NCBI GenBank assembly: GCA_012959765.1
Contig: DUCO01000006.1
Location: 102,431-166,430 of the forward strand
Reading direction: 5' to 3'
DNA: 64,000 nucleotides
Source: Dehalococcoidia bacterium
GTDB lineage: Bacteria; Chloroflexota; Dehalococcoidia; Lucifugimonadales; Lucifugimonadaceae
Shown here piece after piece: positions 1 through 64,000 of this stretch; within the stretch, counting starts at the first letter, position 1, and each line of letters opens with the position of its first letter. A program made the position numbers and the translations under genes. Under the pieces are notes generated by a model. It had not been told where the DNA came from. It was given only the letters and a program-made list of their open reading frames with translations, and ran no database searches.

Positions 1-933
1 GAAGGTTAGCTGGGCCGCACCGAGCCCTATGCCGGCGATGATGAGGTAGAGGGCTGGCCGGACGCTCCTGCCGATTAGCGTGATTGCCGTGGTGGCAATG
101 AGCCCCCCAATGCCTGCACCAAGCAGCAGCCGACCACCGGCGTCGAGGCCTGTTGTGTAAATCTCGTCGGCGAACACCGGTAGGAGTGTGTCGAATGAGG
201 ATCCGAACAGGCCGAGAGTTACTCCGAGCAGGATGACCGATGAGATGGGTTTTTGTTTTTTGAGGTAGGTGAATCCTTGAAGTAGCCCGGCGAATGCTGT
301 TCGGCTGGTCGCTTCGACTTTGTGTCCAGTGGTTCGCATCAGGAGCAATGTGGCGACGGTCAAAACATATGAGGTGCCGATGATGTAGAACAGTCCTTCA
401 TAGCCCCATGCGGATACGAGCGGTTCGATGAGGATCGGGCCAACGATTGCGGCGGCTCCGAATACGATTGAGTAGAGGGCTATGGCTCCTGCGAGGTGTT
501 CTTTGGGCACGATAGTTGCGACCATCGCTGATCGTGATGGGATGTCGAATGAGAGGAGTGTGCCGGTTACGGCCGAGATTGCGAGTATGTGCCACGGTTG
601 GATATCGCCACTCTGAATTAGTGCTCCGGTCCCGAGCGTGACGAGGGCGAACATGAGGCGGGTGAACCTGACGATTTTCAGGCGGTTGAATCGATCTGCG
701 AGTACGCCGCCCCACATCGATAAGATCAGTACTGGCAGCAGGTTTGCGGTCGCCACTAGCCCGAGCATCAGTTCTGAGCCGGTGAGTGATCGCATCAGGA
801 ATAGACGGCCGTATACGAGCGACCACATGCCGATGTTGGAGAATGCCGCGGCTATCCAGAAAAGCCTGTATTCGCGGTATTTGAATGCCGTGTAACTGGT
901 GCCAGCCCAGAGAGAAGCTAGTCCAACGCGCAC
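1..933 (-). CDS. MFS transporter, 3' end cut by window edge
   Basis: Reads leftward from a GTG at 931-933 and stays open to base 1, so about 311 N-terminal residues are visible and the C-terminus lies outside. The translation is strongly hydrophobic with many membrane helices and an MFS loop 2-3 motif (GGVLADRFNR). It opens with the cytosolic stretch AFKYREYRLFWIAAAFSNIG, typical of MFS exporters of the enterobactin/tetracycline type. An AAGGG about 10 bases upstream supports the GTG start. The substrate cannot be told from sequence; a proton-driven inner-membrane efflux carrier is the family-based guess. Confidence 0.85.
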   Translation of the reverse strand, partial: MRVGLASLWAGTSYTAFKYREYRLFWIAAAFSNIGMWSLVYGRLFLMRSLTGSELMLGLVATANLLPVLILSMWGGVLADRFNRLKIVRFTRLMFALVTLGTGALIQSGDIQPWHILAISAVTGTLLSFDIPSRSAMVATIVPKEHLAGAIALYSIVFGAAAIVGPILIEPLVSAWGYEGLFYIIGTSYVLTVATLLLMRTTGHKVEATSRTAFAGLLQGFTYLKKQKPISSVILLGVTLGLFGSSFDTLLPVFADEIYTTGLDAGGRLLLGAGIGGLIATTAITLIGRSVRPALYLIIAGIGLGAAQLTF

Positions 934-1032
934 TAATGAATCAGCCCTTCATTTTTGGTCTGGTCTAGCACAGCATGGGAGGGCGTCATCACGATTCGTG
1001 TCTCCAGAGTGCCATGGGTAGTTCGAGGCTGA

Positions 1033-1431
1033 TTACATTGGTCCCAGTGGTGTGCCGAGTTTGTCGAGAAGGCCGCCACCCAGAACGTGCAGGTGGAGAT
1101 GGTCGACGATCTGGCCGGCATCGACACCCTGATTGAGGGCGAGGCGGTAGCCGCCTTCAGAAATTCCAGTTTGTCGTGCAACTCGTGCACCAACTCGCAA
1201 CAGGTGGCCAAGCAGCTGTTCGTGCTGCTCAATAGCGCCTGTGAGATAGGTAACGTGTTCGCGCGGCACGATGAGAACGTGAACGTTTGCGACCGGATTA
1301 ATGTCGTTGAACGCCAGACATTGGTCGTCGGAATAGATTTCGGTCGAAGGGAGTTCGCCGTGGACTATTTTGCAAAACAGACAGTCGGGTTGTCGGAGTT
1401 GGTTTTTCTCTTCTTCAGCGGTCCACCACAT
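1033..1431 (-). CDS. HIT (histidine triad) family hydrolase
   Basis: 132 residues, the usual length for HINT-type nucleotide-phosphoramidase/hydrolases. The catalytic triad HLHLHV is at residues 111-116. The N-terminal CLFCKIV (residues 17-23) is the CxxC segment many bacterial HIT proteins carry. Family knowledge gives hydrolysis of AMP-linked or other nucleoside phosphoramidates in the cytosol; the true substrate is unknown. The ATG lies 11 bases downstream of the broken acyl-CoA dehydrogenase, so the gene may be the last of that leftward operon. Confidence 0.92.
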   Translation of the reverse strand: MWWTAEEEKNQLRQPDCLFCKIVHGELPSTEIYSDDQCLAFNDINPVANVHVLIVPREHVTYLTGAIEQHEQLLGHLLRVGARVARQTGISEGGYRLALNQGVDAGQIVDHLHLHVLGGGLLDKLGTPLGPM

Positions 1432-1442
1432 GTTTTAGATCC

Positions 1443-2578
1443 TCATAGACCCATTGTGTTTGCGAGCTTAGATTTGTGAAACGACGAATCGCCGTAGTCA
1501 GTTTTCCACGCAAGAACCCTGCGAGTATAAAGGTGCAAGTCATGTTCCCATGTGAAACCGATAGCACCGTGACACTGATGGGCTGTCCAGCAGAGAGCGG
1601 ATATTTTTTCGCTTGCAGCAATTTTGGCCTGCGCTGCCCGCGTTTTGGAATAGCCGTCTTGTGAGAAACTCCACGCCGCGGAGTGGACGAGGTGGTTGAC
1701 CTGCTTCGAGGCGATCGCCATTTCTGCAAGATGATGTTGAACGGCCTGGAATGATCCCACAGCTTGCCCGAACTGTTCTCGATTTGCGGTGTATTCGACT
1801 GTGGCGTCGACTACCGCTCTGCCCAAACCCTTCGGCTTCCCAAACCTGCCATTTGAGCGGCGCGGGCGACTCCACCGGCTGCAACGAGTTCTTCAGTGGC
1901 TTTGATTGCTTCGTCGCCGGTGGCAACGATGTTTGCTTCGGGAACTTCTATTTCGTTGAACGTAATCGAGGAAACTGGAACCCCTGATACATGATCGAGA
2001 GGGGTTTGTTCGACTTCTCCCGATTTCCAGATTGGGATAACGACTAATGCTGGTTCGCCGTCGTCGGTTCTGACAAGCGTCAGGGCGTGGGTTGCCTGAT
2101 CGGCGAATGCGACGAAGCGTTTTTCGCCTGTGACCACGAGTCCGTTGGCGGTTCTGGTGGCTGCTGCTGTTGCATCGGTTGCGTCCCAGGAAACGTCTTT
2201 TTCGATGATTGCAGGGGTGATGAGAACATCGCCAGATGCTGCTTGCGGAAGCAGTTCGGATTTGAGTGATTCGGGGGCGAATCGTTCGATGATGCGTGAT
2301 GTAAGAGCCGATTCGACGAGTGGCGTGGGAGCGAGGCTTGCGCCGAGTTCTTCGAGTAGAACTGCAAGATCGCCAAACGTAAGACCAGCGCCGCCATGTT
2401 CTTCGGAGATGGTGAGTGCTGGCCAGCCGAGTTCGATAACGTCTTTCCAGAGGCTGGCGAGTGCTTCGGAATCGCCGCTGGCAACTGCCCGGGCTACCGA
2501 GGTGTCTGACCGGTCGGCAAGAAATTCTCGTGCCGAGTTGCGGATTAGTTCTTGAGTTTCTGTGAGTCCGAAATCCAA
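1443..2578 (-). pseudogene. Acyl-CoA dehydrogenase, broken by a 17-bp duplication
   Basis: Residues 1-~245 read as an acyl-CoA dehydrogenase from the ATG at 2578 (MDFGLTETQELIRNSAREFL) up to AAQMAGLG, then hit a stop at 1811. The family C-terminus resumes in another frame (LGRAVVDATVEYTANREQFG, then HQCHGAIGFTWEHDLHLY) and ends at 1443. The break sits on a direct repeat: CCCAAACC (plus strand) occurs at 1822-1829 and 1839-1846, 17 bases apart. Removing one 17-base unit restores MAGLGRAVVDATVEYT in exact family register. It lies 9 bases after an intact paralogue and was probably one half of a heteromeric FadE pair. The lesion may be real or an assembly error. Confidence 0.88.
1822..1846. repeat. 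8-bp direct repeat bounding the 17-bp frame-breaking unit
   Basis: CCCAAACC at 1822-1829 and again at 1839-1846. The unit from one copy to the next is 17 bases, not a multiple of three, and accounts fully for the frame change in the surrounding acyl-CoA dehydrogenase. The pattern is that of slipped-strand duplication. Confidence 0.85.
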
Positions 2579-2587
2579 CGTTGATCC

Positions 2588-3784
2588 TTAGCTGGTTGCC
2601 TTTGCGCGACGCAGTCTTGGAAGACCGAGCCCGCGCTGGGCGATGATGTTTTTCTGGATTTCGTTCGTGCCAGAGAAGATAGTCGTTGCTGTCGAAAGCA
2701 TTCGTAGCTTGAGGAATCTGCCCTGTAGTTCGGCCTGTGGTGATCCGGCTATGAGGCCGCCGTACATGCCGAGAATTTCGAGTCCGTAATCGAGAACATT
2801 CTGGTAGATCTCGGTTCCGGCGACCTTGCTCATGGATGCTTCGAACGATGGTTCGAGGCCCTGGCTGTGGCGCCATGTGACGTCGTAGCAAAGCAGGCGT
2901 GCGGCTTCGACTTCGGTGCTTAGTTCGGCAAGTTTTATTCTGACGTTTGGATCGGACTTTGCCTGGCTGACGGGTGAATCGTCGTCGCTGATGTAGGCGA
3001 CTAGTTCTTCGATTGCTGCTCTTGCTCCGGCAGCAAATTCGATGCCTGAACGTTCGTGGTTGAGGATGGTCATTCCAACGCGCCAGCCGTCGTTGAGGTC
3101 GCCAACGAGATTTTCTTTTGGCACGCGTACGTTATCGAATATGACCTGGTTGAAGTGGTGGACATCGGCCATGTTTACGATTGGGTTGACTTCGATGCCG
3201 GGTGTTTTCATATCGACGAGTAGCAGGCTGATACCTGCGTGAAGCGGTTCGTCGGGGTTTGTTCGAACGAGCATGAACATCATGTCGGCACGGTGACCCA
3301 TCGAGGTCCAAATCTTTGCGCCGTTGACTACGAATTCGTCGCCATCGAGGGTGGCGCGGGTCTGAATGGATGCCAGGTCGGAGCCTGAGTTGGGTTCGGA
3401 GTAGCCCTGACACCACTGGACTTCGCCACGAGCGATTGCGCCGAGATGCTGGGTTTGCTGCTCATCGTTTCCGAATGCCATGAGCGTTGGTCCGAGCATT
3501 CGGGTGCCGAAGCCGTCGAGACCGGGTGCTCTGCGATATGCCATTTCGTCGGCGAATATGGTGTTCATCATCGGCGATGAATCGGCACCGCCGTATTCTT
3601 TGGGCCAGCTCATTACAAGCCAGTTGCGCTTGACCAGTTCTTTACGGAATTTCTGGTCCATGGGCCAGGCGTCGTCGTCGGAAAGTCCGGAGGAGCCGCC
3701 CCAGTTGTCGGGCAGTACATCATCGAGAAACGCGCTTATCTGATTTCTGAAATCGGTCTCTTCAGCGGTAAATTCGAAGCGCAA
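2588..3784 (-). CDS. Acyl-CoA dehydrogenase family protein
   Basis: 398 residues, full family length and uninterrupted. Visible motifs: GYSEPNSGSD (residues 127-136, flavin/substrate loop), NGAKIWTSMG (about 154-163), and a C-terminal FSGTNEIQKNIIAQRGLGLP that closes the active site and binds FAD. The enzyme should oxidise an acyl-CoA to the 2,3-enoyl-CoA and pass electrons to ETF. Its stop is 9 bases before the start of a second acyl-CoA dehydrogenase gene, the arrangement of heteromeric FadE pairs used for bulky CoA esters such as sterol side chains. Chain specificity cannot be read from sequence. Confidence 0.93.
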   Translation of the reverse strand: MRFEFTAEETDFRNQISAFLDDVLPDNWGGSSGLSDDDAWPMDQKFRKELVKRNWLVMSWPKEYGGADSSPMMNTIFADEMAYRRAPGLDGFGTRMLGPTLMAFGNDEQQTQHLGAIARGEVQWCQGYSEPNSGSDLASIQTRATLDGDEFVVNGAKIWTSMGHRADMMFMLVRTNPDEPLHAGISLLLVDMKTPGIEVNPIVNMADVHHFNQVIFDNVRVPKENLVGDLNDGWRVGMTILNHERSGIEFAAGARAAIEELVAYISDDDSPVSQAKSDPNVRIKLAELSTEVEAARLLCYDVTWRHSQGLEPSFEASMSKVAGTEIYQNVLDYGLEILGMYGGLIAGSPQAELQGRFLKLRMLSTATTIFSGTNEIQKNIIAQRGLGLPRLRRAKATS

Positions 3785-3821
3785 TATGTGAATTCCCGAT
3801 GTGAATCGGGGCCCCGGTGTG

Positions 3822-4058
3822 TCAGTTTCTGACTGACAGGCACGTAACAGTTTTTACGATGCCCGGAATGCTGTGCATTCCGTCGCTGATCAGATCGCCA
3901 ATGCTTGGGAGATCGTCGGCCTCTGCAACAGCAATGATGTCGAACGGCCCAGTGACCGTGTCGACGGCTTTCATCATCGACAAATCTTTGAGGGCAGATG
4001 CCACATCACTGGTTGTCCCGACAGCCGTTTCGATGAGAATGTATACACGCGTAGCCAA
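3822..4058 (-). CDS. Stand-alone Lrp/AsnC ligand-binding (RAM) domain protein
   Basis: 78 residues with the fold pattern of the Lrp/AsnC C-terminal domain (RVYILIETAVG, then VTGPFDIIAVAEADD and a closing IVKTVTCLSV) and no helix-turn-helix. The TTG start at 4056-4058 is preceded by GGAGAG six bases upstream. Such orphan domains bind amino acids or related small molecules and may modulate a separate DNA-binding partner. The XRE gene just upstream on the same strand is a possible partner, but only by position. Confidence 0.85.
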   Translation of the reverse strand: MATRVYILIETAVGTTSDVASALKDLSMMKAVDTVTGPFDIIAVAEADDLPSIGDLISDGMHSIPGIVKTVTCLSVRN

Positions 4059-4140
4059 GTGATCTCTCCGTTGATCAGTGGCGCAATCCTAGTCGGACAG
4101 GAACGTGGGTGTCAAAGCCAAATTCATTCAAATTGGCAAA

Positions 4141-4172
4141 CCGCCTGCTCGTTATCTATTTTCGGCAGGCGG
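4141..4172 (-). terminator. Stem-loop after the XRE gene
   Basis: CCGCCTGC (4141-4148) pairs perfectly with GCAGGCGG (4165-4172) around a 16-base loop. Read leftward, it follows the XRE gene stop and runs into TTTG. It is a plausible weak intrinsic terminator; the T-tract is short. Confidence 0.5.
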
Positions 4173-4201
4173 ATTAGCTCAATTTAGTTAGCGATTTTGG
4201 A

Positions 4202-4699
4202 TCACATAGGTACTTCAAGTCGGCGAACCGTTGCTGACGGTCGGGACTCGAAGTAGGTCGAGTTGTGTGTAGCCGATCCGAATGTACCTGTTCGTCGGCC
4301 GGTCTGGGCAGCTTTGGCTGCTTCAAATGTTAGGCGCTGGGCTGGAACTGATTTGTCTGGTCGGGCTGACACGGGTCCTGAGTCGGCAAGGCGTCGAGGT
4401 GCGAATCCTTGCGATGGACGTGGAGCCTGGTCTGAGAGCAGCGGTCGAACAGGTGAGTCGGTTTCCTCGCCTGTGTCGGGTTCGAACTGGAAGTTTGAAC
4501 TAACGGCAAGGAGTGTGAGGATAGTGACTGATGCACCCCGTGGTGCATACATGCCGGTCTCCCACTCACTGATCGTTTGTTGGCGAATGCCAATTTCTTG
4601 TGACAGCGCGGTTTGTGAAAGGCCAAGATGGGTACGCAGTGCACGAATGTTGTCTGCTTGCCACTTGAAGTCGGTTGGAGGTGCTTGTCTTGTCAACAT
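4202..4699 (-). CDS. XRE-family helix-turn-helix regulator
   Basis: 165 residues from the ATG at 4697-4699; a TTG three codons upstream is an alternative. Residues ~17-65 form a Cro/C1-type HTH (IRALRTHLGLSQTALSQEIG, then RQQTISEWETG). The remaining ~95 residues are rich in Pro, Ser, Arg and Thr with no recognisable domain and are probably disordered. It is likely a DNA-binding transcription regulator. There are no toxin/antitoxin or phage neighbours, so its target is unknown. Confidence 0.85.
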   Translation of the reverse strand: MLTRQAPPTDFKWQADNIRALRTHLGLSQTALSQEIGIRQQTISEWETGMYAPRGASVTILTLLAVSSNFQFEPDTGEETDSPVRPLLSDQAPRPSQGFAPRRLADSGPVSARPDKSVPAQRLTFEAAKAAQTGRRTGTFGSATHNSTYFESRPSATVRRLEVPM

Positions 4700-4852
4700 G
4701 ACTAGCAAGCTACGCCGGTTTATTTTCCGAGCCCTAGCGTTTTTTTTACACGCTTAAACGAATTTTGGAATCTAGGATTCTTTTTTTATTGGTGATCTGA
4801 AGGCAACACGCTAGCGTCTAGCGGGGTGATTGAGCTTGGTGTTGATTGAGTA

Positions 4853-6154
4853 CTAATCGAACTTGAGCATGTCTTCGAAATGGCTGGCGTCGTCGAAGGG
4901 GCCAACTATCGAAAGCACTAAGTTCTCGGATTTGATGACTCGGTTGGCAGCGCGTTTGATGTCTTCTCTGGTGACAGCAGCGACCTTGGCGATGATCTCG
5001 TCGACCGATTCGACGTTGTTGCGGAGTAGTTCCTGAATACCTAAGAAGCTCGAAACTGCGCGGCTTTCTTCCATGCGCAGCATCATGCGGCCCTTGGTTA
5101 GTTCGAGTGCCTGTTTCCATTCGGCTTCGGTTACGCCGTCCCGCATTTTGGCGAGTTCGTTGAGGATTACGGGAATTGCTTCGTCGACACGGGCGGGGTC
5201 GATGCCCGACTCGACGATTAGAGCACCACAGTCGCTGTAGTAGTGGGTGCCGCTGTGAATGTCGTAAGCGAGTCCACGCTGTTCGCGTACCTCTTCGAAT
5301 AGCCGACTGCTCATCGTTTCGCCAAGAATCACCGACATGATCGATAGTGCGTGTCGGTCGGGGTCGGTGTTTGCCATGCCGGTGAGGCCGATGGCGAGGT
5401 GAGCCTGCTCGGTGGGTCGATGTTCGAGGGCAACCCGTTTCGTGAAGGCTTTTTCCTCGTAAGGGAACATCGGGAGGATTACACCGTCGGGGAGTCCGCC
5501 GAGTTGTTCAGATATCTGGTTTACGACGTCGGCGTGTTCGATATTTCCTGCGACGGCAATTACGAGATTCGATCCTACGTACTGCGTTTCTAAATACTCG
5601 ATCATAAGATCACGAGAGATGGCACCGACCGATTCGACTGAGCCTGCGATGTCTCGGCCCATTGGCTGATCGGGCCATAGCAGTTCGTCTAGCAGCATTG
5701 ACGAGCGTGCGGCTGGCGAGTCGAATGATGCGCGAATCTCTTCGTAGACGACCTGTTTTTCTTTGGCGATGTCTTCGTCTCTGAACAGCGAGTTGAGTGT
5801 CATGTCGCTGAGCAGGTCTATGCCTTCTCGGTAGTGTGGCTGGGCTAATCGGCACCAGTATCCGGTGACTTCTCGATCAGTAAAAGCGTTGATGGTTCCG
5901 CCTACTCCTTCGACCACTTCGGAAATTTGGCGAGGTGTTGGTCGTTCGGGCGTTCCTTTAAAGAGCATGTGCTCGAATAGGTGAGACGCTCCGGCAAGTT
6001 TGGGGGTTTCGTATCTTGAGCCAGCGCCAAACAGGAAGATGATGCTTACGGCGTTGGTGTGGCGGAAGGTGCTGGTAAGAATCCTGAGACCGTTTGGGAG
6101 CACCGTTCTGTCGAACGAGCTGGAAACGAGCTGCTGAGTTTCAGATGTGGTCAA
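4853..6154 (-). CDS. M16 family zinc peptidase (processing-peptidase-like)
   Basis: 433 residues. The inverted zinc motif HxxEH is at 58-62 (HLFEH), with the distal metal ligand Glu138 exactly 76 residues on (VVYEEI). N- and C-terminal M16 domains are both present, including an arginine-bearing C-terminal segment. The TTG at 6152-6154 is the only start that keeps the conserved NGLRILTSTF strand with a short leader. Family role: cleavage of short peptides or presequence-like peptides. It faces the large membrane-protein gene across a 199-base divergent gap. Confidence 0.9.
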   Translation of the reverse strand: MTTSETQQLVSSSFDRTVLPNGLRILTSTFRHTNAVSIIFLFGAGSRYETPKLAGASHLFEHMLFKGTPERPTPRQISEVVEGVGGTINAFTDREVTGYWCRLAQPHYREGIDLLSDMTLNSLFRDEDIAKEKQVVYEEIRASFDSPAARSSMLLDELLWPDQPMGRDIAGSVESVGAISRDLMIEYLETQYVGSNLVIAVAGNIEHADVVNQISEQLGGLPDGVILPMFPYEEKAFTKRVALEHRPTEQAHLAIGLTGMANTDPDRHALSIMSVILGETMSSRLFEEVREQRGLAYDIHSGTHYYSDCGALIVESGIDPARVDEAIPVILNELAKMRDGVTEAEWKQALELTKGRMMLRMEESRAVSSFLGIQELLRNNVESVDEIIAKVAAVTREDIKRAANRVIKSENLVLSIVGPFDDASHFEDMLKFD

Positions 6155-6353
6155 CGGTGAATTCTTACTTTCAGAAATTTGTTATATGTGCGGCGCATCG
6201 AAATATGCCGAAATCAAGCGTAGATGTGGGAAAGTCGGTGGTCAAACTTTGGTTTGGTTTTGCTACGAGAAGGCCGATATTCACGTTTCTTGCGTATCGA
6301 GTAAGGCAAATGATGCTGCTAAAGAGTGATGCCCGACTATAGAATTCTTCTCA
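6155..6353. promoter_or_regulatory. Divergent intergenic region
   Basis: About 200 bases separate two genes that point away from each other, so promoters for both should lie here. A TATAGA at about 6335 is a possible -10 for the rightward gene; no convincing -35 was seen. Confidence 0.4.
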
Positions 6354-9300
6354 ATGCGTGAATCTCAGAGTGTCGATACGGAAAACAGCGTCGGGAACGG
6401 CGACGACGGGTTTCGGGCCAGAAATACTGGTCGGGGCTCGGATTTTGTTATCGACAATTACTCTTCGAGCAGTTCCGGACCTGATTTATCGGTGAAACGG
6501 TTTATATCACGGCGGTTTACAACGCGTTATGTGCTGGCATTGATCTTGTTGCTGGCTCTGGCATTGCGGTTGTATGGCATTAACTGGGATCAGGGAGGCC
6601 TGTTTCATCCTGACGAGCGCGCGTTTCTTTCGCAGGTTTACTCACTGGAATTTCCTGAAGGCGATGAGTGGTCGCAGCTTGGCGACCCGGTAACAAGCAG
6701 GCTGAACCCGGGTTCATTTAACTGGGGAAGCCTGCCTCACTACGCTTTGAAGGCGGTTCAGTACGCCGTAGCTCCATATAAATGGATGAGCATGTTCGAT
6801 CTGCGGTTTGCGGGTCGTGCGCTTTCGGCTATTTCAGATACGGCAACCGTATTTCTGATCTTCATGATTGGGCGCGCTGTTTTTAACAACCGGATCGGGT
6901 TGATTGCTGCGGGACTTTCGGCGCTTGCCGTGCAGCAGATTCAGCTGAGTCACTTCTTTGCTGTCGACACGTTCATGACGACGTTTATTGTCGCCACGAT
7001 CTTCTATTCATTACGTGTTGCGCAGCATGGCCGCAAACGAGATTCAGTGTTAGCCGGTTTGATGTTCGGCTTCGCGCTTGCCACGAAATTTTCTGTTGCA
7101 CCGCTTGGGCTGGCGCTTGTGCTGTCGCATGTAATTTATGCGTCGTCGAAGAGCGGCGATAAGTACGAGTCGGATGGTCTTAGTTCCGACGCTTCGGCGA
7201 CTCGGCAGTGGGTTACCTGCAAGAATTTGCTGATCACGGCAGCGACGGTGCTGGTGGTGCTGATTGTTACGCAGCCGTACATGTTTCTCGATATGGGCAC
7301 GTATATCGAGAACATTTCTACGCAATCGAAGATGGTCAGGCGTGAGGTCGACTTCCCGTTCACTCGCCAGTACGCGGACACGTCGAAATACGTCTATCAG
7401 ATGGTTCAGCTGGGTACCTGGGGGCTGGGTCCGGTGCTCGGGGTGACGGTGTGGCTGGGGTTGCTTGGTGCGGTTGTTGCGGCTGTGATCAAGCGGCGCA
7501 AGGCTGATCTTGTGATTCTGGCGTGGGTGCTGCCTTACTTGCTTGTAACCGGCTGGTTCGACGTGAAGTTCACGCGGTACATGATGCCGATCACGCCGTT
7601 CCTGATTTTGTACGGGGCGAGATTGTCGTGGTGGTTGGTGGAGTCGGTTAAAGCCGTGGGATTCGATCGACGTTGGATCCAGGCGTTGCCTGTCGTCATC
7701 GTGGTTTTGTTCACGCTTCACTATTCGCTTTCGTTCATGAACGTGTATCAGGGTCAGCATCCGCTGAACGAGGTTTCAAGTTGGCTCAAGGAAAACGCTT
7801 CGCCCAATTCGAACGTTGTGCAAGAGCACTGGGAAGAGGGGATTCCTGGTGTTGTTGGCTTGCGGATGCACAAGCGAGCCGAACTTTATAACGATGAGAA
7901 TCCAGAAAAATTCAACAAGCTGACCGAGTTGCTTGTTGATTCGGAGTATTTCGTTCTTCTGAGCAACCGGCTTTATGCGACCATTCCTCGCCTGCCGGAG
8001 CGGTACCCGATCACGACTGAGTTTTACAAGAAGTTGTTTTCTGGGGAACTTGGATTTGAGCTTGCATATTCGAACGGTCGTTACATTGGCGGGTTGGGAG
8101 TCGACTATTACGAGGATCCGTTCGCTCGATTGGAATTCGGCCCGCCCGAAGGGTTCTCACCGCCTTCAGATGGACTTTTTACTGCCGGGTTCGGTTGGGC
8201 TGACGAGAGTTTTTCAGTTTACGAGCACCCGCAGACGTTCGTTTTCTTCAACACCGAGCGGAAGTCGGCGATTGAGTTACAGGGTGAGATAAGCGCTGAA
8301 CTGGCTGGGGCCAGACGCTTTAGTCCGCAGGTTGCAGGTCTGCTTCTTTCGGACGAAGACGCCGAAACTCAGCAGGCTGGCGGAACGTGGAGTGACATTA
8401 CGTTCCTTAGTTGGATGCCCGATTGGCTGACACCGGTAGTTTGGTACCTGGCAGCGCAGATTTTCGCACTGGTCGTGTTGCCGATAGCGTTTGTGGTGTT
8501 CAGGCCGTGGCCTGATCGTGGCTATCTGTTCGCAAAGCCTCTCGGCCTACTGCTGGTCGCAACGACCGCGTGGCTGCTCGTTAGCTTGAACTTGATTCAG
8601 TTCAGTTTCTTTGCCGTATTGCTGGCTCTGATAGTGCTGGCGGTTATTTCTTATCTGACTCTGTGGGCTATTGGTGATGATCTGAAAGTTCATCTGAAGT
8701 CGAACGTGCGGCGAATCGTTCGGATGGAAGTTCTGTTCCTGATTGCATATCTGGCGTTCCTGCTGATTCGTGCTGCGAACCCCGACCTCTGGGAGACGTG
8801 GAAGGGTGGCGAGAAGCCGATGGACTTCGCCTACCTGAACGCTGTTGTGAAGTCGTCGACCATACCGCCTTATGACCCGTGGTACGCCGGTGGGTATTTG
8901 AACTACTACTACTTCGGGCAGTTCATGATCGCCTCGCTAATACGGTTTACCGGGATCGTTCCTTCGGTTGCGTACAACCTTGCTGTGCCGTTGCTATTCG
9001 CGCTGACGGTTGGCGGGGTTTATTCGATTACGAGTGGGTTGGCCGAACTAACTTTGCGTGCGAGGCGTGTTCCGGCATGGTCACGGAGATCGCCTGTTTA
9101 TGCGGGGCTGGTTGCGGTTGTGTTTGTGGCTGTGGCAGGGAATATCGATGGGCTGTTGCAGGTGTTACAGGGCTTTTCACGGACGTTCTTTATGGATCAG
9201 TCGTTTGGCGAGTTCGACTTCTGGCGCAGTTCGAGAATGATGGCCCCCGGTTCGCCTGGGAACGAAATAACCGAGTTCCCGTTCTTCACTTTCTTGTTTG

Positions 9301-10787
9301 CCGATCTGCACGCCCACTTGATAGCGATACCGATTGCGATAACCGCGCTTGCGGCGTCGATTGCTGCGTATTTGAGAATCGGCAGAAACCGTTCGAAGTT
9401 CGAATCGCTTGCCGGGTTGTTCGTTATCGGTGTTCTGGTTGGATCGCTACGGACGATTAACGCTTGGGACTTCCCGACTCAGCTTCTGCTGGCGGGTGGA
9501 TTCCTGGTAGGTGGGCAGTTGCTTGCGACGAACCGGCCGGTGATCGAACGACTGGTGATTGGTGTTGCGAGCACGTTGTTTGTGGCGGTTGTGGGTCATC
9601 TTGTTTATCTGCCGTTCCATGCGAGCTTCGAACTGTTCAATAGCGGTGTCGTAAAGAGCGAATTCTCGACGGATCTCTGGCGATACATCGTGATCCACTC
9701 GATCTTCCTGCTGGCGGTTATTAGCTGGCTGGTGTTTATGTGGCGAGAGCGACTTTCGGACGCGTTCGAAATCATTAGCAACGCACCGGCTAAGGGATCG
9801 GGACTGCGTGCCTGGCGATGGCATATCGTGTTTGTGTTGGTTGCTGCGGTGGTTGCTACTCTGGCGGCTTCCGGGTTTGCCACGATTTCGTTTACGGTGA
9901 TTGTTGGTGCATTGACTCTTGCGACGGGAACGGTTGCTTATCGGACTGGCTTGTCGGGCTCGAGATATGCGTTTGTTGCTATCGGAATGGTTGTGATGGC
10001 GATGGCGTTGGCAGCTGGTGTCGAAAGGTTCACGGTCAAAGACGATATTGGCCGGATGAACACCGTGTTCAAGTTCTACCTGCAGGCATGGATACTGTTG
10101 GCGATGGCTGCGGCCTACTTCCTGTGGTTTCTGGGCGACGCTGGCAAGTTTTCGTTGAGTAAATTGCGTGCTCCCCGTGGGGTTTGGATGGGATTGCTGG
10201 CGGTGCTGGTGATTGGCGTGATGGTCTATCCGGTTCTTGGAACACGCGACCGCAATGCTGTGCGGTTTGAACACAGTGGTCTTGGGCTGGATGGCATGGC
10301 GTACATGGAGACGGTTGTTTACAACGACGCTGGGGGGCCGTTGATGCTGAAGTACGACTTCGACGCTATCGAGTGGCTGCAGGAAAACGTTGAGGGTTCG
10401 CCGGTAATCATTGAGGGTCTGAGTGATCAGTATCGATGGGGGAACCGGGTGTCGATTTACACCGGGTTGCCAGCGGTTATCGGCTGGGATTGGCATCAGC
10501 GTCAGCAGCGGGTTGGCTATGCGGGAACCGTTTCTCAGCGACGGGCGGAGGTGGATCGCTTCTATGACTCCACGTCGATCTTTGCAGCTACGGCGTTTCT
10601 CGACCGGTATAACGTGAAGTACGTCTACGTCGGCGAGATGGAGCGGGTCAAGTACCCGAAGAATGCGCTGGCGAAGTTCGAGGAGATGGAGAGCAAGGGG
10701 CTGGTGCAGGTGTATCCGACTCCGGCGATGACGGATGATGGGGTTGAGACACCGGTGGTGATTTACGAGTACGCCGCGGTTGAGTAG
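6354..10787 (+). CDS. GT-C glycosyltransferase / DUF2298 (YYY) fusion membrane protein
   Basis: 1477 residues, start ATG at 6354. The N-terminal half (about residues 50-620) is a PMT/ArnT-like GT-C glycosyltransferase: membrane helices, then GLFHPDERAFL with the acidic pair expected to bind lipid-sugar donor, and a SWLKEN-type lumenal region. After a linker and more helices, the C-terminal half (about 780-1477) matches DUF2298, the Chloroflexi/archaeal 'YYY' family, with EKPMDFAYLNA and the signature GGYLNYYYFGQF. I infer a role in glycosylating cell-envelope polymers or proteins from polyprenyl-phosphate sugars. The fusion of the two halves is the notable feature. Confidence 0.88.
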   Translation: MRESQSVDTENSVGNGDDGFRARNTGRGSDFVIDNYSSSSSGPDLSVKRFISRRFTTRYVLALILLLALALRLYGINWDQGGLFHPDERAFLSQVYSLEFPEGDEWSQLGDPVTSRLNPGSFNWGSLPHYALKAVQYAVAPYKWMSMFDLRFAGRALSAISDTATVFLIFMIGRAVFNNRIGLIAAGLSALAVQQIQLSHFFAVDTFMTTFIVATIFYSLRVAQHGRKRDSVLAGLMFGFALATKFSVAPLGLALVLSHVIYASSKSGDKYESDGLSSDASATRQWVTCKNLLITAATVLVVLIVTQPYMFLDMGTYIENISTQSKMVRREVDFPFTRQYADTSKYVYQMVQLGTWGLGPVLGVTVWLGLLGAVVAAVIKRRKADLVILAWVLPYLLVTGWFDVKFTRYMMPITPFLILYGARLSWWLVESVKAVGFDRRWIQALPVVIVVLFTLHYSLSFMNVYQGQHPLNEVSSWLKENASPNSNVVQEHWEEGIPGVVGLRMHKRAELYNDENPEKFNKLTELLVDSEYFVLLSNRLYATIPRLPERYPITTEFYKKLFSGELGFELAYSNGRYIGGLGVDYYEDPFARLEFGPPEGFSPPSDGLFTAGFGWADESFSVYEHPQTFVFFNTERKSAIELQGEISAELAGARRFSPQVAGLLLSDEDAETQQAGGTWSDITFLSWMPDWLTPVVWYLAAQIFALVVLPIAFVVFRPWPDRGYLFAKPLGLLLVATTAWLLVSLNLIQFSFFAVLLALIVLAVISYLTLWAIGDDLKVHLKSNVRRIVRMEVLFLIAYLAFLLIRAANPDLWETWKGGEKPMDFAYLNAVVKSSTIPPYDPWYAGGYLNYYYFGQFMIASLIRFTGIVPSVAYNLAVPLLFALTVGGVYSITSGLAELTLRARRVPAWSRRSPVYAGLVAVVFVAVAGNIDGLLQVLQGFSRTFFMDQSFGEFDFWRSSRMMAPGSPGNEITEFPFFTFLFADLHAHLIAIPIAITALAASIAAYLRIGRNRSKFESLAGLFVIGVLVGSLRTINAWDFPTQLLLAGGFLVGGQLLATNRPVIERLVIGVASTLFVAVVGHLVYLPFHASFELFNSGVVKSEFSTDLWRYIVIHSIFLLAVISWLVFMWRERLSDAFEIISNAPAKGSGLRAWRWHIVFVLVAAVVATLAASGFATISFTVIVGALTLATGTVAYRTGLSGSRYAFVAIGMVVMAMALAAGVERFTVKDDIGRMNTVFKFYLQAWILLAMAAAYFLWFLGDAGKFSLSKLRAPRGVWMGLLAVLVIGVMVYPVLGTRDRNAVRFEHSGLGLDGMAYMETVVYNDAGGPLMLKYDFDAIEWLQENVEGSPVIIEGLSDQYRWGNRVSIYTGLPAVIGWDWHQRQQRVGYAGTVSQRRAEVDRFYDSTSIFAATAFLDRYNVKYVYVGEMERVKYPKNALAKFEEMESKGLVQVYPTPAMTDDGVETPVVIYEYAAVE

Positions 10788-10811
10788 TGGTGTGTGGGTG
10801 TTGGTTCTGTG

Positions 10812-10938
10812 CCTTATCCCCTGAGGGAGAAGGCCAGGTTGAGGGGGCATGGAGACGTTTGGGCATTTGTAGCTGTACGCCCCAGCCCCGCACCTGCATT
10901 CCCCCTCACCTAAATCCTCTCCCTGATGGAGAGGACTT
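10812..10938. repeat. Inverted pair of family-A intergenic repeats
   Basis: Two copies of the same element face each other: 10812-10850 (reverse orientation, CTGAGGGAGAAGGCCAGG then GAGGGGG) and 10898-10938 (forward, CCCCCTCACC then CCTCTCCCTGATGGAGAGG). Each copy has an internal CTCTCCC/GGAGAG palindrome. They lie between two convergent genes. Related copies occur at 17200-17237 and 22768-22806. Confidence 0.8.
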
Positions 10939-10972
10939 TAAGCTGCAGGAGTTCCGCTCAAACGCAAGCCTG

Positions 10973-11572
10973 CTAGTTGGATACTTCGGCGTCTTCTGGG
11001 ACGATCAGGCCGTAGTCTTCATCGTGCCTGCGGTAGACGACGTTGATTTCTTTGGTTTCCTTGTTTCGGAATACGTAGAAGTTGTGGCCAAGTAATTCCA
11101 TCTGGGCGGCGGCATCTTCGACTGATTCTGGTTCGACCGGGTGTCGCTTGGTACGAACGAGCTGGCCGTGTTCGAGAGTGGTGACTCCACTGTCTTCGAC
11201 TTCTGTTTCGGTTGATTGAGCAAGCTGCTCGGCGATCGCCATGCCGAGTCCGCCTTCGACATCGCGTCGGTTCTTGTCGGAGTAGCGATTCTTGTATCGG
11301 CTGATCTGGCGGGTAACGGTATCGGAAACGTGATCGATGGCGGTATAGGGCGTGTCGCCTCGCATCTCACCGCGTATGACTCCACGATTCAGCCTGATCG
11401 TTACTTCAGCGATGAATCGTTCGTCTTCCTTCTTTGTCTGCTCTTTACGTATTTGGAGATATACAGGCACCGGATCACGGAACCTCCGATCAAGGATGCT
11501 GAGCCGCTTCTCGGCGTACTTCTTGATCGCATCGGTCAGAGTCGTGTTGTTGGCGGTGATTGTAAGTTCCAC
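10973..11572 (-). CDS. hpf: Ribosome hibernation promoting factor, long form
   Basis: 199 residues from the GTG at 11570-11572, where the conserved N-terminus begins (VELTITANNTTLTDAIKKYA); an ATG 11 codons upstream is also open. Residues ~1-100 are the HPF/YfiA ribosome-binding domain. Residues ~140-199 are the long-form C-terminal dimerisation domain (VEDAAAQMELLGHNFYVFRN, EINVVYRRHDEDYGLI). Long HPF dimers join two 70S ribosomes into inactive 100S particles in slow growth. GGGGGA just upstream of the GTG supports that start. Confidence 0.93.
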   Translation of the reverse strand: MELTITANNTTLTDAIKKYAEKRLSILDRRFRDPVPVYLQIRKEQTKKEDERFIAEVTIRLNRGVIRGEMRGDTPYTAIDHVSDTVTRQISRYKNRYSDKNRRDVEGGLGMAIAEQLAQSTETEVEDSGVTTLEHGQLVRTKRHPVEPESVEDAAAQMELLGHNFYVFRNKETKEINVVYRRHDEDYGLIVPEDAEVSN

Positions 11573-11682
11573 GTATCCCCCAAATTGAACCCAAGATATG
11601 TTCATTAACCGGGCACCAGCCCGGTACTTCGTTATTCTATTGCCGGTTCAGCGCTTCTGTACCGATTTTGCCGTGATATTTA

Positions 11683-12420
11683 TTGGAAATGCCTTATTTG
11701 ATTACTGCCCTGAGAGAATTCACATCCAGTGCGATGAATCTAGTCTTCCCGCCAAGTTGCGTTCACTGCTCAAGGGAGGGCTCGTTACTGTGCCACATCT
11801 GTGTAGCGGAGTCGACCCCGCTGCTCAAAAACGTGTGCAGAAAGTGCGCCGAGCCACTTGCTAAAGCAGGCACTTGCGCACGTTGCAGCACAGAGAAATC
11901 GCCTATCGACCGGCTGTACGGATCGTTTCTGTATGAGACTCCGGTTGGGTCTGCAATCGAAGCACTTAAATTTGACGATGTGCGATCGCTCGGCGGCGTG
12001 CTTGGCGAGATGTTTGATGTGGAGGGCTTGCGTCGAAGCGATGCTGACTTGATCGTGCCGGTTCCGCTTCACAAGTCTCGATTGCGGTCGAGGGGATTCA
12101 ACCAGTCGGCGGTGTTGGCTCGACGGCTTGCGGGTCGTATGGATATCGAATTCAGAGATGATGCATTAGTTCGCACCGGCGAGCGCGTTCCGCAATCGGA
12201 ACAACCCACTGCGTTGGCTCGGGAACGGGCGATGTCGGGTGCGTTTGCTGTGAAGTCGAGTTCGGTTGCTGCTTTTGCTGACAAGCGGATTCTTCTTGTG
12301 GACGATGTGTTTACAACTGGTAGCACAGTTAAGGCGTGCGCATCGGCTTTGAAATCTGCGGGTGCAAGTTGGGTGGGCGTGGCGGCGCTGGCGGTTCAAC
12401 CAATTGGAGCCCTGAAATGA
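11683..12420 (+). CDS. comF: ComF family phosphoribosyltransferase-like protein
   Basis: 245 residues; the TTG at 11683 or the ATG at 11689 could start it. The N-terminus has a zinc-ribbon (CVHC, CHIC, then CRKC, CARC within residues ~24-70). The C-terminal half is a type I phosphoribosyltransferase fold with the PRPP loop ILLVDDVFTTGST (about 205-217) and SRGFNQSAVLARRLA. ComF proteins act in uptake and processing of transforming single-stranded DNA, though many bacteria carry the gene without proven competence. The gene runs straight into the HAD gene. Confidence 0.9.
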   Translation: MEMPYLITALREFTSSAMNLVFPPSCVHCSREGSLLCHICVAESTPLLKNVCRKCAEPLAKAGTCARCSTEKSPIDRLYGSFLYETPVGSAIEALKFDDVRSLGGVLGEMFDVEGLRRSDADLIVPVPLHKSRLRSRGFNQSAVLARRLAGRMDIEFRDDALVRTGERVPQSEQPTALARERAMSGAFAVKSSSVAAFADKRILLVDDVFTTGSTVKACASALKSAGASWVGVAALAVQPIGALK

Positions 12421-12426
12421 CAGGCG

Positions 12427-13152
12427 ATGCCTGAATTAAAATTAAAAGTTGTGATGTTTGACATGTATGGCACTTTGGCGGGGTTTGATCCGCCTCGTGA
12501 GTACATTCAGGCGCAGGCTGCTGGAAAGTTCGGACTCGAGGTCTACAAAGAGGGTATCGACGCCGGGTATCACATGGCCGATGAGTTTATGACGAGTCAG
12601 AACGCGTCCAAGCCCGTTCGAACCATGAACGCAAACGAACAGTGGGCGTTTTTCGCTCGATTCGAGCAGTTGGTTTTGCAGGGGGCTGGACATGAGGCGG
12701 ATCTGGCGCTGGCGGGTAAGATATGGGCTGAAGTTCGTAAGCAGGAGTACCGAATAGCGTTGTTTCCTGATGTGATCGACGGGCTTGATCGGATTCGTTC
12801 GACCGGGTTGACGGTTGGGGTGATTTCGAACATGAACACCGGTGGTGAGCGGTTGCTACAAGACATGGGGCTGACGGGTCACGTTGATTTCGCTGTGACT
12901 TCTGGCGAAACCGGGGTACAGAAGCCGGATAGGCGGATATTCGAGGCTGCTCTGGTGAAGGCGGGTGTTGAAGCTGGCGAGGCGATGGTGGTTGGCGATC
13001 AGTTGGAGTCGGATATTTTCGGAGCTGAGAACGCCGGGATGCGACCTGTATTGATAGATAGATATAACGGTCATCATGGATATAAAAAACACCCCAGGGT
13101 GACCGATATGGAGTCAGTGATCGCCTTAATTACCGAGACTCTTGCGAAATAG
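12427..13152 (+). CDS. HAD-superfamily hydrolase
   Basis: 241 residues. HAD motif I is FDMYGTLAG (first catalytic Asp; Tyr replaces the usual second-position residue before GT), motif II is VISNMN, motif III Lys is in GVQKPDRRIF and motif IV is VVGDQLESDIFGAENAGM. The cap is helical, as in haloacid-dehalogenase or phosphoglycolate phosphatase-like members. It is a phosphatase of unknown substrate. The start lies 6 bases after comF, so the two genes are probably co-transcribed. Confidence 0.9.
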   Translation: MPELKLKVVMFDMYGTLAGFDPPREYIQAQAAGKFGLEVYKEGIDAGYHMADEFMTSQNASKPVRTMNANEQWAFFARFEQLVLQGAGHEADLALAGKIWAEVRKQEYRIALFPDVIDGLDRIRSTGLTVGVISNMNTGGERLLQDMGLTGHVDFAVTSGETGVQKPDRRIFEAALVKAGVEAGEAMVVGDQLESDIFGAENAGMRPVLIDRYNGHHGYKKHPRVTDMESVIALITETLAK

Positions 13153-13215
13153 TGGGTATCATCCTCGCCGTTACACACACCGAGTCAGCAAACAGCAACG
13201 AGAGAGCCCCTAAAC

Positions 13216-14370
13216 ATGAAGATTGAACGAGTTGAATCGATACTTGCCGGTAACAGCCAGATCGTAAGAATTTTCACCGACAACGGGCTTGTTGGTGTCG
13301 GGCAGTCGGCTTGCTGGGGTTATCTGGAAGCCACCGATGCTGTTGTGAAGAAGTTTGCTGACTATCTGGTTGGCAAGGATCCGCTCGATATTGAGCATCA
13401 CTGGCAGTACATGTATCGAATGGGGCCGTTCAGAGGCTCGGTTGTTTCGGGTGCTGTGAGTGCTGTCGATATCGCACTGTGGGACATCAAGGGCAAGGCG
13501 CTGGAGGCTCCGGTGTGGCAGCTGCTTGGCGGCAAGGTTCGCAACAAGATTCGTTTGCATTTGCTGATGGGCGGGCTTCGAGTTGATGCAGCTGATAAGG
13601 GAGCGAATGCTCAGGGCCTGATGCTGAATGCTCGTGATGCTGCGGAACAGGGCTTTACTGCGATTAAGACAGATCCGCTTCCCGAAGGTTTTCAGTCGAT
13701 GACGTTGTCGCGGTTGATTCATGAAACTCGCGAAAATGTTGCTGCGATGCGCGAGGGTGGGGGTCTCGATGTCGACATCATTCTGGAGATGCACAGGAAA
13801 CTGACTCCGATGGTCGCGATTGCGCTGGCCGAGCAGCTTGTCGAGTTCCAGCCGATGTTCTTTGAAGACCCTGTGCAGATCGATTCGATCAAGTCGCAGG
13901 CCGAAGTCGCTCAGCGAACTACTTTGCCGGTTGCGAACGGTGAGCGGATGCACTCGATCTGGGAGTTCAGGGAGATGTTCGAGTTGGGTGGCAGCCAGTA
14001 CGCTCGGCCGGATCTGGGTTTGGCGGGCGGATTTACTTCGGTGAAGAAGATCGCTGCTATCGCTGAGTCGTATCACTCGGCTCTGGTTACACACAACTTC
14101 TTAGGGCCTGTGCTTACGGCGGCGGCTTGCAATATCGACACTTCGATACCGAACTTCCTTACGCAGGAGTGGTCGAGGGAGGATGAGCAGCCGTTCAACG
14201 CGATGTTCAATTCGAGTTGGAAGCGTGAGGGTGGTTACATACCGGTTCCCGACGTACCGGGGATCGGGATTGATCTCGATGCCGAAGCGTTCAAGGCGCG
14301 ACCGTACGATCCACGGAGTTTGCAGGTCATCCCAATGCGAGAAGACGGCTCGGTCGGATACTCGGTGTGA
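13216..14370 (+). CDS. Enolase-superfamily sugar-acid dehydratase-like (ManD/GalD group)
   Basis: 384 residues, mandelate racemase/muconate lactonising fold with N-terminal capping domain and barrel. The barrel carries ILEMHRKLTPMVAIALAEQL followed by MFFEDP and NGER. The ExHxKLTP stretch resembles D-mannonate dehydratase (DxHxRLTP) and D-galactonate dehydratase families. The C-terminal histidine is in THNFLGPV. Likely reaction: Mg-dependent abstraction of a proton alpha to a carboxylate, giving a 2-keto-3-deoxy sugar acid; the exact substrate is open. A second and third superfamily member lie at 42-44 kb. Confidence 0.85.
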   Translation: MKIERVESILAGNSQIVRIFTDNGLVGVGQSACWGYLEATDAVVKKFADYLVGKDPLDIEHHWQYMYRMGPFRGSVVSGAVSAVDIALWDIKGKALEAPVWQLLGGKVRNKIRLHLLMGGLRVDAADKGANAQGLMLNARDAAEQGFTAIKTDPLPEGFQSMTLSRLIHETRENVAAMREGGGLDVDIILEMHRKLTPMVAIALAEQLVEFQPMFFEDPVQIDSIKSQAEVAQRTTLPVANGERMHSIWEFREMFELGGSQYARPDLGLAGGFTSVKKIAAIAESYHSALVTHNFLGPVLTAAACNIDTSIPNFLTQEWSREDEQPFNAMFNSSWKREGGYIPVPDVPGIGIDLDAEAFKARPYDPRSLQVIPMREDGSVGYSV

Positions 14371-14562
14371 GGTGGGTGGCTAGGCCGCTTATTCTGGAAA
14401 TTTCGCGCCGGTGGCTGATCATGTTTTGGACGCTCAGATGGCTATGGGTTGGCGCGTAAGCTTGGCTCATTTGTTGCAAGGGATGGCTTGTCGCGACTAG
14501 TAGCGCGTAGCTTGTTGGCGCGGTAGTCTCCGGAGATACGTTTTTTTGAACTGGAGTGAAAC

Positions 14563-17133
14563 TTGACCGACGCCTCGACAAATCCGCATCGTTTACCTTC
14601 GTCCGTGGTGCCTTCGCACTACCGAATACACCTTGAGCCCAATCTCGTAGAGGCCACTTTTTCTGGCAAAGTTGAGATTGAAATTGAGGTTGGCCAGGCG
14701 ACTTCAAGCATCCAGATCAACTCTGCCGAGCTGGAAATATCGTCTGCGTGGGTGCTCGATGCAGTTGGCTCGAAGATCGAGTCTTCTGAAGTTGCTCACG
14801 ATGAAGAAAAAGAGCGTGCAACGCTGAGTTTTGGTTCGGAACTGGCGTCGGGTCCTTACACGATCGTTGCCGAGTTCACGGGCATCCTGAACGATCAACT
14901 TCGCGGTTTTTATCGCTCAATATTCACCGATGAAGACGGCGTTGAGCGCACGATCGCCACTACTCAGTTCGAGAGCACTTCTGCAAGGCGAGCGTTCCCA
15001 TGTTTCGATGAACCTGCGTTCAAGGCTTCTTATGGTGTGACGCTTGTTGTTCCTGAGGGCGAGTTCGCTGTATCGAACGGTCCGACTATTTCTGAGACCA
15101 GTCTTGGCGATGGGCGAAAAGAAATTGTTTTTGAAGACACGATGGTGATGTCGACCTATCTGGTGGCGTTCATCGTGGGTCCGTTCGAGGCAACCGATCC
15201 TGTAGACGTAGACGGCGTGCCGTTGCGCATCGTCCACCCGATCGGGAAGGGTCACCTCACTGACTACTCGCTTGAGGCCGGTGCGTTCGCACTGAAATTC
15301 TTCACTGAGTACTACGGAATTCCGTATCCGGGTCAGAAGCTCGACATGGTTGCGGTGCCCGACTTTGCGTTTGGTGCGATGGAAAACCTTGGTTGTATTA
15401 CGTACCGGGAAGTACTGCTGCTTGTCGACAAGTCACGTTCGACCGAGCCTGAATTGCTTCGTGTTGCCGATGTTATTGCGCACGAAATCGCACACATGTG
15501 GTTTGGCGATCTCGTGACCATGGAGTGGTGGAACGGAATCTGGCTGAACGAGGCATTTGCGACGTTCATGGCGACGATGTCTTCCGATAGTTTCAACAGT
15601 GAATGGGGTCGATGGAACCAGTTCAGTCTTGAGCGTTCGATGGCGTTCGATGTCGATTCGCTTGCCAACACCCGCCCGATCGAGATCGAGGTGAACTCAC
15701 CTGAGGATGCTGAGGGTATGTTCGATCTTTTGACGTACGAAAAGGGTGGATCGGTGCTGCGAATGTTGGAGCAGTACTTGGGTGCAGAAGAGTTCAAGGA
15801 CGGGATTACCTACTACCTGAACAAGCACAAGTACGGGAACACCGAGACGAACGACCTGTGGGATGCGATTGAGCATGTTACGCAGCAGCCGGCACGCCGG
15901 ATTATGGATTCGTGGATATTCCAGAAGGGCTATCCGCTTGTAAGTGCTTCGATTTCTGATGACGGCTCGACGATTACCTTGTCGCAGGATCGGTTCCTGT
16001 ACACCGAGGGCGACTCGGTTGACGAGACGATCTGGTCGGTTCCTATCGTTATGAAAGTCGGCACGGCTGCTGGTGTTGAGGAAGTTCGGTATTTACTTGA
16101 AACTCAATCGGCTGAGATCAAGTTGGATTCTCCTGCCGATTGGGCTTCTGCCAACGCTGGCGGAAGCGGGTTCTTCCGGGCACGTTATTCGCCAGAAATG
16201 CTGAAGGCGCTTTCGGGCAGCATGTTCGACAATCTCACTCCTATCGAACGATTTGGCCTTGTTGACGACACGTGGTCGTCGGTGATGGCAGGTCGTACTT
16301 CGGCTGCTGACTTTTTGGACTTCGCACGCAGCTTCCAGGATGAGACCGACCTTGATGTGTGGACGGTGCTTTCGGGTTGCCTTGCGGGGTTAGACAAGCT
16401 GGTTGAGGGCGAGGCGAAACTGCAGTATCAGGCTGCGATTCGTGATCTTGCGCAGCCTGCGCTTGATCGACTTGGCTGGGAGCCCGGAGATAGCGATTCT
16501 TCGCGTGATCTCGAGCTTCGGGGTCTGTTCATCCGGTTGCTGGCGAATGTCGGTGATGATGATCTGGCGTTGAAGAATGCTGGTGATCTGCACGATTCTT
16601 ACCTGGTTGACAGTGGTTCTGTGGAGCCGAACATTGCTGCTGCTGCTACCGGGGTTGTTGCTTCGAAGGGCGATTCTACGCGGTACGAGGTGTTCTTAGA
16701 CAAGCACCAGAACCCGACGACTCCGCAGGAAGAGCGACGTTACCAGTCGGCGCTTTCGGCGTTCCCAGGTGAGGCCGAGATGAATCGCACTCTGGCGATG
16801 TCGCTGGATGGCTCGATTCGAACTCAGGATGCGCCGTATTTGCTGGCAGTTTGCATGCGGAATAAAGAGCAGGGTCATCTTGCGTGGGAGTTCGTGAAGG
16901 ACAACTGGGACAAGATCAACGAGGATTTTCCGGCGAACAGCATCGTGCGGATGCTTTCGGGTGTGACTTCGCTGAGCAAGCCTGAGCAGGCGGATGATGT
17001 GATTGCGTTTTTCGAGGATCACGAGGTTCCGTCGGGTCAGCTAACGCTGCAGCAGACGCTTGAGAAGTTGCGTGTGAACGTTGCTTTGCGGGCGCGGGAG
17101 AGTGGACCGTTCAGCGAGAGTATGACCGGTTAG
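14563..17133 (+). CDS. M1 family zinc aminopeptidase
   Basis: 856 residues; TTG start with GGAG 8 bases upstream. The exopeptidase motif GAMEN is at 271-275, zinc motif HEIAH at 307-311 and the third ligand Glu330 in WLNEAFATF. The C-terminal ~400 residues form the ERAP1/tricorn-factor-like helical cap. It removes N-terminal amino acids from peptides in the cytosol. Length and architecture are closest to tricorn-interacting factor F2/F3 and puromycin-sensitive aminopeptidases rather than E. coli PepN. Confidence 0.93.
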   Translation: MTDASTNPHRLPSSVVPSHYRIHLEPNLVEATFSGKVEIEIEVGQATSSIQINSAELEISSAWVLDAVGSKIESSEVAHDEEKERATLSFGSELASGPYTIVAEFTGILNDQLRGFYRSIFTDEDGVERTIATTQFESTSARRAFPCFDEPAFKASYGVTLVVPEGEFAVSNGPTISETSLGDGRKEIVFEDTMVMSTYLVAFIVGPFEATDPVDVDGVPLRIVHPIGKGHLTDYSLEAGAFALKFFTEYYGIPYPGQKLDMVAVPDFAFGAMENLGCITYREVLLLVDKSRSTEPELLRVADVIAHEIAHMWFGDLVTMEWWNGIWLNEAFATFMATMSSDSFNSEWGRWNQFSLERSMAFDVDSLANTRPIEIEVNSPEDAEGMFDLLTYEKGGSVLRMLEQYLGAEEFKDGITYYLNKHKYGNTETNDLWDAIEHVTQQPARRIMDSWIFQKGYPLVSASISDDGSTITLSQDRFLYTEGDSVDETIWSVPIVMKVGTAAGVEEVRYLLETQSAEIKLDSPADWASANAGGSGFFRARYSPEMLKALSGSMFDNLTPIERFGLVDDTWSSVMAGRTSAADFLDFARSFQDETDLDVWTVLSGCLAGLDKLVEGEAKLQYQAAIRDLAQPALDRLGWEPGDSDSSRDLELRGLFIRLLANVGDDDLALKNAGDLHDSYLVDSGSVEPNIAAAATGVVASKGDSTRYEVFLDKHQNPTTPQEERRYQSALSAFPGEAEMNRTLAMSLDGSIRTQDAPYLLAVCMRNKEQGHLAWEFVKDNWDKINEDFPANSIVRMLSGVTSLSKPEQADDVIAFFEDHEVPSGQLTLQQTLEKLRVNVALRARESGPFSESMTG

Positions 17134-17199
17134 GGGGGTGTTCTTATTTGGTGTTGGGGTGGTATGAATTGTTCCTTCTCCCCGCCACCCCACTCGCGT

Positions 17200-17237
17200 G
17201 CCCCCTCACCCAGCCCTCTCCCGCATGGAGAGGGCTT
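17200..17237 (+). repeat. Family-A intergenic repeat
   Basis: CCCCCTCACCCAGCCCTCTC followed by a GGAGAGGGC arm that folds back on it. It sits between the M1 peptidase stop and the FAD oxidoreductase start and matches the elements at 10.8-10.9 and 22.8 kb. Confidence 0.75.
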
Positions 17238-17263
17238 TAGCCGCAGTCTTATCAAACGTTCAT

Positions 17264-18595
17264 ATGTCCACAATCCACTACACAAAGTCGTTGCCTGTCG
17301 TTGCTGAGCCTGATGTTCTGGTTTGCGGCACGGGGTTGGCCGGGATTGGGGCAGCTGTGGGGGCGGCTCGTAACGGCGCTTCGGTTATGGCAGTGGATCG
17401 GATGGGATTTGCTGGCGGATTCTTTACGAACATCATTGGGTCGGCGTTCGATGGGTTTGTTTACGAGGAGACGGGTAAGCCTGTTGTGGGCGGGCTTGTG
17501 TTCGAGATGCTGGAACGGATGGGTGTTGTTGAGCCGGGGCAGGCTCCTCATCTTTCGTACAACGTGAACGGCGATTTCACCGAGGTCGAAAAGCATCCCG
17601 ACCGCGTGATTCCTCGTACCGATCCCGAGCTGTTCAAAAAGGCTTCGGACGACGTGTTGATCGAGTCGGGGGTGCAGCCGTTATTTCATACGCAGGTCTC
17701 GGATGTGATCGTTCGCGGTGATCGGGTTGAGTCGGTTATTGTCAGCAATAAAGACGGTCTGGTTGCGGTTCGACCGAAGATGGTTATTGATGCGACTGGC
17801 GATGCTGATGTGGCTGCATGGGCGGGGTGTCCATACGAGGTTGCTGATTCGCTGCAGCCGATGAGTTTGCACTTTCGAATTGGGTTTGTTGAACTCACCT
17901 TTGAGCTGCGCAGGAAGTGCGCTGCGGTTCTGGAGAAGGCACGGACAGAAGGCAAGATCGGACTGTACGGCGGTCCGTGGCCGGCGACTTTTTCGGGTCG
18001 TGATATTTATTTCAACGTGATTCGCACACCCGGATCTTCCACCAGTCCCAACGACTGGACTAACGCCGAAATTCAGGGTCGGCGTGATGCCTGGACGATG
18101 TTTGAACTCTGGAAACAGGCGTTGCCTGAGTTCAAAAATGCGTACTTTTTTACTAGTGGTCCGACTGCTGGGGCTCGTGAATCACGGCGGATCGTGGGCG
18201 ATTATGTGCTGACTGGCGATGACATTCGGCAGGCGAAGCGTCAGGATGATGTGGTTGTGCTGGGTGCGTGGCGAATTGATCGTCATCCAGAGGCGGAATC
18301 GGGTTATCATGAGCAACCGGTCGTTCCGCCGTACGATATTTCATACCGAACTTTGTTGCCGCAGGGTGTGGAGAATCTCTGGGTAGCGGGTCGGTGTCAC
18401 TCGGCGACCTCCGAGGCGTTGGCTTCTAGTCGAGTAACGGCGAATGCGATGGGAATGGGGCAGGCGGCAGGAACGGCTGCTGCGATTGCCTGTGCGAGTG
18501 GTGGTGATAGCCGAAATGTGTCGATTACTGAACTACAGGATCGACTTGTGGCAGCTAATGTGATTCTCGATCCTGCGTCGGCAATGCAGGTTTAG
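17264..18595 (+). CDS. FAD-dependent oxidoreductase
   Basis: 443 residues from the ATG at 17264 (MSTIHYTKSLPVVAEPDVLV). An open extension to 17198 runs through a repeat and is unlikely to be coding. The Rossmann FAD site is VCGTGLAGIGAAVGAARNGA followed by VMAVDR. A second conserved segment reads VIDATGDADVAAWAG, and the C-terminal FAD closure is NLWVAGRCHSATSEA. It belongs to the FAD_oxidored (thiazole-biosynthesis-like/fumarate-reductase-like) group. Substrate unknown; such genes are common near catabolic enzymes in SAR202-type genomes. Confidence 0.88.
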   Translation: MSTIHYTKSLPVVAEPDVLVCGTGLAGIGAAVGAARNGASVMAVDRMGFAGGFFTNIIGSAFDGFVYEETGKPVVGGLVFEMLERMGVVEPGQAPHLSYNVNGDFTEVEKHPDRVIPRTDPELFKKASDDVLIESGVQPLFHTQVSDVIVRGDRVESVIVSNKDGLVAVRPKMVIDATGDADVAAWAGCPYEVADSLQPMSLHFRIGFVELTFELRRKCAAVLEKARTEGKIGLYGGPWPATFSGRDIYFNVIRTPGSSTSPNDWTNAEIQGRRDAWTMFELWKQALPEFKNAYFFTSGPTAGARESRRIVGDYVLTGDDIRQAKRQDDVVVLGAWRIDRHPEAESGYHEQPVVPPYDISYRTLLPQGVENLWVAGRCHSATSEALASSRVTANAMGMGQAAGTAAAIACASGGDSRNVSITELQDRLVAANVILDPASAMQV

Positions 18596-18620
18596 CAGCG
18601 GGTATTTAGAAAGTAGAACG

Positions 18621-19118
18621 ATGACGGACGGTCAGAATTTTTCTAGTGGTGAACCTGAAAAGCTGGGACTGGAGTTGCCCGCGTTTCCGCCGGTGATTTT
18701 CGGGATTCCGGTGGCAATTGGCGCGTTAGTTCACGTGTTTTTCTGGCGACTGTCGGTTATCGGTGGCGTGATGGGTGTTGTGATCGGTACGGTCATGGTG
18801 CTCGTTGGGCTTTTCGTGATTTACTGGACTTGGAAGACCATGCAAGCTCACGGCGAACACCCGGAGCCGGGCGTGGCGACTAAAACGCTGGTGGTGACGG
18901 GTCCGTTCAAGCGCACGCGCAATCCGATTTACTCCGGGTTTCTGTTTATCGCTGCTGGTCTGGCGATTGCGTTGAACGCGATGGCAATGTTGATAGCTGT
19001 TTTCTTTGGGGTGGCAGCTTTGACGGCGCTGGTTATTCGCCGTGAAGAGGCGTATTTAGAGGGCGAGTTCGGCGAGGTTTACACGAAGTACGCGAATCGC
19101 ACAGGTCGCTGGCTCTAA
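18621..19118 (+). CDS. Isoprenylcysteine methyltransferase-family membrane protein
   Basis: 165 residues, about four membrane helices. The C-terminal SAM-binding pattern of the ICMT/PEMT family is clear: GPFKRTRNPIYSGFLFI, then RREEAYLEGEFGEVYTKY. The region is typical of bacterial integral-membrane methyltransferases whose acceptors (lipids, isoprenoid carboxylates, small molecules) are mostly unknown. It begins 25 bases after the FAD oxidoreductase and may share its transcript. Confidence 0.87.
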   Translation: MTDGQNFSSGEPEKLGLELPAFPPVIFGIPVAIGALVHVFFWRLSVIGGVMGVVIGTVMVLVGLFVIYWTWKTMQAHGEHPEPGVATKTLVVTGPFKRTRNPIYSGFLFIAAGLAIALNAMAMLIAVFFGVAALTALVIRREEAYLEGEFGEVYTKYANRTGRWL

Positions 19119-19173
19119 CGCCTAGGGCGTGTTTTGTTTGGGGTGATGGTGGCGTGGGTGATTGATAGCCTGT

Positions 19174-19247
19174 TGGGCTCCTCGCAATGACAGGCGGCGC
19201 GTCCCTGACCCCCAGATCCTTCGACTCCGATGACTTCGCTCAGGACA
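19174..19247. repeat. Family-B and family-D intergenic repeats
   Basis: CTCCTCGCAATGACAG (within 19174-19195) belongs to the dispersed TCGCAATGACA family. The following CCAGATCCTTCGACTCCGAT to CTCAGGA (19211-19243) has a close relative at 61731-61766. Both fill the gap between convergent genes. Confidence 0.7.
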
Positions 19248-19272
19248 CGGGAATTCGGATGCTTCGCGCTAA

Positions 19273-20685
19273 TCAGCCTGCGGTAGCTCGGGGCCAGATT
19301 TTTTTGGCTATGCCGGTGCTTGGCATTGCGATTGACAGTGCGCCAATGACTCCCAGTGTCAGGCTGATCCAGAGGGCCTTGTCGTAGCTTCCTGTTGAGT
19401 CGTAGATCTGACCTGCCAGCCAAACTGCGGTCGAAGCACCTATCGGCATGACCATGAACATGGTGCCGATTATTGTGCCGAGTCTACGTAATCCGAACTC
19501 GTCGGAGCTAACGGTTCCTGTAAGAGAAATTACCGACGTCCACGAGCTTCCAATGCATACGATTCCGGCTATCGCACCGGGCAGGCTGGTCGACATTAGG
19601 AGGATGGCGTATCCGATAGCTCGCATAACGAACGCAAAGGAAAGTAAGGGGCGTCGGCCAAATCTATCGGCCAGTAAACCGAAGCCGAGTCCGCCTGCGA
19701 TTCCCGCGATTCCCACGGTAACGAGCGCGTATGCGCCGTTAATGGCTGTTGTGCCGAAGTCTGTCGTGTAAGCGACGAAGTGGGCATTCACGAAGCCCAT
19801 TGTGTAGCCTCATATGAAGAAGCCGATAGTGAGTCGCCAGAAGAGTCCTGTTCGGCACGCCTGACCAAGCGACAGGCCGATATTTGGGTTTGCGGACCCC
19901 TTTGTAAAAGCTTCGGATTCATCACCGTTGAGGATTGCTTCGTCTTCTTCGTCGGCGTGCTGGCCGGGTCCAGGTCGGCTCCTCAGAAGGATGATTACGA
20001 GTGGCAGGACGAGCGCCAGCATTATTCCCGACAGGATCAGGTAGCCCTCACGCCAGCCGAGAAATGCTACTGCCAGCGCCGCAATGGGCACCATAGAGGA
20101 TTCACCGACGGCTGAGCCTGTACCTGCTACTGACATCGCCAGAGCTCGTCTGCGGGTGAACCATGCACCTACGATTTTCGCGACTGCTCCCGGCGATGCG
20201 AGTGTGCCGCCGATGCCCATGATTACGAACAGTACGTAGACGTGCCACAGATCCTGGACGAACGACATTCCTGCGAGGGCGAGTCCACCGACTATAACTC
20301 CGCTGGCAGCGATTCGTTTTGGGTCGTATCGATCAGCGAGAATTCCGGCGACGGGCCTTAGTGCCCCGGTGGCGAGCCCGGCAATTGCCAGTGCTCCGGC
20401 GAGCGATCCGCGGCTCCAGTCGAACTCTTCGGTTACGGGTTTTAGAAATACGCCGAAAGAGAATCGCGATCCAGCGCCGCCGAACAACATGATCGCGGTG
20501 CCGAGAACGACATACCAGCCGTAATGGATGTTTCGGATTTTGGAGATTTCGTGGTTACCGAGTGGTGGGGGTCGAGATATCGATGATGGCAGCGCAGGAT
20601 ATCTGATCCCTGAGGGTGGTTGCGGGGTTTTGCGGGGGTGGTTGCGATTGTCTGTCGTTTTTTGAGTCCGGGCGGGCATTCGCAC
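19273..20685 (-). pseudogene. MFS transporter interrupted by in-frame TGA
   Basis: One reading frame covers a complete 12-helix MFS carrier, but a TGA at 19810-19812 splits it: LTIGFFI, stop, GYTMGFVNAHFVAYTTD. Relatives of this monocarboxylate/oxalate-type MFS group have Cys or a similar residue at that point, so a single base change explains the stop. Conserved MFS features are kept on both sides (GILADRYDPKR, LLADRFGRRPLL). The start is unclear: the family N-terminus IHYGWYVVLGTA begins near 20530, and the nearest standard start codon I see is at about 20685. It could be a recent pseudogene or a consensus error. Confidence 0.82.
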
Positions 20686-20805
20686 TTGGGACTCGGGTGG
20701 GTGACGGCTCGGGATGACATTTGGGTTGTGGGGTGAGACAGGACGACGGTGATGTGGGCAAGGTAACTTTCAGCTGATTCGAAAGGTATTCCCGCGTTGG
20801 TGGTG

Positions 20806-20839
20806 GATTGCCACGGCGTCGGACTTCTCGCAATGACAG
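20806..20839 (+). repeat. Family-B intergenic repeat
   Basis: GATTGCCACGGCGTCGGACT followed by TCTCGCAATGACAG. It matches 39976-40009 with one mismatch and is inverted relative to 39835-39873. Confidence 0.8.
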
Positions 20840-20860
20840 AATCGCGTTGTTGTGGAATTA

Positions 20861-20894
20861 CAAAAGGGGGATGGCCGAAGCCATCCCCCTTTTG
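20861..20894 (-). terminator. Intrinsic terminator of glnII
   Basis: A perfect 15-bp stem (20861-20875 with 20880-20894) closed by a tetraloop that reads TTCG on the minus strand. It lies 24 bases past the glutamine synthetase stop. The stem ends in CCCCCTTTTG on the transcript side, so the T-stretch is partly inside the stem. Confidence 0.82.
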
Positions 20895-20917
20895 GGAGTC
20901 TTTGTTGAACTCGGGAG

Positions 20918-21943
20918 CTACTTGGTAGCTGCTGAGCAGACGGTGTCGATTACCAACTGGCTTACGACGTAGGGGTCGCAGTTGGCGTTCGGTCGTCGGT
21001 CTTCGATGTAACCCTTGCCGTCCTTATCGACCTGCCACGGAATTCGAACGGATGCGCCACGGTCGGATACGCCATATGAGAACTGGTCGAATCGCTGGGT
21101 CTCGTGTTCGCCTGTGAGTCGAAGTTCCACACCTGCGCCGTATCCGGCCATGTGGAGTGCTGGCTTGCCTTCGGCACCAAGTGCTTCGGCTGCTGCAACA
21201 CATGCGTCGATAGACTCACGCATCTCGTTAGTCGAGAAATTGGTGTGGCAACCTGCGCCGTTCCAGTCGCCTGAAACAGGCTTGGGGTTGAGCGTTGCTG
21301 AAATCGGGATGCCCTTGGGTCCAAGGAAATCCTCGGCGATTCGGTAGAGCAGCCATCGAGCGAGCCACATTTCGTCGCCGATTCGCGGAGCGGCGATTGG
21401 GCCGATCTGGAACTCCCACTGTCCTGGCATTACTTCTGCGTTGATTCCTGAGATGTGAATCCCGGCGTCGATGCATGCCTGAAGGTGAGCGTTTACTACT
21501 TCGCGTCCAAATATTTCGTCGGATCCGACTCCACAGTAGTAGCCGCCCTGAGGTGCCGGGAAGCCGTTGTCGGGCCAGCCTAGAGGAGCGATGCCTTCGT
21601 AGAAGGTGTATTCCTGCTCAAGACCAAACCAGGTGTCGAGATTGCCGTATTTTTCGGCGGTTGCTGCGCACTTTGCACGGGTGTTCGTGGGATGCGGAGT
21701 CATATCGGTGAGCAAGGTCTCGCACATAACGAGCTTGTTCGGCGCTCCACGGATAGGGTCTGGAACAACCAGAACGGGGTTAATGACCACGTCGGACTGA
21801 TCGCCTGTGGCCTGGTTGGTTGAGGATCCGTCGAATCCCCAGATGCCGGGCTCTTTGCCGTCGGCCAGCACCTGAGCTTTCGACCGTAGCTTGGCGGTCG
21901 GCTCGGTGCCATCAATCCAAATATATTCGGCTATGTAGGGCAT
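20918..21943 (-). CDS. glnII: Glutamine synthetase, eukaryotic type (GSII)
   Basis: 341 residues, the short GSII length rather than ~470 for GlnA. Signature segments: IWGFDGSSTNQA near residue 40, WFGLEQEYTFYE (metal-binding Glu residues), INAEVMPGQWEFQIGP and NGAGCHTNFST, and a C-terminal DRGASVRIPW followed by EDRRPNANCDPY. It makes glutamine from glutamate, ammonia and ATP. GSII lacks the adenylylation loop of GSI. The ATG is preceded by GAGGAAC. A 15-bp terminator follows. The gene stands alone and faces away from the pentapeptide gene across ~290 bases. Confidence 0.95.
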   Translation of the reverse strand: MPYIAEYIWIDGTEPTAKLRSKAQVLADGKEPGIWGFDGSSTNQATGDQSDVVINPVLVVPDPIRGAPNKLVMCETLLTDMTPHPTNTRAKCAATAEKYGNLDTWFGLEQEYTFYEGIAPLGWPDNGFPAPQGGYYCGVGSDEIFGREVVNAHLQACIDAGIHISGINAEVMPGQWEFQIGPIAAPRIGDEMWLARWLLYRIAEDFLGPKGIPISATLNPKPVSGDWNGAGCHTNFSTNEMRESIDACVAAAEALGAEGKPALHMAGYGAGVELRLTGEHETQRFDQFSYGVSDRGASVRIPWQVDKDGKGYIEDRRPNANCDPYVVSQLVIDTVCSAATK

Positions 21944-22233
21944 CGTTGTTGTTCCTCGTGCTTCTTTCCTGAAGTAGGCACCATGCTGTTTTGCCGGTCA
22001 GACCAACAGGGTCTGAGGAGCGTTCCATATTTTGCGCAGCGAGCATTTTACTTGCGAACTGCGTCTTCGGATAGCGAGCCAAACCGCGCTGGCCGATCAT
22101 CCACGAACTAAATTATCGGAAACGTGTTTCAAAGGTGTTTCAATTTCGATAAATATCAGAATATTTTTTGAAAAACGATAGAACCCTCACAAGTGGATTC
22201 GACTCGGCGTAGTTCTGGCCACATAATCGGGGT
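21944..22233. promoter_or_regulatory. Divergent promoter region of glnII and pentapeptide gene
   Basis: 290 bases, A+T-rich in the right half. At 22120-22142 GAAACGTGTTTC is a near-palindrome followed by a second GTGTTTC, a possible operator. No -10/-35 pair could be assigned with confidence. Confidence 0.4.
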
Positions 22234-22656
22234 ATGAATCCAGAACATTTTGAACTGCTGAACGGCACCGCAGAAGAACTTACGGCGTGGCACCGCGCGC
22301 ACTCACCTGAGCAGCTCGACTTGAAGGGTGCTGATCTCTCGGGTCGAGATTTGCGGGGTCGAGACTTTACTCGTGCGAATCTTGAGCGGGCCGATTTATC
22401 GGGGGCGAATCTGGATGAAGCGGTGTTTTCTGAGGCCAGTTTGCGCAGGGCGAAACTGGTTGGTGCGTCGATGAAAAAAGTTACGCTTTACCGAACGAAT
22501 TGCACCGGTGCCGATATTTCTGATGCCGATCTGACCGGGGCGAATATGTATCGCTGCGTGTTGCGTGAGGCCACGATTACGGGTGCGAACTTTAAGATGG
22601 CTGCGATTTTCAAGGTGGCGTGGCCTGAGGGTGTGGATGTGAGGGCGCACGGGTGA
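22234..22656 (+). CDS. Pentapeptide-repeat protein
   Basis: 140 residues. From about residue 28 the sequence follows the A(D/N)LxX pattern in tandem: LKGADLSGRDLRGRDFTRAN, LERADLSGANLDEAVF and so on for about 17 repeats, giving a right-handed quadrilateral beta-helix. The family includes gyrase protectors such as Qnr/MfpA as well as many proteins of unknown role; nothing here marks the gyrase type. Downstream lies a family-A repeat. Confidence 0.9.
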   Translation: MNPEHFELLNGTAEELTAWHRAHSPEQLDLKGADLSGRDLRGRDFTRANLERADLSGANLDEAVFSEASLRRAKLVGASMKKVTLYRTNCTGADISDADLTGANMYRCVLREATITGANFKMAAIFKVAWPEGVDVRAHG

Positions 22657-22767
22657 GGTCGCCAGGCGACGTTTTGTTTGGGGTGCCGAGAGCACGTTTT
22701 GATTTGGGTGATTGGCTTATGGCCAAAACGGGGTTAGCGTTCGACAGCTGATTCCCGCGTCAAGCGT

Positions 22768-22806
22768 TCCCCCTCAACCTAACCTTCTCCCTAGGGAGAA
22801 GGGATA
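22768..22806 (+). repeat. Family-A intergenic repeat
   Basis: CCCCCTCAACC then CCTTCTCCCTAGGGAGAAGG, a perfect 20-base palindrome at its 3' end. It sits between convergent genes. Just upstream, GTTTTGTTTGGGGTG (about 22671-22685) is shared with about 19131-19145. Confidence 0.78.
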
Positions 22807-22829
22807 AAACAGAGGAGCAGACGTACAAG

Positions 22830-23840
22830 CTAGCCGCTGAGGCCGCCGGTTACTCGCATTAGGGTTTCTTGGACGAGGAGTTCGTGGTCCAGGGTTCGTA
22901 GCGGCTCTGATTCGCCTTTGATGTTGCGAACTAACTCGGCAAATGTATCGACGTAGCGGGCACGGTGTTCGATCTTGACTGTGTTGACGCCTTTTTTGTA
23001 TTCGCCCTGATCCTCTCCGAGTGTCAGCCGAATCGTATCGGCGGGTTCAAACGGCTCCATGATTGCTGAGCCTTTGGTGCCGTAGACCTCGAAGCGTCGT
23101 GCCATTGGGCGTGTTTCCATTGCTGCGATATCGACAGTTGCAATGGCGTTGCCGTATTCGAACACGCCCAGCGTGTTGTCCATTACATCACGATTTTCGG
23201 AAGTGGCGTTCTGGAAGAATCGAGACACTCTGTTGGGGCGGCCGAGTATCCACACGACCTGATCGAGCATGTGCCCACCGAGGTCGTACATCACACCACC
23301 CTTGTGGTGGGCAAGCCCTTCGCGTCCGGTGAACTGACCTTCTGGATTTTTTTCTGGAATCCATGTCGACATGTGTGCTCGGACCTGAAATATGTCGCCT
23401 AAAAAGCCTGAACGTGCCCAGTTGGCAATTCGTTCAAAGCCATCGTGCTTGCGGAACATGTAGCCCATCTGGATCATTGTGCCCTGTGCTCGGGCGATCT
23501 CGATGATGTGCTCGAATCTTGGGTAGTCATCGCCCGCTGGCTTGTCGTAGAAAACGTGCTTTCCGGCGGCGACGATCTCTTCGGTGAATCCGAGACTTTC
23601 CTTGTTGGCACCTTCTGACGTGACGCAATCGACCATGGGGTCGTCGAGAAAATCGTCTGGGTCATCGATGAAATCAACATTGGCCCACGATCCGCTGTTT
23701 TCTACTTGCTCGCGCCGGACTGCATCGGGTTCGTAGACGCCGACTACTTCGACTTCCGGGTGGTCGAGCATTACCTGTAGCACCCCTTCTGCGTGACCGT
23801 GCTTTGTTCCGTACTGGGCCATTCGCAGTTTTTCGGGCAT
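22830..23840 (-). CDS. Gfo/Idh/MocA family oxidoreductase
   Basis: 336 residues from the ATG at 23838-23840 (MPEKLRMAQYGTKHGHAEGV); the frame stays open 20 codons further. The N-terminal Rossmann NAD(P) domain includes VEVVGVYEPDA. The EKP-like motif is replaced by YDKPAGDD (Lys kept). The C-terminal substrate domain follows GGVMYDLGGHMLDQVVWILG. It likely interconverts hydroxyl and keto groups on a sugar, inositol or sugar acid; the substrate is unknown. It lies downstream of the stressosome genes on the same strand. Confidence 0.9.
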   Translation of the reverse strand: MPEKLRMAQYGTKHGHAEGVLQVMLDHPEVEVVGVYEPDAVRREQVENSGSWANVDFIDDPDDFLDDPMVDCVTSEGANKESLGFTEEIVAAGKHVFYDKPAGDDYPRFEHIIEIARAQGTMIQMGYMFRKHDGFERIANWARSGFLGDIFQVRAHMSTWIPEKNPEGQFTGREGLAHHKGGVMYDLGGHMLDQVVWILGRPNRVSRFFQNATSENRDVMDNTLGVFEYGNAIATVDIAAMETRPMARRFEVYGTKGSAIMEPFEPADTIRLTLGEDQGEYKKGVNTVKIEHRARYVDTFAELVRNIKGESEPLRTLDHELLVQETLMRVTGGLSG

Positions 23841-23915
23841 AGAGATCACCACTCCGGGTTTTAGTAAAGGCGAGCACCGTTGGTATTCGTGCGGGTACAC
23901 AAATGTTGGAGCAGT

Positions 23916-24383
23916 CTACGCCGTGAATCGGAGTTGGCGGGTTGATTCGCCGGGTATTACGCGTGCGAAATTATTGGTAGTTTGTGCAAGAAGAAGGGCG
24001 GATTCGAGCCAGGCTCCCCATTCTTCGGCGGGGATTGCCTTTGAATATTTCCAGCCAAGATTCGCTCCTATCGAGGCGTACGAAACTTCATGGTTTGTTC
24101 GATCGATCTTTGCGATGTTGAGTGAGACGCCACGAGTGTGACGTATTGCTCTGTCGCACCCTTTTATGGTCGTCTCTATGTATTGCGAATGGTTACTGGT
24201 TATCCAACTCAACGCAGCTTCCGAAGCCTCGGCAGCACCTTCGCCATGGCCAAGACCGTCCGAGATAACAAGCCAAGTGTTGTCAGCGTCATCCCACACC
24301 GCGCCATCATCTCCACACACCTGTTCTTTCGGGTGGGGCTTGCGGGCAAAATAAAATGTCTGGGATGAAGTAAGGAAACTCAC
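23916..24383 (-). CDS. rsbX: RsbX-like PP2C/SpoIIE-domain phosphatase, short
   Basis: 155 residues from the GTG at 24381-24383, which overlaps the RsbT stop (GTGA) and implies translational coupling. Residues ~20-100 match the N-terminal PP2C core of stressosome phosphatases: CGDDGAVWDDADNTWLVISD then GLGHGEGAAEASEAAL, with Asp residues for metal binding. The normal C-terminal strands (GN.EAR, GIVG) are not recognisable in any frame, and the protein is shorter than B. subtilis RsbX (~200). Role in the family: dephosphorylates RsbR/RsbS to reset the stressosome. It may be a divergent or truncated member. Confidence 0.75.
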   Translation of the reverse strand: MSFLTSSQTFYFARKPHPKEQVCGDDGAVWDDADNTWLVISDGLGHGEGAAEASEAALSWITSNHSQYIETTIKGCDRAIRHTRGVSLNIAKIDRTNHEVSYASIGANLGWKYSKAIPAEEWGAWLESALLLAQTTNNFARVIPGESTRQLRFTA

Positions 24384-24790
24384 CAGATCTGCTTTTCCAT
24401 AGTTATTTCTACACGCGTGTGCCCTGGCTCCGACGAAATTTTGAATTCGCTCACGAGTCTTCGAGTTCCCGGCAGGCCAGCACCCAGTGTTCCGCCTGTT
24501 GTGTAGCCGTCGGTCATCGCAGTCTAGATATCTGGAATGCCCGGGCCGTGATCTTCAACTACCACCCGAATTTTGTTGCACTCGGCGGTCGACTCGTCGT
24601 AAATCATGCATTCGCCGACTTCGGCGTATTTGATGACATTGCGTGTTAGTTCGGAGATGGCCGTGGCGAGTCTGGTTTGATCGGCAGATCCGAATCCGAC
24701 CTTCCTTGCCATATCGCGGCCTGATCGCCGGGCTGTAACCACATCGGCATCATGGTTGATCGGTACGCGTTCAGAAGTTGCGGTAGTCAT
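24380..24790 (-). pseudogene. rsbT: RsbT-like stressosome switch kinase, in-frame TAG
   Basis: The ATG at 24788-24790 opens an RsbT-type HATPase: AISELTRNVIKYA (N-box, Asn51) and VVVEDHGPGIPDI (residues 76-88). A TAG at 24524-24526 follows. The same frame then continues with TAMTDGYTTGGTLGAGLPG, the ATP-lid glycine motif, to a TGA at 24380-24382. The product stopped at TAG would lack the ATP lid. One base change from GAG, CAG or AAG explains the stop. RsbT normally phosphorylates RsbR/RsbS and then leaves to activate a downstream phosphatase. Confidence 0.88.
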
Positions 24791-24869
24791 TCTTCTGCCT
24801 CGAGATCAGTGGAGACGTACGCCGACTGTTTATTCCGCTCCTCGATCGTTGGATTTCAACGAGTCCTTT

Positions 24870-25187
24870 TTACAGATTTAGCGCAGTTTTTACACCGATT
24901 AGCTCGCTGCCCATATCGACAAGGGTGATTGCGACTGCTGGCTGCATTCCCGTAATGACAGTTTGACTGCCGAGAATGTTTACCATCGTCGATATTTCAT
25001 TGAGTATTCGGGCCATATAGAAGTCAACCATGTCGATGGCTGAGATTTCGATGACGAGGCCAGCTGCGCGTGTCTCCGAAACACGAGTGATTATCTGTTC
25101 CTGGAGTTCGACGATTTCGTCATCGCTAAGGTCTTCTTGAATAGCGACAAGCAGCACATCGCCGAGCGTAAGAATTGGAGTGATCAA
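24870..25187 (-). CDS. rsbS: RsbS-like STAS scaffold protein lacking the phospho-serine
   Basis: 105 residues, single STAS domain, closely following RsbS: ILTLGDVLLVAIQEDLSDDE and VVITGM-like QTVITGMQPAVAITLVDMG. The phosphorylated serine of RsbS (VDSF in relatives) is replaced by Phe56 in IDMVDFYMAR; TTC here is one transition from TCC. The TTG start has GGGGAG eight bases upstream and lies 5 bases past the rsbR stop. With Phe there, RsbT could not phosphorylate this site, so the switch would be locked or non-functional. Confidence 0.88.
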   Translation of the reverse strand: MITPILTLGDVLLVAIQEDLSDDEIVELQEQIITRVSETRAAGLVIEISAIDMVDFYMARILNEISTMVNILGSQTVITGMQPAVAITLVDMGSELIGVKTALNL

Positions 25188-25192
25188 ACGAA

Positions 25193-26023
25193 CTACTCCC
25201 CGGATACTCTAGAAACTCGGTACCCGAGTGTCGCCAGAGCCTGGGCAACCCCTTGTTTCAGCGCCCCGCTTGTACTGACCGACGATAGATCGACGCCAAG
25301 TTGTGTCAGAGTTCTTGCGGCGTCGGCACTGAAACCGGTGATGATCACTTCAGCACCCATGATCTGGGCAGCCCGAACGGTTTTCAGGAGATGTGTAGCC
25401 ACGTCTGTATCTATCAGCGGCACGCCGGTCACATCGAGGACGGCGACGGTCGCCTGTTTGTCGAGAATGGCCTAGAGCAGCGATTCGGTAATCTGATTCG
25501 CTCGTTCGGAATCTACTGATCCGATGATCGGAAGCATCAACAGATGGTCCCAGAGTTCGATAACGGGTGTCGAAAGCTCTTCGATGAGTCGACGCTGCTG
25601 CATCTGGAGCTCGCGCTCGGCCTGTTTTTGTTCGGTGAGATCTCGAATTACGCCGACGAACATTCGCCGACCTCCGGCTGTTGCTTCGCCGATACTCACT
25701 AAAACCGGAAACTCTCGCCCGTCTTTGTTTGGGCCTCGCTCTTCGCGGCTAAGACCAATAATTTTCTTTACACCGGAGTTCTTATACGCCTCAATGTACG
25801 AATCATGCTCACCGTGGTACGGCTCGGGCATGATTATGTCGACGTTTTGCCCGATCGCTTCTTTGGCTGTGTAGCCGAACATATTTTCTGCGGCCGGGTT
25901 AAACGCTTCGATCACTCGGTCTTCACTGATAGTGATCACGGCATCAACGGTTGCCGAAATGATCGCTTCTAAACGTGCAACGGATTCTGCCTGATTCGCA
26001 CCTGAGCCTTTGACTTTCGCCAT
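25193..26023 (-). pseudogene. rsbR: RsbR-like sensor with FixL-type haem PAS and STAS domain, in-frame TAG
   Basis: ATG at 26021-26023 with AGGGG seven bases upstream. Residues ~13-131 are a PAS domain with FixL's haem-PAS signature: MPEPYHGEHDSYIEAY (His73, equivalent to FixL His200) and KKIIGLSREE (Arg93, equivalent to FixL Arg220), with the same 20-residue spacing. A coiled linker leads to a C-terminal STAS domain (STPVIELWDHLLMLP, GVPLIDTDVATHL). A TAG at 25472-25474 (codon 184, where relatives have Glu: ESLL-x-AILDKQ) interrupts the STAS domain; the frame is otherwise intact to 25193. I infer an O2/NO/CO-sensing stressosome sensor. Confidence 0.85.
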
Positions 26024-26067
26024 TTGATTCACCCCTCTACCACCCCATGGATTGGACGCCTTCGGCA

Positions 26068-26115
26068 CCATGCGCATCTTTTAACGCCTTTTTGGGCGTT
26101 AAAAGATGCGCATGG
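26068..26115. repeat. Perfect 21-bp inverted repeat
   Basis: Arms 26068-26088 and 26095-26115 are perfectly complementary around a 6-base TTTTTG loop. The arm contains GCATCTTTTAACGCC. It lies between the end of the trp operon and rsbR, both leftward. It could be a terminator, a protein-binding site or the trace of a small mobile element; there is no T-run outside the stem. Confidence 0.9.
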
Positions 26116-26232
26116 GTAATGTGTCGGTGTGAAATTGGTTACCGGCGTGAACAAGCCATGTAGTTGCGACCTATTTTGCGATCAATAGCCGCGAAATTGA
26201 CGTGAGCCCACGCATGTCCAGCGACCTGGATG

Positions 26233-26898
26233 TTAGGCAGATCGAACGGATTGTATGAACGCTCTAATTCGGTCGGGGTTTTTAACGCCGTCGGTTTCGA
26301 CACCACTTGCAACGTCGACGCCCCATGGCGAGAGTTGGGTGATGGCGCTCTGGACGTTTTCAGGATTTAACCCGCCGGCTAGAAGTACGTTTTCTCGGTT
26401 TGCTATGCCTTCAGCGGCTGACCAGTCGAACGATTTGCCGGATCCACCTGGCGTTTTCTTATCGTAGACGTCGAGCAACACACCGGTGTCGGCGCTCAGG
26501 AGTGGCGCGACTATTTGGTCGAGGTCGGCGGGTGTTGTGCCGTCTTTTACTCGAACCATTTTGAAGATGGGGATCTCTATTTTCGAGATGTAGTCGACGT
26601 CTTCATCGCCACAGAGTTGCAGGTAGTCGAGCCCAGCTTTACGTGAGATGTCGTTGACGAAATCGGGGGACTGATTCAGGAATAGTCCGACCAGACCGGG
26701 GCGATTTGTGTTTTCGCTTTTCGACAGGCCGGCGCGGTATTCAGCGATTATCTGAATGCCTTCGTCTGGTTGAAGCTGCCTGCGTACACCTTCCACGAAG
26801 TTGAAGCCGAGGTAGTCGGCACCGGCATTTGCGGTGACGAGTGCGGCTTCAGTGCTGCGTAGGCCGCAGATTTTTATTCGGGTTGGTTTGGGCGACAT
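26233..26898 (-). CDS. trpF: Phosphoribosylanthranilate isomerase
   Basis: 221 residues from the ATG at 26896-26898, 4 bases after the trpC stop. Family motifs: RIKICGLRSTEAALVTANAG (catalytic Cys in KICG), DYLGFNF, a GLVGLF strand and LQLCGDED. The C-terminal phosphate-binding strands read NVLLAGGLNPENV and GVDVASGVET, the latter after the catalytic Asp in GVLLDVYDK. It catalyses the Amadori rearrangement of PRA to CdRP in tryptophan synthesis. It is the last gene of the leftward trp block. Confidence 0.95.
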   Translation of the reverse strand: MSPKPTRIKICGLRSTEAALVTANAGADYLGFNFVEGVRRQLQPDEGIQIIAEYRAGLSKSENTNRPGLVGLFLNQSPDFVNDISRKAGLDYLQLCGDEDVDYISKIEIPIFKMVRVKDGTTPADLDQIVAPLLSADTGVLLDVYDKKTPGGSGKSFDWSAAEGIANRENVLLAGGLNPENVQSAITQLSPWGVDVASGVETDGVKNPDRIRAFIQSVRSA

Positions 26899-26902
26899 AT
26901 TG

Positions 26903-27715
26903 CTAACCGACTTCCACTGCCGACATCGCCTTTGCAAGCTCGCTTACGTCGTTTCCGGCTTTCATGAGCGATTCGCCTACGAGTACGGCTTTTGCACCGG
27001 CGTAGCCCATGCGCTCGACGTCGGCCGAGTTTTTCATGCCGCTTTCGGCAACTCGAATTCGGTCGTCAGGAATTTTTCTGGCGAGTGTTTCGAATACGGA
27101 AAGCGAGGTTTTGAGTGTTTTCAGATTTCGGTTGTTGATGCCGATGATGTTTGGTTCGATTTCCATAGCGATGTCGAGTTCATGTTCATCAAAAACTTCG
27201 ACAAGGACGTCCATTCCCATCGAGGTTGAGATCGTGAACAGGTCGGCGTATTGCTTGGGGTCGAGGCAGGCGATGATGAGGAGGATGCAGTCGGCTCCAG
27301 CGGCTCGGGCTTCGTGCACCTGGTACTCGTCGACGATGAAATCTTTGCGCAGCACGGGAACCCGTGACGCTCGGGAGATGATCGACACTGCTGCCAGGTC
27401 GTCTATCGAGCCAGAGAAGTAGTCGGGTTCGGTGAGAACGGATATGGCGGCGGCTCCGGCGTCGCAGTAAAGGCTTGCGCGATTGGGTGGATCGAGGTTG
27501 GGGTCGAGAGATCCTGCCGATGGCGAGGACCGTTTCATTTCGGCGATCAGCGATATGCCGCTCTTTGCACCAATAGCGCGCTGAAGCGAAAGTGGAACGC
27601 TGGAATTTTCCGCGATGGTGCGGAGTTCCTGAAGGCTGCGTTTCTTCTTGGCCTGTTCGATGGTGACGAGTCGTTTTTCGACGATTTCACCAAGGATTCC
27701 GGGGATTTCTATCAA
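26903..27715 (-). CDS. trpC: Indole-3-glycerol phosphate synthase
   Basis: 270 residues, TTG start overlapping the trpD stop (TTGA). Motifs: SLIAEMKRSSPSAG (catalytic Lys), PVLRKDFIVDEYQVHEARAA, LDVLVEVFDEHEL-like segment with the catalytic Glu, IGINNRNLKTL, VAESGMK and AVLVGESLMKA. It closes CdRP to indole-3-glycerol phosphate. The enzyme is not fused to TrpF, as in most non-enteric bacteria. Confidence 0.96.
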   Translation of the reverse strand: MIEIPGILGEIVEKRLVTIEQAKKKRSLQELRTIAENSSVPLSLQRAIGAKSGISLIAEMKRSSPSAGSLDPNLDPPNRASLYCDAGAAAISVLTEPDYFSGSIDDLAAVSIISRASRVPVLRKDFIVDEYQVHEARAAGADCILLIIACLDPKQYADLFTISTSMGMDVLVEVFDEHELDIAMEIEPNIIGINNRNLKTLKTSLSVFETLARKIPDDRIRVAESGMKNSADVERMGYAGAKAVLVGESLMKAGNDVSELAKAMSAVEVG

Positions 27716-28758
27716 GACTGCTCCTGACTTACTTTGATCAACGAATCGAGTTTTACCTGAGCTGCTCCGGAGTCGATGGAGTCTTGCGCCATCGCTGCGG
27801 CTTCCTGGAAGGCGACCGCTTTTCCGGCTGCCAGCAGTGCTGCTGCAGAGTTCAGGACGACGACGTTCCGCTGTGAGGTTTCTGGAGCGACGGGCGGGTT
27901 GTGGCCGGCACCGGCGCCAGAGAATATGTCTTTGATGATTTGAGCTGAATGCTCGATTGATTCGACCACGAGATGCTCTCGCTTGCCCTCTTGAAGGCCG
28001 AAATCGGCGGGTCGAGTGCGTCGGCGTTTTCGACCGTCTTTGTTGACCTGGTAGAGCAGCGTGTGACCTTCTATATCGATTTCGTCGGCACCAGATTCTG
28101 CGGTCACAACGAACGCATATTCCGTACCGAGAATTTCCAGAGCTTTGGCGATTTTCTCGGCGAAAACAGCATCAGAAACGCCGATGACCTGCCGTTTTAC
28201 TCCGGCCGGGTTGGTTAGGGGGCCAAGAAAGTTGAATATCGTTCGGATTCCGAGTTGCGGTCGAAGCGGTCCGGCAAACTTCATTGCCGGGTGGAACGCC
28301 TGAGCGAACATGAACCCGACTTCGGATTCGATGAAGCAGTTTTTTACGCCTTCTGGCCCCAGAGTGATGTTCACTCCGAGTGCTTCGAGAACGTCGGCAC
28401 TGCCGGTTGAACCCGACATCGCCCGGTTGCCGTGCTTGGCTACTGGCACACCCGCTCCTGCGACCACAAACGCCGAGGCGGTCGAGATGTTGAACCAGTT
28501 GAGTCCGCTTCCGCCTGTGCCACATGTGTCGATCATGTCGATGTCGGTTTCGACGTGCAGCGATACCTCTCGCATGACGCTGGCCATGCCTGCGATTTCG
28601 TTGGGCGTTTCGCCCTTCATTCGCATTGCGGTTAGGAACGCACCGAACTGGGCTGGCGTTGCTTCGGCAGTCATGATTTCACGCATAGCGTCGGCGGCCT
28701 GATCTTGCTCAAGATCAATGCCTTCGACTGCCGTTTGTATTGCCTGTTGCATGTTCAT
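27712..28758 (-). CDS. trpD: Anthranilate phosphoribosyltransferase
   Basis: 348 residues. The PRPP-binding signature DTCGTGGSGLNWFNISTASA is at about residues 79-98, followed by HGNRAMSGSTGSADVLEALG and RTIFNFLGPLTNP. It transfers phosphoribosyl to anthranilate. ATG start 28756-28758. Its stop overlaps the trpC start, showing tight translational coupling. Confidence 0.96.
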   Translation of the reverse strand: MNMQQAIQTAVEGIDLEQDQAADAMREIMTAEATPAQFGAFLTAMRMKGETPNEIAGMASVMREVSLHVETDIDMIDTCGTGGSGLNWFNISTASAFVVAGAGVPVAKHGNRAMSGSTGSADVLEALGVNITLGPEGVKNCFIESEVGFMFAQAFHPAMKFAGPLRPQLGIRTIFNFLGPLTNPAGVKRQVIGVSDAVFAEKIAKALEILGTEYAFVVTAESGADEIDIEGHTLLYQVNKDGRKRRRTRPADFGLQEGKREHLVVESIEHSAQIIKDIFSGAGAGHNPPVAPETSQRNVVVLNSAAALLAAGKAVAFQEAAAMAQDSIDSGAAQVKLDSLIKVSQEQS

Positions 28759-28824
28759 TGTTTTGGTTTTTACTTCAGTTTGGTTCGGTGATGGTTGAGG
28801 TGAATGTCCGCATCCAAAAGGCGC

Positions 28825-29403
28825 CTAGGCACTTGGGGATGGTTTGTCGAGGAAGTTTTGGAGCAGGTCTTTGCCTGCTTCGGTCATTATCGATTCGGGG
28901 TGAAACTGCACGCCTTCAACGTCGAGTTCTTTGTGTTTGATGCCCATGATGATGCCATTTTCGGTTTTGGCAGTGATTTCGAACGTGTTGGGGACGGTGT
29001 CTTGTTCAACTGCGAGCGAGTGATATCTTACGGCTTCGAAAGGCTGAGGTAGTCCGGCGAACACTCCTTTGCCCTGATGGAGGATTGGCGATGTTTTGCC
29101 GTGTCGAATTTCGCCTGCGCCCGTTACTACACCCCCGAAGGCCTGCGCGATGCACTGGTGGCCAAGACAAACACCAAGCACCGGAACTTTTCCGGCGAAA
29201 TGCTTGATTACGTCGATTGATATTCCGGCGTTGTCGGGTGTGGAAGGTCCGGGTGAAACGACGACGCGATCCGGGTTCATAGCAGCGAGCTGCTCGATAG
29301 TTGCTTTGTCGTTGCGCACGACCTCGACCTCGGCTCCGAGTTCGGAGAGGTACTGGAAGAGGTTGTATGTGAAGCTGTCGTAGTTGTCGATTAGTAGAAG
29401 CAT
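28825..29403 (-). CDS. trpG: Anthranilate synthase component II (glutamine amidotransferase)
   Basis: 192 residues, class I amidotransferase. N-terminus [20 protein letters not shown]. The nucleophilic Cys is in [16 protein letters not shown], and the catalytic His/Glu are in [11 protein letters not shown]. It supplies ammonia from glutamine to the TrpE subunit. There is no pabA elsewhere in the window, so this subunit might also serve folate synthesis. It starts 5 bases after the adjacent trpE. Confidence 0.95.
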
Positions 29404-29408
29404 GATGT

Positions 29409-30962
29409 TTATTCGCCGTTGATTAGCATTGTCGCAGTGTGCGGGGATTGAGTTGGAATATTTTCGGTGCTTCGCCAGTGTTCCGCCGGTTGTTCGTTGT
29501 TGTGGGGCATCGCTTCGGCGCGTGCGATCGCCAGCAGAGGTGCTTTTGCCTTCTGGAGTGATTCGAGATTTTCGGCTTCGGGATCTGAGTCGAACACGAT
29601 TCCGGCTCCGCCTTGAACGTGGGCTGTGCCGTCACGTAAAACGATTGATCGGATGATTGTTCCGGTGTCGACATCGCCGTTCGCACCGAACCAGCCGATT
29701 CCACCGCAGTAGGGTCCGCGTCCTGCGGGTTCGAGTTCGGAAATTAGCTGTATCGACCGGATTTTCGGTGCGCCTGAAAGTGTTCCAATTGGGAATCCTG
29801 CTTTGAACGCTGCTATCCCGTCGTTGTCGTCGGTTAGTTGCCCTTCGACTCTGGAAACGAGGTGCATTACGTGCGAGTAGCGTTCGATGTGTTTGAACGA
29901 TTTGACGATTACGGAGCCGGGTTGGCAGACGCGTCCGAGGTCGTTGCGGGCGAGGTCGACAAGCATTACGTGTTCAGCCGATTCCTTCTCGTTTGAGAGT
30001 AGTTCGGCTTCGTTCAGGAGGTCTTCTTCGGCGGTTGCGCCTCGGGGTCGGGTTCCGGCGATCGGGTGGATTGCTGCTGTGTTGCCGGTTGTGCGCAACA
30101 TGAGTTCTGGTGATGCGCCGATTAGTTGCATGTCGCCGAGATCGAGCATGTACATGTAGGGCGATGGGTTCATGGTCGACAGTTGTTCGTAGATGTCGAT
30201 CGGGTTGGCAGTCGTGGTGGTTTCGACTCGTTGGCCGAGTACGACCTGGATCAACTCGCCGTTGATGATTGCTTCGCGGGCTTTTTTCACCATCCCGCTG
30301 TATTCACATTGACTGGTCTGTTTTTCCGTGGTCGCATGCAGGCTCGACTGGATTTCTGTGATGGTTGGTTCGGATTCGCTGGATGACAGTGCTTCGAGCG
30401 AGTCATGGATGTCGGAAATGCGGCTGACAGCGGATTCAAATTGATCGGTAGTACGTTGGGTGAAGATGATGATGTGTAGCTGATCTAGTGCGCGGTCGAA
30501 TACGAGTAGTTCTCGCGGGAACACCAGTGCTGAGGTTGGCGAGTTTGTTGGATCGGATGGTAGTTCTCCAACCGACGGTTCGAAGTGTTTAATTGCTTCG
30601 TAAGCGACGTAACCGAATGCTCCCGTGACCAAGTCTGGGAGGCCATCGATGGGCGCAACGGATCGGGATTCGAGGTGCTCTCGCAATGCTGCGATCGGGT
30701 TGATGTCGCCGTGTGATTCGTATTGGCCGGTGCGAATTACGTACTCGATTTTCGGGCAGACGTAGGCGTATCGAGATGCTCCGGCTTCTGGCGATTCAGA
30801 TTCAAATGTGAAGGCGGGCTGTGCGACTTGTCGCAGGTTTCTTAGCGCGTCAATCGGCCGAATACTGCTGCCTTCGACGATGGCATGAACCGGCACGATG
30901 TCGCATTGCTTCGAAGCGTTTTGAAATTCGTCACTGGTGACTTTGAAGATCAGGCTAGGCAC
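29409..30962 (-). CDS. trpE: Anthranilate synthase component I, divergent second copy
   Basis: 517 residues. Chorismate-binding core intact: [57 protein letters not shown], and a C-terminal [15 protein letters not shown]. The PIAGT motif has Ala where ADC synthases (PabB) have Lys, which favours anthranilate synthase. The feedback-site segments FTFES and NPSPYM are present. The GTG start overlaps the stop of the upstream trpE by 8 bases. A C-terminal tail of ~35 polar residues follows the catalytic domain. It is more divergent than its neighbour; a PabB-like role is the main alternative. Confidence 0.88.
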
Positions 30963-32508
30963 CTGCCGATTCCTCCGCGTGGTCGATGGCTCGCATTAAA
31001 GCTCCCATTTTATGGAGGGTTTCTTCGTACTCGGTCTGGGTATCGCTATCGGCAACAATTCCGCCACCGGCCTGCAGGTACGCAACGCCGTCTTTTATCA
31101 CCATGGTTCGCAGTGAGATTGCGGTGTCCATGTTGCCTGTGAAGCTGAAGTAGCCGACTGCGCCGCTGTAGGGTCCACGTTTGTCGGGTTCGAGTTCGGC
31201 GATTAGCTGCATGGCTCGAACCTTGGCGGCACCCGAAACGGTTCCGGCGGGAAAGGCAGCCTTCATGGCGTCGAACATGTCGTACTTTTTGGAAAGATCA
31301 CCCGTTACGTGCGACACGATGTGCATTACATGGGAGTACTTTTCGATCTCGAAACTCTGGGTTACATCGACGCTGCCGGGGTTTGAAACTCGGCCAACGT
31401 CGTTGCGGCCAAGATCGAGAAGCATGACGTGTTCTGCGATTTCTTTTTCATCTTTCAGGAGCTCGTTTTCTAGCTCGTCATCGTGTTCTGGATTAATACC
31501 ACGAGGGCGTGTTCCGGCGATCGGATGAACCGCCATTTTGCCGTCGATCACCTGTGTCAGAAGCTCTGGGGAAGCACCGACGATCTGGAATCCATCGAGT
31601 TCGAGAAAGAACATGTACGGAGATGGGTTAATAGCTCTGAGGGAGCGGTACAGATCGAATGGTTTTACGGGTGTTCGACGTGCGAGCCGTTGCGAGAAAA
31701 CGACCTGAATTACTTCGCCGTCTTGAATCGCCTGTTTGCACTTTGCGATCGCTTCGCCGTAGTACTCGCGTGTCATGTTGGGCACGTAGGGCTGCTCGGT
31801 GATTTCGCCGTGATCCAATGGTGACTGGTCGGGGCTGCCGACCGAGCTGTAGTCGAGATTGGGATCGCGTGATGTAAAGCCGGACGTTGGCATGAAGTTC
31901 CGGCGGGCTTCTCCGGGGGGAACTGGCTTGTCGAGCCGGGCGATTATCTCTTCGATTCTCGCTGTTGCACGTTCGTAGGATGCTTCTGCATCGCCGTTGT
32001 TCACGGCTGCATGGGCGACTACGAATATTGTGTGGCGAACGTGATCGAAGATCAGGAGTGTATCTGTGAGCATGAACACAGATTCAGGCACGTTGAGTCC
32101 CGACTTTTCATCGGTGATTGGCGGGACTGAGGGCTCGAAGTGGCGGATGGTGTCGTAGGCGAGATAGCCAACTGCACCACCGTGGAATTTTGGAAGGCCT
32201 TCGACGTTTGCGTATTTTATGGACGACATGTGATTCCGCAGCAGTTCGAGCGGGTCGATTTCGCCGAGTTCAGTGCCGGCGCCTGTTGTGAACACCCGTG
32301 ACGGTTCTGTGCCGAGCATGCTGTAGCGCGCAAGATTTTCGCCGCCTTCGACCGATTCGAAGAGGAACGAGTGGCTGCCGGTGGTGGTTTTCAAGTAGGC
32401 AGAGACCGGTGTTTCAAGATCGGCACTGATTTCGCGATAGACGGGGATCAGGTTGTGCGTCTGGGCGAGGGATTTAAATTCTGTTAGATCTGGTGTGTAG
32501 TCGGGCAT
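30955..32508 (-). CDS. trpE: Anthranilate synthase component I
   Basis: 517 residues, canonical TrpE. The N-terminal regulatory region has SFLFESVEGGENLARYSMLG (tryptophan feedback pocket) and NPSPYMFFLELDGFQIVGAS. The catalytic domain has [39 protein letters not shown] and YLQAGGGIVADSD. With TrpG it converts chorismate and glutamine to anthranilate. It is the first of two tandem trpE genes, 162 bases after trpS; no second T-box or leader peptide is visible in that gap. Confidence 0.95.
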   Translation of the reverse strand: MPDYTPDLTEFKSLAQTHNLIPVYREISADLETPVSAYLKTTTGSHSFLFESVEGGENLARYSMLGTEPSRVFTTGAGTELGEIDPLELLRNHMSSIKYANVEGLPKFHGGAVGYLAYDTIRHFEPSVPPITDEKSGLNVPESVFMLTDTLLIFDHVRHTIFVVAHAAVNNGDAEASYERATARIEEIIARLDKPVPPGEARRNFMPTSGFTSRDPNLDYSSVGSPDQSPLDHGEITEQPYVPNMTREYYGEAIAKCKQAIQDGEVIQVVFSQRLARRTPVKPFDLYRSLRAINPSPYMFFLELDGFQIVGASPELLTQVIDGKMAVHPIAGTRPRGINPEHDDELENELLKDEKEIAEHVMLLDLGRNDVGRVSNPGSVDVTQSFEIEKYSHVMHIVSHVTGDLSKKYDMFDAMKAAFPAGTVSGAAKVRAMQLIAELEPDKRGPYSGAVGYFSFTGNMDTAISLRTMVIKDGVAYLQAGGGIVADSDTQTEYEETLHKMGALMRAIDHAEESAGA

Positions 32509-32670
32509 GACGGAATATTCCTGGTGTTAATTGAAGTCGAACTAGTGGGGTTAGTTACGACTTCGCCAGAAGAATCTAGTTTCATTAATTTTGATGTGAA
32601 GTGTCATTTGGTGTGAATGCTATTTGTATGACGTGGGCGACTTTGCCCGGTTTTAAGTGCGGCTAACCGC

Positions 32671-33693
32671 TTACTTCCAGTTTTTTGTGTAGCTTGAAAT
32701 TTTCATGGCGTCACGAACCTGTTCCATCGTGTCGGCGGCGATGACTCGCATGCGTGCCACGCCACTCATGATCGCCTCTTCGACGAGGCTCATGTTCGCT
32801 TCGTAGTAGGCTCGTTTTTCACGGATGGGATCGAGGAAGTTGTTGAGTGCTTCGGCGAGGGCGACTTTGACTTCGACGTCGCCGATGGTGCCTTTTCGGT
32901 AACGGGCTTTGAACTCGTCAACCTGTTCTGTATTAGGGTTGAAGGCGTCGTGGTACTGGAATACCGGGTTGCCTTCCACTTTGCCCGGGGTGTCGGCTCG
33001 AAGTCGGTTGGGGTCGGTGAACATTCGGCGCACCTTTTTGGTGACGGTCGCTTCATCGTCGGACAGCATGATTACGTTGCCCTTGGACTTGCTCATCTTG
33101 CCCTGGCCATCGGTTCCTGAGAGTCGCGGAACCCTGCCGACCAACGACTCGGATTCCGGGAAGATGTCGCCGAACATTCGGTTGAATTTCCGAGCGACCT
33201 CGCGGGTCATTTCGATATGCGGTAGCTGGTCGTCTCCAACTGGAACGAGATCGGCTTTGGGCAGCAGGATGTCGGCTACCTGGCTCATCGGGTAGTTGTA
33301 GAAGCCAACAGTGCGGCGTTCGACGTCGAGATCGTCGAGTTCGCCTTTTAGTGTTGGGTTTCGTTCGAGCATGCCGAGTGGTGTGATGAAGCTGAGCAAC
33401 ATCGTGAGTTCGGCGAACTCAGGGACGTAGCTCTGTACGACGAAGGCTGACTTTTCGGGATCGAGCCCGACCGAGAGCCAGTCGAGGGTTACCTGAAGCA
33501 CGGAATCTCGGATCAGGTCGATTTCGTGGAAGTGGTCGCCCAGCGCCTGGTAGTCGGCCAAAAGGAAGTAGCAGTCGTAGTCGTTCTGCAGGTCGACCCA
33601 GTTGTGGAGCGCTCCGACGTAGTGACCCAGATGCAGTGCAGCGGTGGGTCGGATGCCGGTGAGGATTCGTTTTTTCTTGTTAGGCGCAGCCAT
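32671..33693 (-). CDS. trpS: Tryptophanyl-tRNA synthetase
   Basis: 340 residues, class I synthetase. The HIGH motif appears as [10 protein letters not shown] near residue 16, and KMSKS as [10 protein letters not shown] near residue 198. It also has the TrpRS feature [20 protein letters not shown]. It charges tRNA-Trp. A Trp T-box riboswitch precedes it. It heads a leftward run that continues with trpE, trpE, trpG, trpD, trpC and trpF, so charging and synthesis may share control. Confidence 0.97.
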
Positions 33694-33818
33694 GATGTCG
33701 ATCGACTCTCGATTTAGGCACTTCCGTGCTGTACTTAATAATTATCGAGGTTTTCATCACCCGGCTACTGTCAAATTTCGGGCCAGCCGGCTGGCTGGGC
33801 GACAGAGAATTGGGCACA

Positions 33819-34125
33819 AAAAAACCTCACTCCCAAATGAAATTATTTCAAGGGGCGAGGTTGTATCCCGCGGTGCCACCCTTATTACCGTAGTACGTTT
33901 CGTACTGCGGAATCTCTGTCGGACACACGGTCAAGGCTAATTGAAGACCGTAGGCCCTAGGCTCTGATATCGGTGCCCACTCCGTCGAATGCTACTGACG
34001 TCCAATCTCTTGGCACACTTTCGCTTCGAAGCTCACGGGGCCATTCGGTTCCGGTCGTGATATCGGGCTTCCACCTTGCCCCGACTCTCTTTGATCCGTA
34101 ACGAAACTTACTAGTCCCGATCAAC
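33819..34125 (-). promoter_or_regulatory. T-box riboswitch upstream of trpS
   Basis: Leftward leader RNA. The T-box core AAGGGTGGCACCGCGG is at 33869-33884. It is followed by an intrinsic terminator: GGGGCGAGG (33853-33861) pairs with the CCTCACTCCC segment (33826-33835), then seven U (33819-33825). The 5' side has the Stem I hallmarks GGGACTAGTAAG, an AGAGAG GA-motif and the GGTGGAAG apical segment. A TGG at 34042-34044, in the context GAATGGCCCCGTGAGC, is the best specifier candidate and fits tryptophan. Uncharged tRNA-Trp should stabilise the antiterminator and turn on trpS, probably with the trp genes behind it. Confidence 0.95.
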
Positions 34126-34382
34126 GCAAATATTAAATTCGAACTGTATTCAAGACTAAGCCCTGAATGGTGTGTGAGTCAATTTTTGTTATGGAATTGA
34201 ACTGGGATGAACGTGTGTAGGCGCGCGCGAAAGCAGAAAATATAAATAAGTGAGACTTTATGGAACAAATCGGAGCGGCGTTTCGTCTTAGCTATGACGG
34301 ACGACCTACTGAGGCGTCTTCGTAACACAATATCGATAGTCCTTGAATTCGAATGGGCCACCAACTAACGGAAATTATTGAA
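34126..34382. other. Divergent intergenic region
   Basis: About 250 A+T-rich bases between the T-box leader (leftward) and the lipoprotein gene (rightward). Promoters for both should lie here. TTGACT on the minus strand near 34178-34183 is a possible -35 for the T-box transcript, but I could not pair it with a good -10. Confidence 0.45.
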
Positions 34383-36056
34383 ATGTTTAGCGGAACGAAA
34401 AATAAGTGGCTCGTACTGGTTGCTATCGCAGCCCTCGCAGCGTTCGTGATTGCGTGCGGCACAGATGAGACCAAGCTTGTTTCGGATAACGATGGCAGTG
34501 GTGGGCTTGGCGCACAACCGACTGCTGTTCCAGACGGTACGGAAGGCAACCCGCCTCCAAGCCCGCCTGAAGACCTTGGCTATGAGGTAGTTGAGGCGCT
34601 TGCGCCGATTGAGAGTGTTCAGATTTTTGCGCTGGAGTCGTACCCGGAACAGTTTGTTGTTCAGGTTATTTCGGGTTTGCCCAGTGGATGCGCTACGTTC
34701 GATCGTCCTGATGTGACTCGAAATGGCACGGTTGTGAACATTGATGTTTACAATATGGTTCCGGCACCGGGTGAGCTTATTGCTTGCACGGCGATGTACG
34801 GAATCCACGATGAGAACGTTAGACTTGGTAGCGACTTTGAGCGCGGTACTGAGTTCACGGTGGTCGTGAACGGCACGAAGCAGGGGACTTTTTCGACTGG
34901 ATTTTCACCAATACAGATCGATCCTCCTTACAGCGACCCGGGATTCGAGATTCAGCCAGCCCCTGTCGAGGCACTGGACATCTACGTTGGTGACGACAGT
35001 CGTGGTCAGACTCCTTACCACGTGAACATACTCGTTGGACTTTCCAACGGTTGCAAAGAGTTGGTTGAGCCCAACGTTGTTGAGTCGAGTCGATTCGTCT
35101 TCGACATCTACCCCGTAGTCAAGGTGCCGACAGGCGATGTTGCTTGCACCGACGATTACCAGCTTGAAGGCGTAGTGGTTGACCTTGGTGTTGTTGGTGA
35201 GGGACTGGCTGCTTGCGCTGTTTACACCGTGAACGCTGGCGAAGCGACGGCAACGTTCCAGGTGATTGCACCGAACGTTCGATGTGCAAACCCTGACGCT
35301 CCAACCCAGACTCCTGCGCCGCCAACTGGTGGCGGCTCCAGCATCATCGCCGACAGCCTGGCTCTTGAGCTTTCGCTGAAGGCTAAGGGTGCCGATGTTG
35401 AGAACGGTGGACAGGCGATGATCAAGAATTTGTTCGGCATGAACTTTTCTGAGATCAAGATCAATGGTGTCGGCGTGCAGATTTACGAATTCGCACCCGG
35501 TTCTTATGCTCAGGACGCTGCTGACTCAGTAAGGGCTGATGGATACGCAATCAACCAGACGTTCGATGACGGAACTTCAGCATCGACCCAATACAACTGG
35601 CTCGCTACGCCTCATTTCTACCCGTTCGGTAACTCGATCATTCTGTACGTCGGCGACGATGCAGAGATCACTGAATTGCTTGATTCGATAGCGACTAAGT
35701 TCGCTGGTGGTTCGCTTGGCGATGTTGAAGTCGATGACCTTGCATTCACAGAGCGTCTTGCGATGATCGAGAACGTTTCGATTGCTTCTACCCGCTCGAT
35801 CCCTGCCCAACACATGATTGGCGTGACGATCGCTCTCGGCGGAAGCTGCGAGACGTTCAAGTCGATCGACTGGAGTGTTGAAGGTCGAGAGGTTCAGATC
35901 GAAGTTCTGACACAGGTCCCGACTGCTCCTGTTCCTTGCACGCTGGCGATCATCTACGAAGACCAGTCGATCAACATCGGTTCTGACTTCGAAGCTGGAG
36001 TCGAGTACGACGTGATCGTAAACGGTGAACGCCAGGGCTCGTTCTTCGGCGGCTAG
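34383..36056 (+). CDS. Secreted lipoprotein with three repeat domains, function unknown
   Basis: 557 residues from the ATG at 34383. Basic N-terminus (GTKNKW), one hydrophobic helix and lipobox FVIAC give a lipoprotein signal with Cys near residue 25. A Pro/Gly/Asn-rich linker follows. Three ~105-residue repeats can be aligned: residues ~75-185 (SGLPSGCATF ... VNGTKQGTFSTGF), ~195-300 (VGLSNGCKEL ... VACTDDYQ) and ~450-557 (IALGGSCETF ... VNGERQGSFFGG). Each has a GC or SC, a VPxPC/PxGxVAC and an IGSDFE-type segment, suggesting an extracytoplasmic beta-rich domain with one disulfide. Between repeats 2 and 3 is a unique ~130-residue region. I do not recognise a named function. Confidence 0.75.
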   Translation: MFSGTKNKWLVLVAIAALAAFVIACGTDETKLVSDNDGSGGLGAQPTAVPDGTEGNPPPSPPEDLGYEVVEALAPIESVQIFALESYPEQFVVQVISGLPSGCATFDRPDVTRNGTVVNIDVYNMVPAPGELIACTAMYGIHDENVRLGSDFERGTEFTVVVNGTKQGTFSTGFSPIQIDPPYSDPGFEIQPAPVEALDIYVGDDSRGQTPYHVNILVGLSNGCKELVEPNVVESSRFVFDIYPVVKVPTGDVACTDDYQLEGVVVDLGVVGEGLAACAVYTVNAGEATATFQVIAPNVRCANPDAPTQTPAPPTGGGSSIIADSLALELSLKAKGADVENGGQAMIKNLFGMNFSEIKINGVGVQIYEFAPGSYAQDAADSVRADGYAINQTFDDGTSASTQYNWLATPHFYPFGNSIILYVGDDAEITELLDSIATKFAGGSLGDVEVDDLAFTERLAMIENVSIASTRSIPAQHMIGVTIALGGSCETFKSIDWSVEGREVQIEVLTQVPTAPVPCTLAIIYEDQSINIGSDFEAGVEYDVIVNGERQGSFFGG

Positions 36057-36113
36057 CCGGCTGGCCGGAGTTTATTGAACCGGCTAAATTTCTCGGCAGG
36101 TAATCCGGCCGTA

Positions 36114-36170
36114 GAAGCACCCCGCTTATTGATTTGCTGCGGCCGGCGGGTCGAATTGGTGGGGTGCTTC
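36114..36170. terminator. Stem-loop between lipoprotein and S9 peptidase genes
   Basis: GAAGCACCCC (36114-36123) pairs perfectly with GGGGTGCTTC (36161-36170) around a 37-base loop rich in GGCCGGC. There is no T-run, so rho-independent termination is uncertain. Confidence 0.45.
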
Positions 36171-36276
36171 GCGTTTGGTGCGAAGTGAAATTGAGTATGT
36201 GCGGCTGTTGCCTTCGGGGAGTTCTTCTGCGAATCTTCTGCGCATTCGGATTTACTAATTCCAAGCGGAGTGCCAA

Positions 36277-38232
36277 ATGCCTGCCAAGAAAATCTCGCCA
36301 TACGGTTCGTGGAAGTCGCCTATTTTAGCTGATCTGATCACAGAGGGTGGTCTTCGGTTGGAGCAGGTGCGGGTTGATGGTGATGACGTTTACTGGCTTG
36401 AGGGTCGGCCGGAAGAGGCGGGCCGCTATGTCATCGTGAAGAGGTCGACTGATGGTTCTTCGGCTGATGTGAACTCGTCGCCACTTAACGCTCGAAACGC
36501 CGTACACGAGTACGGTGGCGCTGCGTATGCCGTTCGTGATGGCGATGTGTATTTTGCGAACTGGGACGACCAGCGGTTGTACAAGGCTGCGAGCGGCGGC
36601 GGTGATGCCGTTGCGATTACGGGTGAGCCAGCGATTGAGCGGGGTGACCGGTATGCCGATCTTGTTGTGAGCAACGATTCGAACTGGATATTGTGCGTTC
36701 GAGAGCGTCATCACGAGGATCGTGAGGCTGACAACGAACTTGTTGCTATTCGAACTGACGGTTCTGGAGCGACGAAGGTCCTGGCCACAGGGCACGATTT
36801 CTACTCGTCGCTTCGGCAGAACGCCGCTGGTGACAGGGTGTGTTGGCTTTCGTGGGATCACCCGGACATGCCGTGGGACGGCTGTGAGTTGTGGGTGGCC
36901 GATTTCGATTCTACCAACGGCTCTGTAAGCAACGAGCAGCTCGTAACGGGCGGCACTGATGTGAGCATTGTGCAACCGGAGTGGGCCTCCGAGGGGACGC
37001 TGGTTTTCATCACTGATGAGTCTGGTTGGTGGAATCTTACGAAGTGGTCAGGTGATTCGGTTGTACCTGTGCTCACTGAAGAAAAAGACCATTGCGGCCC
37101 GGCATGGGCATTTGGGTTCCGTACGTACGGGTTTGTCGATGACGGGTCGGTTCTGCTCAGGGATTCGGAGGGTGGCGAAGGACGATTCAGGGCGATTGGT
37201 CTTGATGGGCAGGTCGGTGGATCTGTGACCGTGCCACATACCTCTATTGCCGAACTCAACGTTATCGGCGGTGATGTGGTTTATATAGGTGCTTCACAGA
37301 CGGCTGCGGCCGGGGTCGTTCGTACGGGGCTTGGAAACGGGGCATCGGTAACGCTGAAAACTTCGAGTGATATTGAGCTTGATGATGCTTATCTTTCGGT
37401 GCCAGAAGCGATCACTTTTCCTTCGACTGAAGATGGTGAAGCGCACGCTTTTTACTACGCTCCTACGAATCCTGACTTTGAGTCGGACGGCACGGAGATC
37501 CCGCCATTACTGGTGATTAGCCATGGCGGGCCGACAAGTGCTACGAGTTCGGCGTTGAGTTTGCCAGTGCAGTTTTGGACGAGTCGGGGATTTGCTGTTG
37601 TTGATGTGAATTATCGTGGCTCGACGGGGCACGGCAAGGCGTTCAGGGATGCGTTGAAGGGTCAGTGGGGCGTGTACGACACTGACGACTGCATTGCCGC
37701 GGCGGATTACCTTGTTGGCAGGGGGCAGGCCGACACGAATCGGTTGGCGATCAAAGGTGGGTCGGCTGGTGGGTACACGACGATCAACGCACTGACTTTT
37801 CATGATCGATTCGCGGTTGGTGCGACGTACTACGGTATTGCCGATTTGACTGTTTTTATTGACGACACGCACAAGTACGAGTCACGTTATTTGGACAGTC
37901 TTATTGGGCCGTATCCTGAGGCGAAGCAGCTGTATCACGATCGTTCGGCGATTAATTTCACCGACCAGCTTTCGTGTCCGATGATCATCTTTCAGGGGCT
38001 GGAGGACAAGATCGTTCCGCCTTCTCAGGCCGAGATTATGGCGGGTGCGCTTCGTGAGAAAGGCGTTCCGTTTTCACTGATGATGTTCGAGGGCGAGCAG
38101 CATGGATTCCGGCAGTCGAAGAACATCAAGGCGTCGCTTGAAGGGGAACTTTACTTTTACGGGCGGGTGATGGGCTTTACGCCTGCTGGCGATCTGTCAG
38201 GAGTGGAAATCGAGAACGAATCGGCCCTCTAA
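36277..38232 (+). CDS. S9 family prolyl oligopeptidase / acylaminoacyl-peptidase
   Basis: 651 residues, ATG with GGAG seven bases upstream. The N-terminal ~380 residues are a beta-propeller (repeated strands such as YVIVKRSTDG, VYFANWDDQR). The C-terminal alpha/beta hydrolase has the nucleophile elbow GGSAGGY (Ser496), Asp577 in LEDKIVPPSQ and His609 in EQHGFRQ, and the conserved VVDVNYRGSTGHG. No signal peptide is seen, so it is cytosolic. It likely trims short or N-acylated peptides. It is usually annotated as a dipeptidyl aminopeptidase/acylaminoacyl-peptidase. Confidence 0.93.
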   Translation: MPAKKISPYGSWKSPILADLITEGGLRLEQVRVDGDDVYWLEGRPEEAGRYVIVKRSTDGSSADVNSSPLNARNAVHEYGGAAYAVRDGDVYFANWDDQRLYKAASGGGDAVAITGEPAIERGDRYADLVVSNDSNWILCVRERHHEDREADNELVAIRTDGSGATKVLATGHDFYSSLRQNAAGDRVCWLSWDHPDMPWDGCELWVADFDSTNGSVSNEQLVTGGTDVSIVQPEWASEGTLVFITDESGWWNLTKWSGDSVVPVLTEEKDHCGPAWAFGFRTYGFVDDGSVLLRDSEGGEGRFRAIGLDGQVGGSVTVPHTSIAELNVIGGDVVYIGASQTAAAGVVRTGLGNGASVTLKTSSDIELDDAYLSVPEAITFPSTEDGEAHAFYYAPTNPDFESDGTEIPPLLVISHGGPTSATSSALSLPVQFWTSRGFAVVDVNYRGSTGHGKAFRDALKGQWGVYDTDDCIAAADYLVGRGQADTNRLAIKGGSAGGYTTINALTFHDRFAVGATYYGIADLTVFIDDTHKYESRYLDSLIGPYPEAKQLYHDRSAINFTDQLSCPMIIFQGLEDKIVPPSQAEIMAGALREKGVPFSLMMFEGEQHGFRQSKNIKASLEGELYFYGRVMGFTPAGDLSGVEIENESAL

Positions 38233-38305
38233 GAGCAGCCGGTGGCAGCCAGTGGCTGAATTTTATTTTTAGAACAAGCTTGATTCATTAGTTGCAAGGA
38301 AAAAT

Positions 38306-39010
38306 ATGCCAGAGCCAGATAGCGAACCAGACTCAATACTCGTAGTGACTCCGCATCCTGATGATTCGGAGTCGGCTGCTGGTGGGACGATCGCGAAGTG
38401 GTGTGCGGAAGGTAAAAAGGTAGTTCTGGTTGTTTGCACGAATGGCGATAAGGGCACCAGTGATCGTTCTGCAAAACCTGAGGATCTGGCTGCTACTCGT
38501 GAGGTCGAAACGCTTAACGCAGCGAAGGCTTACGGGCTTGCTGATGTGGTGTTTTTGCGGATGAAGGATCAGGGGCTTGAAGACAACGATGAATTTCGGG
38601 AGAAGATCGTCAAGCAGATTCGTATTCATAAGCCTCAGTTGCTGCTGACGATCGATCCGAACAGGCCCTACATTCGGCATCGTGATCACTCGATGACCGG
38701 TCGGGTGGCGCTAGACGCTGTGTTTCCATACGCACGGGATCATGTGGCGTATCCGGAGCATCTAGAAGCGGGCATTGAGCCGCACAAGGTCGAAGAGGTT
38801 TGGTTGTTCCGGCCCGAGCAGCCGAATCATCACGTTGATGTGACCGACTATTTTGAGACGCGCCAGAATGCGCTCCACTCGCACCTCAGCCAGGTGGGTG
38901 AGCGGAGTGATGAACGCGACGAGCTATCGCTCAAGCGACTGGCCGACACCGGAGAGAAGTACGGCGTTGAGTTGGCCGAGCAGTTCATGCGGATTGAGAT
39001 GAACAGGTAA
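38306..39010 (+). CDS. PIG-L (LmbE-like) family deacetylase
   Basis: 234 residues. The zinc-site motif VVTPHPDDSESAAGG is near residue 11, a second segment reads HRDHSMTGRVALDAVFPYA with a ligand His, and the C-terminal YFETRQNALHSHLSQ completes the family pattern. The enzymes remove N-acetyl groups from GlcNAc-type conjugates. Which conjugate is used here is unknown; several paralogues are common in this bacterial group. It overlaps nothing and ends 18 bases from the convergent propeller gene. Confidence 0.9.
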   Translation: MPEPDSEPDSILVVTPHPDDSESAAGGTIAKWCAEGKKVVLVVCTNGDKGTSDRSAKPEDLAATREVETLNAAKAYGLADVVFLRMKDQGLEDNDEFREKIVKQIRIHKPQLLLTIDPNRPYIRHRDHSMTGRVALDAVFPYARDHVAYPEHLEAGIEPHKVEEVWLFRPEQPNHHVDVTDYFETRQNALHSHLSQVGERSDERDELSLKRLADTGEKYGVELAEQFMRIEMNR

Positions 39011-39027
39011 GACGGGGTGTTCAGTCC

Positions 39028-39738
39028 CTAGAAATCGGGGATCATGTCTACGTCGAGGAACCCGATTGGGCCGCGGTCATCGCAGTACCAAAGGCGGTTG
39101 TTTCTGATCGTCATGCCGTGGACCTGTAACGGGTGAAGCACTCGAAGCACGTCGTAGCAGCGGCTGTCTTCGACACGGAGTCGGTGGATCGTGCCAGCCG
39201 AAGTGTCGGCAGTCCACATGGTGCCTTCTTCTTTTGCCCAGGCGATGCCATGCACTCGATATCCGGGTGCCTTGAAGCGGTGAACTTCCTTCCAAGTCGA
39301 TACGTCCATGACGTGAATAAACTGAGATGGCGGCGAAGCGATGTAAATGTGGCCGTCCTTCCACTCGAGTCCGTGATCGCCTGTTTCGGGCTTGGACTCG
39401 CCGGGTCCCCGATGTTCGTGAGTGGCATTTACGCCTGCGCCCGGCGATTCGTATTTCTGGACGGTCTTCCCGGTGTCGGGATCAACTGCGAATATTTCGT
39501 TGCTGCCGGTTGAGGCGACCCAGACGAGATCGTCGCCAACGGTTATTCCGCTGGAGGCCTTTGTTTCTGTGGGTGCGTCGATCAGCGTTTCGCCGGATTG
39601 CCAGTCGACCTTGTAGATGTGGTCGTTGCCCTGGTCAATGATCCAGAGTCCGTCATCAGTAGCCTGCAGCCCGTTTGGCTTGGGACCCGGCGCCATGAAC
39701 ATCTGTATGGCATCGGCGATTTTGTTGGTGTGTCCCAT
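39028..39738 (-). CDS. Beta-propeller (SMP-30/YncE-like) protein
   Basis: 236 residues with about five repeats of a W/Y-x-x-D-x-x-(D/G)-x-I pattern: GLWIIDQGNDHIYKVDW, LVWVASTGSNEIFAVDPDTG, HIYIASPPSQFIHVMDVSTW, TMWTADTSAGTIHRLRVED, LWYCDDRGPIGFLDVD. No signal peptide is seen. Such propellers may bind a ligand or act as lactonases, but the catalytic metal residues of SMP-30 are not obvious. Specific function unknown. Confidence 0.78.
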   Translation of the reverse strand: MGHTNKIADAIQMFMAPGPKPNGLQATDDGLWIIDQGNDHIYKVDWQSGETLIDAPTETKASSGITVGDDLVWVASTGSNEIFAVDPDTGKTVQKYESPGAGVNATHEHRGPGESKPETGDHGLEWKDGHIYIASPPSQFIHVMDVSTWKEVHRFKAPGYRVHGIAWAKEEGTMWTADTSAGTIHRLRVEDSRCYDVLRVLHPLQVHGMTIRNNRLWYCDDRGPIGFLDVDMIPDF

Positions 39739-39834
39739 GTTTTCGGGTCTCCTGTTTCGGGAATTGGCTGTGCGAGCGGGCGCGGCGGCATGTTAGCTAA
39801 TTTTGTACGGGTGAGGCCGGGTTGGTGCGACGAT

Positions 39835-40009
39835 TGTCATTGCGAGAAGTGAGGGACGAACGACGTGGCGATCGGTGGCTGATGGAGATTACAGTACTGA
39901 TTCAGCTGGCGGTTTTCGACCCTGTGCTCAGCTACGTGTTTTGACGAAATCGAACAGCATTTGGCGAATGTTCGTGATTGCCACGTCGTCGGACTTCTCG
40001 CAATGACAG
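39835..40009. repeat. Inverted pair of family-B intergenic repeats
   Basis: Copy 1 at 39835-39873 reads TGTCATTGCGAGAAGTGAGG then ACGACGTGGCGATC. Copy 2 at 39976-40009 is its reverse complement in outline: GATTGCCACGTCGTCGGACT then TCTCGCAATGACAG. The two enclose ~100 bases and end 6 bases from the SDR stop codon. Confidence 0.8.
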
Positions 40010-40015
40010 AGCGCC

Positions 40016-40786
40016 TTACCCTGCGCCTTCGCCGCCGTCGATTGGTAGTTCTACTCCGTTGATGAAGTCGGATTGAGATGAAGCGAGGAACAATACTGCG
40101 TTCGCTACTTCTTCCGGTTCAGCGAATCTGCCGGTTGGGATTTTGGCTAGTTTGGCGTCTCGACGAGGGCTTGCTGGCCAGGCACTTTCGCCCATTGGTG
40201 TCATGGTCACGGTCGGTGCAATGCTGTTGGTCTGAATGTTGTGAGGGCCAAATTCAACCGCCAGTGTCTGAGTCAAAAGCTGCAGGGCACCTTTCGAAGC
40301 ACAGTAGGTAGCTCCGGTCGGAATCGCACGAATTGCACCGCGGGATGAGATGTTTACGATCTTGCCGCTTTTTCGTTCGATCATGCCGGGTATAAAAGCC
40401 TGTGCGAGAAGGAACGGTGCGAGGAGGTTGACGTTGATAACCGTGTGGAACGTTTCGATTTCAACGTCCAAAAACGGCTCGTGTTTTGCGACCCCGGCAT
40501 TGTTCACGAGGATGTCGATGCGGCCGTACTCGCCAAGTGCTGCTTCAGCGAGTGCTTTCACTTCATCGGCATCGCCCATTTCTGCTGTTTGGGTCCAGAC
40601 CTTTACGCCTTCATTGCGGGCAGCTTCGGCGGTTTGTTCCAGCTCTGCTTCGTTGCGGGCAGTGAGGACGAGATCGGCTCCTGCTTTTGCGAGCACATCG
40701 GCGATTTCGACACCGATTCCCTTGGAGGCTCCACTGACGAAGGCGACTTTGCCTTTAAGTGAGATGGCGGTTGAAGTTGTGGTCAT
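40016..40786 (-). CDS. Short-chain dehydrogenase/reductase
   Basis: 256 residues, classical SDR. Cofactor motif SGASKGIG at about residues 16-23 with LTARNEAELE after it (an Arg after the second strand hints at NADP). NNAG is at ~90, catalytic Ser in NISSRGAI, and YxxxK as YCASKGAL. The C-terminal DFINGVELPIDGGEG closes the fold. It resembles FabG/gluconate-5-dehydrogenase-type enzymes. With no fatty-acid genes nearby, oxidation or reduction of a sugar acid or other small alcohol is more likely. Confidence 0.92.
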   Translation of the reverse strand: MTTTSTAISLKGKVAFVSGASKGIGVEIADVLAKAGADLVLTARNEAELEQTAEAARNEGVKVWTQTAEMGDADEVKALAEAALGEYGRIDILVNNAGVAKHEPFLDVEIETFHTVINVNLLAPFLLAQAFIPGMIERKSGKIVNISSRGAIRAIPTGATYCASKGALQLLTQTLAVEFGPHNIQTNSIAPTVTMTPMGESAWPASPRRDAKLAKIPTGRFAEPEEVANAVLFLASSQSDFINGVELPIDGGEGAG

Positions 40787-40865
40787 GTGATTGGGTTCCT
40801 GTTGGTGGCGGGGTGAAGTGATGTTGGGATTATGGACACTGATTGCGCGGCAAGGGGGGCGATAG

Positions 40866-40892
40866 ATACTGAAATAAATTCAGCATGACAGT
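40866..40892 (+). repeat. Family-C intergenic hairpin repeat
   Basis: CTGAA-ATAAA-TTCAG hairpin followed by CATGACAG. It resembles the GATxCTGAAATAAATTCAG type of intergenic repeat seen in many environmental genomes; only one copy was found here. Confidence 0.5.
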
Positions 40893-40967
40893 TGACGGTT
40901 TTTTGGTTGTAACAGTGGTGGTGTGTTGGATGTGGCGGTTGATGGTGCCCTCAATTTTTACCGTTGC

Positions 40968-42143
40968 TTACCTGATGGGCGGTGTCCAGGTGTTGGCGTT
41001 GTCGATTCGGCGTTGGATAGACGGGTGGGAGTGGAATACGAACTCGACGAACGCATTTGGCTGCTTTTGTGCAAGGTTCTGGTCGCCGAGTTTGTTCATT
41101 GCGGAGACGAACTCGTCGCGCATACCGGTGAGATTGAGGGCGTAAAGGTCGGCTGCGGTTTCGGCTTTGCGGGAGAGCCAGTTGGATATTGGAAGTGCGA
41201 TTAGAGAGACGCCCACACCGACGATAAGCACGAGGGGAAGTCCCGCGATATCGGCGATTCCTCGAAGGCCGAGCGATTCGATCCATGCCGTAAGCGCAAG
41301 ATCGATCACGAAGAAGCTGATGAAAATTAGCACGGTGGATACGGCGATCATTTTCCAAACGTCCCAGCGAACATGATGGCCGAGTTCGTGCGCCATCACC
41401 ACTTCGATTTCTTCAGGTGTGTTCGACTCGATCAGCGTGTCGGAGATGATGATTCGGCGGGTGCGTCCCCATCCGGTCACCGCAGCGTTTGCTTTGGATG
41501 TTTTGTCGCCAAGATGCCACACGTAGATGCCCTGAACGTGGGTTCCGATCTGGTCGGCAAGGGCGAATAATCGGTCCTTGAGTTCGCCGTCGGGAATTGG
41601 CTCGAACTTGTAGAACAGGGGCAGCAGCAACACGGGAACAAGTGCCATCAGTATGATGACGAGAATCGTTGTGCCAATGGCTGCCCAGAGCCACCAGAGT
41701 TCCGGTTGTGATCTCAGCAGCCAGTACATTCCGGAGATCAACACGACCAGCAGCACCGACTGAATAAGCGTTCCTTTCAACCAGTCGAACATCCAGCTTC
41801 CGAACGAAACCTTGCTGAGGTCGAACTTTTTCTCGACGATGAATCCTGAATAGACCTCGAAAGGGAACTCGATGATTTGGAATCCGATTCCGGTCACGAG
41901 TAGATATAGCAGCACGATGATTGCGGCTGCGCCTGTCCAGCCTTCGACAAGATTCCTGATCGCTTCTGACCCGCCGGCGAGTAGAAAGACGAGCGGCACG
42001 ATGATGTTGAGTGCCATCGAGACGACCGACATTGTCAGCTTTACGCGCTGGTACTGGCGTGCCTGTTCAGGGTCGACCGGGGTTGTAGGTTTCGGTGACT
42101 CAGGCGTGCTCGGTTCGGGTTGGGTGGCTTCTGGCGTGGTCAT
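40968..42143 (-). CDS. M48 family (Ste24-like) membrane metallopeptidase
   Basis: 391 residues. After a Pro/Thr/Glu-rich N-terminus come several membrane helices, then the zinc motif VVMAHELGHHVRWDVWK (HELGH) and further helices. The third ligand is probably in ETAADLYALNLTG. The layout matches CAAX prenyl protease 1 (Ste24) homologues, which in bacteria clip membrane proteins during quality control. It overlaps neither neighbour; the start is 11 bases past the stop of the next enolase-family gene on the same strand. Confidence 0.92.
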   Translation of the reverse strand: MTTPEATQPEPSTPESPKPTTPVDPEQARQYQRVKLTMSVVSMALNIIVPLVFLLAGGSEAIRNLVEGWTGAAAIIVLLYLLVTGIGFQIIEFPFEVYSGFIVEKKFDLSKVSFGSWMFDWLKGTLIQSVLLVVLISGMYWLLRSQPELWWLWAAIGTTILVIILMALVPVLLLPLFYKFEPIPDGELKDRLFALADQIGTHVQGIYVWHLGDKTSKANAAVTGWGRTRRIIISDTLIESNTPEEIEVVMAHELGHHVRWDVWKMIAVSTVLIFISFFVIDLALTAWIESLGLRGIADIAGLPLVLIVGVGVSLIALPISNWLSRKAETAADLYALNLTGMRDEFVSAMNKLGDQNLAQKQPNAFVEFVFHSHPSIQRRIDNANTWTPPIR

Positions 42144-42154
42144 GTTGACTCGGT

Positions 42155-43264
42155 CTACGAGACCACTGCGATCTTGTTTCGTTCGATTAGATCGAAGTCG
42201 ATTTTTGCGCCGAGTCCAGGTTCGTTGAACGCATGGACGTTGCCGTCGGAGTCGATGTTGATTTCGGTTTCAAGGCCGTATTTTTGTGCGCCGTCTGGGA
42301 GCAGCACCTCGAAGAATTCGCAGTTTTTCATCGCCATGATGGCGTGCAGATTAGCGACGTTGTTCAGTGAGTTTCCGCCGTGATGAACCTCGTAGTTCAT
42401 GTGGAAGGCTTCGGCCAGGTGTGCGGTTTTCATGATTGCAGTGATGCCGCCCTTGATCGCAACGTCACCACGCAGGTAATCGGTCGCCTGAGCGGTTAGC
42501 CAGGGTGCGTAGGCCGTGAATCCGCCGGGCGAGTATTCGGTTGCCATCAGCGGGATGTGGAGTTGTTGCTTGAGCTTGGTGTAGTTGTAGAGATCGTCGT
42601 CGGCGAGAGGATCTTCGTACCAGTAGTAGTCGAGATCCTGAATCGCACGGCCAACTCGGATCGCCTGTGGGTAGTCGTATGACCATGTCGAGTCGAGCAT
42701 GAGGGTGTGTTTATCGCCGACGGCTTCTCGAATCTGGCGGCAGCATTCGATGTCGAGTTCGGGGTTCGTTGGCGGGTGGATCTTGTAAGCAGTCCATCCT
42801 TCACTTTTCATTTTGGCGGCTTCTTCTGCGTAGACCTCGGGCTGCTGGTAGACGGTTGACGACGCGTAGGCGCGAACGGTTGTTCGGTAGGTGCCGAGCA
42901 GCTGGTGGATTGGCATGTTGGCCGCCTTGCCGCAGATGTCCCAGATGGCGATGTCGCAGGCACCGACTACCCGGATTCCAGATTTGCGAGTGAGTTGGCT
43001 GAGTAGCTGCCAGAGGCGTTCTCGGTCGAGCGGGTTCTGGCCGACTAGAACGGGTTTCAGGTATTTGATTAGGGAGTTTGTGTCGAGACTCGCCGGTTGG
43101 CTTGAGCTTCCGAGAAATGCGTGTCCATCGATGCCGCCGTCGGTTGAGATCGTGACCAGCCCGAGATCAGACTCGCCACCGATCTTACCCGAGAGTGGGC
43201 TGTAGTGCGTGGTGGGGATGTTCTCCCATTTGAATAGCGTGACAGTGACGTCGGTGATCTTCAT
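42155..43264 (-). CDS. Mandelate racemase/muconate lactonising enzyme family protein
   Basis: 369 residues from the ATG at 43262-43264 (MKITDVTVTLFKWENI). The frame stays open far upstream, but that region overlaps the next gene and has no family similarity. Metal ligands are Asp in HTLMLDSTW, Glu in WYEDP and Glu in ATEYSPG. The general base/acid residues include KIHPP (Lys; the second Lys of KxK is His) and EVHHGG. It should form an enediolate from an acid sugar or related carboxylate. It pairs with the next gene. Confidence 0.9.
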   Translation of the reverse strand: MKITDVTVTLFKWENIPTTHYSPLSGKIGGESDLGLVTISTDGGIDGHAFLGSSSQPASLDTNSLIKYLKPVLVGQNPLDRERLWQLLSQLTRKSGIRVVGACDIAIWDICGKAANMPIHQLLGTYRTTVRAYASSTVYQQPEVYAEEAAKMKSEGWTAYKIHPPTNPELDIECCRQIREAVGDKHTLMLDSTWSYDYPQAIRVGRAIQDLDYYWYEDPLADDDLYNYTKLKQQLHIPLMATEYSPGGFTAYAPWLTAQATDYLRGDVAIKGGITAIMKTAHLAEAFHMNYEVHHGGNSLNNVANLHAIMAMKNCEFFEVLLPDGAQKYGLETEINIDSDGNVHAFNEPGLGAKIDFDLIERNKIAVVS

Positions 43265-43298
43265 GGTGTTTGTGGCTTCTTTCGGTTGATATTTCTGG

Positions 43299-44486
43299 CT
43301 AAAAAAACGGTTGGCTGGATACCGGGGTATCGACGACGGCTGTATCGCCAACAGTGAATTTTTCGAGAACAGACTCGTCGATCTTGATGCCGAGTCCGGG
43401 TGCTGTTGGGACTTCGACCCTGCTGTTTTTCTGGGTGAAGAACGGCTCGGTGAGGTTTTCTCGAATGGGGTGGGGTGTTTGATCGAATTCGAGAACAGAT
43501 TCGTTTTGATAGGGGATGTTCGTTTGGCCGATCTGCCCAATGGGCTGAACTGCGAGCGTGTGCACCGCTGCTGCGAAGCTGATTCCGGTGCCCCAGAAGT
43601 GTGGGTTGAACTTGATGCCGAACGCTTGAGCCATGAGGCCGACACGGTGTAGTTCCGACGGTCCACCAACGCCGCATGTGTCGGGCTGGATGATGTCGAA
43701 AGTTCTTTCGGCGAGTCGGGGAGCGAACTCCCACCGTGTCGAAAGGCTTTCGCCTCCTGATACTGGAATTGGCGATTTTTGCTGAACTAGCTTGTTACCT
43801 ACGAAATCTCTGGATGCGCATGGCTCTTCGAACCATGTGATGTCTTGATCGGCGACCATGCTTGCGAAGGTTAGAGCGGTTGAGGGGTCGTACGATTCGT
43901 TGGCGTCGAACATCAAACGTACGTCTGGGCCGATGGCTTCTCGGGTCGCTTTGACCCTGTCGGCATCCTCTTTCAGCGAGAGTGCTCCAACCTTCATCTT
44001 CATTCCGGTGAAGCTCTGCTCGACGTACCCAACGGCTTCTTCGAGATGTGGTTTCAGGGCGTAGCTGTCGACGTAGTAGAGGCCGGTGGCGTAAACGTGG
44101 ATCGAGTCGTGGAGACGGCCGCCCATGACTTCTGCAACGGGTTTGCCGGTGGTTTTACCGACGATGTCGTGGAGTGCGGTGTCGATGGCGCTGGCGGCCA
44201 TGATGGCTACGCCCGCAAACCCGTGGCTCTGGTAAGTGGCACGGTGAATCTTGTGCCATATTTGCGAAATGTTGGCAGGGTCTTCGCCAATGACCGTTCG
44301 TGCGACCGATGCGATGCCTGCAACGGTGTCTTGCGAGCCGTAGGTTTCGCCCCAGCCGACTACGCCGTCGTCCGTGAAGACCTTTAAGACGACTACGCTT
44401 CGTGTATTGGTCCAGCGTTGCGACCATCCGAAGGGTTCATCGAGTTTGGCTTCGACGAATCGGACTTCGATGCGATCAATTTTCAT
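43299..44486 (-). CDS. Mandelate racemase/muconate lactonising enzyme family protein
   Basis: 395 residues. The barrel has KMKVG (KxK base motif), MFDANESYDP, WFEEP and SGGES metal ligands, and NPHFWGTG near the C-terminus with the acid/base His. Its KxK and final loop are closest to MLE/galactarate-glucarate-type subgroups. It is distinct from the adjacent paralogue, so the two probably handle different substrates or steps. The two genes are 34 bases apart on the same strand; an aldo/keto reductase lies upstream. Confidence 0.9.
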   Translation of the reverse strand: MKIDRIEVRFVEAKLDEPFGWSQRWTNTRSVVVLKVFTDDGVVGWGETYGSQDTVAGIASVARTVIGEDPANISQIWHKIHRATYQSHGFAGVAIMAASAIDTALHDIVGKTTGKPVAEVMGGRLHDSIHVYATGLYYVDSYALKPHLEEAVGYVEQSFTGMKMKVGALSLKEDADRVKATREAIGPDVRLMFDANESYDPSTALTFASMVADQDITWFEEPCASRDFVGNKLVQQKSPIPVSGGESLSTRWEFAPRLAERTFDIIQPDTCGVGGPSELHRVGLMAQAFGIKFNPHFWGTGISFAAAVHTLAVQPIGQIGQTNIPYQNESVLEFDQTPHPIRENLTEPFFTQKNSRVEVPTAPGLGIKIDESVLEKFTVGDTAVVDTPVSSQPFF

Positions 44487-44566
44487 ATTTTATTACGGGT
44501 CCTTCGACAGGAATTTCGTTTTGATCTGATCACGAGCTAGAAGAGCACCAGCTACCGGCTGTGGCT

Positions 44567-45493
44567 TTAGGTTCGTTGGGTCCAGTCTTTGTCTAGCTGC
44601 TCGAAGCGTTGTTTTAATTCGGTGATTACAGAATCGGGGATTGGCAGGTCGTTGTCGATCTGGCTGATGTTTGTAGCCATGTGGGACGGGTTGGTAGTGC
44701 CGACAATCGCTACGTTGGCGTTGGGATCGCCAAGTGTGTAGCCGAGAGCTGTCAGGATGCCATCGGCTGGCTCGTCTTCGATCGGGCCAAGCGCTCGTAC
44801 GGCTTTTGCTCGAAGTAGATACGGTGTGTTGTAGTGACCAGCGTCGTCGATGCCTGCTTCCGGGCGTGACTTGCCCCATACGCCCCCGGCGATTGGTCGC
44901 TTGATGATAGTGCCCATGCCCCTGTCGGTTGCTTTTTCGAGTAGCCCGCTCGTTCGTGCTCGCTGTTCGACGATGTTGTAGCTGGTTTGAAGGGTGGCAA
45001 ACAGCCCTGAATCGACCGCCCAGTGCGCTGCTTCGTTGTCGCCGGAGTAACCGATGAAGCGCGTCTTACCGGCCTGTTCGGCTTCCTGAAGAGCCCGAAT
45101 GACATCGCCTTTTTCGAGGACATCGATACCGCAGGAGTGGAGCTGGACGAGATCGACATGATCGGTTTGGAGCAGACGCAGGGAACGGTCGATCGAATCG
45201 ACAACTGTCTGGTAGGTCCACTCTTCGCCGGCAGCTCCGAGGGCGATGTGCCCCGCTTTTGTCGCGAGGAAGTAGTCGTCACGTCGCTCGGCAACACCTT
45301 TTCCGACCAGGATTTCTGAAATGCCGTAGCAGGCTGAGGTGTCGAGAAAGTTGATTCCGGCGTCGAGAGCGGTGTTCAACATTGTTGTGGCTTGGCCCTG
45401 ATCCGAGATCGAAAACTGCGATCCGATCTCGGAAAGCCCAACGCCTAAGCGGCTTGCATTGAAGCCTGTATTTCCGAATGGAACTGTCTGCAT
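44567..45493 (-). CDS. Aldo/keto reductase
   Basis: 308 residues. The catalytic tetrad is visible as Asp and Tyr in FLDTSACYGISE, Lys in FLATKAGH and His in DLVQLHSCG. The C-terminus carries the NADPH-binding segment NANVAIVGTTNPSH. It likely reduces an aldehyde or oxidises a sugar such as galactose or fucose. It sits directly upstream of two enolase-superfamily genes, a mix seen in non-phosphorylating sugar-acid pathways. Confidence 0.92.
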   Translation of the reverse strand: MQTVPFGNTGFNASRLGVGLSEIGSQFSISDQGQATTMLNTALDAGINFLDTSACYGISEILVGKGVAERRDDYFLATKAGHIALGAAGEEWTYQTVVDSIDRSLRLLQTDHVDLVQLHSCGIDVLEKGDVIRALQEAEQAGKTRFIGYSGDNEAAHWAVDSGLFATLQTSYNIVEQRARTSGLLEKATDRGMGTIIKRPIAGGVWGKSRPEAGIDDAGHYNTPYLLRAKAVRALGPIEDEPADGILTALGYTLGDPNANVAIVGTTNPSHMATNISQIDNDLPIPDSVITELKQRFEQLDKDWTQRT

Positions 45494-45595
45494 GCGTGTG
45501 GGTTCTCCGAGTGGGATTCCGGTGCGGTAATTAATTGCGCCAGAAGCTTACTACTTGGCGGACGATTTTGAGATTTTCCGAGCATAAATTTTGGC

Positions 45596-45628
45596 AAAAA
45601 AAGACCCGTGCAAATAAATGCACGGGTC
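45596..45628 (-). terminator. Intrinsic terminator after the DUF5679 gene
   Basis: GACCCGTGCA (45603-45612) pairs perfectly with TGCACGGGTC (45619-45628) around a 6-base loop, followed leftward by seven T (45596-45602). It is the cleanest rho-independent terminator in the window. Confidence 0.95.
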
Positions 45629-45651
45629 TGATTAATTCAATCGCGGCGAGC

Positions 45652-45795
45652 TTACGAAGCTTTACCAATCTTGAACATCTTGGTGCCTGAGACCGGGCAT
45701 GTGCCCTGAGTCGCAGGTCGACCATTCTTCATCGTGATTTCCTGCGGGTTCTGCATCTCACGCTTGGTCTTACACTTCATGCAGTAGGCTTCCAT
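45652..45795 (-). CDS. DUF5679 mini-protein
   Basis: 47 residues from the ATG at 45793-45795 with GGGGATCC upstream. MEAYCMKCKTKREMQNPQEI opens with a CxxC, and TCPVSGTKMFKIGKA closes it with a third Cys. This is the DUF5679 pattern, common in Chloroflexota and related to the small zinc-binding topoisomerase/ribosomal-like fold. Function unknown. A longer open frame upstream has no similarity. A strong terminator follows. Confidence 0.88.
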   Translation of the reverse strand: MEAYCMKCKTKREMQNPQEITMKNGRPATQGTCPVSGTKMFKIGKAS

Positions 45796-46259
45796 AGTGG
45801 ATCCCCGTTTCTTCTGGATATGGATTAAGTCCGCGAATTGTGCGCATCGTGCGTCACTGCGGTTGATCGTTGATCGTGGCTCGACCCTACTACAACTTTT
45901 TGAACTTGTCGCTAGTTCAAACGGGTAACTCTTGACTCGATGGCTGTAACCGCCGTTCACCTGAGTAGCACCATATGATGTATTCGTAACGGTTCAGGTG
46001 GGGTTTATTACGAATAACGTTAATAGTACACGGTATAGTGTTGAATTATGTTCATTTCGTCAATTCCATAATTTGGTGTCTAAAAATGCTAATTTTCCGT
46101 AGCTGCGACACTAGCAGACTGTTTCCCAGCGATAATTGAGATTGCGGCACGAGTGAGCGAGAGCGTGTGAATCCACTATAATTTCGAGTCGAAAATGATC
46201 GCGGACGAAGCAGTGAACATGATAATCGTCCTCGGTAACACAGAATTCAGGACAGGTAA
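45796..46259. other. 464-base intergenic region before pheS
   Basis: It holds no supported gene. A TATAAT at 46177-46182 is a likely -10 for pheS (the -35 is poor). The middle part (46000-46110) is A+T-rich. No T-box motif or tRNA was found, so pheST is not under T-box control here. Confidence 0.6.
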
Positions 46260-47276
46260 TTGCCAGAATCCAGAGAAACTCAAGATACTCAAACGAGCGA
46301 GACGGTTGAAGAACTAAAGCTAGCGGCAGTTGCTGCTCTAGATTCGGCTGAGAGTGAAGAGCAACTCGAGATTTGGCGAGTCGATTTCATGGGTCGCAAA
46401 GGGCGGCTGACTGGACTTCTTAGAGGGCTCGGCGGACTAGAGATTGATGAGCGCAAAATTGTCGGTGCTGCGGCCAACCGTTTGCGTGGCGAATTAGAGG
46501 TGTTATTTGAAGGGCGAGTAAGCCAATCGCGGTCTACCCAGACTCCTGTCGGATCGATCGACATTACGCTGCCGGGTAGGAAGCCTTCTCTGGGCGGTTT
46601 GCACCCTTCGACGCAGGTGGTTCGTGAGATAACTCAGGCGTTCAACGAGATGGGATTCCAGACGGTTGAAGGTCCAGAGGTCGAGCTTGAGAAGTATAAC
46701 TTCGACATGCTCAACATTCCGGCGAGTCACCCGGCGCGAGATATGTTCGACACGTTCTGGGTCGACTCCGACACACACGACGATATTTTGCTGCGGACTC
46801 ATACGTCGCCCATGCAGGCGCGCGTGATGGAGTCGAACGATCCGCCAATTCGAGTGGTCGTTCCCGGCAAGTGCTATCGATATGAATCGACCGACGCCAC
46901 TCACGAGTGGCAGTTCAACCAGATCGAGGGGCTTGCGGTTGACGAAGGAATCACGTTTGCCGATCTGAAAGGAACTCTTTACGAGTTTGCGAGACGCATT
47001 TTTGGTCCAAGCCAGAAAGTGCGGTTCAGGTGCGATTACTTTCCGTTCGTCGAACCCGGTGTCGATATGTCGATTGAGTGGAAGGGCGACTGGCTGGAGA
47101 TAATGGGTGCCGGAATGGTTCATCCAAAAGTTCTGGAAAACGCCGGGTACGATTCGACCAAGTACACGGGTTTTGCGTTCGGGATGGGGCCTGAGCGTAT
47201 TTCGATGCTGCGTAACGAGATAGCTGACATCAGGCATTTCTTTGCTAACGACCTTCGATTTTTGACACAGTTTTAG
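46260..47276 (+). CDS. pheS: Phenylalanyl-tRNA synthetase alpha subunit
   Basis: 338 residues, TTG start at 46260 preceded by ACAGG. N-terminal coiled-coil arm (residues ~10-85), then the class II core: GRKPSLGGLHPSTQVVREIT, motif 2 CYRYESTDATHEWQFNQIEG and motif 3 GFAFGMGPERISMLRNEIAD. The Phe-binding segment FRCDYFPFVEPGVDMSIEW is present. It forms an alpha2-beta2 enzyme with PheT. A possible terminator-like hairpin lies between the two genes. Confidence 0.97.
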   Translation: MPESRETQDTQTSETVEELKLAAVAALDSAESEEQLEIWRVDFMGRKGRLTGLLRGLGGLEIDERKIVGAAANRLRGELEVLFEGRVSQSRSTQTPVGSIDITLPGRKPSLGGLHPSTQVVREITQAFNEMGFQTVEGPEVELEKYNFDMLNIPASHPARDMFDTFWVDSDTHDDILLRTHTSPMQARVMESNDPPIRVVVPGKCYRYESTDATHEWQFNQIEGLAVDEGITFADLKGTLYEFARRIFGPSQKVRFRCDYFPFVEPGVDMSIEWKGDWLEIMGAGMVHPKVLENAGYDSTKYTGFAFGMGPERISMLRNEIADIRHFFANDLRFLTQF

Positions 47277-47305
47277 GAGCGTCGAACACGCCGTATTTCA
47301 ACTAT

Positions 47306-47345
47306 TGGGAGCGGATCGCTAAGCGCTTCGTCACTTCCCATTTTT
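47306..47345 (+). terminator. Hairpin with T-run between pheS and pheT
   Basis: TGGGAG (47306-47311) can pair with the CTTCCCA segment (47334-47340) around an imperfect inner stem, directly followed by TTTTT (47341-47345). It would reduce pheT transcription relative to pheS, or act as a mild attenuator. The stem is imperfect. Confidence 0.35.
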
Positions 47346-47376
47346 CACCTGTAGTTCTAACGACCGAGTAAATCGC

Positions 47377-49803
47377 ATGAAGGTTCCTGTTTCCTGGTTG
47401 AGTGAGTACGTCGATTTCGAGATGAGCCTCGAGGATCTGGCACATCGTTTAACGATGGCTGGTAACGAGGTTGAAGAAATCGAACGTACTGGCTGGATCG
47501 ACAACGTTGTGGTTGGTCATGTCAAAGCTGTTGCTCAGCATCCGAACGCCGACCGACTGAGTCTGGTGACCGTCGACTATGGCGATGGCGAGGCCGAGGT
47601 TGTGTGTGGCGCGCCTAACGTGGCTGCGGGTCAGAAGATTGCTTACGCGGCGGTTGGTGCGGTGCTTCAAGACGCTTATGCCGAAGAGCCTGGTAAGACC
47701 AAGAAGCTGAAGCGATCGAAGATTCGTGGGGTTGAATCTATCGGAATGGTTTGCTCTGTACGAGAGTTGGGGATTGGCGACGATCACGATGGCATACTCG
47801 TTTTAGACGATGATGCGAAGGTGGGAACGCCAATTGGCGAAGTTCTTGGCGAAACGGTTCTCGACATTGAGCTGACGCCGAATCGTCCCGACTGTTTGGG
47901 AGTTGTAGGTGTTGCTCGTGACGTTTCGGCGATCACCGGTAATCCGCTTCGCCAGCCAAACGTTGAGTTCGAATCTAAAGGTCCTGACGTAAATACACTG
48001 GCTTCAGTTGAAATTACTGACCCGGATCTGTGCCTTCGGTATACAGCTTCGGTGATTCAGGGTGTGAAGATTGGGCCTTCGCCGCAGTGGTTGCAGGATC
48101 GGCTTACGGCGATTGGCGAGCGACCTATCAATAATCTGGTCGACATCACGAACTTTGTGATGTTCGAGCTTGGGCAGCCGCTTCATGCGTTCGATCTGGA
48201 CAAAGTGGTCGATCACAGGGTGATCGTCAGGCGTGCGACCCCAGGCGAGAAGATTGTGACGCTGGATGATAAGGAACGGAAACTCGGGAGTGAGATGCTG
48301 TTGATTGCAGATCCGGAGCGAGGTATTGGGCTTGCCGGGGTTATGGGCGCTGCGAACTCGGAGATTTCTGAGTCGACAACGACGGTGTTGCTGGAATCGG
48401 CCACTTTCCACGGTGTGAACAACCGCAGGACAGCGCATGCGCTTGAGTTGCCGAGTCAGGCGACGCTTCGATTTGAAAAGAGCTTACGAACCGGGTTGAG
48501 TGAGGTCGGGCTGAGACGGGCGACTAAGTTGATACTTGAAATCGCTGGCGGCGAGGCTGCGTCTGGGATTATTGATGTTTACCCGGGCAAGGGTACGGAG
48601 CAGACAGGTGTCAGGCTTGATCGCGATCACATCAAGCGGGTTCTCGGGGTGGAGATCGAAAACCGTGTGGTCGAAACGACGCTAGGGAATCTTGGATTCG
48701 AGCTTGCTGGTGATGCCGATGGCTGGGATGTGCGTATTCCGTACTGGCGTCCAGATGTTTCGATTCCTGAAGATATTGTTGAGGAGATTGCTCGAATCGT
48801 TGGCTACGACAATATTCCTACGACCACGCTTTCGGGTCGGCCGCCGCAGTGGCAGCCGCAGCCTGAGATGGAACTTCGTGCGCGTGTAACCGATGCGCTT
48901 GTGCAGGCGGGAATGCGAGAGATTATTTCGTATTCGGCGACAACCAGCGAGGCAGAGGCAAGAGTGGCGCTCCCGGCCGATATGGCTTCGGAAGTGAAGT
49001 TGCGCAACCCGATCACTGCCGATTTCGCAGTGATGCGCAGGACTTTGCGAGAGACGATTCTGGATACTGTGGCGCGAAACTCTCGAACGTGGCGGGGCCC
49101 GATCGCACTGTTTGAAGCTGCTCGGGTGTTCCTTGACTACGGAGAAGGCTTGCCAGAAGAGCGGCAGATGGCAGCTGGTGCGTTTGTCGGGCCCAGAAAC
49201 GATCTTCACTGGGATGCTTCGACTGACTCATCGGATTTTTACGATGCAAAAGGTGCTGTTGAAGCAGTGCTGGATGAACTGGGAATCACGGCTACGTTCG
49301 AGACTGGCGAGGATGCGACTTTTGCCGCTGGGCGAACGGCAGTGATCAAGGTTCCGGCTGCGAATAACGTGGTGATCGGCGTTGTGGGTGAAGTTGCCGG
49401 AAAGGTGTTCGCACAGTTTGACGCTGAGGTTGAAACTGCGACTATGTTCGAGCTTGACCTTGCTGCAATTTTGAAAGTCCTCAAGGGTCGCGAGGCGACC
49501 GTTAAATTTGACGAATTCACTCGGTTGCCGGCTTCGCACCGTGATCTGTCTTTAGTTGTTGACACTGGTGTGACCGCAGGGCAGATAGTCGAGATTTCCA
49601 ACCGAAATCGCATTGTTACTTCGGCCACTGTGTTCGATCTGTTCGAAGGCAAGGGAGTTCCGGACGGCAAGAAGGCAGTTGCGGTGCGGCTTGTTTATCA
49701 GTCACCGAACAAGACTCTTACTGCCGATCAAATTGGCAAGATTGAGGGTCAAATACTGAAACAGCTTTCAAAAGAACTTGGTGCTGAGCTGCGCGCACAG
49801 TGA
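47377..49803 (+). CDS. pheT: Phenylalanyl-tRNA synthetase beta subunit
   Basis: 808 residues, standard length. Domains in order: N-terminal segment with MKVPVSWLSEYVDF, EMAP/tRNA-binding domain (~40-150, VVGHVKAVAQHPNADRLSLV), B3/B4 editing domain (~210-400), B5 (~405-475), catalytic-like core (VGYDNIPTTTLSGRPP onward) and C-terminal anticodon-binding FDX-ACB domain (~715-808, RLPASHRDLSLVVD). It edits mischarged Tyr-tRNA-Phe and supports PheS. Confidence 0.97.
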   Translation: MKVPVSWLSEYVDFEMSLEDLAHRLTMAGNEVEEIERTGWIDNVVVGHVKAVAQHPNADRLSLVTVDYGDGEAEVVCGAPNVAAGQKIAYAAVGAVLQDAYAEEPGKTKKLKRSKIRGVESIGMVCSVRELGIGDDHDGILVLDDDAKVGTPIGEVLGETVLDIELTPNRPDCLGVVGVARDVSAITGNPLRQPNVEFESKGPDVNTLASVEITDPDLCLRYTASVIQGVKIGPSPQWLQDRLTAIGERPINNLVDITNFVMFELGQPLHAFDLDKVVDHRVIVRRATPGEKIVTLDDKERKLGSEMLLIADPERGIGLAGVMGAANSEISESTTTVLLESATFHGVNNRRTAHALELPSQATLRFEKSLRTGLSEVGLRRATKLILEIAGGEAASGIIDVYPGKGTEQTGVRLDRDHIKRVLGVEIENRVVETTLGNLGFELAGDADGWDVRIPYWRPDVSIPEDIVEEIARIVGYDNIPTTTLSGRPPQWQPQPEMELRARVTDALVQAGMREIISYSATTSEAEARVALPADMASEVKLRNPITADFAVMRRTLRETILDTVARNSRTWRGPIALFEAARVFLDYGEGLPEERQMAAGAFVGPRNDLHWDASTDSSDFYDAKGAVEAVLDELGITATFETGEDATFAAGRTAVIKVPAANNVVIGVVGEVAGKVFAQFDAEVETATMFELDLAAILKVLKGREATVKFDEFTRLPASHRDLSLVVDTGVTAGQIVEISNRNRIVTSATVFDLFEGKGVPDGKKAVAVRLVYQSPNKTLTADQIGKIEGQILKQLSKELGAELRAQ

Positions 49804-49829
49804 TCGCCAGAAAGAACGACTGAATAGCT

Positions 49830-51155
49830 TTGCCACCACATTCTCACGACCATCATGATCGACCGCACCGGCATCACTATGATGCCGAGATGCTCAGCGT
49901 CGAAGAGGCGCGTGATCGGATACTTTCCTACTTCGAAGTATTGCCGGTTGAAGCGACACCTTTGATCGATTCACTGGGACAGGTTCTGGCTGAGAATTTA
50001 GTTGCTTCTTTTGATATTCCACCGCTGGCTAATTCTGCAATGGATGGATACGCGGTGCTGACTTCCGACACGGCGGGTGCTTCGACTGAGCACCCTGTTG
50101 AACTGCCGGTTACGGGAGTTGTGGCTGCCGGACAGCTTCCGGACCATCCTCTGGAGCCCGGGACTGCGATTCGGATCATGACAGGGGCTCCGATACCCGA
50201 TCGTTCGAATGCTGTAGTGCCGTTTGAGGACACGGATGAACTCGAGCGTCGTGAGGGTAGCAGTGCCACGCCTGGAACGATCGGCATTCATATTGAGACC
50301 GAGCCGTACGACAACATGCGTGGTGCCGGTGAGGATGTTGAGGCTGGGGCGACTGTGTTCGAGAGTGGCCAAATTCTGCGGGCGGGAGAAATTGGCGTGA
50401 TCGCTTCGCTGGGGCACGCGAGCATTCAGGCAGTTCGACGTCCTGTGGTGGCTATTGTTTCCACCGGTGATGAATTGCTGGAGCCGGGTGAAGATCACGC
50501 GCCCGGGAAAATTTACAACTCGAACGCTTTCAGCATCGCCGCGATGGTCACTCGCTACGGTGGGATTCCTAAGATCATGGGAATTGCGAGAGACACAGTT
50601 GAATCGTTAGAAAGCGCGCTCGAAGATGCGCTCGATGCTGATCTTGTAGTGACATCGGCCGGTGTTTCGAAGGGCGACTACGATGTTGTGAAGGATGTGC
50701 TTTCGTCGAAGGGCGAGATTGCGTTGTGGTCGGTGAGAATGCGACCGGCGAAGCCGCTGGCGTTTGGGGTTCTGGATCGCAAGGACGGGACGAAGGTTCC
50801 TCATCTGGGTCTTCCCGGCAATCCGGTTAGTGCAATGGTCGCTTTCGAGCAGTTCGGCAGGCCCGCGCTTCGACTGATGATGGGTAAGCCACAGGTGGAC
50901 AAGCCGAGTATCGACGCGATTATGGATGACCCGATTCGTAATCATGACGGTCGCCGTGTGTACGCCAGAGTGCACGCCTATCGAGATGATTCGGGCGTAT
51001 ATCGAGCGAAATCTACCGGCAATCAGAGTTCGGGCGTGCTGAGTTCGATGGCTCAGGCAAATGGATTAGCCATCTGCCCCGATGACATTGGTATGATTAA
51101 CGCTGGCGAAATTGCCAAAGTCGAAATGCTTGACTGGCCCGACGACATTTTCTAG
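49830..51155 (+). CDS. moeA: Molybdopterin molybdotransferase
   Basis: 441 residues from a TTG at 49830, or 421 from the ATG at 49890 where the conserved MLSVEEARDRILSYF begins. If the TTG is used, the first 20 residues are His-rich (HSHDHHDRPHRHH). Family motifs: ANSAMDGYAV, VPFEDTDE, IVSTGDEL, GKIYNSNAF, TSAGVSKGDYDVVKDVL and LGLPGNPVSAMVAFEQF. MoeA inserts molybdate into adenylylated molybdopterin. It starts 27 bases after pheT. moaA and moaC follow at 58 and 62 kb. Confidence 0.95.
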   Translation: MPPHSHDHHDRPHRHHYDAEMLSVEEARDRILSYFEVLPVEATPLIDSLGQVLAENLVASFDIPPLANSAMDGYAVLTSDTAGASTEHPVELPVTGVVAAGQLPDHPLEPGTAIRIMTGAPIPDRSNAVVPFEDTDELERREGSSATPGTIGIHIETEPYDNMRGAGEDVEAGATVFESGQILRAGEIGVIASLGHASIQAVRRPVVAIVSTGDELLEPGEDHAPGKIYNSNAFSIAAMVTRYGGIPKIMGIARDTVESLESALEDALDADLVVTSAGVSKGDYDVVKDVLSSKGEIALWSVRMRPAKPLAFGVLDRKDGTKVPHLGLPGNPVSAMVAFEQFGRPALRLMMGKPQVDKPSIDAIMDDPIRNHDGRRVYARVHAYRDDSGVYRAKSTGNQSSGVLSSMAQANGLAICPDDIGMINAGEIAKVEMLDWPDDIF

Positions 51156-51204
51156 AACTTTCTATCCGTGCGTTTACGCGCCGTTTAGGCACATTTTAAA
51201 ATAC

Positions 51205-51681
51205 ATGACCAACCAGACAGAACAGACCGAGCAAACTCCAGCCCCGACGCCGGAACCAGAAGAAGAGCCAAAGTACCAGATTGATGCGAAGGCATTCGAG
51301 ACCTCGGGTCGATCGTTTTCATTCGCAATTTACTCACGACTTTCACAGAGCGGTAAGGCCGTGATCGATGATGGCAAATCGGTTGGTGGATTCGGTGCTC
51401 CAGCTGAATACATGAAGGTGATGTCGAACATCTGCTCGAATGAGCCCGACTTCCTTCTGCCCGGCACTCCAATTACCGAAGCCGTGTTCAAGCTGCTGCT
51501 TGCAAACACGAACAAGGCGATGACCCTCGACGAAATTCAGTCGGGTCTGACCACGGCGTGGGCGAGCGTGATTTACCTGAAGAATCTTTCAGACGAGATT
51601 CTTCGACGAATGCTCGATCAGGAGAACGATTACTTCATCAAGCGTGCGATTATTCGACGACGTCGCAGCCGGAGTTCGTAA
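51205..51681 (+). CDS. Hypothetical protein, Pro/Glu-rich N-terminus and Arg-rich tail
   Basis: 158 residues from the ATG at 51205. Residues 1-25 are rich in Thr, Gln, Pro and Glu and look disordered. Residues ~30-140 form a compact mixed domain (AFETSGRSFSFAIYSRLSQS, PDFLLPGTPITEAVFKLLLA, LDEIQSGLTTAWASVIYLKN). The last 15 residues are IIRRRRSRSS-like. The helical part could be a winged-helix fold (LDEIQSGLTTAW...), but I do not recognise a family. It lies between moeA and a good terminator. Confidence 0.7.
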   Translation: MTNQTEQTEQTPAPTPEPEEEPKYQIDAKAFETSGRSFSFAIYSRLSQSGKAVIDDGKSVGGFGAPAEYMKVMSNICSNEPDFLLPGTPITEAVFKLLLANTNKAMTLDEIQSGLTTAWASVIYLKNLSDEILRRMLDQENDYFIKRAIIRRRRSRSS

Positions 51682-51703
51682 CTCGTTTTAGAAGAGTAAT
51701 ACG

Positions 51704-51735
51704 AAAAGCCTTCGTTGTATTCAGCGAGGGCTTTT
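51704..51735 (+). terminator. Intrinsic terminator
   Basis: AAAAGCCTTCG (51704-51714) pairs with CGAGGGCTTTT (51725-51735), one G-T pair, 10-base loop, ending in seven T. It closes the pheS-pheT-moeA-hypothetical run. Confidence 0.9.
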
Positions 51736-51749
51736 TTTGTGGCGTGTTG

Positions 51750-51770
51750 GGTTCCTCCTCGCAATGGCAG
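51750..51770 (+). repeat. Family-B intergenic repeat, partial
   Basis: GGTTCCTCCTCGCAATGGCAG, a partial copy with one mismatch to the TCGCAATGACAG core, between the terminator and the convergent ctaG gene. Confidence 0.6.
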
Positions 51771-51777
51771 AACGAAA

Positions 51778-52647
51778 TTAGCGCCGATTATGGCCTGATT
51801 TTCTTTCCTCGTGGCTGAACCACTGGAAGAAGAGGACGGTCAATGTTGCGAGGTATACGAAGTTGCCGGGGATCCACATGATTAGCCCACCGGTGCTTTG
51901 ATCTTCAACTGGGTTCCAGCCGAAGTGTCCAGGACTGTCGAGATAGAAGTCGTAAATGACCGAGTTCGAGAGCGTGATGATCGCCGCCATAAGAGCTGTT
52001 GGCGTAACTGCCAGCAGCAGGTAGATGATTCGCCGAGGGTGGTTTAGCTGCGTGCGGATTGGCGGTGGTCCAACTATTGGCCACCAGAAAAATACTGCGG
52101 TGGTGAACATGGTGAAGTGCATGAACAGGTGCAGCCATTCGTTTTCGAGTGATCCGTTGTAGGCGGCGGGGATGTGCCAAGCGTAGAGCGTGCCGATGAA
52201 GAGTGGTAGTGCCACGGTGGGGCGAGTAAGCACTCTCAGCGCTTTGATGAGCGTTCCAGAGCCGGTAAGCGCTGTGCCAACGCCTATTCGGATAGGACGC
52301 GGGAGTGCCCAGATGTACGCTGGCATGGGCTGGGCGATGAGCAGCAACGGTGCCGCGAACATGGCGATGACGACGTGCTGAGACATGTGCATAGTGAACA
52401 TGTCGCCTGAATAGAAATCGAATGGGCCAGCAAGGGCTATGGCGAGCAATACGAATCCACCAACGCCTGCTGCCAGCTTCGACCAGAAACGGTTGTCGGT
52501 GTTTGAGCGGAGTGCGAGGCGCGCTGATCCGGTGAGGTATGCCCCGGCCAGTAGGAGAAAGAGCACTGCAGGCGGCGATGAGAAGTCCCAGGCAGACGCA
52601 AACTCACCAAAGCTGTTAATTAGGTTGGGCTCTGAACCGCCGTTCAT
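51778..52647 (-). CDS. ctaG: Cytochrome c oxidase assembly protein CtaG (caa3 type)
   Basis: 289 residues, about seven membrane helices. Key segments: DMFTMHMSQHVVIAMFAAPL (metal-binding His/Met typical of caa3_CtaG) and LYAWHIPAAYNGSLENEWLH, then MHFTMFTTAVFFWWPIVGPP. The family helps build the CuB or CuA centre of aa3/caa3 oxidases. It is the last gene of the leftward ctaCDEFG cluster. Confidence 0.93.
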   Translation of the reverse strand: MNGGSEPNLINSFGEFASAWDFSSPPAVLFLLLAGAYLTGSARLALRSNTDNRFWSKLAAGVGGFVLLAIALAGPFDFYSGDMFTMHMSQHVVIAMFAAPLLLIAQPMPAYIWALPRPIRIGVGTALTGSGTLIKALRVLTRPTVALPLFIGTLYAWHIPAAYNGSLENEWLHLFMHFTMFTTAVFFWWPIVGPPPIRTQLNHPRRIIYLLLAVTPTALMAAIITLSNSVIYDFYLDSPGHFGWNPVEDQSTGGLIMWIPGNFVYLATLTVLFFQWFSHEERKSGHNRR

Positions 52648-52838
52648 GGCGTCGAAACATCCCTGAAATTAGGATTGGAACCAGCTGCTGGAACCAAGCT
52701 TGTACGGATCGACTTGGATGTCGGATCCGGATAACAAATGCCTGCTTTGAGAAGCTGGCCGACCTTGAATCGCACCCTATTGAGTATTCGAATGATCATC
52801 CCTTAATGTTGCCAGAAATTTTCTGACAAGTAGGGAAT

Positions 52839-53285
52839 CTAGAATACGTTCGGTGGCTGGTGGCCGAATTCAGCGAGGAACAGGATTATGACGAATATGA
52901 GTATTCCAAGTGCCATGGCCGACACAAAGACATACGTAAACATTCGGTGGTCGAACCTGAGGTGCATGAAGAATGCGACCACGCCAACGAACTTCAGGGC
53001 TGAGAGACCGAGAAGAAGCGGGACGTACCATCCACCGAGGCCTTCAACTCCAAACAGCCACACTTCGAGAAGTGTGATGATTCCGAGGGCCGCACCTATC
53101 AGCCAGTAGAAGCCTGGACCTGCATGGGCTACGCCACCATGGGTCATCGTGCGGAACATGTTGCTTAGCCATACGCCACCGATCGGACCCTCGTGAGGAG
53201 GATTCAGCTCATTGCTCGGACCGTGTGGAAGATTCCACCAGCCGTTGCCGTTGTGATATGTAAGTTTCCGCCAGAGATTGGTCAT
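52839..53285 (-). CDS. ctaF: Cytochrome c oxidase subunit IV
   Basis: 148 residues. The N-terminal ~50 residues are soluble (His/Asn/Gly/Pro-rich). Three membrane helices follow: GFYWLIGAALGIITLLEVWL, the LLLGLSALKFVGVVAFFMHL segment and FVSAMALGILIFVIILFLAE. The middle helix with HLRFD matches prokaryotic COX subunit IV. It stabilises the oxidase core. Confidence 0.9.
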   Translation of the reverse strand: MTNLWRKLTYHNGNGWWNLPHGPSNELNPPHEGPIGGVWLSNMFRTMTHGGVAHAGPGFYWLIGAALGIITLLEVWLFGVEGLGGWYVPLLLGLSALKFVGVVAFFMHLRFDHRMFTYVFVSAMALGILIFVIILFLAEFGHQPPNVF

Positions 53286-53313
53286 TGTTAGCTCCTGTAC
53301 CTATCGCTAACCA

Positions 53314-53961
53314 CTATCCGTGGATTACTGATTCCATGCCTGGTGGTGGCCCATCGGTTGCAGATATCAGATAGATAACCGTGAAAATGACGATCCAAAC
53401 GATGTCGACAAAGTGCCAGTAGAGACCGGCAATTTCGAGGTCCTGCGCGTTGTCTGCGCGAAGTGATCCCTTGTGTGAACCGTAGGCGAGGAACGCCATC
53501 CAGAGCACACCGATTGTCACGTGAGCACCGTGGATACCGGTGAGGATGAAGAACGTTGTTCCGAAGATGTTCGTTCGTGGGGTGAGCCCCAGATGTGCGA
53601 ACTCTCGGAATTCAACGAACTGGAATCCCATAAACACTGCGCCAAGAACGACAACTACCAGTATCCAGAGCGTTGCTTTGTTCTTCTCGCCTGACTTTAC
53701 GTAGTGAAGACCAAGAACCATCGCCAGAGAGCTCATCAGCAATACGAAAGTTGAAACTGACGTAATGGGGATGTTGAGAATCTCGGACGGGTATGGCCCG
53801 TTGAGGCTTTTACCTCGGTATACGAGATAGGTGGCTATAAATGCTCCGAAAAACATCACGTCTGAACCCAAGAAGGTCCACATTAAGAGCTTCCTGCTAC
53901 TCAGCCCGGTAGAAGTATTTTCTACCGGTGCGTGCTGTTCAGTTATTGCGGCCTGTGTCAC
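53314..53961 (-). CDS. ctaE: Cytochrome c oxidase subunit III
   Basis: 215 residues, GTG start with AAGGAA upstream. Five helices in the short five-helix form of CoIII. Motifs: KLLMWTFLGSDVMFFGAFIA, the Glu-bearing FVEFREFAHLGLTPRTNIFG, and ILTGIHGAHVTIGVLWMAFL followed by AGLYWHFVDIVWIVIFTVIYL. It has no catalytic metal; it binds lipid and supports turnover of subunit I. Confidence 0.95.
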   Translation of the reverse strand: MTQAAITEQHAPVENTSTGLSSRKLLMWTFLGSDVMFFGAFIATYLVYRGKSLNGPYPSEILNIPITSVSTFVLLMSSLAMVLGLHYVKSGEKNKATLWILVVVVLGAVFMGFQFVEFREFAHLGLTPRTNIFGTTFFILTGIHGAHVTIGVLWMAFLAYGSHKGSLRADNAQDLEIAGLYWHFVDIVWIVIFTVIYLISATDGPPPGMESVIHG

Positions 53962-54011
53962 GTTCGTTGGTTCCTTGGAGTGGAAAACTCAGTTAATCAA
54001 AAATTATTTTT

Positions 54012-55937
54012 CTAGTCGTTTACGGGTTCCATAGACCATCCGAGAAGACCCCAGATGAAGAATGGAGCGCCAGCGAAGAGCACCAGACCGTCGGTTACGA
54101 ATGCAGTACCGAAAATTGCAAGACCGAAGGCCAGAATGAATGGGTAGTACGACTTGTCGGGTAGGTGAATTGCTGAGTGACCGTCGCCATGACCATCGTC
54201 GGCTCCACCAGATACGACTGGCAGCTCGGCAGCTTCGCCATCGTCGTCGATTTGTGCTCCAGATGGAACAGCCTGATCGTCGTCGTTGTGTCCGTAATAC
54301 TCGGAGATGGTTTCAGGGTACTTATCGAACCAGAATTGGTCGCGGTACTTGACCTGAGGGATCTCGTCGAAGTCGTGCTCTGGCGGGGGTGATGAAGTCG
54401 ACCATTCGAGCGTGCGACCGTCCCATGGGTCGGCACCTGCCATCTTCTTTTTCATCATCGAGTAGAAGACGTTGATGATGAAGACCAAGATACCCACACC
54501 GAGCAGGAAGCTGCCAATTGATGATGCTAGGTTTGAATTCTCCCAGCCCATGTTTTCTGCGTAGGTGTAGATGCGGCGTGGCATTCCGTCCATTCCGAGC
54601 CAGTGCTGTGGAACGAAAGTCAGGTTGAAACCAATCATCATCAGTGCCCAGTTGGCAATGCCGAGCTTTTCGTTAAGGAACCAACCGGTGAATTTCGGCC
54701 ACCAGAAGTAGATTCCGCTGAAGATACCAAGGAGTGCTCCACCAACAAGTACGTAGTGGAAGTGGGCAACGACGAAGTAGGTATCTTGCTGCTGTGAATC
54801 AGTTGGAGGTGATGCGTGTATGACCCCGCTGAGTCCACCGATTGTGAACATAGCGATGAACGAAATCGAGAACAGCATTGGCGTGTTGAGGCGAATGTTT
54901 CCACCCCAGAGCGTGCCGAGCCAGTTGAAGATTTTGACTCCGGTTGGAACCGCAATAAGCATTGTCGAGACTGCGAACGCGGTGTTGACTGCGGGTCCGA
55001 GACCAACGGTGAACATGTGGTGGCTCCATACGAACCAACCCATGAATCCGATGACGGCTCCGGCGAACACTACGAAGGGGTAGCCAAAGAGTGGCTTTCG
55101 AGCGAAAGTCGGAAGCACTTCAGAAACGATACCCATTGCCGGGAGGATCAGGATGTACACCTCGGGGTGACCAAACAGCCAGAAGATGTGTTGCCACATG
55201 ACTGGATCGCCACCACCGAGTGAGTTGAAGAAGTGTGTGCCGTACACACGGTCGGTCTGAAGCTGAATACCTGCTACTGCCAGTATTGGCATAGCGAGCA
55301 CGATCAGGATCGAAGTGATTAGCGTCATCCAGGTGAAGATCGGAATTTTGAACATTCCCATGCCGGGGGCACGCATGTTCAGAATCGTGACGATGAAGTT
55401 CAGACCAGCGGCGATTGACGCGACACCAAGGATGTTCAGGCCAACTATCCAGTAGGTCATACCGAGACCCGGGTTGAAGGTGGTGCCTGAGTTTGGTGCG
55501 TATCCGAACCAACCACCGTTAGGGGCGTTGCCTGTGAGCCAGCTGGCGTTGATGATCAGCGAACCGAAAAGGAATATCCAGAAACTCAATGCGTTCAGGC
55601 GTGGGAACGCTACGTCACGAGCACCGATTTGAAGTGGCACCAACCAGTTAAAGAACGCTGCCGATAGCGGCATGATCACCAGAAAGACCATCGTGGTGCC
55701 GTGCATTGTGAACAGCTGGTTGAAGGTTTCGGGATCGATAAGACTGGCTTCTGCTGAAGCCAACTGCGCTCGCATCATGAGCGCCTCGATGCCACCAACA
55801 ATGAACCAGATGAACGCGGTTATGCCGTAAAGGGTGCCGATCCTCTTGTGATCGACGGTCCCGATCCAGCTCCAAATCCCCCATTTAGCCTGCGGGCGTG
55901 GGAAGAGTCTTGGGAATGTCAGTGATTTCGTTGTCAC
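54012..55937 (-). CDS. ctaD: Cytochrome c oxidase subunit I
   Basis: 641 residues, GTG start. Haem-copper core complete: low-spin haem His in LFTMHGTTMVFLVIMP, CuB His and cross-linked Tyr in FGHPEVYILILPAMG (Glu of the D-channel kept), the WSHHMFTVG pair and YFVVAHFHYVLVGG for haem a3/a ligands. This is the A-type family. The C-terminal ~110 residues add a polar linker with Asp/Glu stretches and two extra helices. It reduces O2 to water and pumps protons. Confidence 0.97.
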   Translation of the reverse strand: MTTKSLTFPRLFPRPQAKWGIWSWIGTVDHKRIGTLYGITAFIWFIVGGIEALMMRAQLASAEASLIDPETFNQLFTMHGTTMVFLVIMPLSAAFFNWLVPLQIGARDVAFPRLNALSFWIFLFGSLIINASWLTGNAPNGGWFGYAPNSGTTFNPGLGMTYWIVGLNILGVASIAAGLNFIVTILNMRAPGMGMFKIPIFTWMTLITSILIVLAMPILAVAGIQLQTDRVYGTHFFNSLGGGDPVMWQHIFWLFGHPEVYILILPAMGIVSEVLPTFARKPLFGYPFVVFAGAVIGFMGWFVWSHHMFTVGLGPAVNTAFAVSTMLIAVPTGVKIFNWLGTLWGGNIRLNTPMLFSISFIAMFTIGGLSGVIHASPPTDSQQQDTYFVVAHFHYVLVGGALLGIFSGIYFWWPKFTGWFLNEKLGIANWALMMIGFNLTFVPQHWLGMDGMPRRIYTYAENMGWENSNLASSIGSFLLGVGILVFIINVFYSMMKKKMAGADPWDGRTLEWSTSSPPPEHDFDEIPQVKYRDQFWFDKYPETISEYYGHNDDDQAVPSGAQIDDDGEAAELPVVSGGADDGHGDGHSAIHLPDKSYYPFILAFGLAIFGTAFVTDGLVLFAGAPFFIWGLLGWSMEPVND

Positions 55938-55992
55938 TAGTTATGGGGCTCCGCTGTCGATGTTCTTTATGCGTCGGTACAGGTGGTAACTG

Positions 55993-57432
55993 TTAGTTCA
56001 GTGTCTTTAGATAGATAACGAGGGCGTCAATCGATTCATCACCGAGGCTTGACCAGTTGGGCATGATCGGGGAGAAGCCGTCAACTACGTATGCTCCCGG
56101 ATCCCTCAGTGACTGTTCTATATATTCGTCTGCACTCAGGCCGTCGACGCGTGATCCGGCTCGATCGCCAACTCCAGCCAGACCAGGGCCTGTGCCAGCG
56201 TCTGGGCCAGTTGAGTGGCAGCCTGAACACTTGGCTGCAAATACCGCTTCACCGTCGCCGTCATCGACAGCGTTAGCTGCAGCATCGGCACTTGGCTTGA
56301 GTGAAAGAAGGTAAGTAGCGATGTCAGATACTTCAGTTGGGGACAACTTGGCGGTGCCGTCGTCGGTGTCATACACAGAAGCGTGCGCCTGCATGCGCGT
56401 GCCGATCTTGATCGACGACGGATCGTCGATCCATTCCTCAAGCGACTGTTGATTTAGATCTTGGAGTCCTGCAGCAAGTGTTGTGCGGGTTCCGAAGTGA
56501 GTTAGGTTAGGTGCCGAAACTTGTGTCGGTTTTTCCTCTTCGATCCAGGTGTTCCAACGTGCGATCTGTGTATCAGTCTCTCTGGCGTAAGAGCCGGGAG
56601 TTGTTGAATTCGTTGTGTGGCACATCGAACAGTTGGTAAGAAAACCGGTCTGTCCCCGAGCTTCGGCTGTACCGGCAACTGGGTTGGCGGCCGGGGTGTG
56701 CATGCCGGCGAGCCACGCCTGGAAATCTTCTTCTGTATCTACGATCACGCGGAAGCGCATGTGGGCGTGGGCGATTCCACAGAACTCGGCGCACTGACCG
56801 TAGAAGGTTCCGACTTCATCGCCAATCATCCATATGTAGTTGTCGTTCAGCGGAATCATGTCGACCTTACCGGCGATCTTTGGAACCCAGAAGCTGTGAA
56901 TAACATCCTGAGATTCGAGTTTGAACGCAACGGGTCGGTTGACGGGAATGTGGAGTTCATTTGCGGTGACGACTTCGTGGTCGGGGTACTGAAATTCAAA
57001 CCACCACTGGTGGCCCGTTGCTACGACGCTGAGGACTTCACCTTTGTCGTCGGGGACACCATTTTGCTGTGCCCAGATGCCGGTGAGGGTTGGAACGGCG
57101 ATGATGACGAGAATGATTACTGGAATGATGGTCCAGGTGATTTCAAGCTTGTCGTTTCCGTGGGTCTGGTGGGGAAGTTTGTCGTTGGGGGATCGTTGTC
57201 GGTATCGAATCGCAATGTAGATGATTGCGCCTTCAACCAAAACGAATACGATTGCGGCGATCCAGAAAATGAAATTGAACAGATCAGCCTGCGACTTGGC
57301 GATTGGTCCTGCTGTGCCGAATGTCGACTGATTGTTTTCTGGAGTACATGCCGCCAGAAGGGCGATTGCTACCGGTACTAAAAGGAATATTGCCGGGCGC
57401 AGTGGGAAGGAAAGCTTTGAGACTCGGTGCAT
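55993..57432 (-). CDS. ctaC: Cytochrome c oxidase subunit II with two C-terminal cytochrome c sites
   Basis: 479 residues from the ATG at 57430-57432; a TTG 22 codons upstream is open but poorer. Lipobox-like LLAAC near residue 29, two helices, then the cupredoxin with CuA ligands His179, Cys214, Glu216, Cys218, His222 and Met225 (CAEFCGIAHAHM). Two haem c motifs follow, CSMCH (268-272) and CSGCH (402-406), with candidate axial Met at 347 (TRMQAH) and 457 (PIMPNW). Electrons should pass from a donor through two haems to CuA. This makes it a caa3-like, di-haem enzyme. First gene of the cluster. Confidence 0.95.
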   Translation of the reverse strand: MHRVSKLSFPLRPAIFLLVPVAIALLAACTPENNQSTFGTAGPIAKSQADLFNFIFWIAAIVFVLVEGAIIYIAIRYRQRSPNDKLPHQTHGNDKLEITWTIIPVIILVIIAVPTLTGIWAQQNGVPDDKGEVLSVVATGHQWWFEFQYPDHEVVTANELHIPVNRPVAFKLESQDVIHSFWVPKIAGKVDMIPLNDNYIWMIGDEVGTFYGQCAEFCGIAHAHMRFRVIVDTEEDFQAWLAGMHTPAANPVAGTAEARGQTGFLTNCSMCHTTNSTTPGSYARETDTQIARWNTWIEEEKPTQVSAPNLTHFGTRTTLAAGLQDLNQQSLEEWIDDPSSIKIGTRMQAHASVYDTDDGTAKLSPTEVSDIATYLLSLKPSADAAANAVDDGDGEAVFAAKCSGCHSTGPDAGTGPGLAGVGDRAGSRVDGLSADEYIEQSLRDPGAYVVDGFSPIMPNWSSLGDESIDALVIYLKTLN

Positions 57433-57640
57433 CTGGGGGCTGTACGGAACTTGCGGGGTATTTTTTACAGGTTTTTGTTTAAAAAGTACCGATAGCAAAC
57501 ATCGGTGACTAAACGTTAAAAGCTTGGAAAGCCTAACATCCGCTAATTACCCCCGCAACAGTCGATAAATCCCGAATGCCTCGGCTTTTTCGATGTCTTC
57601 GATTACCCGGAACTCATGCACAGGGGGTAGGTTTGTATTT

Positions 57641-58243
57641 ATGACTAAGAAATTGCTTGTGGCGACCCGCAATTCTGGCAAGGTGCAGGAGTTCTCACGG
57701 ATGCTTTCCGACATGCCTTTTGAGGTTGTCGGACTCGATGATCTGGGAATCGATATCGAAGTGGAAGAGACCGGTTCGACCTTTGAAGAGAACGCAGTAC
57801 TTAAAGCTCGGGCATACGCTGAGGTTTCGGGCGAGCTGACTCTCGCCGACGATTCTGGGTTAGTTGTTGACGCGCTTAACGGAGAGCCTGGTGTGCTTTC
57901 GGCTCGGTATGGCGGTGATGGGCTTGATGACGAGGGACGCGTTCAACTTGTTCTCGACAAGATGAATCATTTGCCCGGTTGGGAACGCACGGCAAGGTTC
58001 GTAGCGGTTCTTGCGCTTGCTGGTGATGAAGTGCCGAATGGGCTGGCTACGAGCGAGGGCGTGATTGAGGGTGCGATTATGCACGAGCCGATTGGCGAGA
58101 ACGGGTTTGGGTACGATCCCGTGTTCTGGCTGGCGACTCATGCGAAGACGACCGCACAGCTAACGGGTGAAGAAAAAGATGAGATCAGCCATCGAGGTTC
58201 TGCGCTACGCGGTTTGTCGGAGACTTTGAAGTCGCTCACATAA
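57641..58243 (+). CDS. rdgB: XTP/dITP diphosphatase (RdgB/HAM1)
   Basis: 200 residues from the ATG at 57641. Family motifs: LLVATRNSGKVQEFSRML, EETGSTFEENAVLKARAYAE, LTLADDSGLVVDALNGEPGV, SARYGG and a C-terminal GFGYDPVFW with ISHRGSALRGL. It removes non-canonical purine nucleotides (dITP, XTP) from the pool. The next genes are moaA and a membrane protein on the same strand. Confidence 0.96.
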   Translation: MTKKLLVATRNSGKVQEFSRMLSDMPFEVVGLDDLGIDIEVEETGSTFEENAVLKARAYAEVSGELTLADDSGLVVDALNGEPGVLSARYGGDGLDDEGRVQLVLDKMNHLPGWERTARFVAVLALAGDEVPNGLATSEGVIEGAIMHEPIGENGFGYDPVFWLATHAKTTAQLTGEEKDEISHRGSALRGLSETLKSLT

Positions 58244-58333
58244 AAGCTTCATGCGCGTTGGGGGTTCTTCTGGGAGTTCTTATGGCAGTATTATTGAGAT
58301 AAGTGGCTCGATAGGCTGGTTCGTTCGACATTC

Positions 58334-59389
58334 ATGACTCAATCCCCAGATTTTTCTTCCGTTAAAGGAATAACCGACAAGCTCGGTCGGCCTGTGCGCG
58401 ATCTGCGCATATCTGTGACCGACCGCTGTAACTTCCGTTGTACCTACTGCATGCCGGCAGAGATTTTTGGTGAGCGGTACGAGTTTCTTCCCCGTCCGCA
58501 TATCCTGTCATTCGAGGAGATCGAACGGCTTGCGCGGGTGTTTGCGGCTGCAGGCGTTTCGAAGTTGCGCATTACCGGTGGTGAACCGTTGGTGCGTGCG
58601 AATCTACCAGATCTGATTTCCAACCTGTCGGCGATCGACGGTATCGACGATATCGCTATGACGACCAACGGGTATCTGCTTGCCAAGAACGCACAGGCAC
58701 TAAAGGACGCGGGGCTAACCCGTCTAACAATTTCGCTGGATTCGATCGATGCTGATATTTTCAAGAAGATGTCGGGTCGCCCACAGGGTCCTGAAAACAC
58801 GCTTGAGGGAATCAAGGTTGCGACCGAGCTTGGTTTTTCGCCGATTAAGATCAACGTGGTTGTCCAGCGGGGCATTAACGATCACACACTGGTCGATACC
58901 GCTCGATATTTCAAAGGTACCGGGGCCATCGTCCGTTTCATCGAGTTCATGGATGTTGGGACGAAGAACGGTTGGGAACTTTCTCAGGTGGTGACTTTCA
59001 AGGAAGTTATCGAATTGATTAGGAGTGAGTTTCCGCTGGAGCCGATTGAGCCCAACTACCCCGGTGAGGTGGCGAATCGATATCGCTATGCCGATGGTGA
59101 TGGCGAGATCGGGGTTATCTCTTCGGTGTCGGAGCCGTTCTGTGGCGCATGCTCGAGGGCTCGATTGTCGACCGATGGCAAGCTGGTTACGTGTTTGTTC
59201 GCATCGGGTGGGGTAGACCTGAAAACGCCGATGCGAGATGGCGCGAGTGATGAAGAACTTGCGGGAATTGTTGCGAAGGTTTGGAGTGGTCGCACGGATC
59301 GATACTCGGAGCTTCGGTCGGAGGACACCGAGTTCAAGGCTGGACCCGACACTGGCGATAAAGTCGAAATGTATTACATCGGTGGCTGA
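58334..59389 (+). CDS. moaA: GTP 3',8-cyclase
   Basis: 351 residues. N-terminal radical-SAM cluster CNFRCTYC (Cys32, Cys36, Cys39), the SAM motif RITGGEP and a later GKLVTCLFASGG with the C-terminal cluster Cys residues in CGACSRARLSTDG. It starts molybdenum cofactor synthesis from GTP. The missing C-terminal GG tail of many MoaA proteins is present here as YYIGG. Confidence 0.97.
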   Translation: MTQSPDFSSVKGITDKLGRPVRDLRISVTDRCNFRCTYCMPAEIFGERYEFLPRPHILSFEEIERLARVFAAAGVSKLRITGGEPLVRANLPDLISNLSAIDGIDDIAMTTNGYLLAKNAQALKDAGLTRLTISLDSIDADIFKKMSGRPQGPENTLEGIKVATELGFSPIKINVVVQRGINDHTLVDTARYFKGTGAIVRFIEFMDVGTKNGWELSQVVTFKEVIELIRSEFPLEPIEPNYPGEVANRYRYADGDGEIGVISSVSEPFCGACSRARLSTDGKLVTCLFASGGVDLKTPMRDGASDEELAGIVAKVWSGRTDRYSELRSEDTEFKAGPDTGDKVEMYYIGG

Positions 59390-59419
59390 CCGGCGACGCC
59401 GGGTTTTCTGGAGGATGGC

Positions 59420-59941
59420 TTGACGATCTGGCAGTTTTTAGTTGTTGTCGTTCACGTTTTTTCGGCGGTTATGTGGATCGGCGGGGCGATATTTTTAGCC
59501 CTGGTCATGGTTCCAGTGGCTCGGGGAATGGAACCGCCGGCCATGGGATTGCTGTTCCTACGCAAGGCGGCACTTCGGTTTAGAGGCATCGCGTGGGTTT
59601 TGATTGGGCTGCTTGTGGTTTCGGGTTTGGCTGCACTTGAAGGCCGTGGGATTGGGTTTGATCGGTTTACTGAAGATGGCTTCTGGTCGACCGAGGTCGG
59701 CACCGTGTTACTCGTCAAGTTCGTGCTGGTTGGCCTGTTGCTCGTTATTAGCGGGGATCACGATTTCATACTTGGCCCAAAAATTGCGGAGCTGATGCGA
59801 CTGGTGCCGCGGGGCGAGCGGCCGCCTGCCTCGACAGTTGCTGCTCGCAGGCGTTTGATTGTGCTTGCGAGGTTGAATCTTTCGATTGCTATTACGGTTG
59901 CGGTGCTCGGGCTGATGCTTGTGCGTGGCGTGCCGGGGTAG
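59420..59941 (+). CDS. CopD-like integral membrane protein
   Basis: 173 residues, TTG start, four or five membrane helices. The opening TIWQFLVVVVHVFSAVMWIG with His in helix 1, and LRFRGIAWVLIGLLVVSGL, match the CopD/DUF2269-type domain seen in copper resistance and haem-linked membrane proteins. Function here is unknown; copper supply to the oxidase is a guess only. It begins 30 bases after moaA. Confidence 0.72.
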   Translation: MTIWQFLVVVVHVFSAVMWIGGAIFLALVMVPVARGMEPPAMGLLFLRKAALRFRGIAWVLIGLLVVSGLAALEGRGIGFDRFTEDGFWSTEVGTVLLVKFVLVGLLLVISGDHDFILGPKIAELMRLVPRGERPPASTVAARRRLIVLARLNLSIAITVAVLGLMLVRGVPG

Positions 59942-59945
59942 AACA

Positions 59946-61097
59946 CTACGCGTTTTTCGAGCGGGCCAGCCATTCGTGGTCGAGCATGGAGTAGATTTCG
60001 AGGTCCATGTATACGTTGTTCACGTAGCTGCCGTCTCGCATTGTGCCTTCGTGCTTGAAGCCGAGTCGTTCAGGAATTCCTCGTGATCGCAGGTTGGAAG
60101 TGGTGGCTCTGATCGTGATTCGATGCATGCCGACCTCGACGAATAGCATTGTGATTATTGCTGCGACCGAGCGGGTCATTATTCCGCGACCTTGCAGATC
60201 TTGCCGTAGCCAGTAACCGACTTCGATTACGTTGTCGTGTTTTGGTGTTCCGGAGCCGACAGTTCCGGCAAATTCACCTTTGTATTCGATGATGTAGCCG
60301 CCTGATCCATCGAAGTTATTCTGCTCGGAGCCGCGGGTGTTGTAGCCGCGGGTGTGATCGTCTTCTGTGTTGTATGCGGACATCCAGGGCAGGTATTTGC
60401 TGACGTAGTCTCGACCAGTGTCGAGAGCTTTCCACATGTCGTCGCGATCGTAGTCTGTGTATTGTCGAAGAAGAATTTCATCGTCGACACGGATTTCGCG
60501 AGATGGCAGCGCTGGTGATGGCGGTTTTGGCGGCCAGTTGTCGGCGAACGCCACGTAGCTTGCCATGTCGAGTGTGTCGTTGTTTCGAATTTGAGACTGG
60601 CGGCGTGTCGATTCTCGCCTAATTCCCAGCCGTTCAGGCACAGCGCAGCTAGGAAGATTGATTGTGGCGCATTGAATTTCAACCCTGATCAGACCCAGAT
60701 CTGTGAATGCCCAATCGAGAGTAGCGCGAAGGCTGGCTGTCATTATTCCGCGACCCGTGTAACCCTCTGCCAGCCAGTAGCCGACCAGCGCGCTGCGATC
60801 TCGAGCACTAATACTGTGTAGTGCAATGGTTCCGGCGAGATCAGGACCGGCCTCGATCAACCACCAGTGGCCTTTGCCTCCCTCGCCTCGCTTAAGGTCT
60901 GCTGCCTGTGCCTTTCGCCGTTCTTCGATGAGATTCGATGGCTGCGATGCGCTATGCCACTTCGCAAGGCGTTCGTAATTGTCTGCAACGAGTTGGAGAT
61001 AGATTTCTGCATCGTCTAGCTCGGCCGGACGTAATACCAACGAGTTGTCGACCGTAAGTAGCGGAGTTTTAGCACTCGTGATTTTGTCTGATGTCAT
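59946..61097 (-). CDS. Double-GNAT (RimJ/RimL-type) acetyltransferase
   Basis: 383 residues made of two full GNAT domains (about 15-185 and 205-380). Each has the acetyl-CoA segment: YWLAEGYTGRGIMTASLRAT in the first and YWLRQDLQGRGIMTRSVAAI in the second, plus GLIRVEIQC/VGMHRITIRA and PERLGI/PERLGF. The likely targets are N-termini or small amines. The repeat suggests an internal duplication; the C-terminal copy keeps the fuller family match. Confidence 0.9.
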   Translation of the reverse strand: MTSDKITSAKTPLLTVDNSLVLRPAELDDAEIYLQLVADNYERLAKWHSASQPSNLIEERRKAQAADLKRGEGGKGHWWLIEAGPDLAGTIALHSISARDRSALVGYWLAEGYTGRGIMTASLRATLDWAFTDLGLIRVEIQCATINLPSCAVPERLGIRRESTRRQSQIRNNDTLDMASYVAFADNWPPKPPSPALPSREIRVDDEILLRQYTDYDRDDMWKALDTGRDYVSKYLPWMSAYNTEDDHTRGYNTRGSEQNNFDGSGGYIIEYKGEFAGTVGSGTPKHDNVIEVGYWLRQDLQGRGIMTRSVAAIITMLFVEVGMHRITIRATTSNLRSRGIPERLGFKHEGTMRDGSYVNNVYMDLEIYSMLDHEWLARSKNA

Positions 61098-61181
61098 GTG
61101 CCGGTCAAAAGCTCATCTTTGTTGGAGTTCAACGCTTCGCCAGATTGTGGCTTAGTCCTATCTTTGATTCAATAGGGTGCA

Positions 61182-61676
61182 ATGACCAACAATAATCACA
61201 ACACTGTTTATGCATTCTCTGATGGATCGGCGATTGGTAACCCGGGTCCGGGCGGCTACGGGGCCATTTTGAAGTACGGCGACAACGTAAAAGAGTTCAG
61301 CCAGGGTTTCAAGCACACGACCAATAATCGGATGGAGTTGCTTGGTGCGATTACGGCTCTCGATGCATTGAAGGGTCGCCAGCGTGTGGTGCTGACGACC
61401 GATTCTCAATACGTGATTAACGGAATTGAGAAGGGCTGGGCGGCTAAATGGCGAGCGAATGGCTGGATGCGCAATAAGAAGGAACGGGCGCTGAACCCTG
61501 ACATGTGGGAGCGACTGCTGGATGTTTGCGCAAAGCATGATGTGAGTTTCGAGTGGGTTCGTGGGCACATTGGGCACCCGGAGAACGAGCGTTGCGATGA
61601 GCTGGCGAACGGTGCGGCGCGAGGTAATAGCGCGGATCAGATTGTTGACGAAGAGTTTGTGAAGGCAGGTGGGTAG
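61182..61676 (+). CDS. rnhA: Ribonuclease HI
   Basis: 164 residues. Active-site acids are seen as Asp in AFSDGSAIGNPGPGGYGAIL, Glu in NNRMELLGAI, Asp in LTTDSQYVINGI and Asp in NERCDELA, with the His loop WVRGHIGHPEN. It removes RNA from RNA-DNA hybrids. It is the bacterial single-domain form without an HBD extension. Confidence 0.96.
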   Translation: MTNNNHNTVYAFSDGSAIGNPGPGGYGAILKYGDNVKEFSQGFKHTTNNRMELLGAITALDALKGRQRVVLTTDSQYVINGIEKGWAAKWRANGWMRNKKERALNPDMWERLLDVCAKHDVSFEWVRGHIGHPENERCDELANGAARGNSADQIVDEEFVKAGG

Positions 61677-61730
61677 ATGTGCGTTTCACTGTTGCTGTCT
61701 TCCCGCACTGCCAACACGTGCGCGACCCCG

Positions 61731-61766
61731 CCAGATCTCTTGGCTCCGATGACTTCGCTCGGGAAA
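61731..61766 (+). repeat. Family-D intergenic repeat
   Basis: CCAGATCTCTTGGCTCCGAT then GACTTCGCTCGGGA. It matches 19211-19243 at most positions and lies between rnhA and moaC. Confidence 0.65.
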
Positions 61767-61816
61767 TCGGTTGTTTCGTCTCGGCGTGTTGGTAAATGAT
61801 CGGTAAAATTAGTTAG

Positions 61817-62320
61817 ATGTCAGATAACACTGAAGAAAATGCCACTGGTGGCCTCAGCCATATCGATGAATCGGGCAAGGCTCGGATGGTGGACGTCGGC
61901 TCTAAGGACGTCACCGAGCGAGTTGCTACGGCCGGTTGCGAAGTTCACATGGAGCAGTCGACTCTCGACCTGATTCGTTCGGGTGGGTTCGATAAAGGTG
62001 ATGTGCTTGGCGTCGCTCGGATTGCCGGGGTGATGGCCGGGAAGAAGACTTCCGATTTGATTCCACTTTGCCACCCGCTGGCGTTGAACCAGATAACGGT
62101 GGACTTTGATGATCTTGCCGACGGGATTGGGCTTTCTATCACCACAATGGCTCGTACATCTGGCAAAACGGGTGTTGAGATGGAGGCGCTGACCGCCGCG
62201 AGCATCGCTGCTCTGACGGTGTACGACATGTGCAAAGCAGTCGACCGCGCCATGCGAATTGATCGGTTACGACTGTTCAGCAAGAGCGGTGGCAAGAGTG
62301 GCGACTACGTAGCTGAGTAA
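61817..62320 (+). CDS. moaC: Cyclic pyranopterin monophosphate synthase
   Basis: 167 residues. HMEQSTLDLIRSGG, KKTSDLIPLCHPLAL (catalytic Lys and His) and TVYDMCKAVDRAM (catalytic Asp/Lys) are all present. It acts after MoaA in molybdenum cofactor synthesis. The gene is split from moaA by two unrelated genes. Confidence 0.96.
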   Translation: MSDNTEENATGGLSHIDESGKARMVDVGSKDVTERVATAGCEVHMEQSTLDLIRSGGFDKGDVLGVARIAGVMAGKKTSDLIPLCHPLALNQITVDFDDLADGIGLSITTMARTSGKTGVEMEALTAASIAALTVYDMCKAVDRAMRIDRLRLFSKSGGKSGDYVAE

Positions 62321-62351
62321 GTCATGGAATGCTGCGGGAGGGAAAGTTCAC

Positions 62352-63007
62352 TTGAGTGGAGAACATTGGGAGAAGTTTTGGTCATCCGCAAGTGACCTCG
62401 AATGGTGGGAATGCCCGGCTCAATAAATCGTGAAGCTTTCCGCCAGCCTTTCTCCGGAAACCGACCCAAACGTTCTGGATATGGGGTGCGGGATTGGCAG
62501 GCATGCGTTGATGTTTGCACTTCAGGGCTATCAAGTCACCGCAACCGATGATTCGCAATCTGCGATTGACCGTGTTGAGCAAAATGCGCGTGTACAGAAC
62601 GTTGATATCGCTACGAAGTTGTGCGATATGTCAGATCAAGGATTTGCTTCCGAATCGTTCGACATTGTGCTGGCGTACAACGTTATCTACCACGGTCGTC
62701 GTCAGGATTTTTCAAACGCCATTACGCACGTCGTAGATCTGCTACGACCGCAAGGTATCTTTTTCTTCACGTGTCCAACTCGGCGCGATGGCAAGTACGG
62801 GGAGGGCAACCGGATTGAACCACATGCGTATGAATCTCCGAATTCGGTGACCCCGGGTGATCTCCATTACTTCCCCGATGAGAGTGATTTTGACGGTCTT
62901 CTTGTTGCCTTCAACGTGCGAGATATCGTAAAAATGAAGTCTATTGGAACAATCAGGGAACTCAGCAGTTCTACTCGAACTGGCAGGTGCTGGTGGAAAA
63001 GCTATGA
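62352..63007 (+). pseudogene. Class I SAM methyltransferase with stop and frameshift
   Basis: Starts at a TTG (62352) with LSGEHWEKFWSSASDLEWWE, then TAA at 62424-62426, then the same frame continues into the SAM site VLDMGCGIGRHALMFALQGY. At the end the frame drifts: five A at 62930-62934 give KMKSIGT..., but one more A would give VKNEVYWNNQGTQQFYSNWQ and a stop at 63005-63007. Both lesions are single-base. The encoded enzyme would be a TehB/UbiE-like small-molecule methyltransferase. It could be decaying or a consensus error. Confidence 0.82.
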
Positions 63008-63156
63008 GTTCGAGAATTGAAATCAAATAGAACCGGTCGTACTAACTATTAATAAGCCGCGTAGTGAGCCCTGAATTCGTTGACCGGGGTTTGACCCGTG
63101 GCTACCATAAATGATTGCGGTATGCGATTTCGGTTGCTTTCCGCAGTGAATTGATT

Positions 63157-63233
63157 GGCGATGTAGCTCAGCCGGTTAGAGCGCGCGCTTCATAAGCGTG
63201 AGGTCGTAGGTTCAAGTCCCACCATCGCTACCA
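63157..63233 (+). tRNA. tRNA-Met (CAT)
   Basis: 77 bases with 3' CCA encoded. The anticodon is CAT at 63191-63193. Acceptor GGCGATG/CATCGCT begins with a G-U pair, and the anticodon stem lacks the GGG/CCC of initiators, so this is elongator Met or possibly lysidine-type Ile. Confidence 0.95.
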
Positions 63234-63288
63234 ATCAATTCAAAAACGCCTTCGAGCTTCCTGATTTCGAGGGTACAATTGGATATTC

Positions 63289-63365
63289 GGGCGATTAGCT
63301 CAGTTGGTTAGAGCGCTTGCTTCACATGTAAGAGGTCGGAGGTTCGAGTCCCCCATCGCCCACCA
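63289..63365 (+). tRNA. tRNA-Val (CAC)
   Basis: 77 bases, CCA encoded, anticodon CAC at 63323-63325, acceptor GGGCGAT/ATCGCCC. Confidence 0.96.
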
Positions 63366-63403
63366 ACCGACCTGGTTGCGTGAATCAGGCTGGAAAAACC
63401 TGT

Positions 63404-63489
63404 GCCGGGGTGGCGAAATGGCAGACGCGCTACGTTCAGGGCGTAGTGCCCGCAAGGGCGTGCGAGTTCGACTCTCGCCCTCGGCACCA
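63404..63489 (+). tRNA. tRNA-Leu (CAG)
   Basis: 86 bases with a long variable arm (TGCCCGCAAGGGCGT), CCA encoded, anticodon CAG at 63437-63439, acceptor GCCGGGG/CCTCGGC. Confidence 0.96.
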
Positions 63490-63542
63490 TTTGTTTGTGG
63501 GTCGATATAAAATTCGACCAGCGGATTTATTTTCGCACCAGT

Positions 63543-63619
63543 GCGCTTGTAGCTCAGCTGGATAGAGCGCAGCCCTGCGAAGGCTGAGGTCGTGGGTTCG
63601 AATCCCGCCAAGCGCGCCA
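63543..63619 (+). tRNA. tRNA-Arg (GCG)
   Basis: 77 bases, CCA encoded, anticodon GCG at 63577-63579 inside loop CTGCGAA. Most bacteria decode this box with ACG, modified to inosine; GCG reads CGC/CGU directly. Confidence 0.93.
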
Positions 63620-63632
63620 TATATTCCCATGG

Positions 63633-63653
63633 CGCCCCGATTCGTTCGGGGCG
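63633..63653 (+). terminator. Stem-loop after tRNA-Arg
   Basis: CGCCCCG (63633-63639) pairs with CGGGGCG (63647-63653) around a 7-base loop, followed by TTATTAG. It is probably a terminator of the first four tRNAs. Confidence 0.6.
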
Positions 63654-63869
63654 TTATTAGTGCCCGGAGGCACTGCTGGACGATATGACTGATCGTTTTG
63701 AGTGTGCGCCGTGTAGAATCGGCGCTTGCAACAACGAGAGGTCATATCTCGACAATTGAAGAGACTGGTTTATGGAGTGCCCTTCGTTAGTTTTTGTGGG
63801 GCAATTGAAACCCCAAAGGCGTTATTCACGTAGCTCTTTGGGGGTAGTGGTTCATTTTCCAGAATGTTT

Positions 63870-63946
63870 GGGCGATTAGCTCAGTTGGTTAGAGCACCTG
63901 CCTTACAAGCAGGGGGTCGAGGGTTCGAGTCCCCCATCGCCCACCA
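63870..63946 (+). tRNA. tRNA-Val (TAC)
   Basis: 77 bases, CCA encoded, anticodon TAC at 63904-63906. It is nearly the same as the CAC valine tRNA outside the anticodon arm. It lies 250 bases after the tRNA cluster; a CCCCAAAG/CTTTGGGG hairpin (about 63812-63842) sits in between. Confidence 0.95.
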
Positions 63947-63963
63947 AACGTAAATTGAACTAG

Positions 63964-63995
63964 AGAAGCCCTCGCAGAAATGCGGGGGCTTTTCT
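63964..63995 (+). terminator. Intrinsic terminator after tRNA-Val
   Basis: AGAAGCCCTCGCA (63964-63976) pairs with TGCGGGGGCTTTTCT (63981-63995) around GAAA, with T-residues in the descending arm. Confidence 0.85.
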
Positions 63996-64000
63996 GGTAG

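Follow-up and report, generated by a model that had tools for sequence, protein, structure and literature searches.

The DNA analysed here, a stretch of 64,000 nucleotides (the window), belongs to a member of the marine SAR202 group and carries a stressosome cluster in which the genes for sensor, scaffold, kinase, phosphatase and output are all interrupted. Our preferred reading, which we consider probable, is that stop codons break rsbR, rsbS and rsbT of an rsbR-rsbS-rsbT-rsbX cluster, that a likely deletion has joined rsbX to the tail of a likely output gene, and that the circuit is likely dead. Relatives of the organism have a stressosome with a FixL-type PAS domain, probably wired to c-di-GMP, and haem binding is predicted for this PAS domain.

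The rsbR-like gene and its PAS domain

The rsbR-like open reading frame starts with an ATG at position 26023 and runs on the minus strand. It has the following features:

25475..26023, minus strand: readable first part of the rsbR-like gene, 183 codons for a FixL-type PAS domain, a linker helix and the first ~30 STAS residues (ORF, Pfam and model)
25640..25975, minus strand: PAS domain, residues 17-128 (Pfam PF00989, E 6.6e-15; coordinates derived from the residue range)
25805..25807, minus strand: His73, at the place of the FixL proximal haem ligand His200 (sequence and structural alignment)
25745..25747, minus strand: Arg93, at the place of the FixL distal Arg220 (sequence and structural alignment)
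25472..25474, minus strand: in-frame TAG that cuts the STAS domain (ORF reading)
25193..25471, minus strand: remaining rsbR STAS, in frame past the TAG (Pfam STAS, E 7.8e-7)
26068..26115, no strand assigned: perfect 21-nt inverted repeat with a 6-nt loop just upstream of rsbR, the only copy found in the genome assembly

The initial annotation had described an ORF at 25472..26023 with several FixL motifs, and these are encoded exactly there on the minus strand; PEPYHGEHDSYIEAY contains His73. It had also equated His73 and Arg93, which are 20 residues apart, with His200 and Arg220 of FixL at the same spacing, and both sequence and structure agree: residues 27-142 of the PAS model superpose on residues 154-269 of 1dp6, the O2-bound FixL haem domain, without gaps (116 of 116 residues aligned), with His73 on His200 and Arg93 on Arg220. 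By sequence, the closest solved structures are those of FixL (8js5, E 1.2e-31), followed by DosP and then YtvA; the first two of these are haem domains. FixL is also the best structural relative when the predicted model is compared with solved structures. The NCBIfam ranking is FixL (4.3e-37), a general sensory box (7.1e-30), YtvA (7.9e-17, a match that takes in the STAS part) and DosP (3.6e-16), with only the sensory box passing its cut-off. The hydrophobic distal haem pocket described for FixL (PMC10765370) has its counterpart in the conserved positions Ile88, Ile89, Val109 and Ile111, and the PAS domain ends with the motif RDLTE, as in FixL. The Soret band of FixL itself lies near 418 nm in the oxy form, 434 nm in the reduced form and 424 nm with CO (PMC10765370). 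From these sequence features, the PAS domain is predicted to bind haem.

Two observations touch on this prediction and count against our preferred reading. FixL Arg206, which contacts a propionate and matters for FixL signalling (PMC10765370), is replaced by Ala79 in the window and by Lys or Asn in close orthologues, and because this Arg is missing there, the switch may differ from that of FixL; going by its sequence, 2cmn, a solved FixL haem-domain entry among the listed relatives, has Ala at the 206 position too. The second observation concerns the model of the window product, where pLDDT is low for the His73 helix (blocks 67 and 58); it is low for the cut STAS part as well (blocks 54-63).

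The frequency of the His/Arg pair at the FixL positions indicates that it is more than chance. After removal of the single stretch that came from the window's own gene, the pair is present in 74 of 80 distinct PAS stretches with at least 40% identity to the PAS of the intact orthologue P0003 (one of the 80 is not covered there), and in 12 of 23 stretches with 32-40% identity (three not covered); below 32% identity, 4 of 22 have it. The tally is biased in favour of His, as many loci were fetched by exact 8-residue words, one of them beside the His. An unlikely alternative, yet one of some weight, is that the ancestral PAS did not bind haem or sense O2, that His and Arg were simply inherited and that the domain senses redox or another ligand or only dimerises; this would be compatible with the cluster being a relic. 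The conservation of His, Arg and the hydrophobic distal positions argues against it, as do the rank of the FixL and DosP haem domains as best relatives and the presence among these of 2cmn, with its Ala at the 206 position.

From its ATG the rsbR frame runs for 183 codons and takes in ~30 of the ~115 residues of the STAS domain (an extent taken from the match of P0003 to RsbS 6jhk). Of the annotated fusion of PAS and STAS, the PAS domain, the linker and ~30 STAS residues are therefore encoded, but the rest lies beyond the TAG; a sensor joined to a full STAS domain is found in P0003 and not in the window. The linker-plus-STAS part of the window is 93% identical to that of P0003. P0012, encoded on another contig, ends at the same residue as the window RsbR and is identical to it over the 183 residues, with three differences just upstream.

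The inverted repeat lies between a trpF-like gene and rsbR and covers an alternative upstream ATG of rsbR; Rfam gave no match in 22500-27000. At 29409-32508 (minus strand), two tandem 517-aa ORFs that resemble anthranilate/aminodeoxychorismate synthase component I overlap by a few bases and head a trp-like cluster (names assigned by eye).

The interrupted neighbours and the likely output

Downstream of rsbR and on the same strand follow rsbS, rsbT and rsbX, in this order, each of them interrupted:

24870..25187, minus strand: rsbS, 105 codons followed by a TAA (24870-24872) that is premature in comparison with Candidatus Lucifugimonas marina (Pfam STAS, 2.3e-8)
24849..24850, minus strand: frame shift in the 3' end of rsbS, 4 bases fewer than in L. 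marina (DNA alignment; coordinate counted from the alignment)
24527..24790, minus strand: rsbT, readable first part of 88 codons, HATPase (ORF, domain match)
24524..24526, minus strand: in-frame TAG in rsbT, with the frame open on to ~24378 (ORF reading)
23916..24383, minus strand: first part of rsbX (~112-117 codons) running into the end of the likely output protein (ORF, L. marina comparison)
24048..24056, minus strand: rsbX/output junction, where the window matches both L. marina genes (blastn pieces 24048-25242 and 24018-24056, 9-base overlap)
23997..24056, minus strand: tail of an RsbU_N-GGDEF-EAL protein, last 20 residues, 80% identical, E 3.9e-7 (L. marina comparison)

None of rsbR, rsbS and rsbT is thus found uninterrupted in the window. 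The cut in rsbS is the mildest of the four and removes the C-terminal end alone: L. marina RsbS runs beyond the window stop, and matches to it in three other loci (L100, L115 and L124) reach 9-16 residues past that stop. That so little of RsbS is removed, and that the stop is called premature mainly by comparison with L. marina, both count against our preferred reading. Window RsbT, with the stop read as X, is 84% identical to the intact RsbT of L. marina, and the 88-aa stump (P0140) is recorded for 10 contigs, the longest with 103,026 bases. At the rsbX/output junction the two matching pieces overlap by 9 bases and the places that meet here are 1.8 kb apart in L. marina, so the end of rsbX and almost all of the likely output gene were probably lost in a deletion.

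What was lost can be read from L. marina, in which a cluster at 7118-10315 of locus L129 has intact rsbS, rsbT and rsbX genes, followed by a protein of 563 residues with matches to RsbU_N (9.7e-10), GGDEF (9.2e-21) and EAL (4.3e-66). RsbU_N is the domain through which RsbT activates RsbU in Bacillus, and as it sits on a GGDEF-EAL protein in L. marina, the lost gene probably encoded a c-di-GMP enzyme under RsbT control. The sole trace of the output gene found in the source genome is a remnant of 27 residues. No GGDEF domain was found in this genome (a 92%-complete assembly); GGDEF is present in 8 of the 19 genomes of the genus and absent from the other 11, the source genome among them, and an absence this common says little by itself. 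The initial annotation had proposed a stressosome responsive to O2, NO or CO, and this is not supported for the organism itself, in which all four rsb genes are broken and a tail of ~20-27 codons is what is left of the likely output gene.

The source genome has four STAS matches: rsbR and rsbS of the window, and two frames of 584 and 538 aa on another contig that are likely permeases, judged by their size; there is no spare RsbR among the four. L. marina has two STAS matches, rsbS and a 516-aa frame, and no RsbR was found among them. Upstream of L. marina rsbS, a short piece of 17 residues weakly resembles the RsbR end (E 0.11) and equals, by eye, the last 17 residues of P0018, an RsbR piece from a relative. 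From these matches, L. marina seems to have lost rsbR and to be left with a stressosome without its sensor. The words 'stressosome' and 'di-GMP' are both absent from the paper that describes L. marina (PMC10444878).

Distribution in relatives and the age of the breaks

Intact PAS-STAS orthologues with 81-86% identity keep both His and Arg. The conservation on which the haem assignment had been made to depend is therefore there, and the proposed design, a FixL-type PAS on STAS, is supported by these orthologues and by the neighbours rsbS, rsbT and rsbX in the window. Besides the source genome, no PAS-STAS orthologue of ~85% identity was found in the genus (19 genomes), family (76), order (250), a class sample (393) or a phylum sample (400), where scoring was limited throughout to the top candidates per genome; the query was the truncated product for genus and family, the X-bearing P0001 for the order (E 1e-20) and P0006 for the class and phylum samples (E 1e-40). 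The suggested search of Chloroflexota for PAS(FixL)-STAS proteins did yield PAS-STAS-like matches of 36-40% identity in four genomes (G127, G256, G866 and G909), but none of these has the His/Arg pair (H/I, L/not covered, Y/R and L/gap, respectively) and none approaches 85%. The search of the order also returned STAS-only matches with other N-termini, in G113, G121 and G127. RsbT is present in 4 of the 250 genomes of the order (E 1e-15, source genome included) and in 2 of the 19 of the genus, the source genome and L. marina (within the family search, n=76), and on these counts the stressosome cluster is an accessory trait. FixL-type PAS domains are carried by 62 loci in named genomes; none of the 62 matches the linker-STAS part of RsbR, so these loci carry other PAS proteins.

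An intact RsbR with the haem-type PAS was not seen together with the output protein on one contig, and this counts against our preferred reading. Judged only by longest contigs of the same size, the output protein would lie with partial RsbR ORFs (lengths of 11543, 60076 and 189248 bases) and intact RsbR with RsbT (23707 bases for P0003, 89767 for P0006, and 3652, 5144 and 6695). Several relatives have PAS-only or STAS-only pieces of RsbR (P0018, P0021, P0029, P0035 and P0039), which suggests that the gene has repeatedly been broken or split. A scan of viral contigs with P0003 as query produced 17 matches to the pattern but not one relative, and a viral copy was rejected; the scan does not bear on other mobile origins.

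Apart from its lesions the coding sequence of the cluster shows no decay, a point against our preferred reading. Of 202 RsbR columns without variation in eight intact orthologues, the window copy alters 7 (1-9 for the others, each left out in turn), and of 83 in RsbT it alters 1 (0-1 for the others); by this measure the missense rate is not raised in either protein. dN/dS values against L. marina were set aside, as synonymous sites are saturated (dS 2.5-2.9; undefined for rsbX). A coding sequence that is otherwise undecayed means that the lesions are recent, or that something still selects, and from the missense rate the breaks would be recent; that they are wrong or tolerated is less likely.

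Wrong they would be if the stops and the frame shift came from faulty sequencing or assembly while a working haem-PAS stressosome existed in the living population, which we consider improbable. The absence of drift around the lesions would fit such errors, and so would two further interrupted genes in the window: an MFS transporter gene (19273-20685, minus strand) is split by an in-frame TGA at 19810-19812, with both halves matching MFS_1, and an acyl-CoA dehydrogenase ORF (~1200-2578, minus strand) ends early at 1811 with its C-terminal part in another frame, indicating a frame shift. With at least two other window genes interrupted, base errors in the assembly keep a small probability, which counts against our preferred reading. 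However, the truncated RsbR (P0012) and the truncated RsbT (P0140, 10 contigs) recur on other contigs, P0012 with differences nearby, and the rsbX/output gap corresponds to 1.8 kb of L. marina, with no output gene or GGDEF domain found elsewhere in the genome.

The complete PAS sequence and the missense change that is not raised would also be expected if the truncated product of ~183 aa had been retained as an independent haem PAS protein, for sensing or storing a gas ligand. We give this little credence: the product ends in ~30 residues of a cut STAS fold of low confidence, the genes of its partners are broken as well, and it has no linked output. Least credible of all is that the TAG is read through, by suppression or recoding, and that full-length RsbR and RsbT are made in a working circuit: two of the lesions are TAG codons and both frames are open and conserved past the stop, but TAG ends 26 of 52 hand-picked window ORFs (23 of 48 when the four ORFs of the stressosome are set aside; the 23 include one interrupted gene), rsbS carries a TAA and lacks 4 bases, the output enzyme is gone and none of the window's five tRNAs reads TAG (the window alone was scanned); TAG recoding in particular was rejected on the use of TAG as a stop and on the TAA and frame shift of rsbS.

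The proposed ancestral circuit and known systems

On our preferred reading of a recently broken cluster, the intact circuit of relatives may be sketched by analogy. FixL, the Vibrio globin stressosomes and the RsbU_N domain are the models from which its haem binding, its response to gas, the release of RsbT and the control of c-di-GMP are drawn. The PAS domain would hold haem via its His, and its Arg would contact bound O2; the ligand state would change the phosphorylation of the RsbR and RsbS STAS domains by RsbT; released RsbT would bind RsbU_N of the GGDEF-EAL enzyme and thereby change c-di-GMP; and RsbX would reset the switch.

A wider proposal, which to us is evenly balanced between right and wrong, is that a second type of O2-sensing stressosome arose in SAR202 bacteria and in some proteobacteria, with a FixL-type haem PAS in place of the globin on the STAS shell; that in SAR202 the released kinase drives an RsbU_N-GGDEF-EAL protein; and that Lucifugimonas relatives are shedding the circuit separately, with the sensor lost in L. 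marina, and the output and kinase here. If a FixL-type PAS does sit on the stressosome scaffold, gas-sensing stressosomes arose more than once, and the design would offer another way to study how the STAS shell is moved by a sensor domain. The genus, which has a cultured member, shows the cluster in different states and so offers a natural series for following the loss of a stressosome-c-di-GMP circuit. Among the matches listed in the open-licence full-text literature, judged by titles and the starts of abstracts, no haem-PAS stressosome was found, and none of the matches listed that name both 'stressosome' and 'FixL' is on a FixL-PAS-STAS design.

The known haem RsbR proteins described in the literature (PMC4976288, PMC9237108) are globins, as the initial annotation had stated. 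The O2 stressosomes of Vibrio with globin-STAS sensors (VbRsbR, VvRsbR) resemble the window cluster in its rsbRSTX make-up and in the haem sensor of RsbR, which for the window is a prediction (PMC4976288), and globin stressosome modules with c-di-GMP and RsbU_N-bearing outputs are on record (PMC9237108), matched by the c-di-GMP-type protein with RsbU_N in L. marina. They differ in the sensor, as RsbR of the window carries a FixL-type PAS and no globin domain, and in that the cluster here is broken. In Moorella, too, the stressosome is tied to c-di-GMP, there controlling a diguanylate cyclase (PMC4976288), whereas the likely output of L. marina is an RsbU_N-GGDEF-EAL protein; the comparison covers the c-di-GMP link. 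YtvA, the LOV-STAS blue-light paralogue of RsbR, likewise has a PAS-fold sensor joined to STAS, and P0003 matches the NCBIfam YtvA_fam with E 3.2e-32 and 112 bits (cut-off 250); YtvA binds flavin, however, and the window PAS is nearer to FixL than to LOV. With FixL of Bradyrhizobium and Sinorhizobium the window protein shares PAS sequence and fold, the His and Arg 20 residues apart, the hydrophobic distal residues and the RDLTE end. It differs from FixL in that Arg206 and His214 are not conserved and haem is a prediction, and in its output, which in FixL is a histidine kinase and here a STAS domain of the stressosome.
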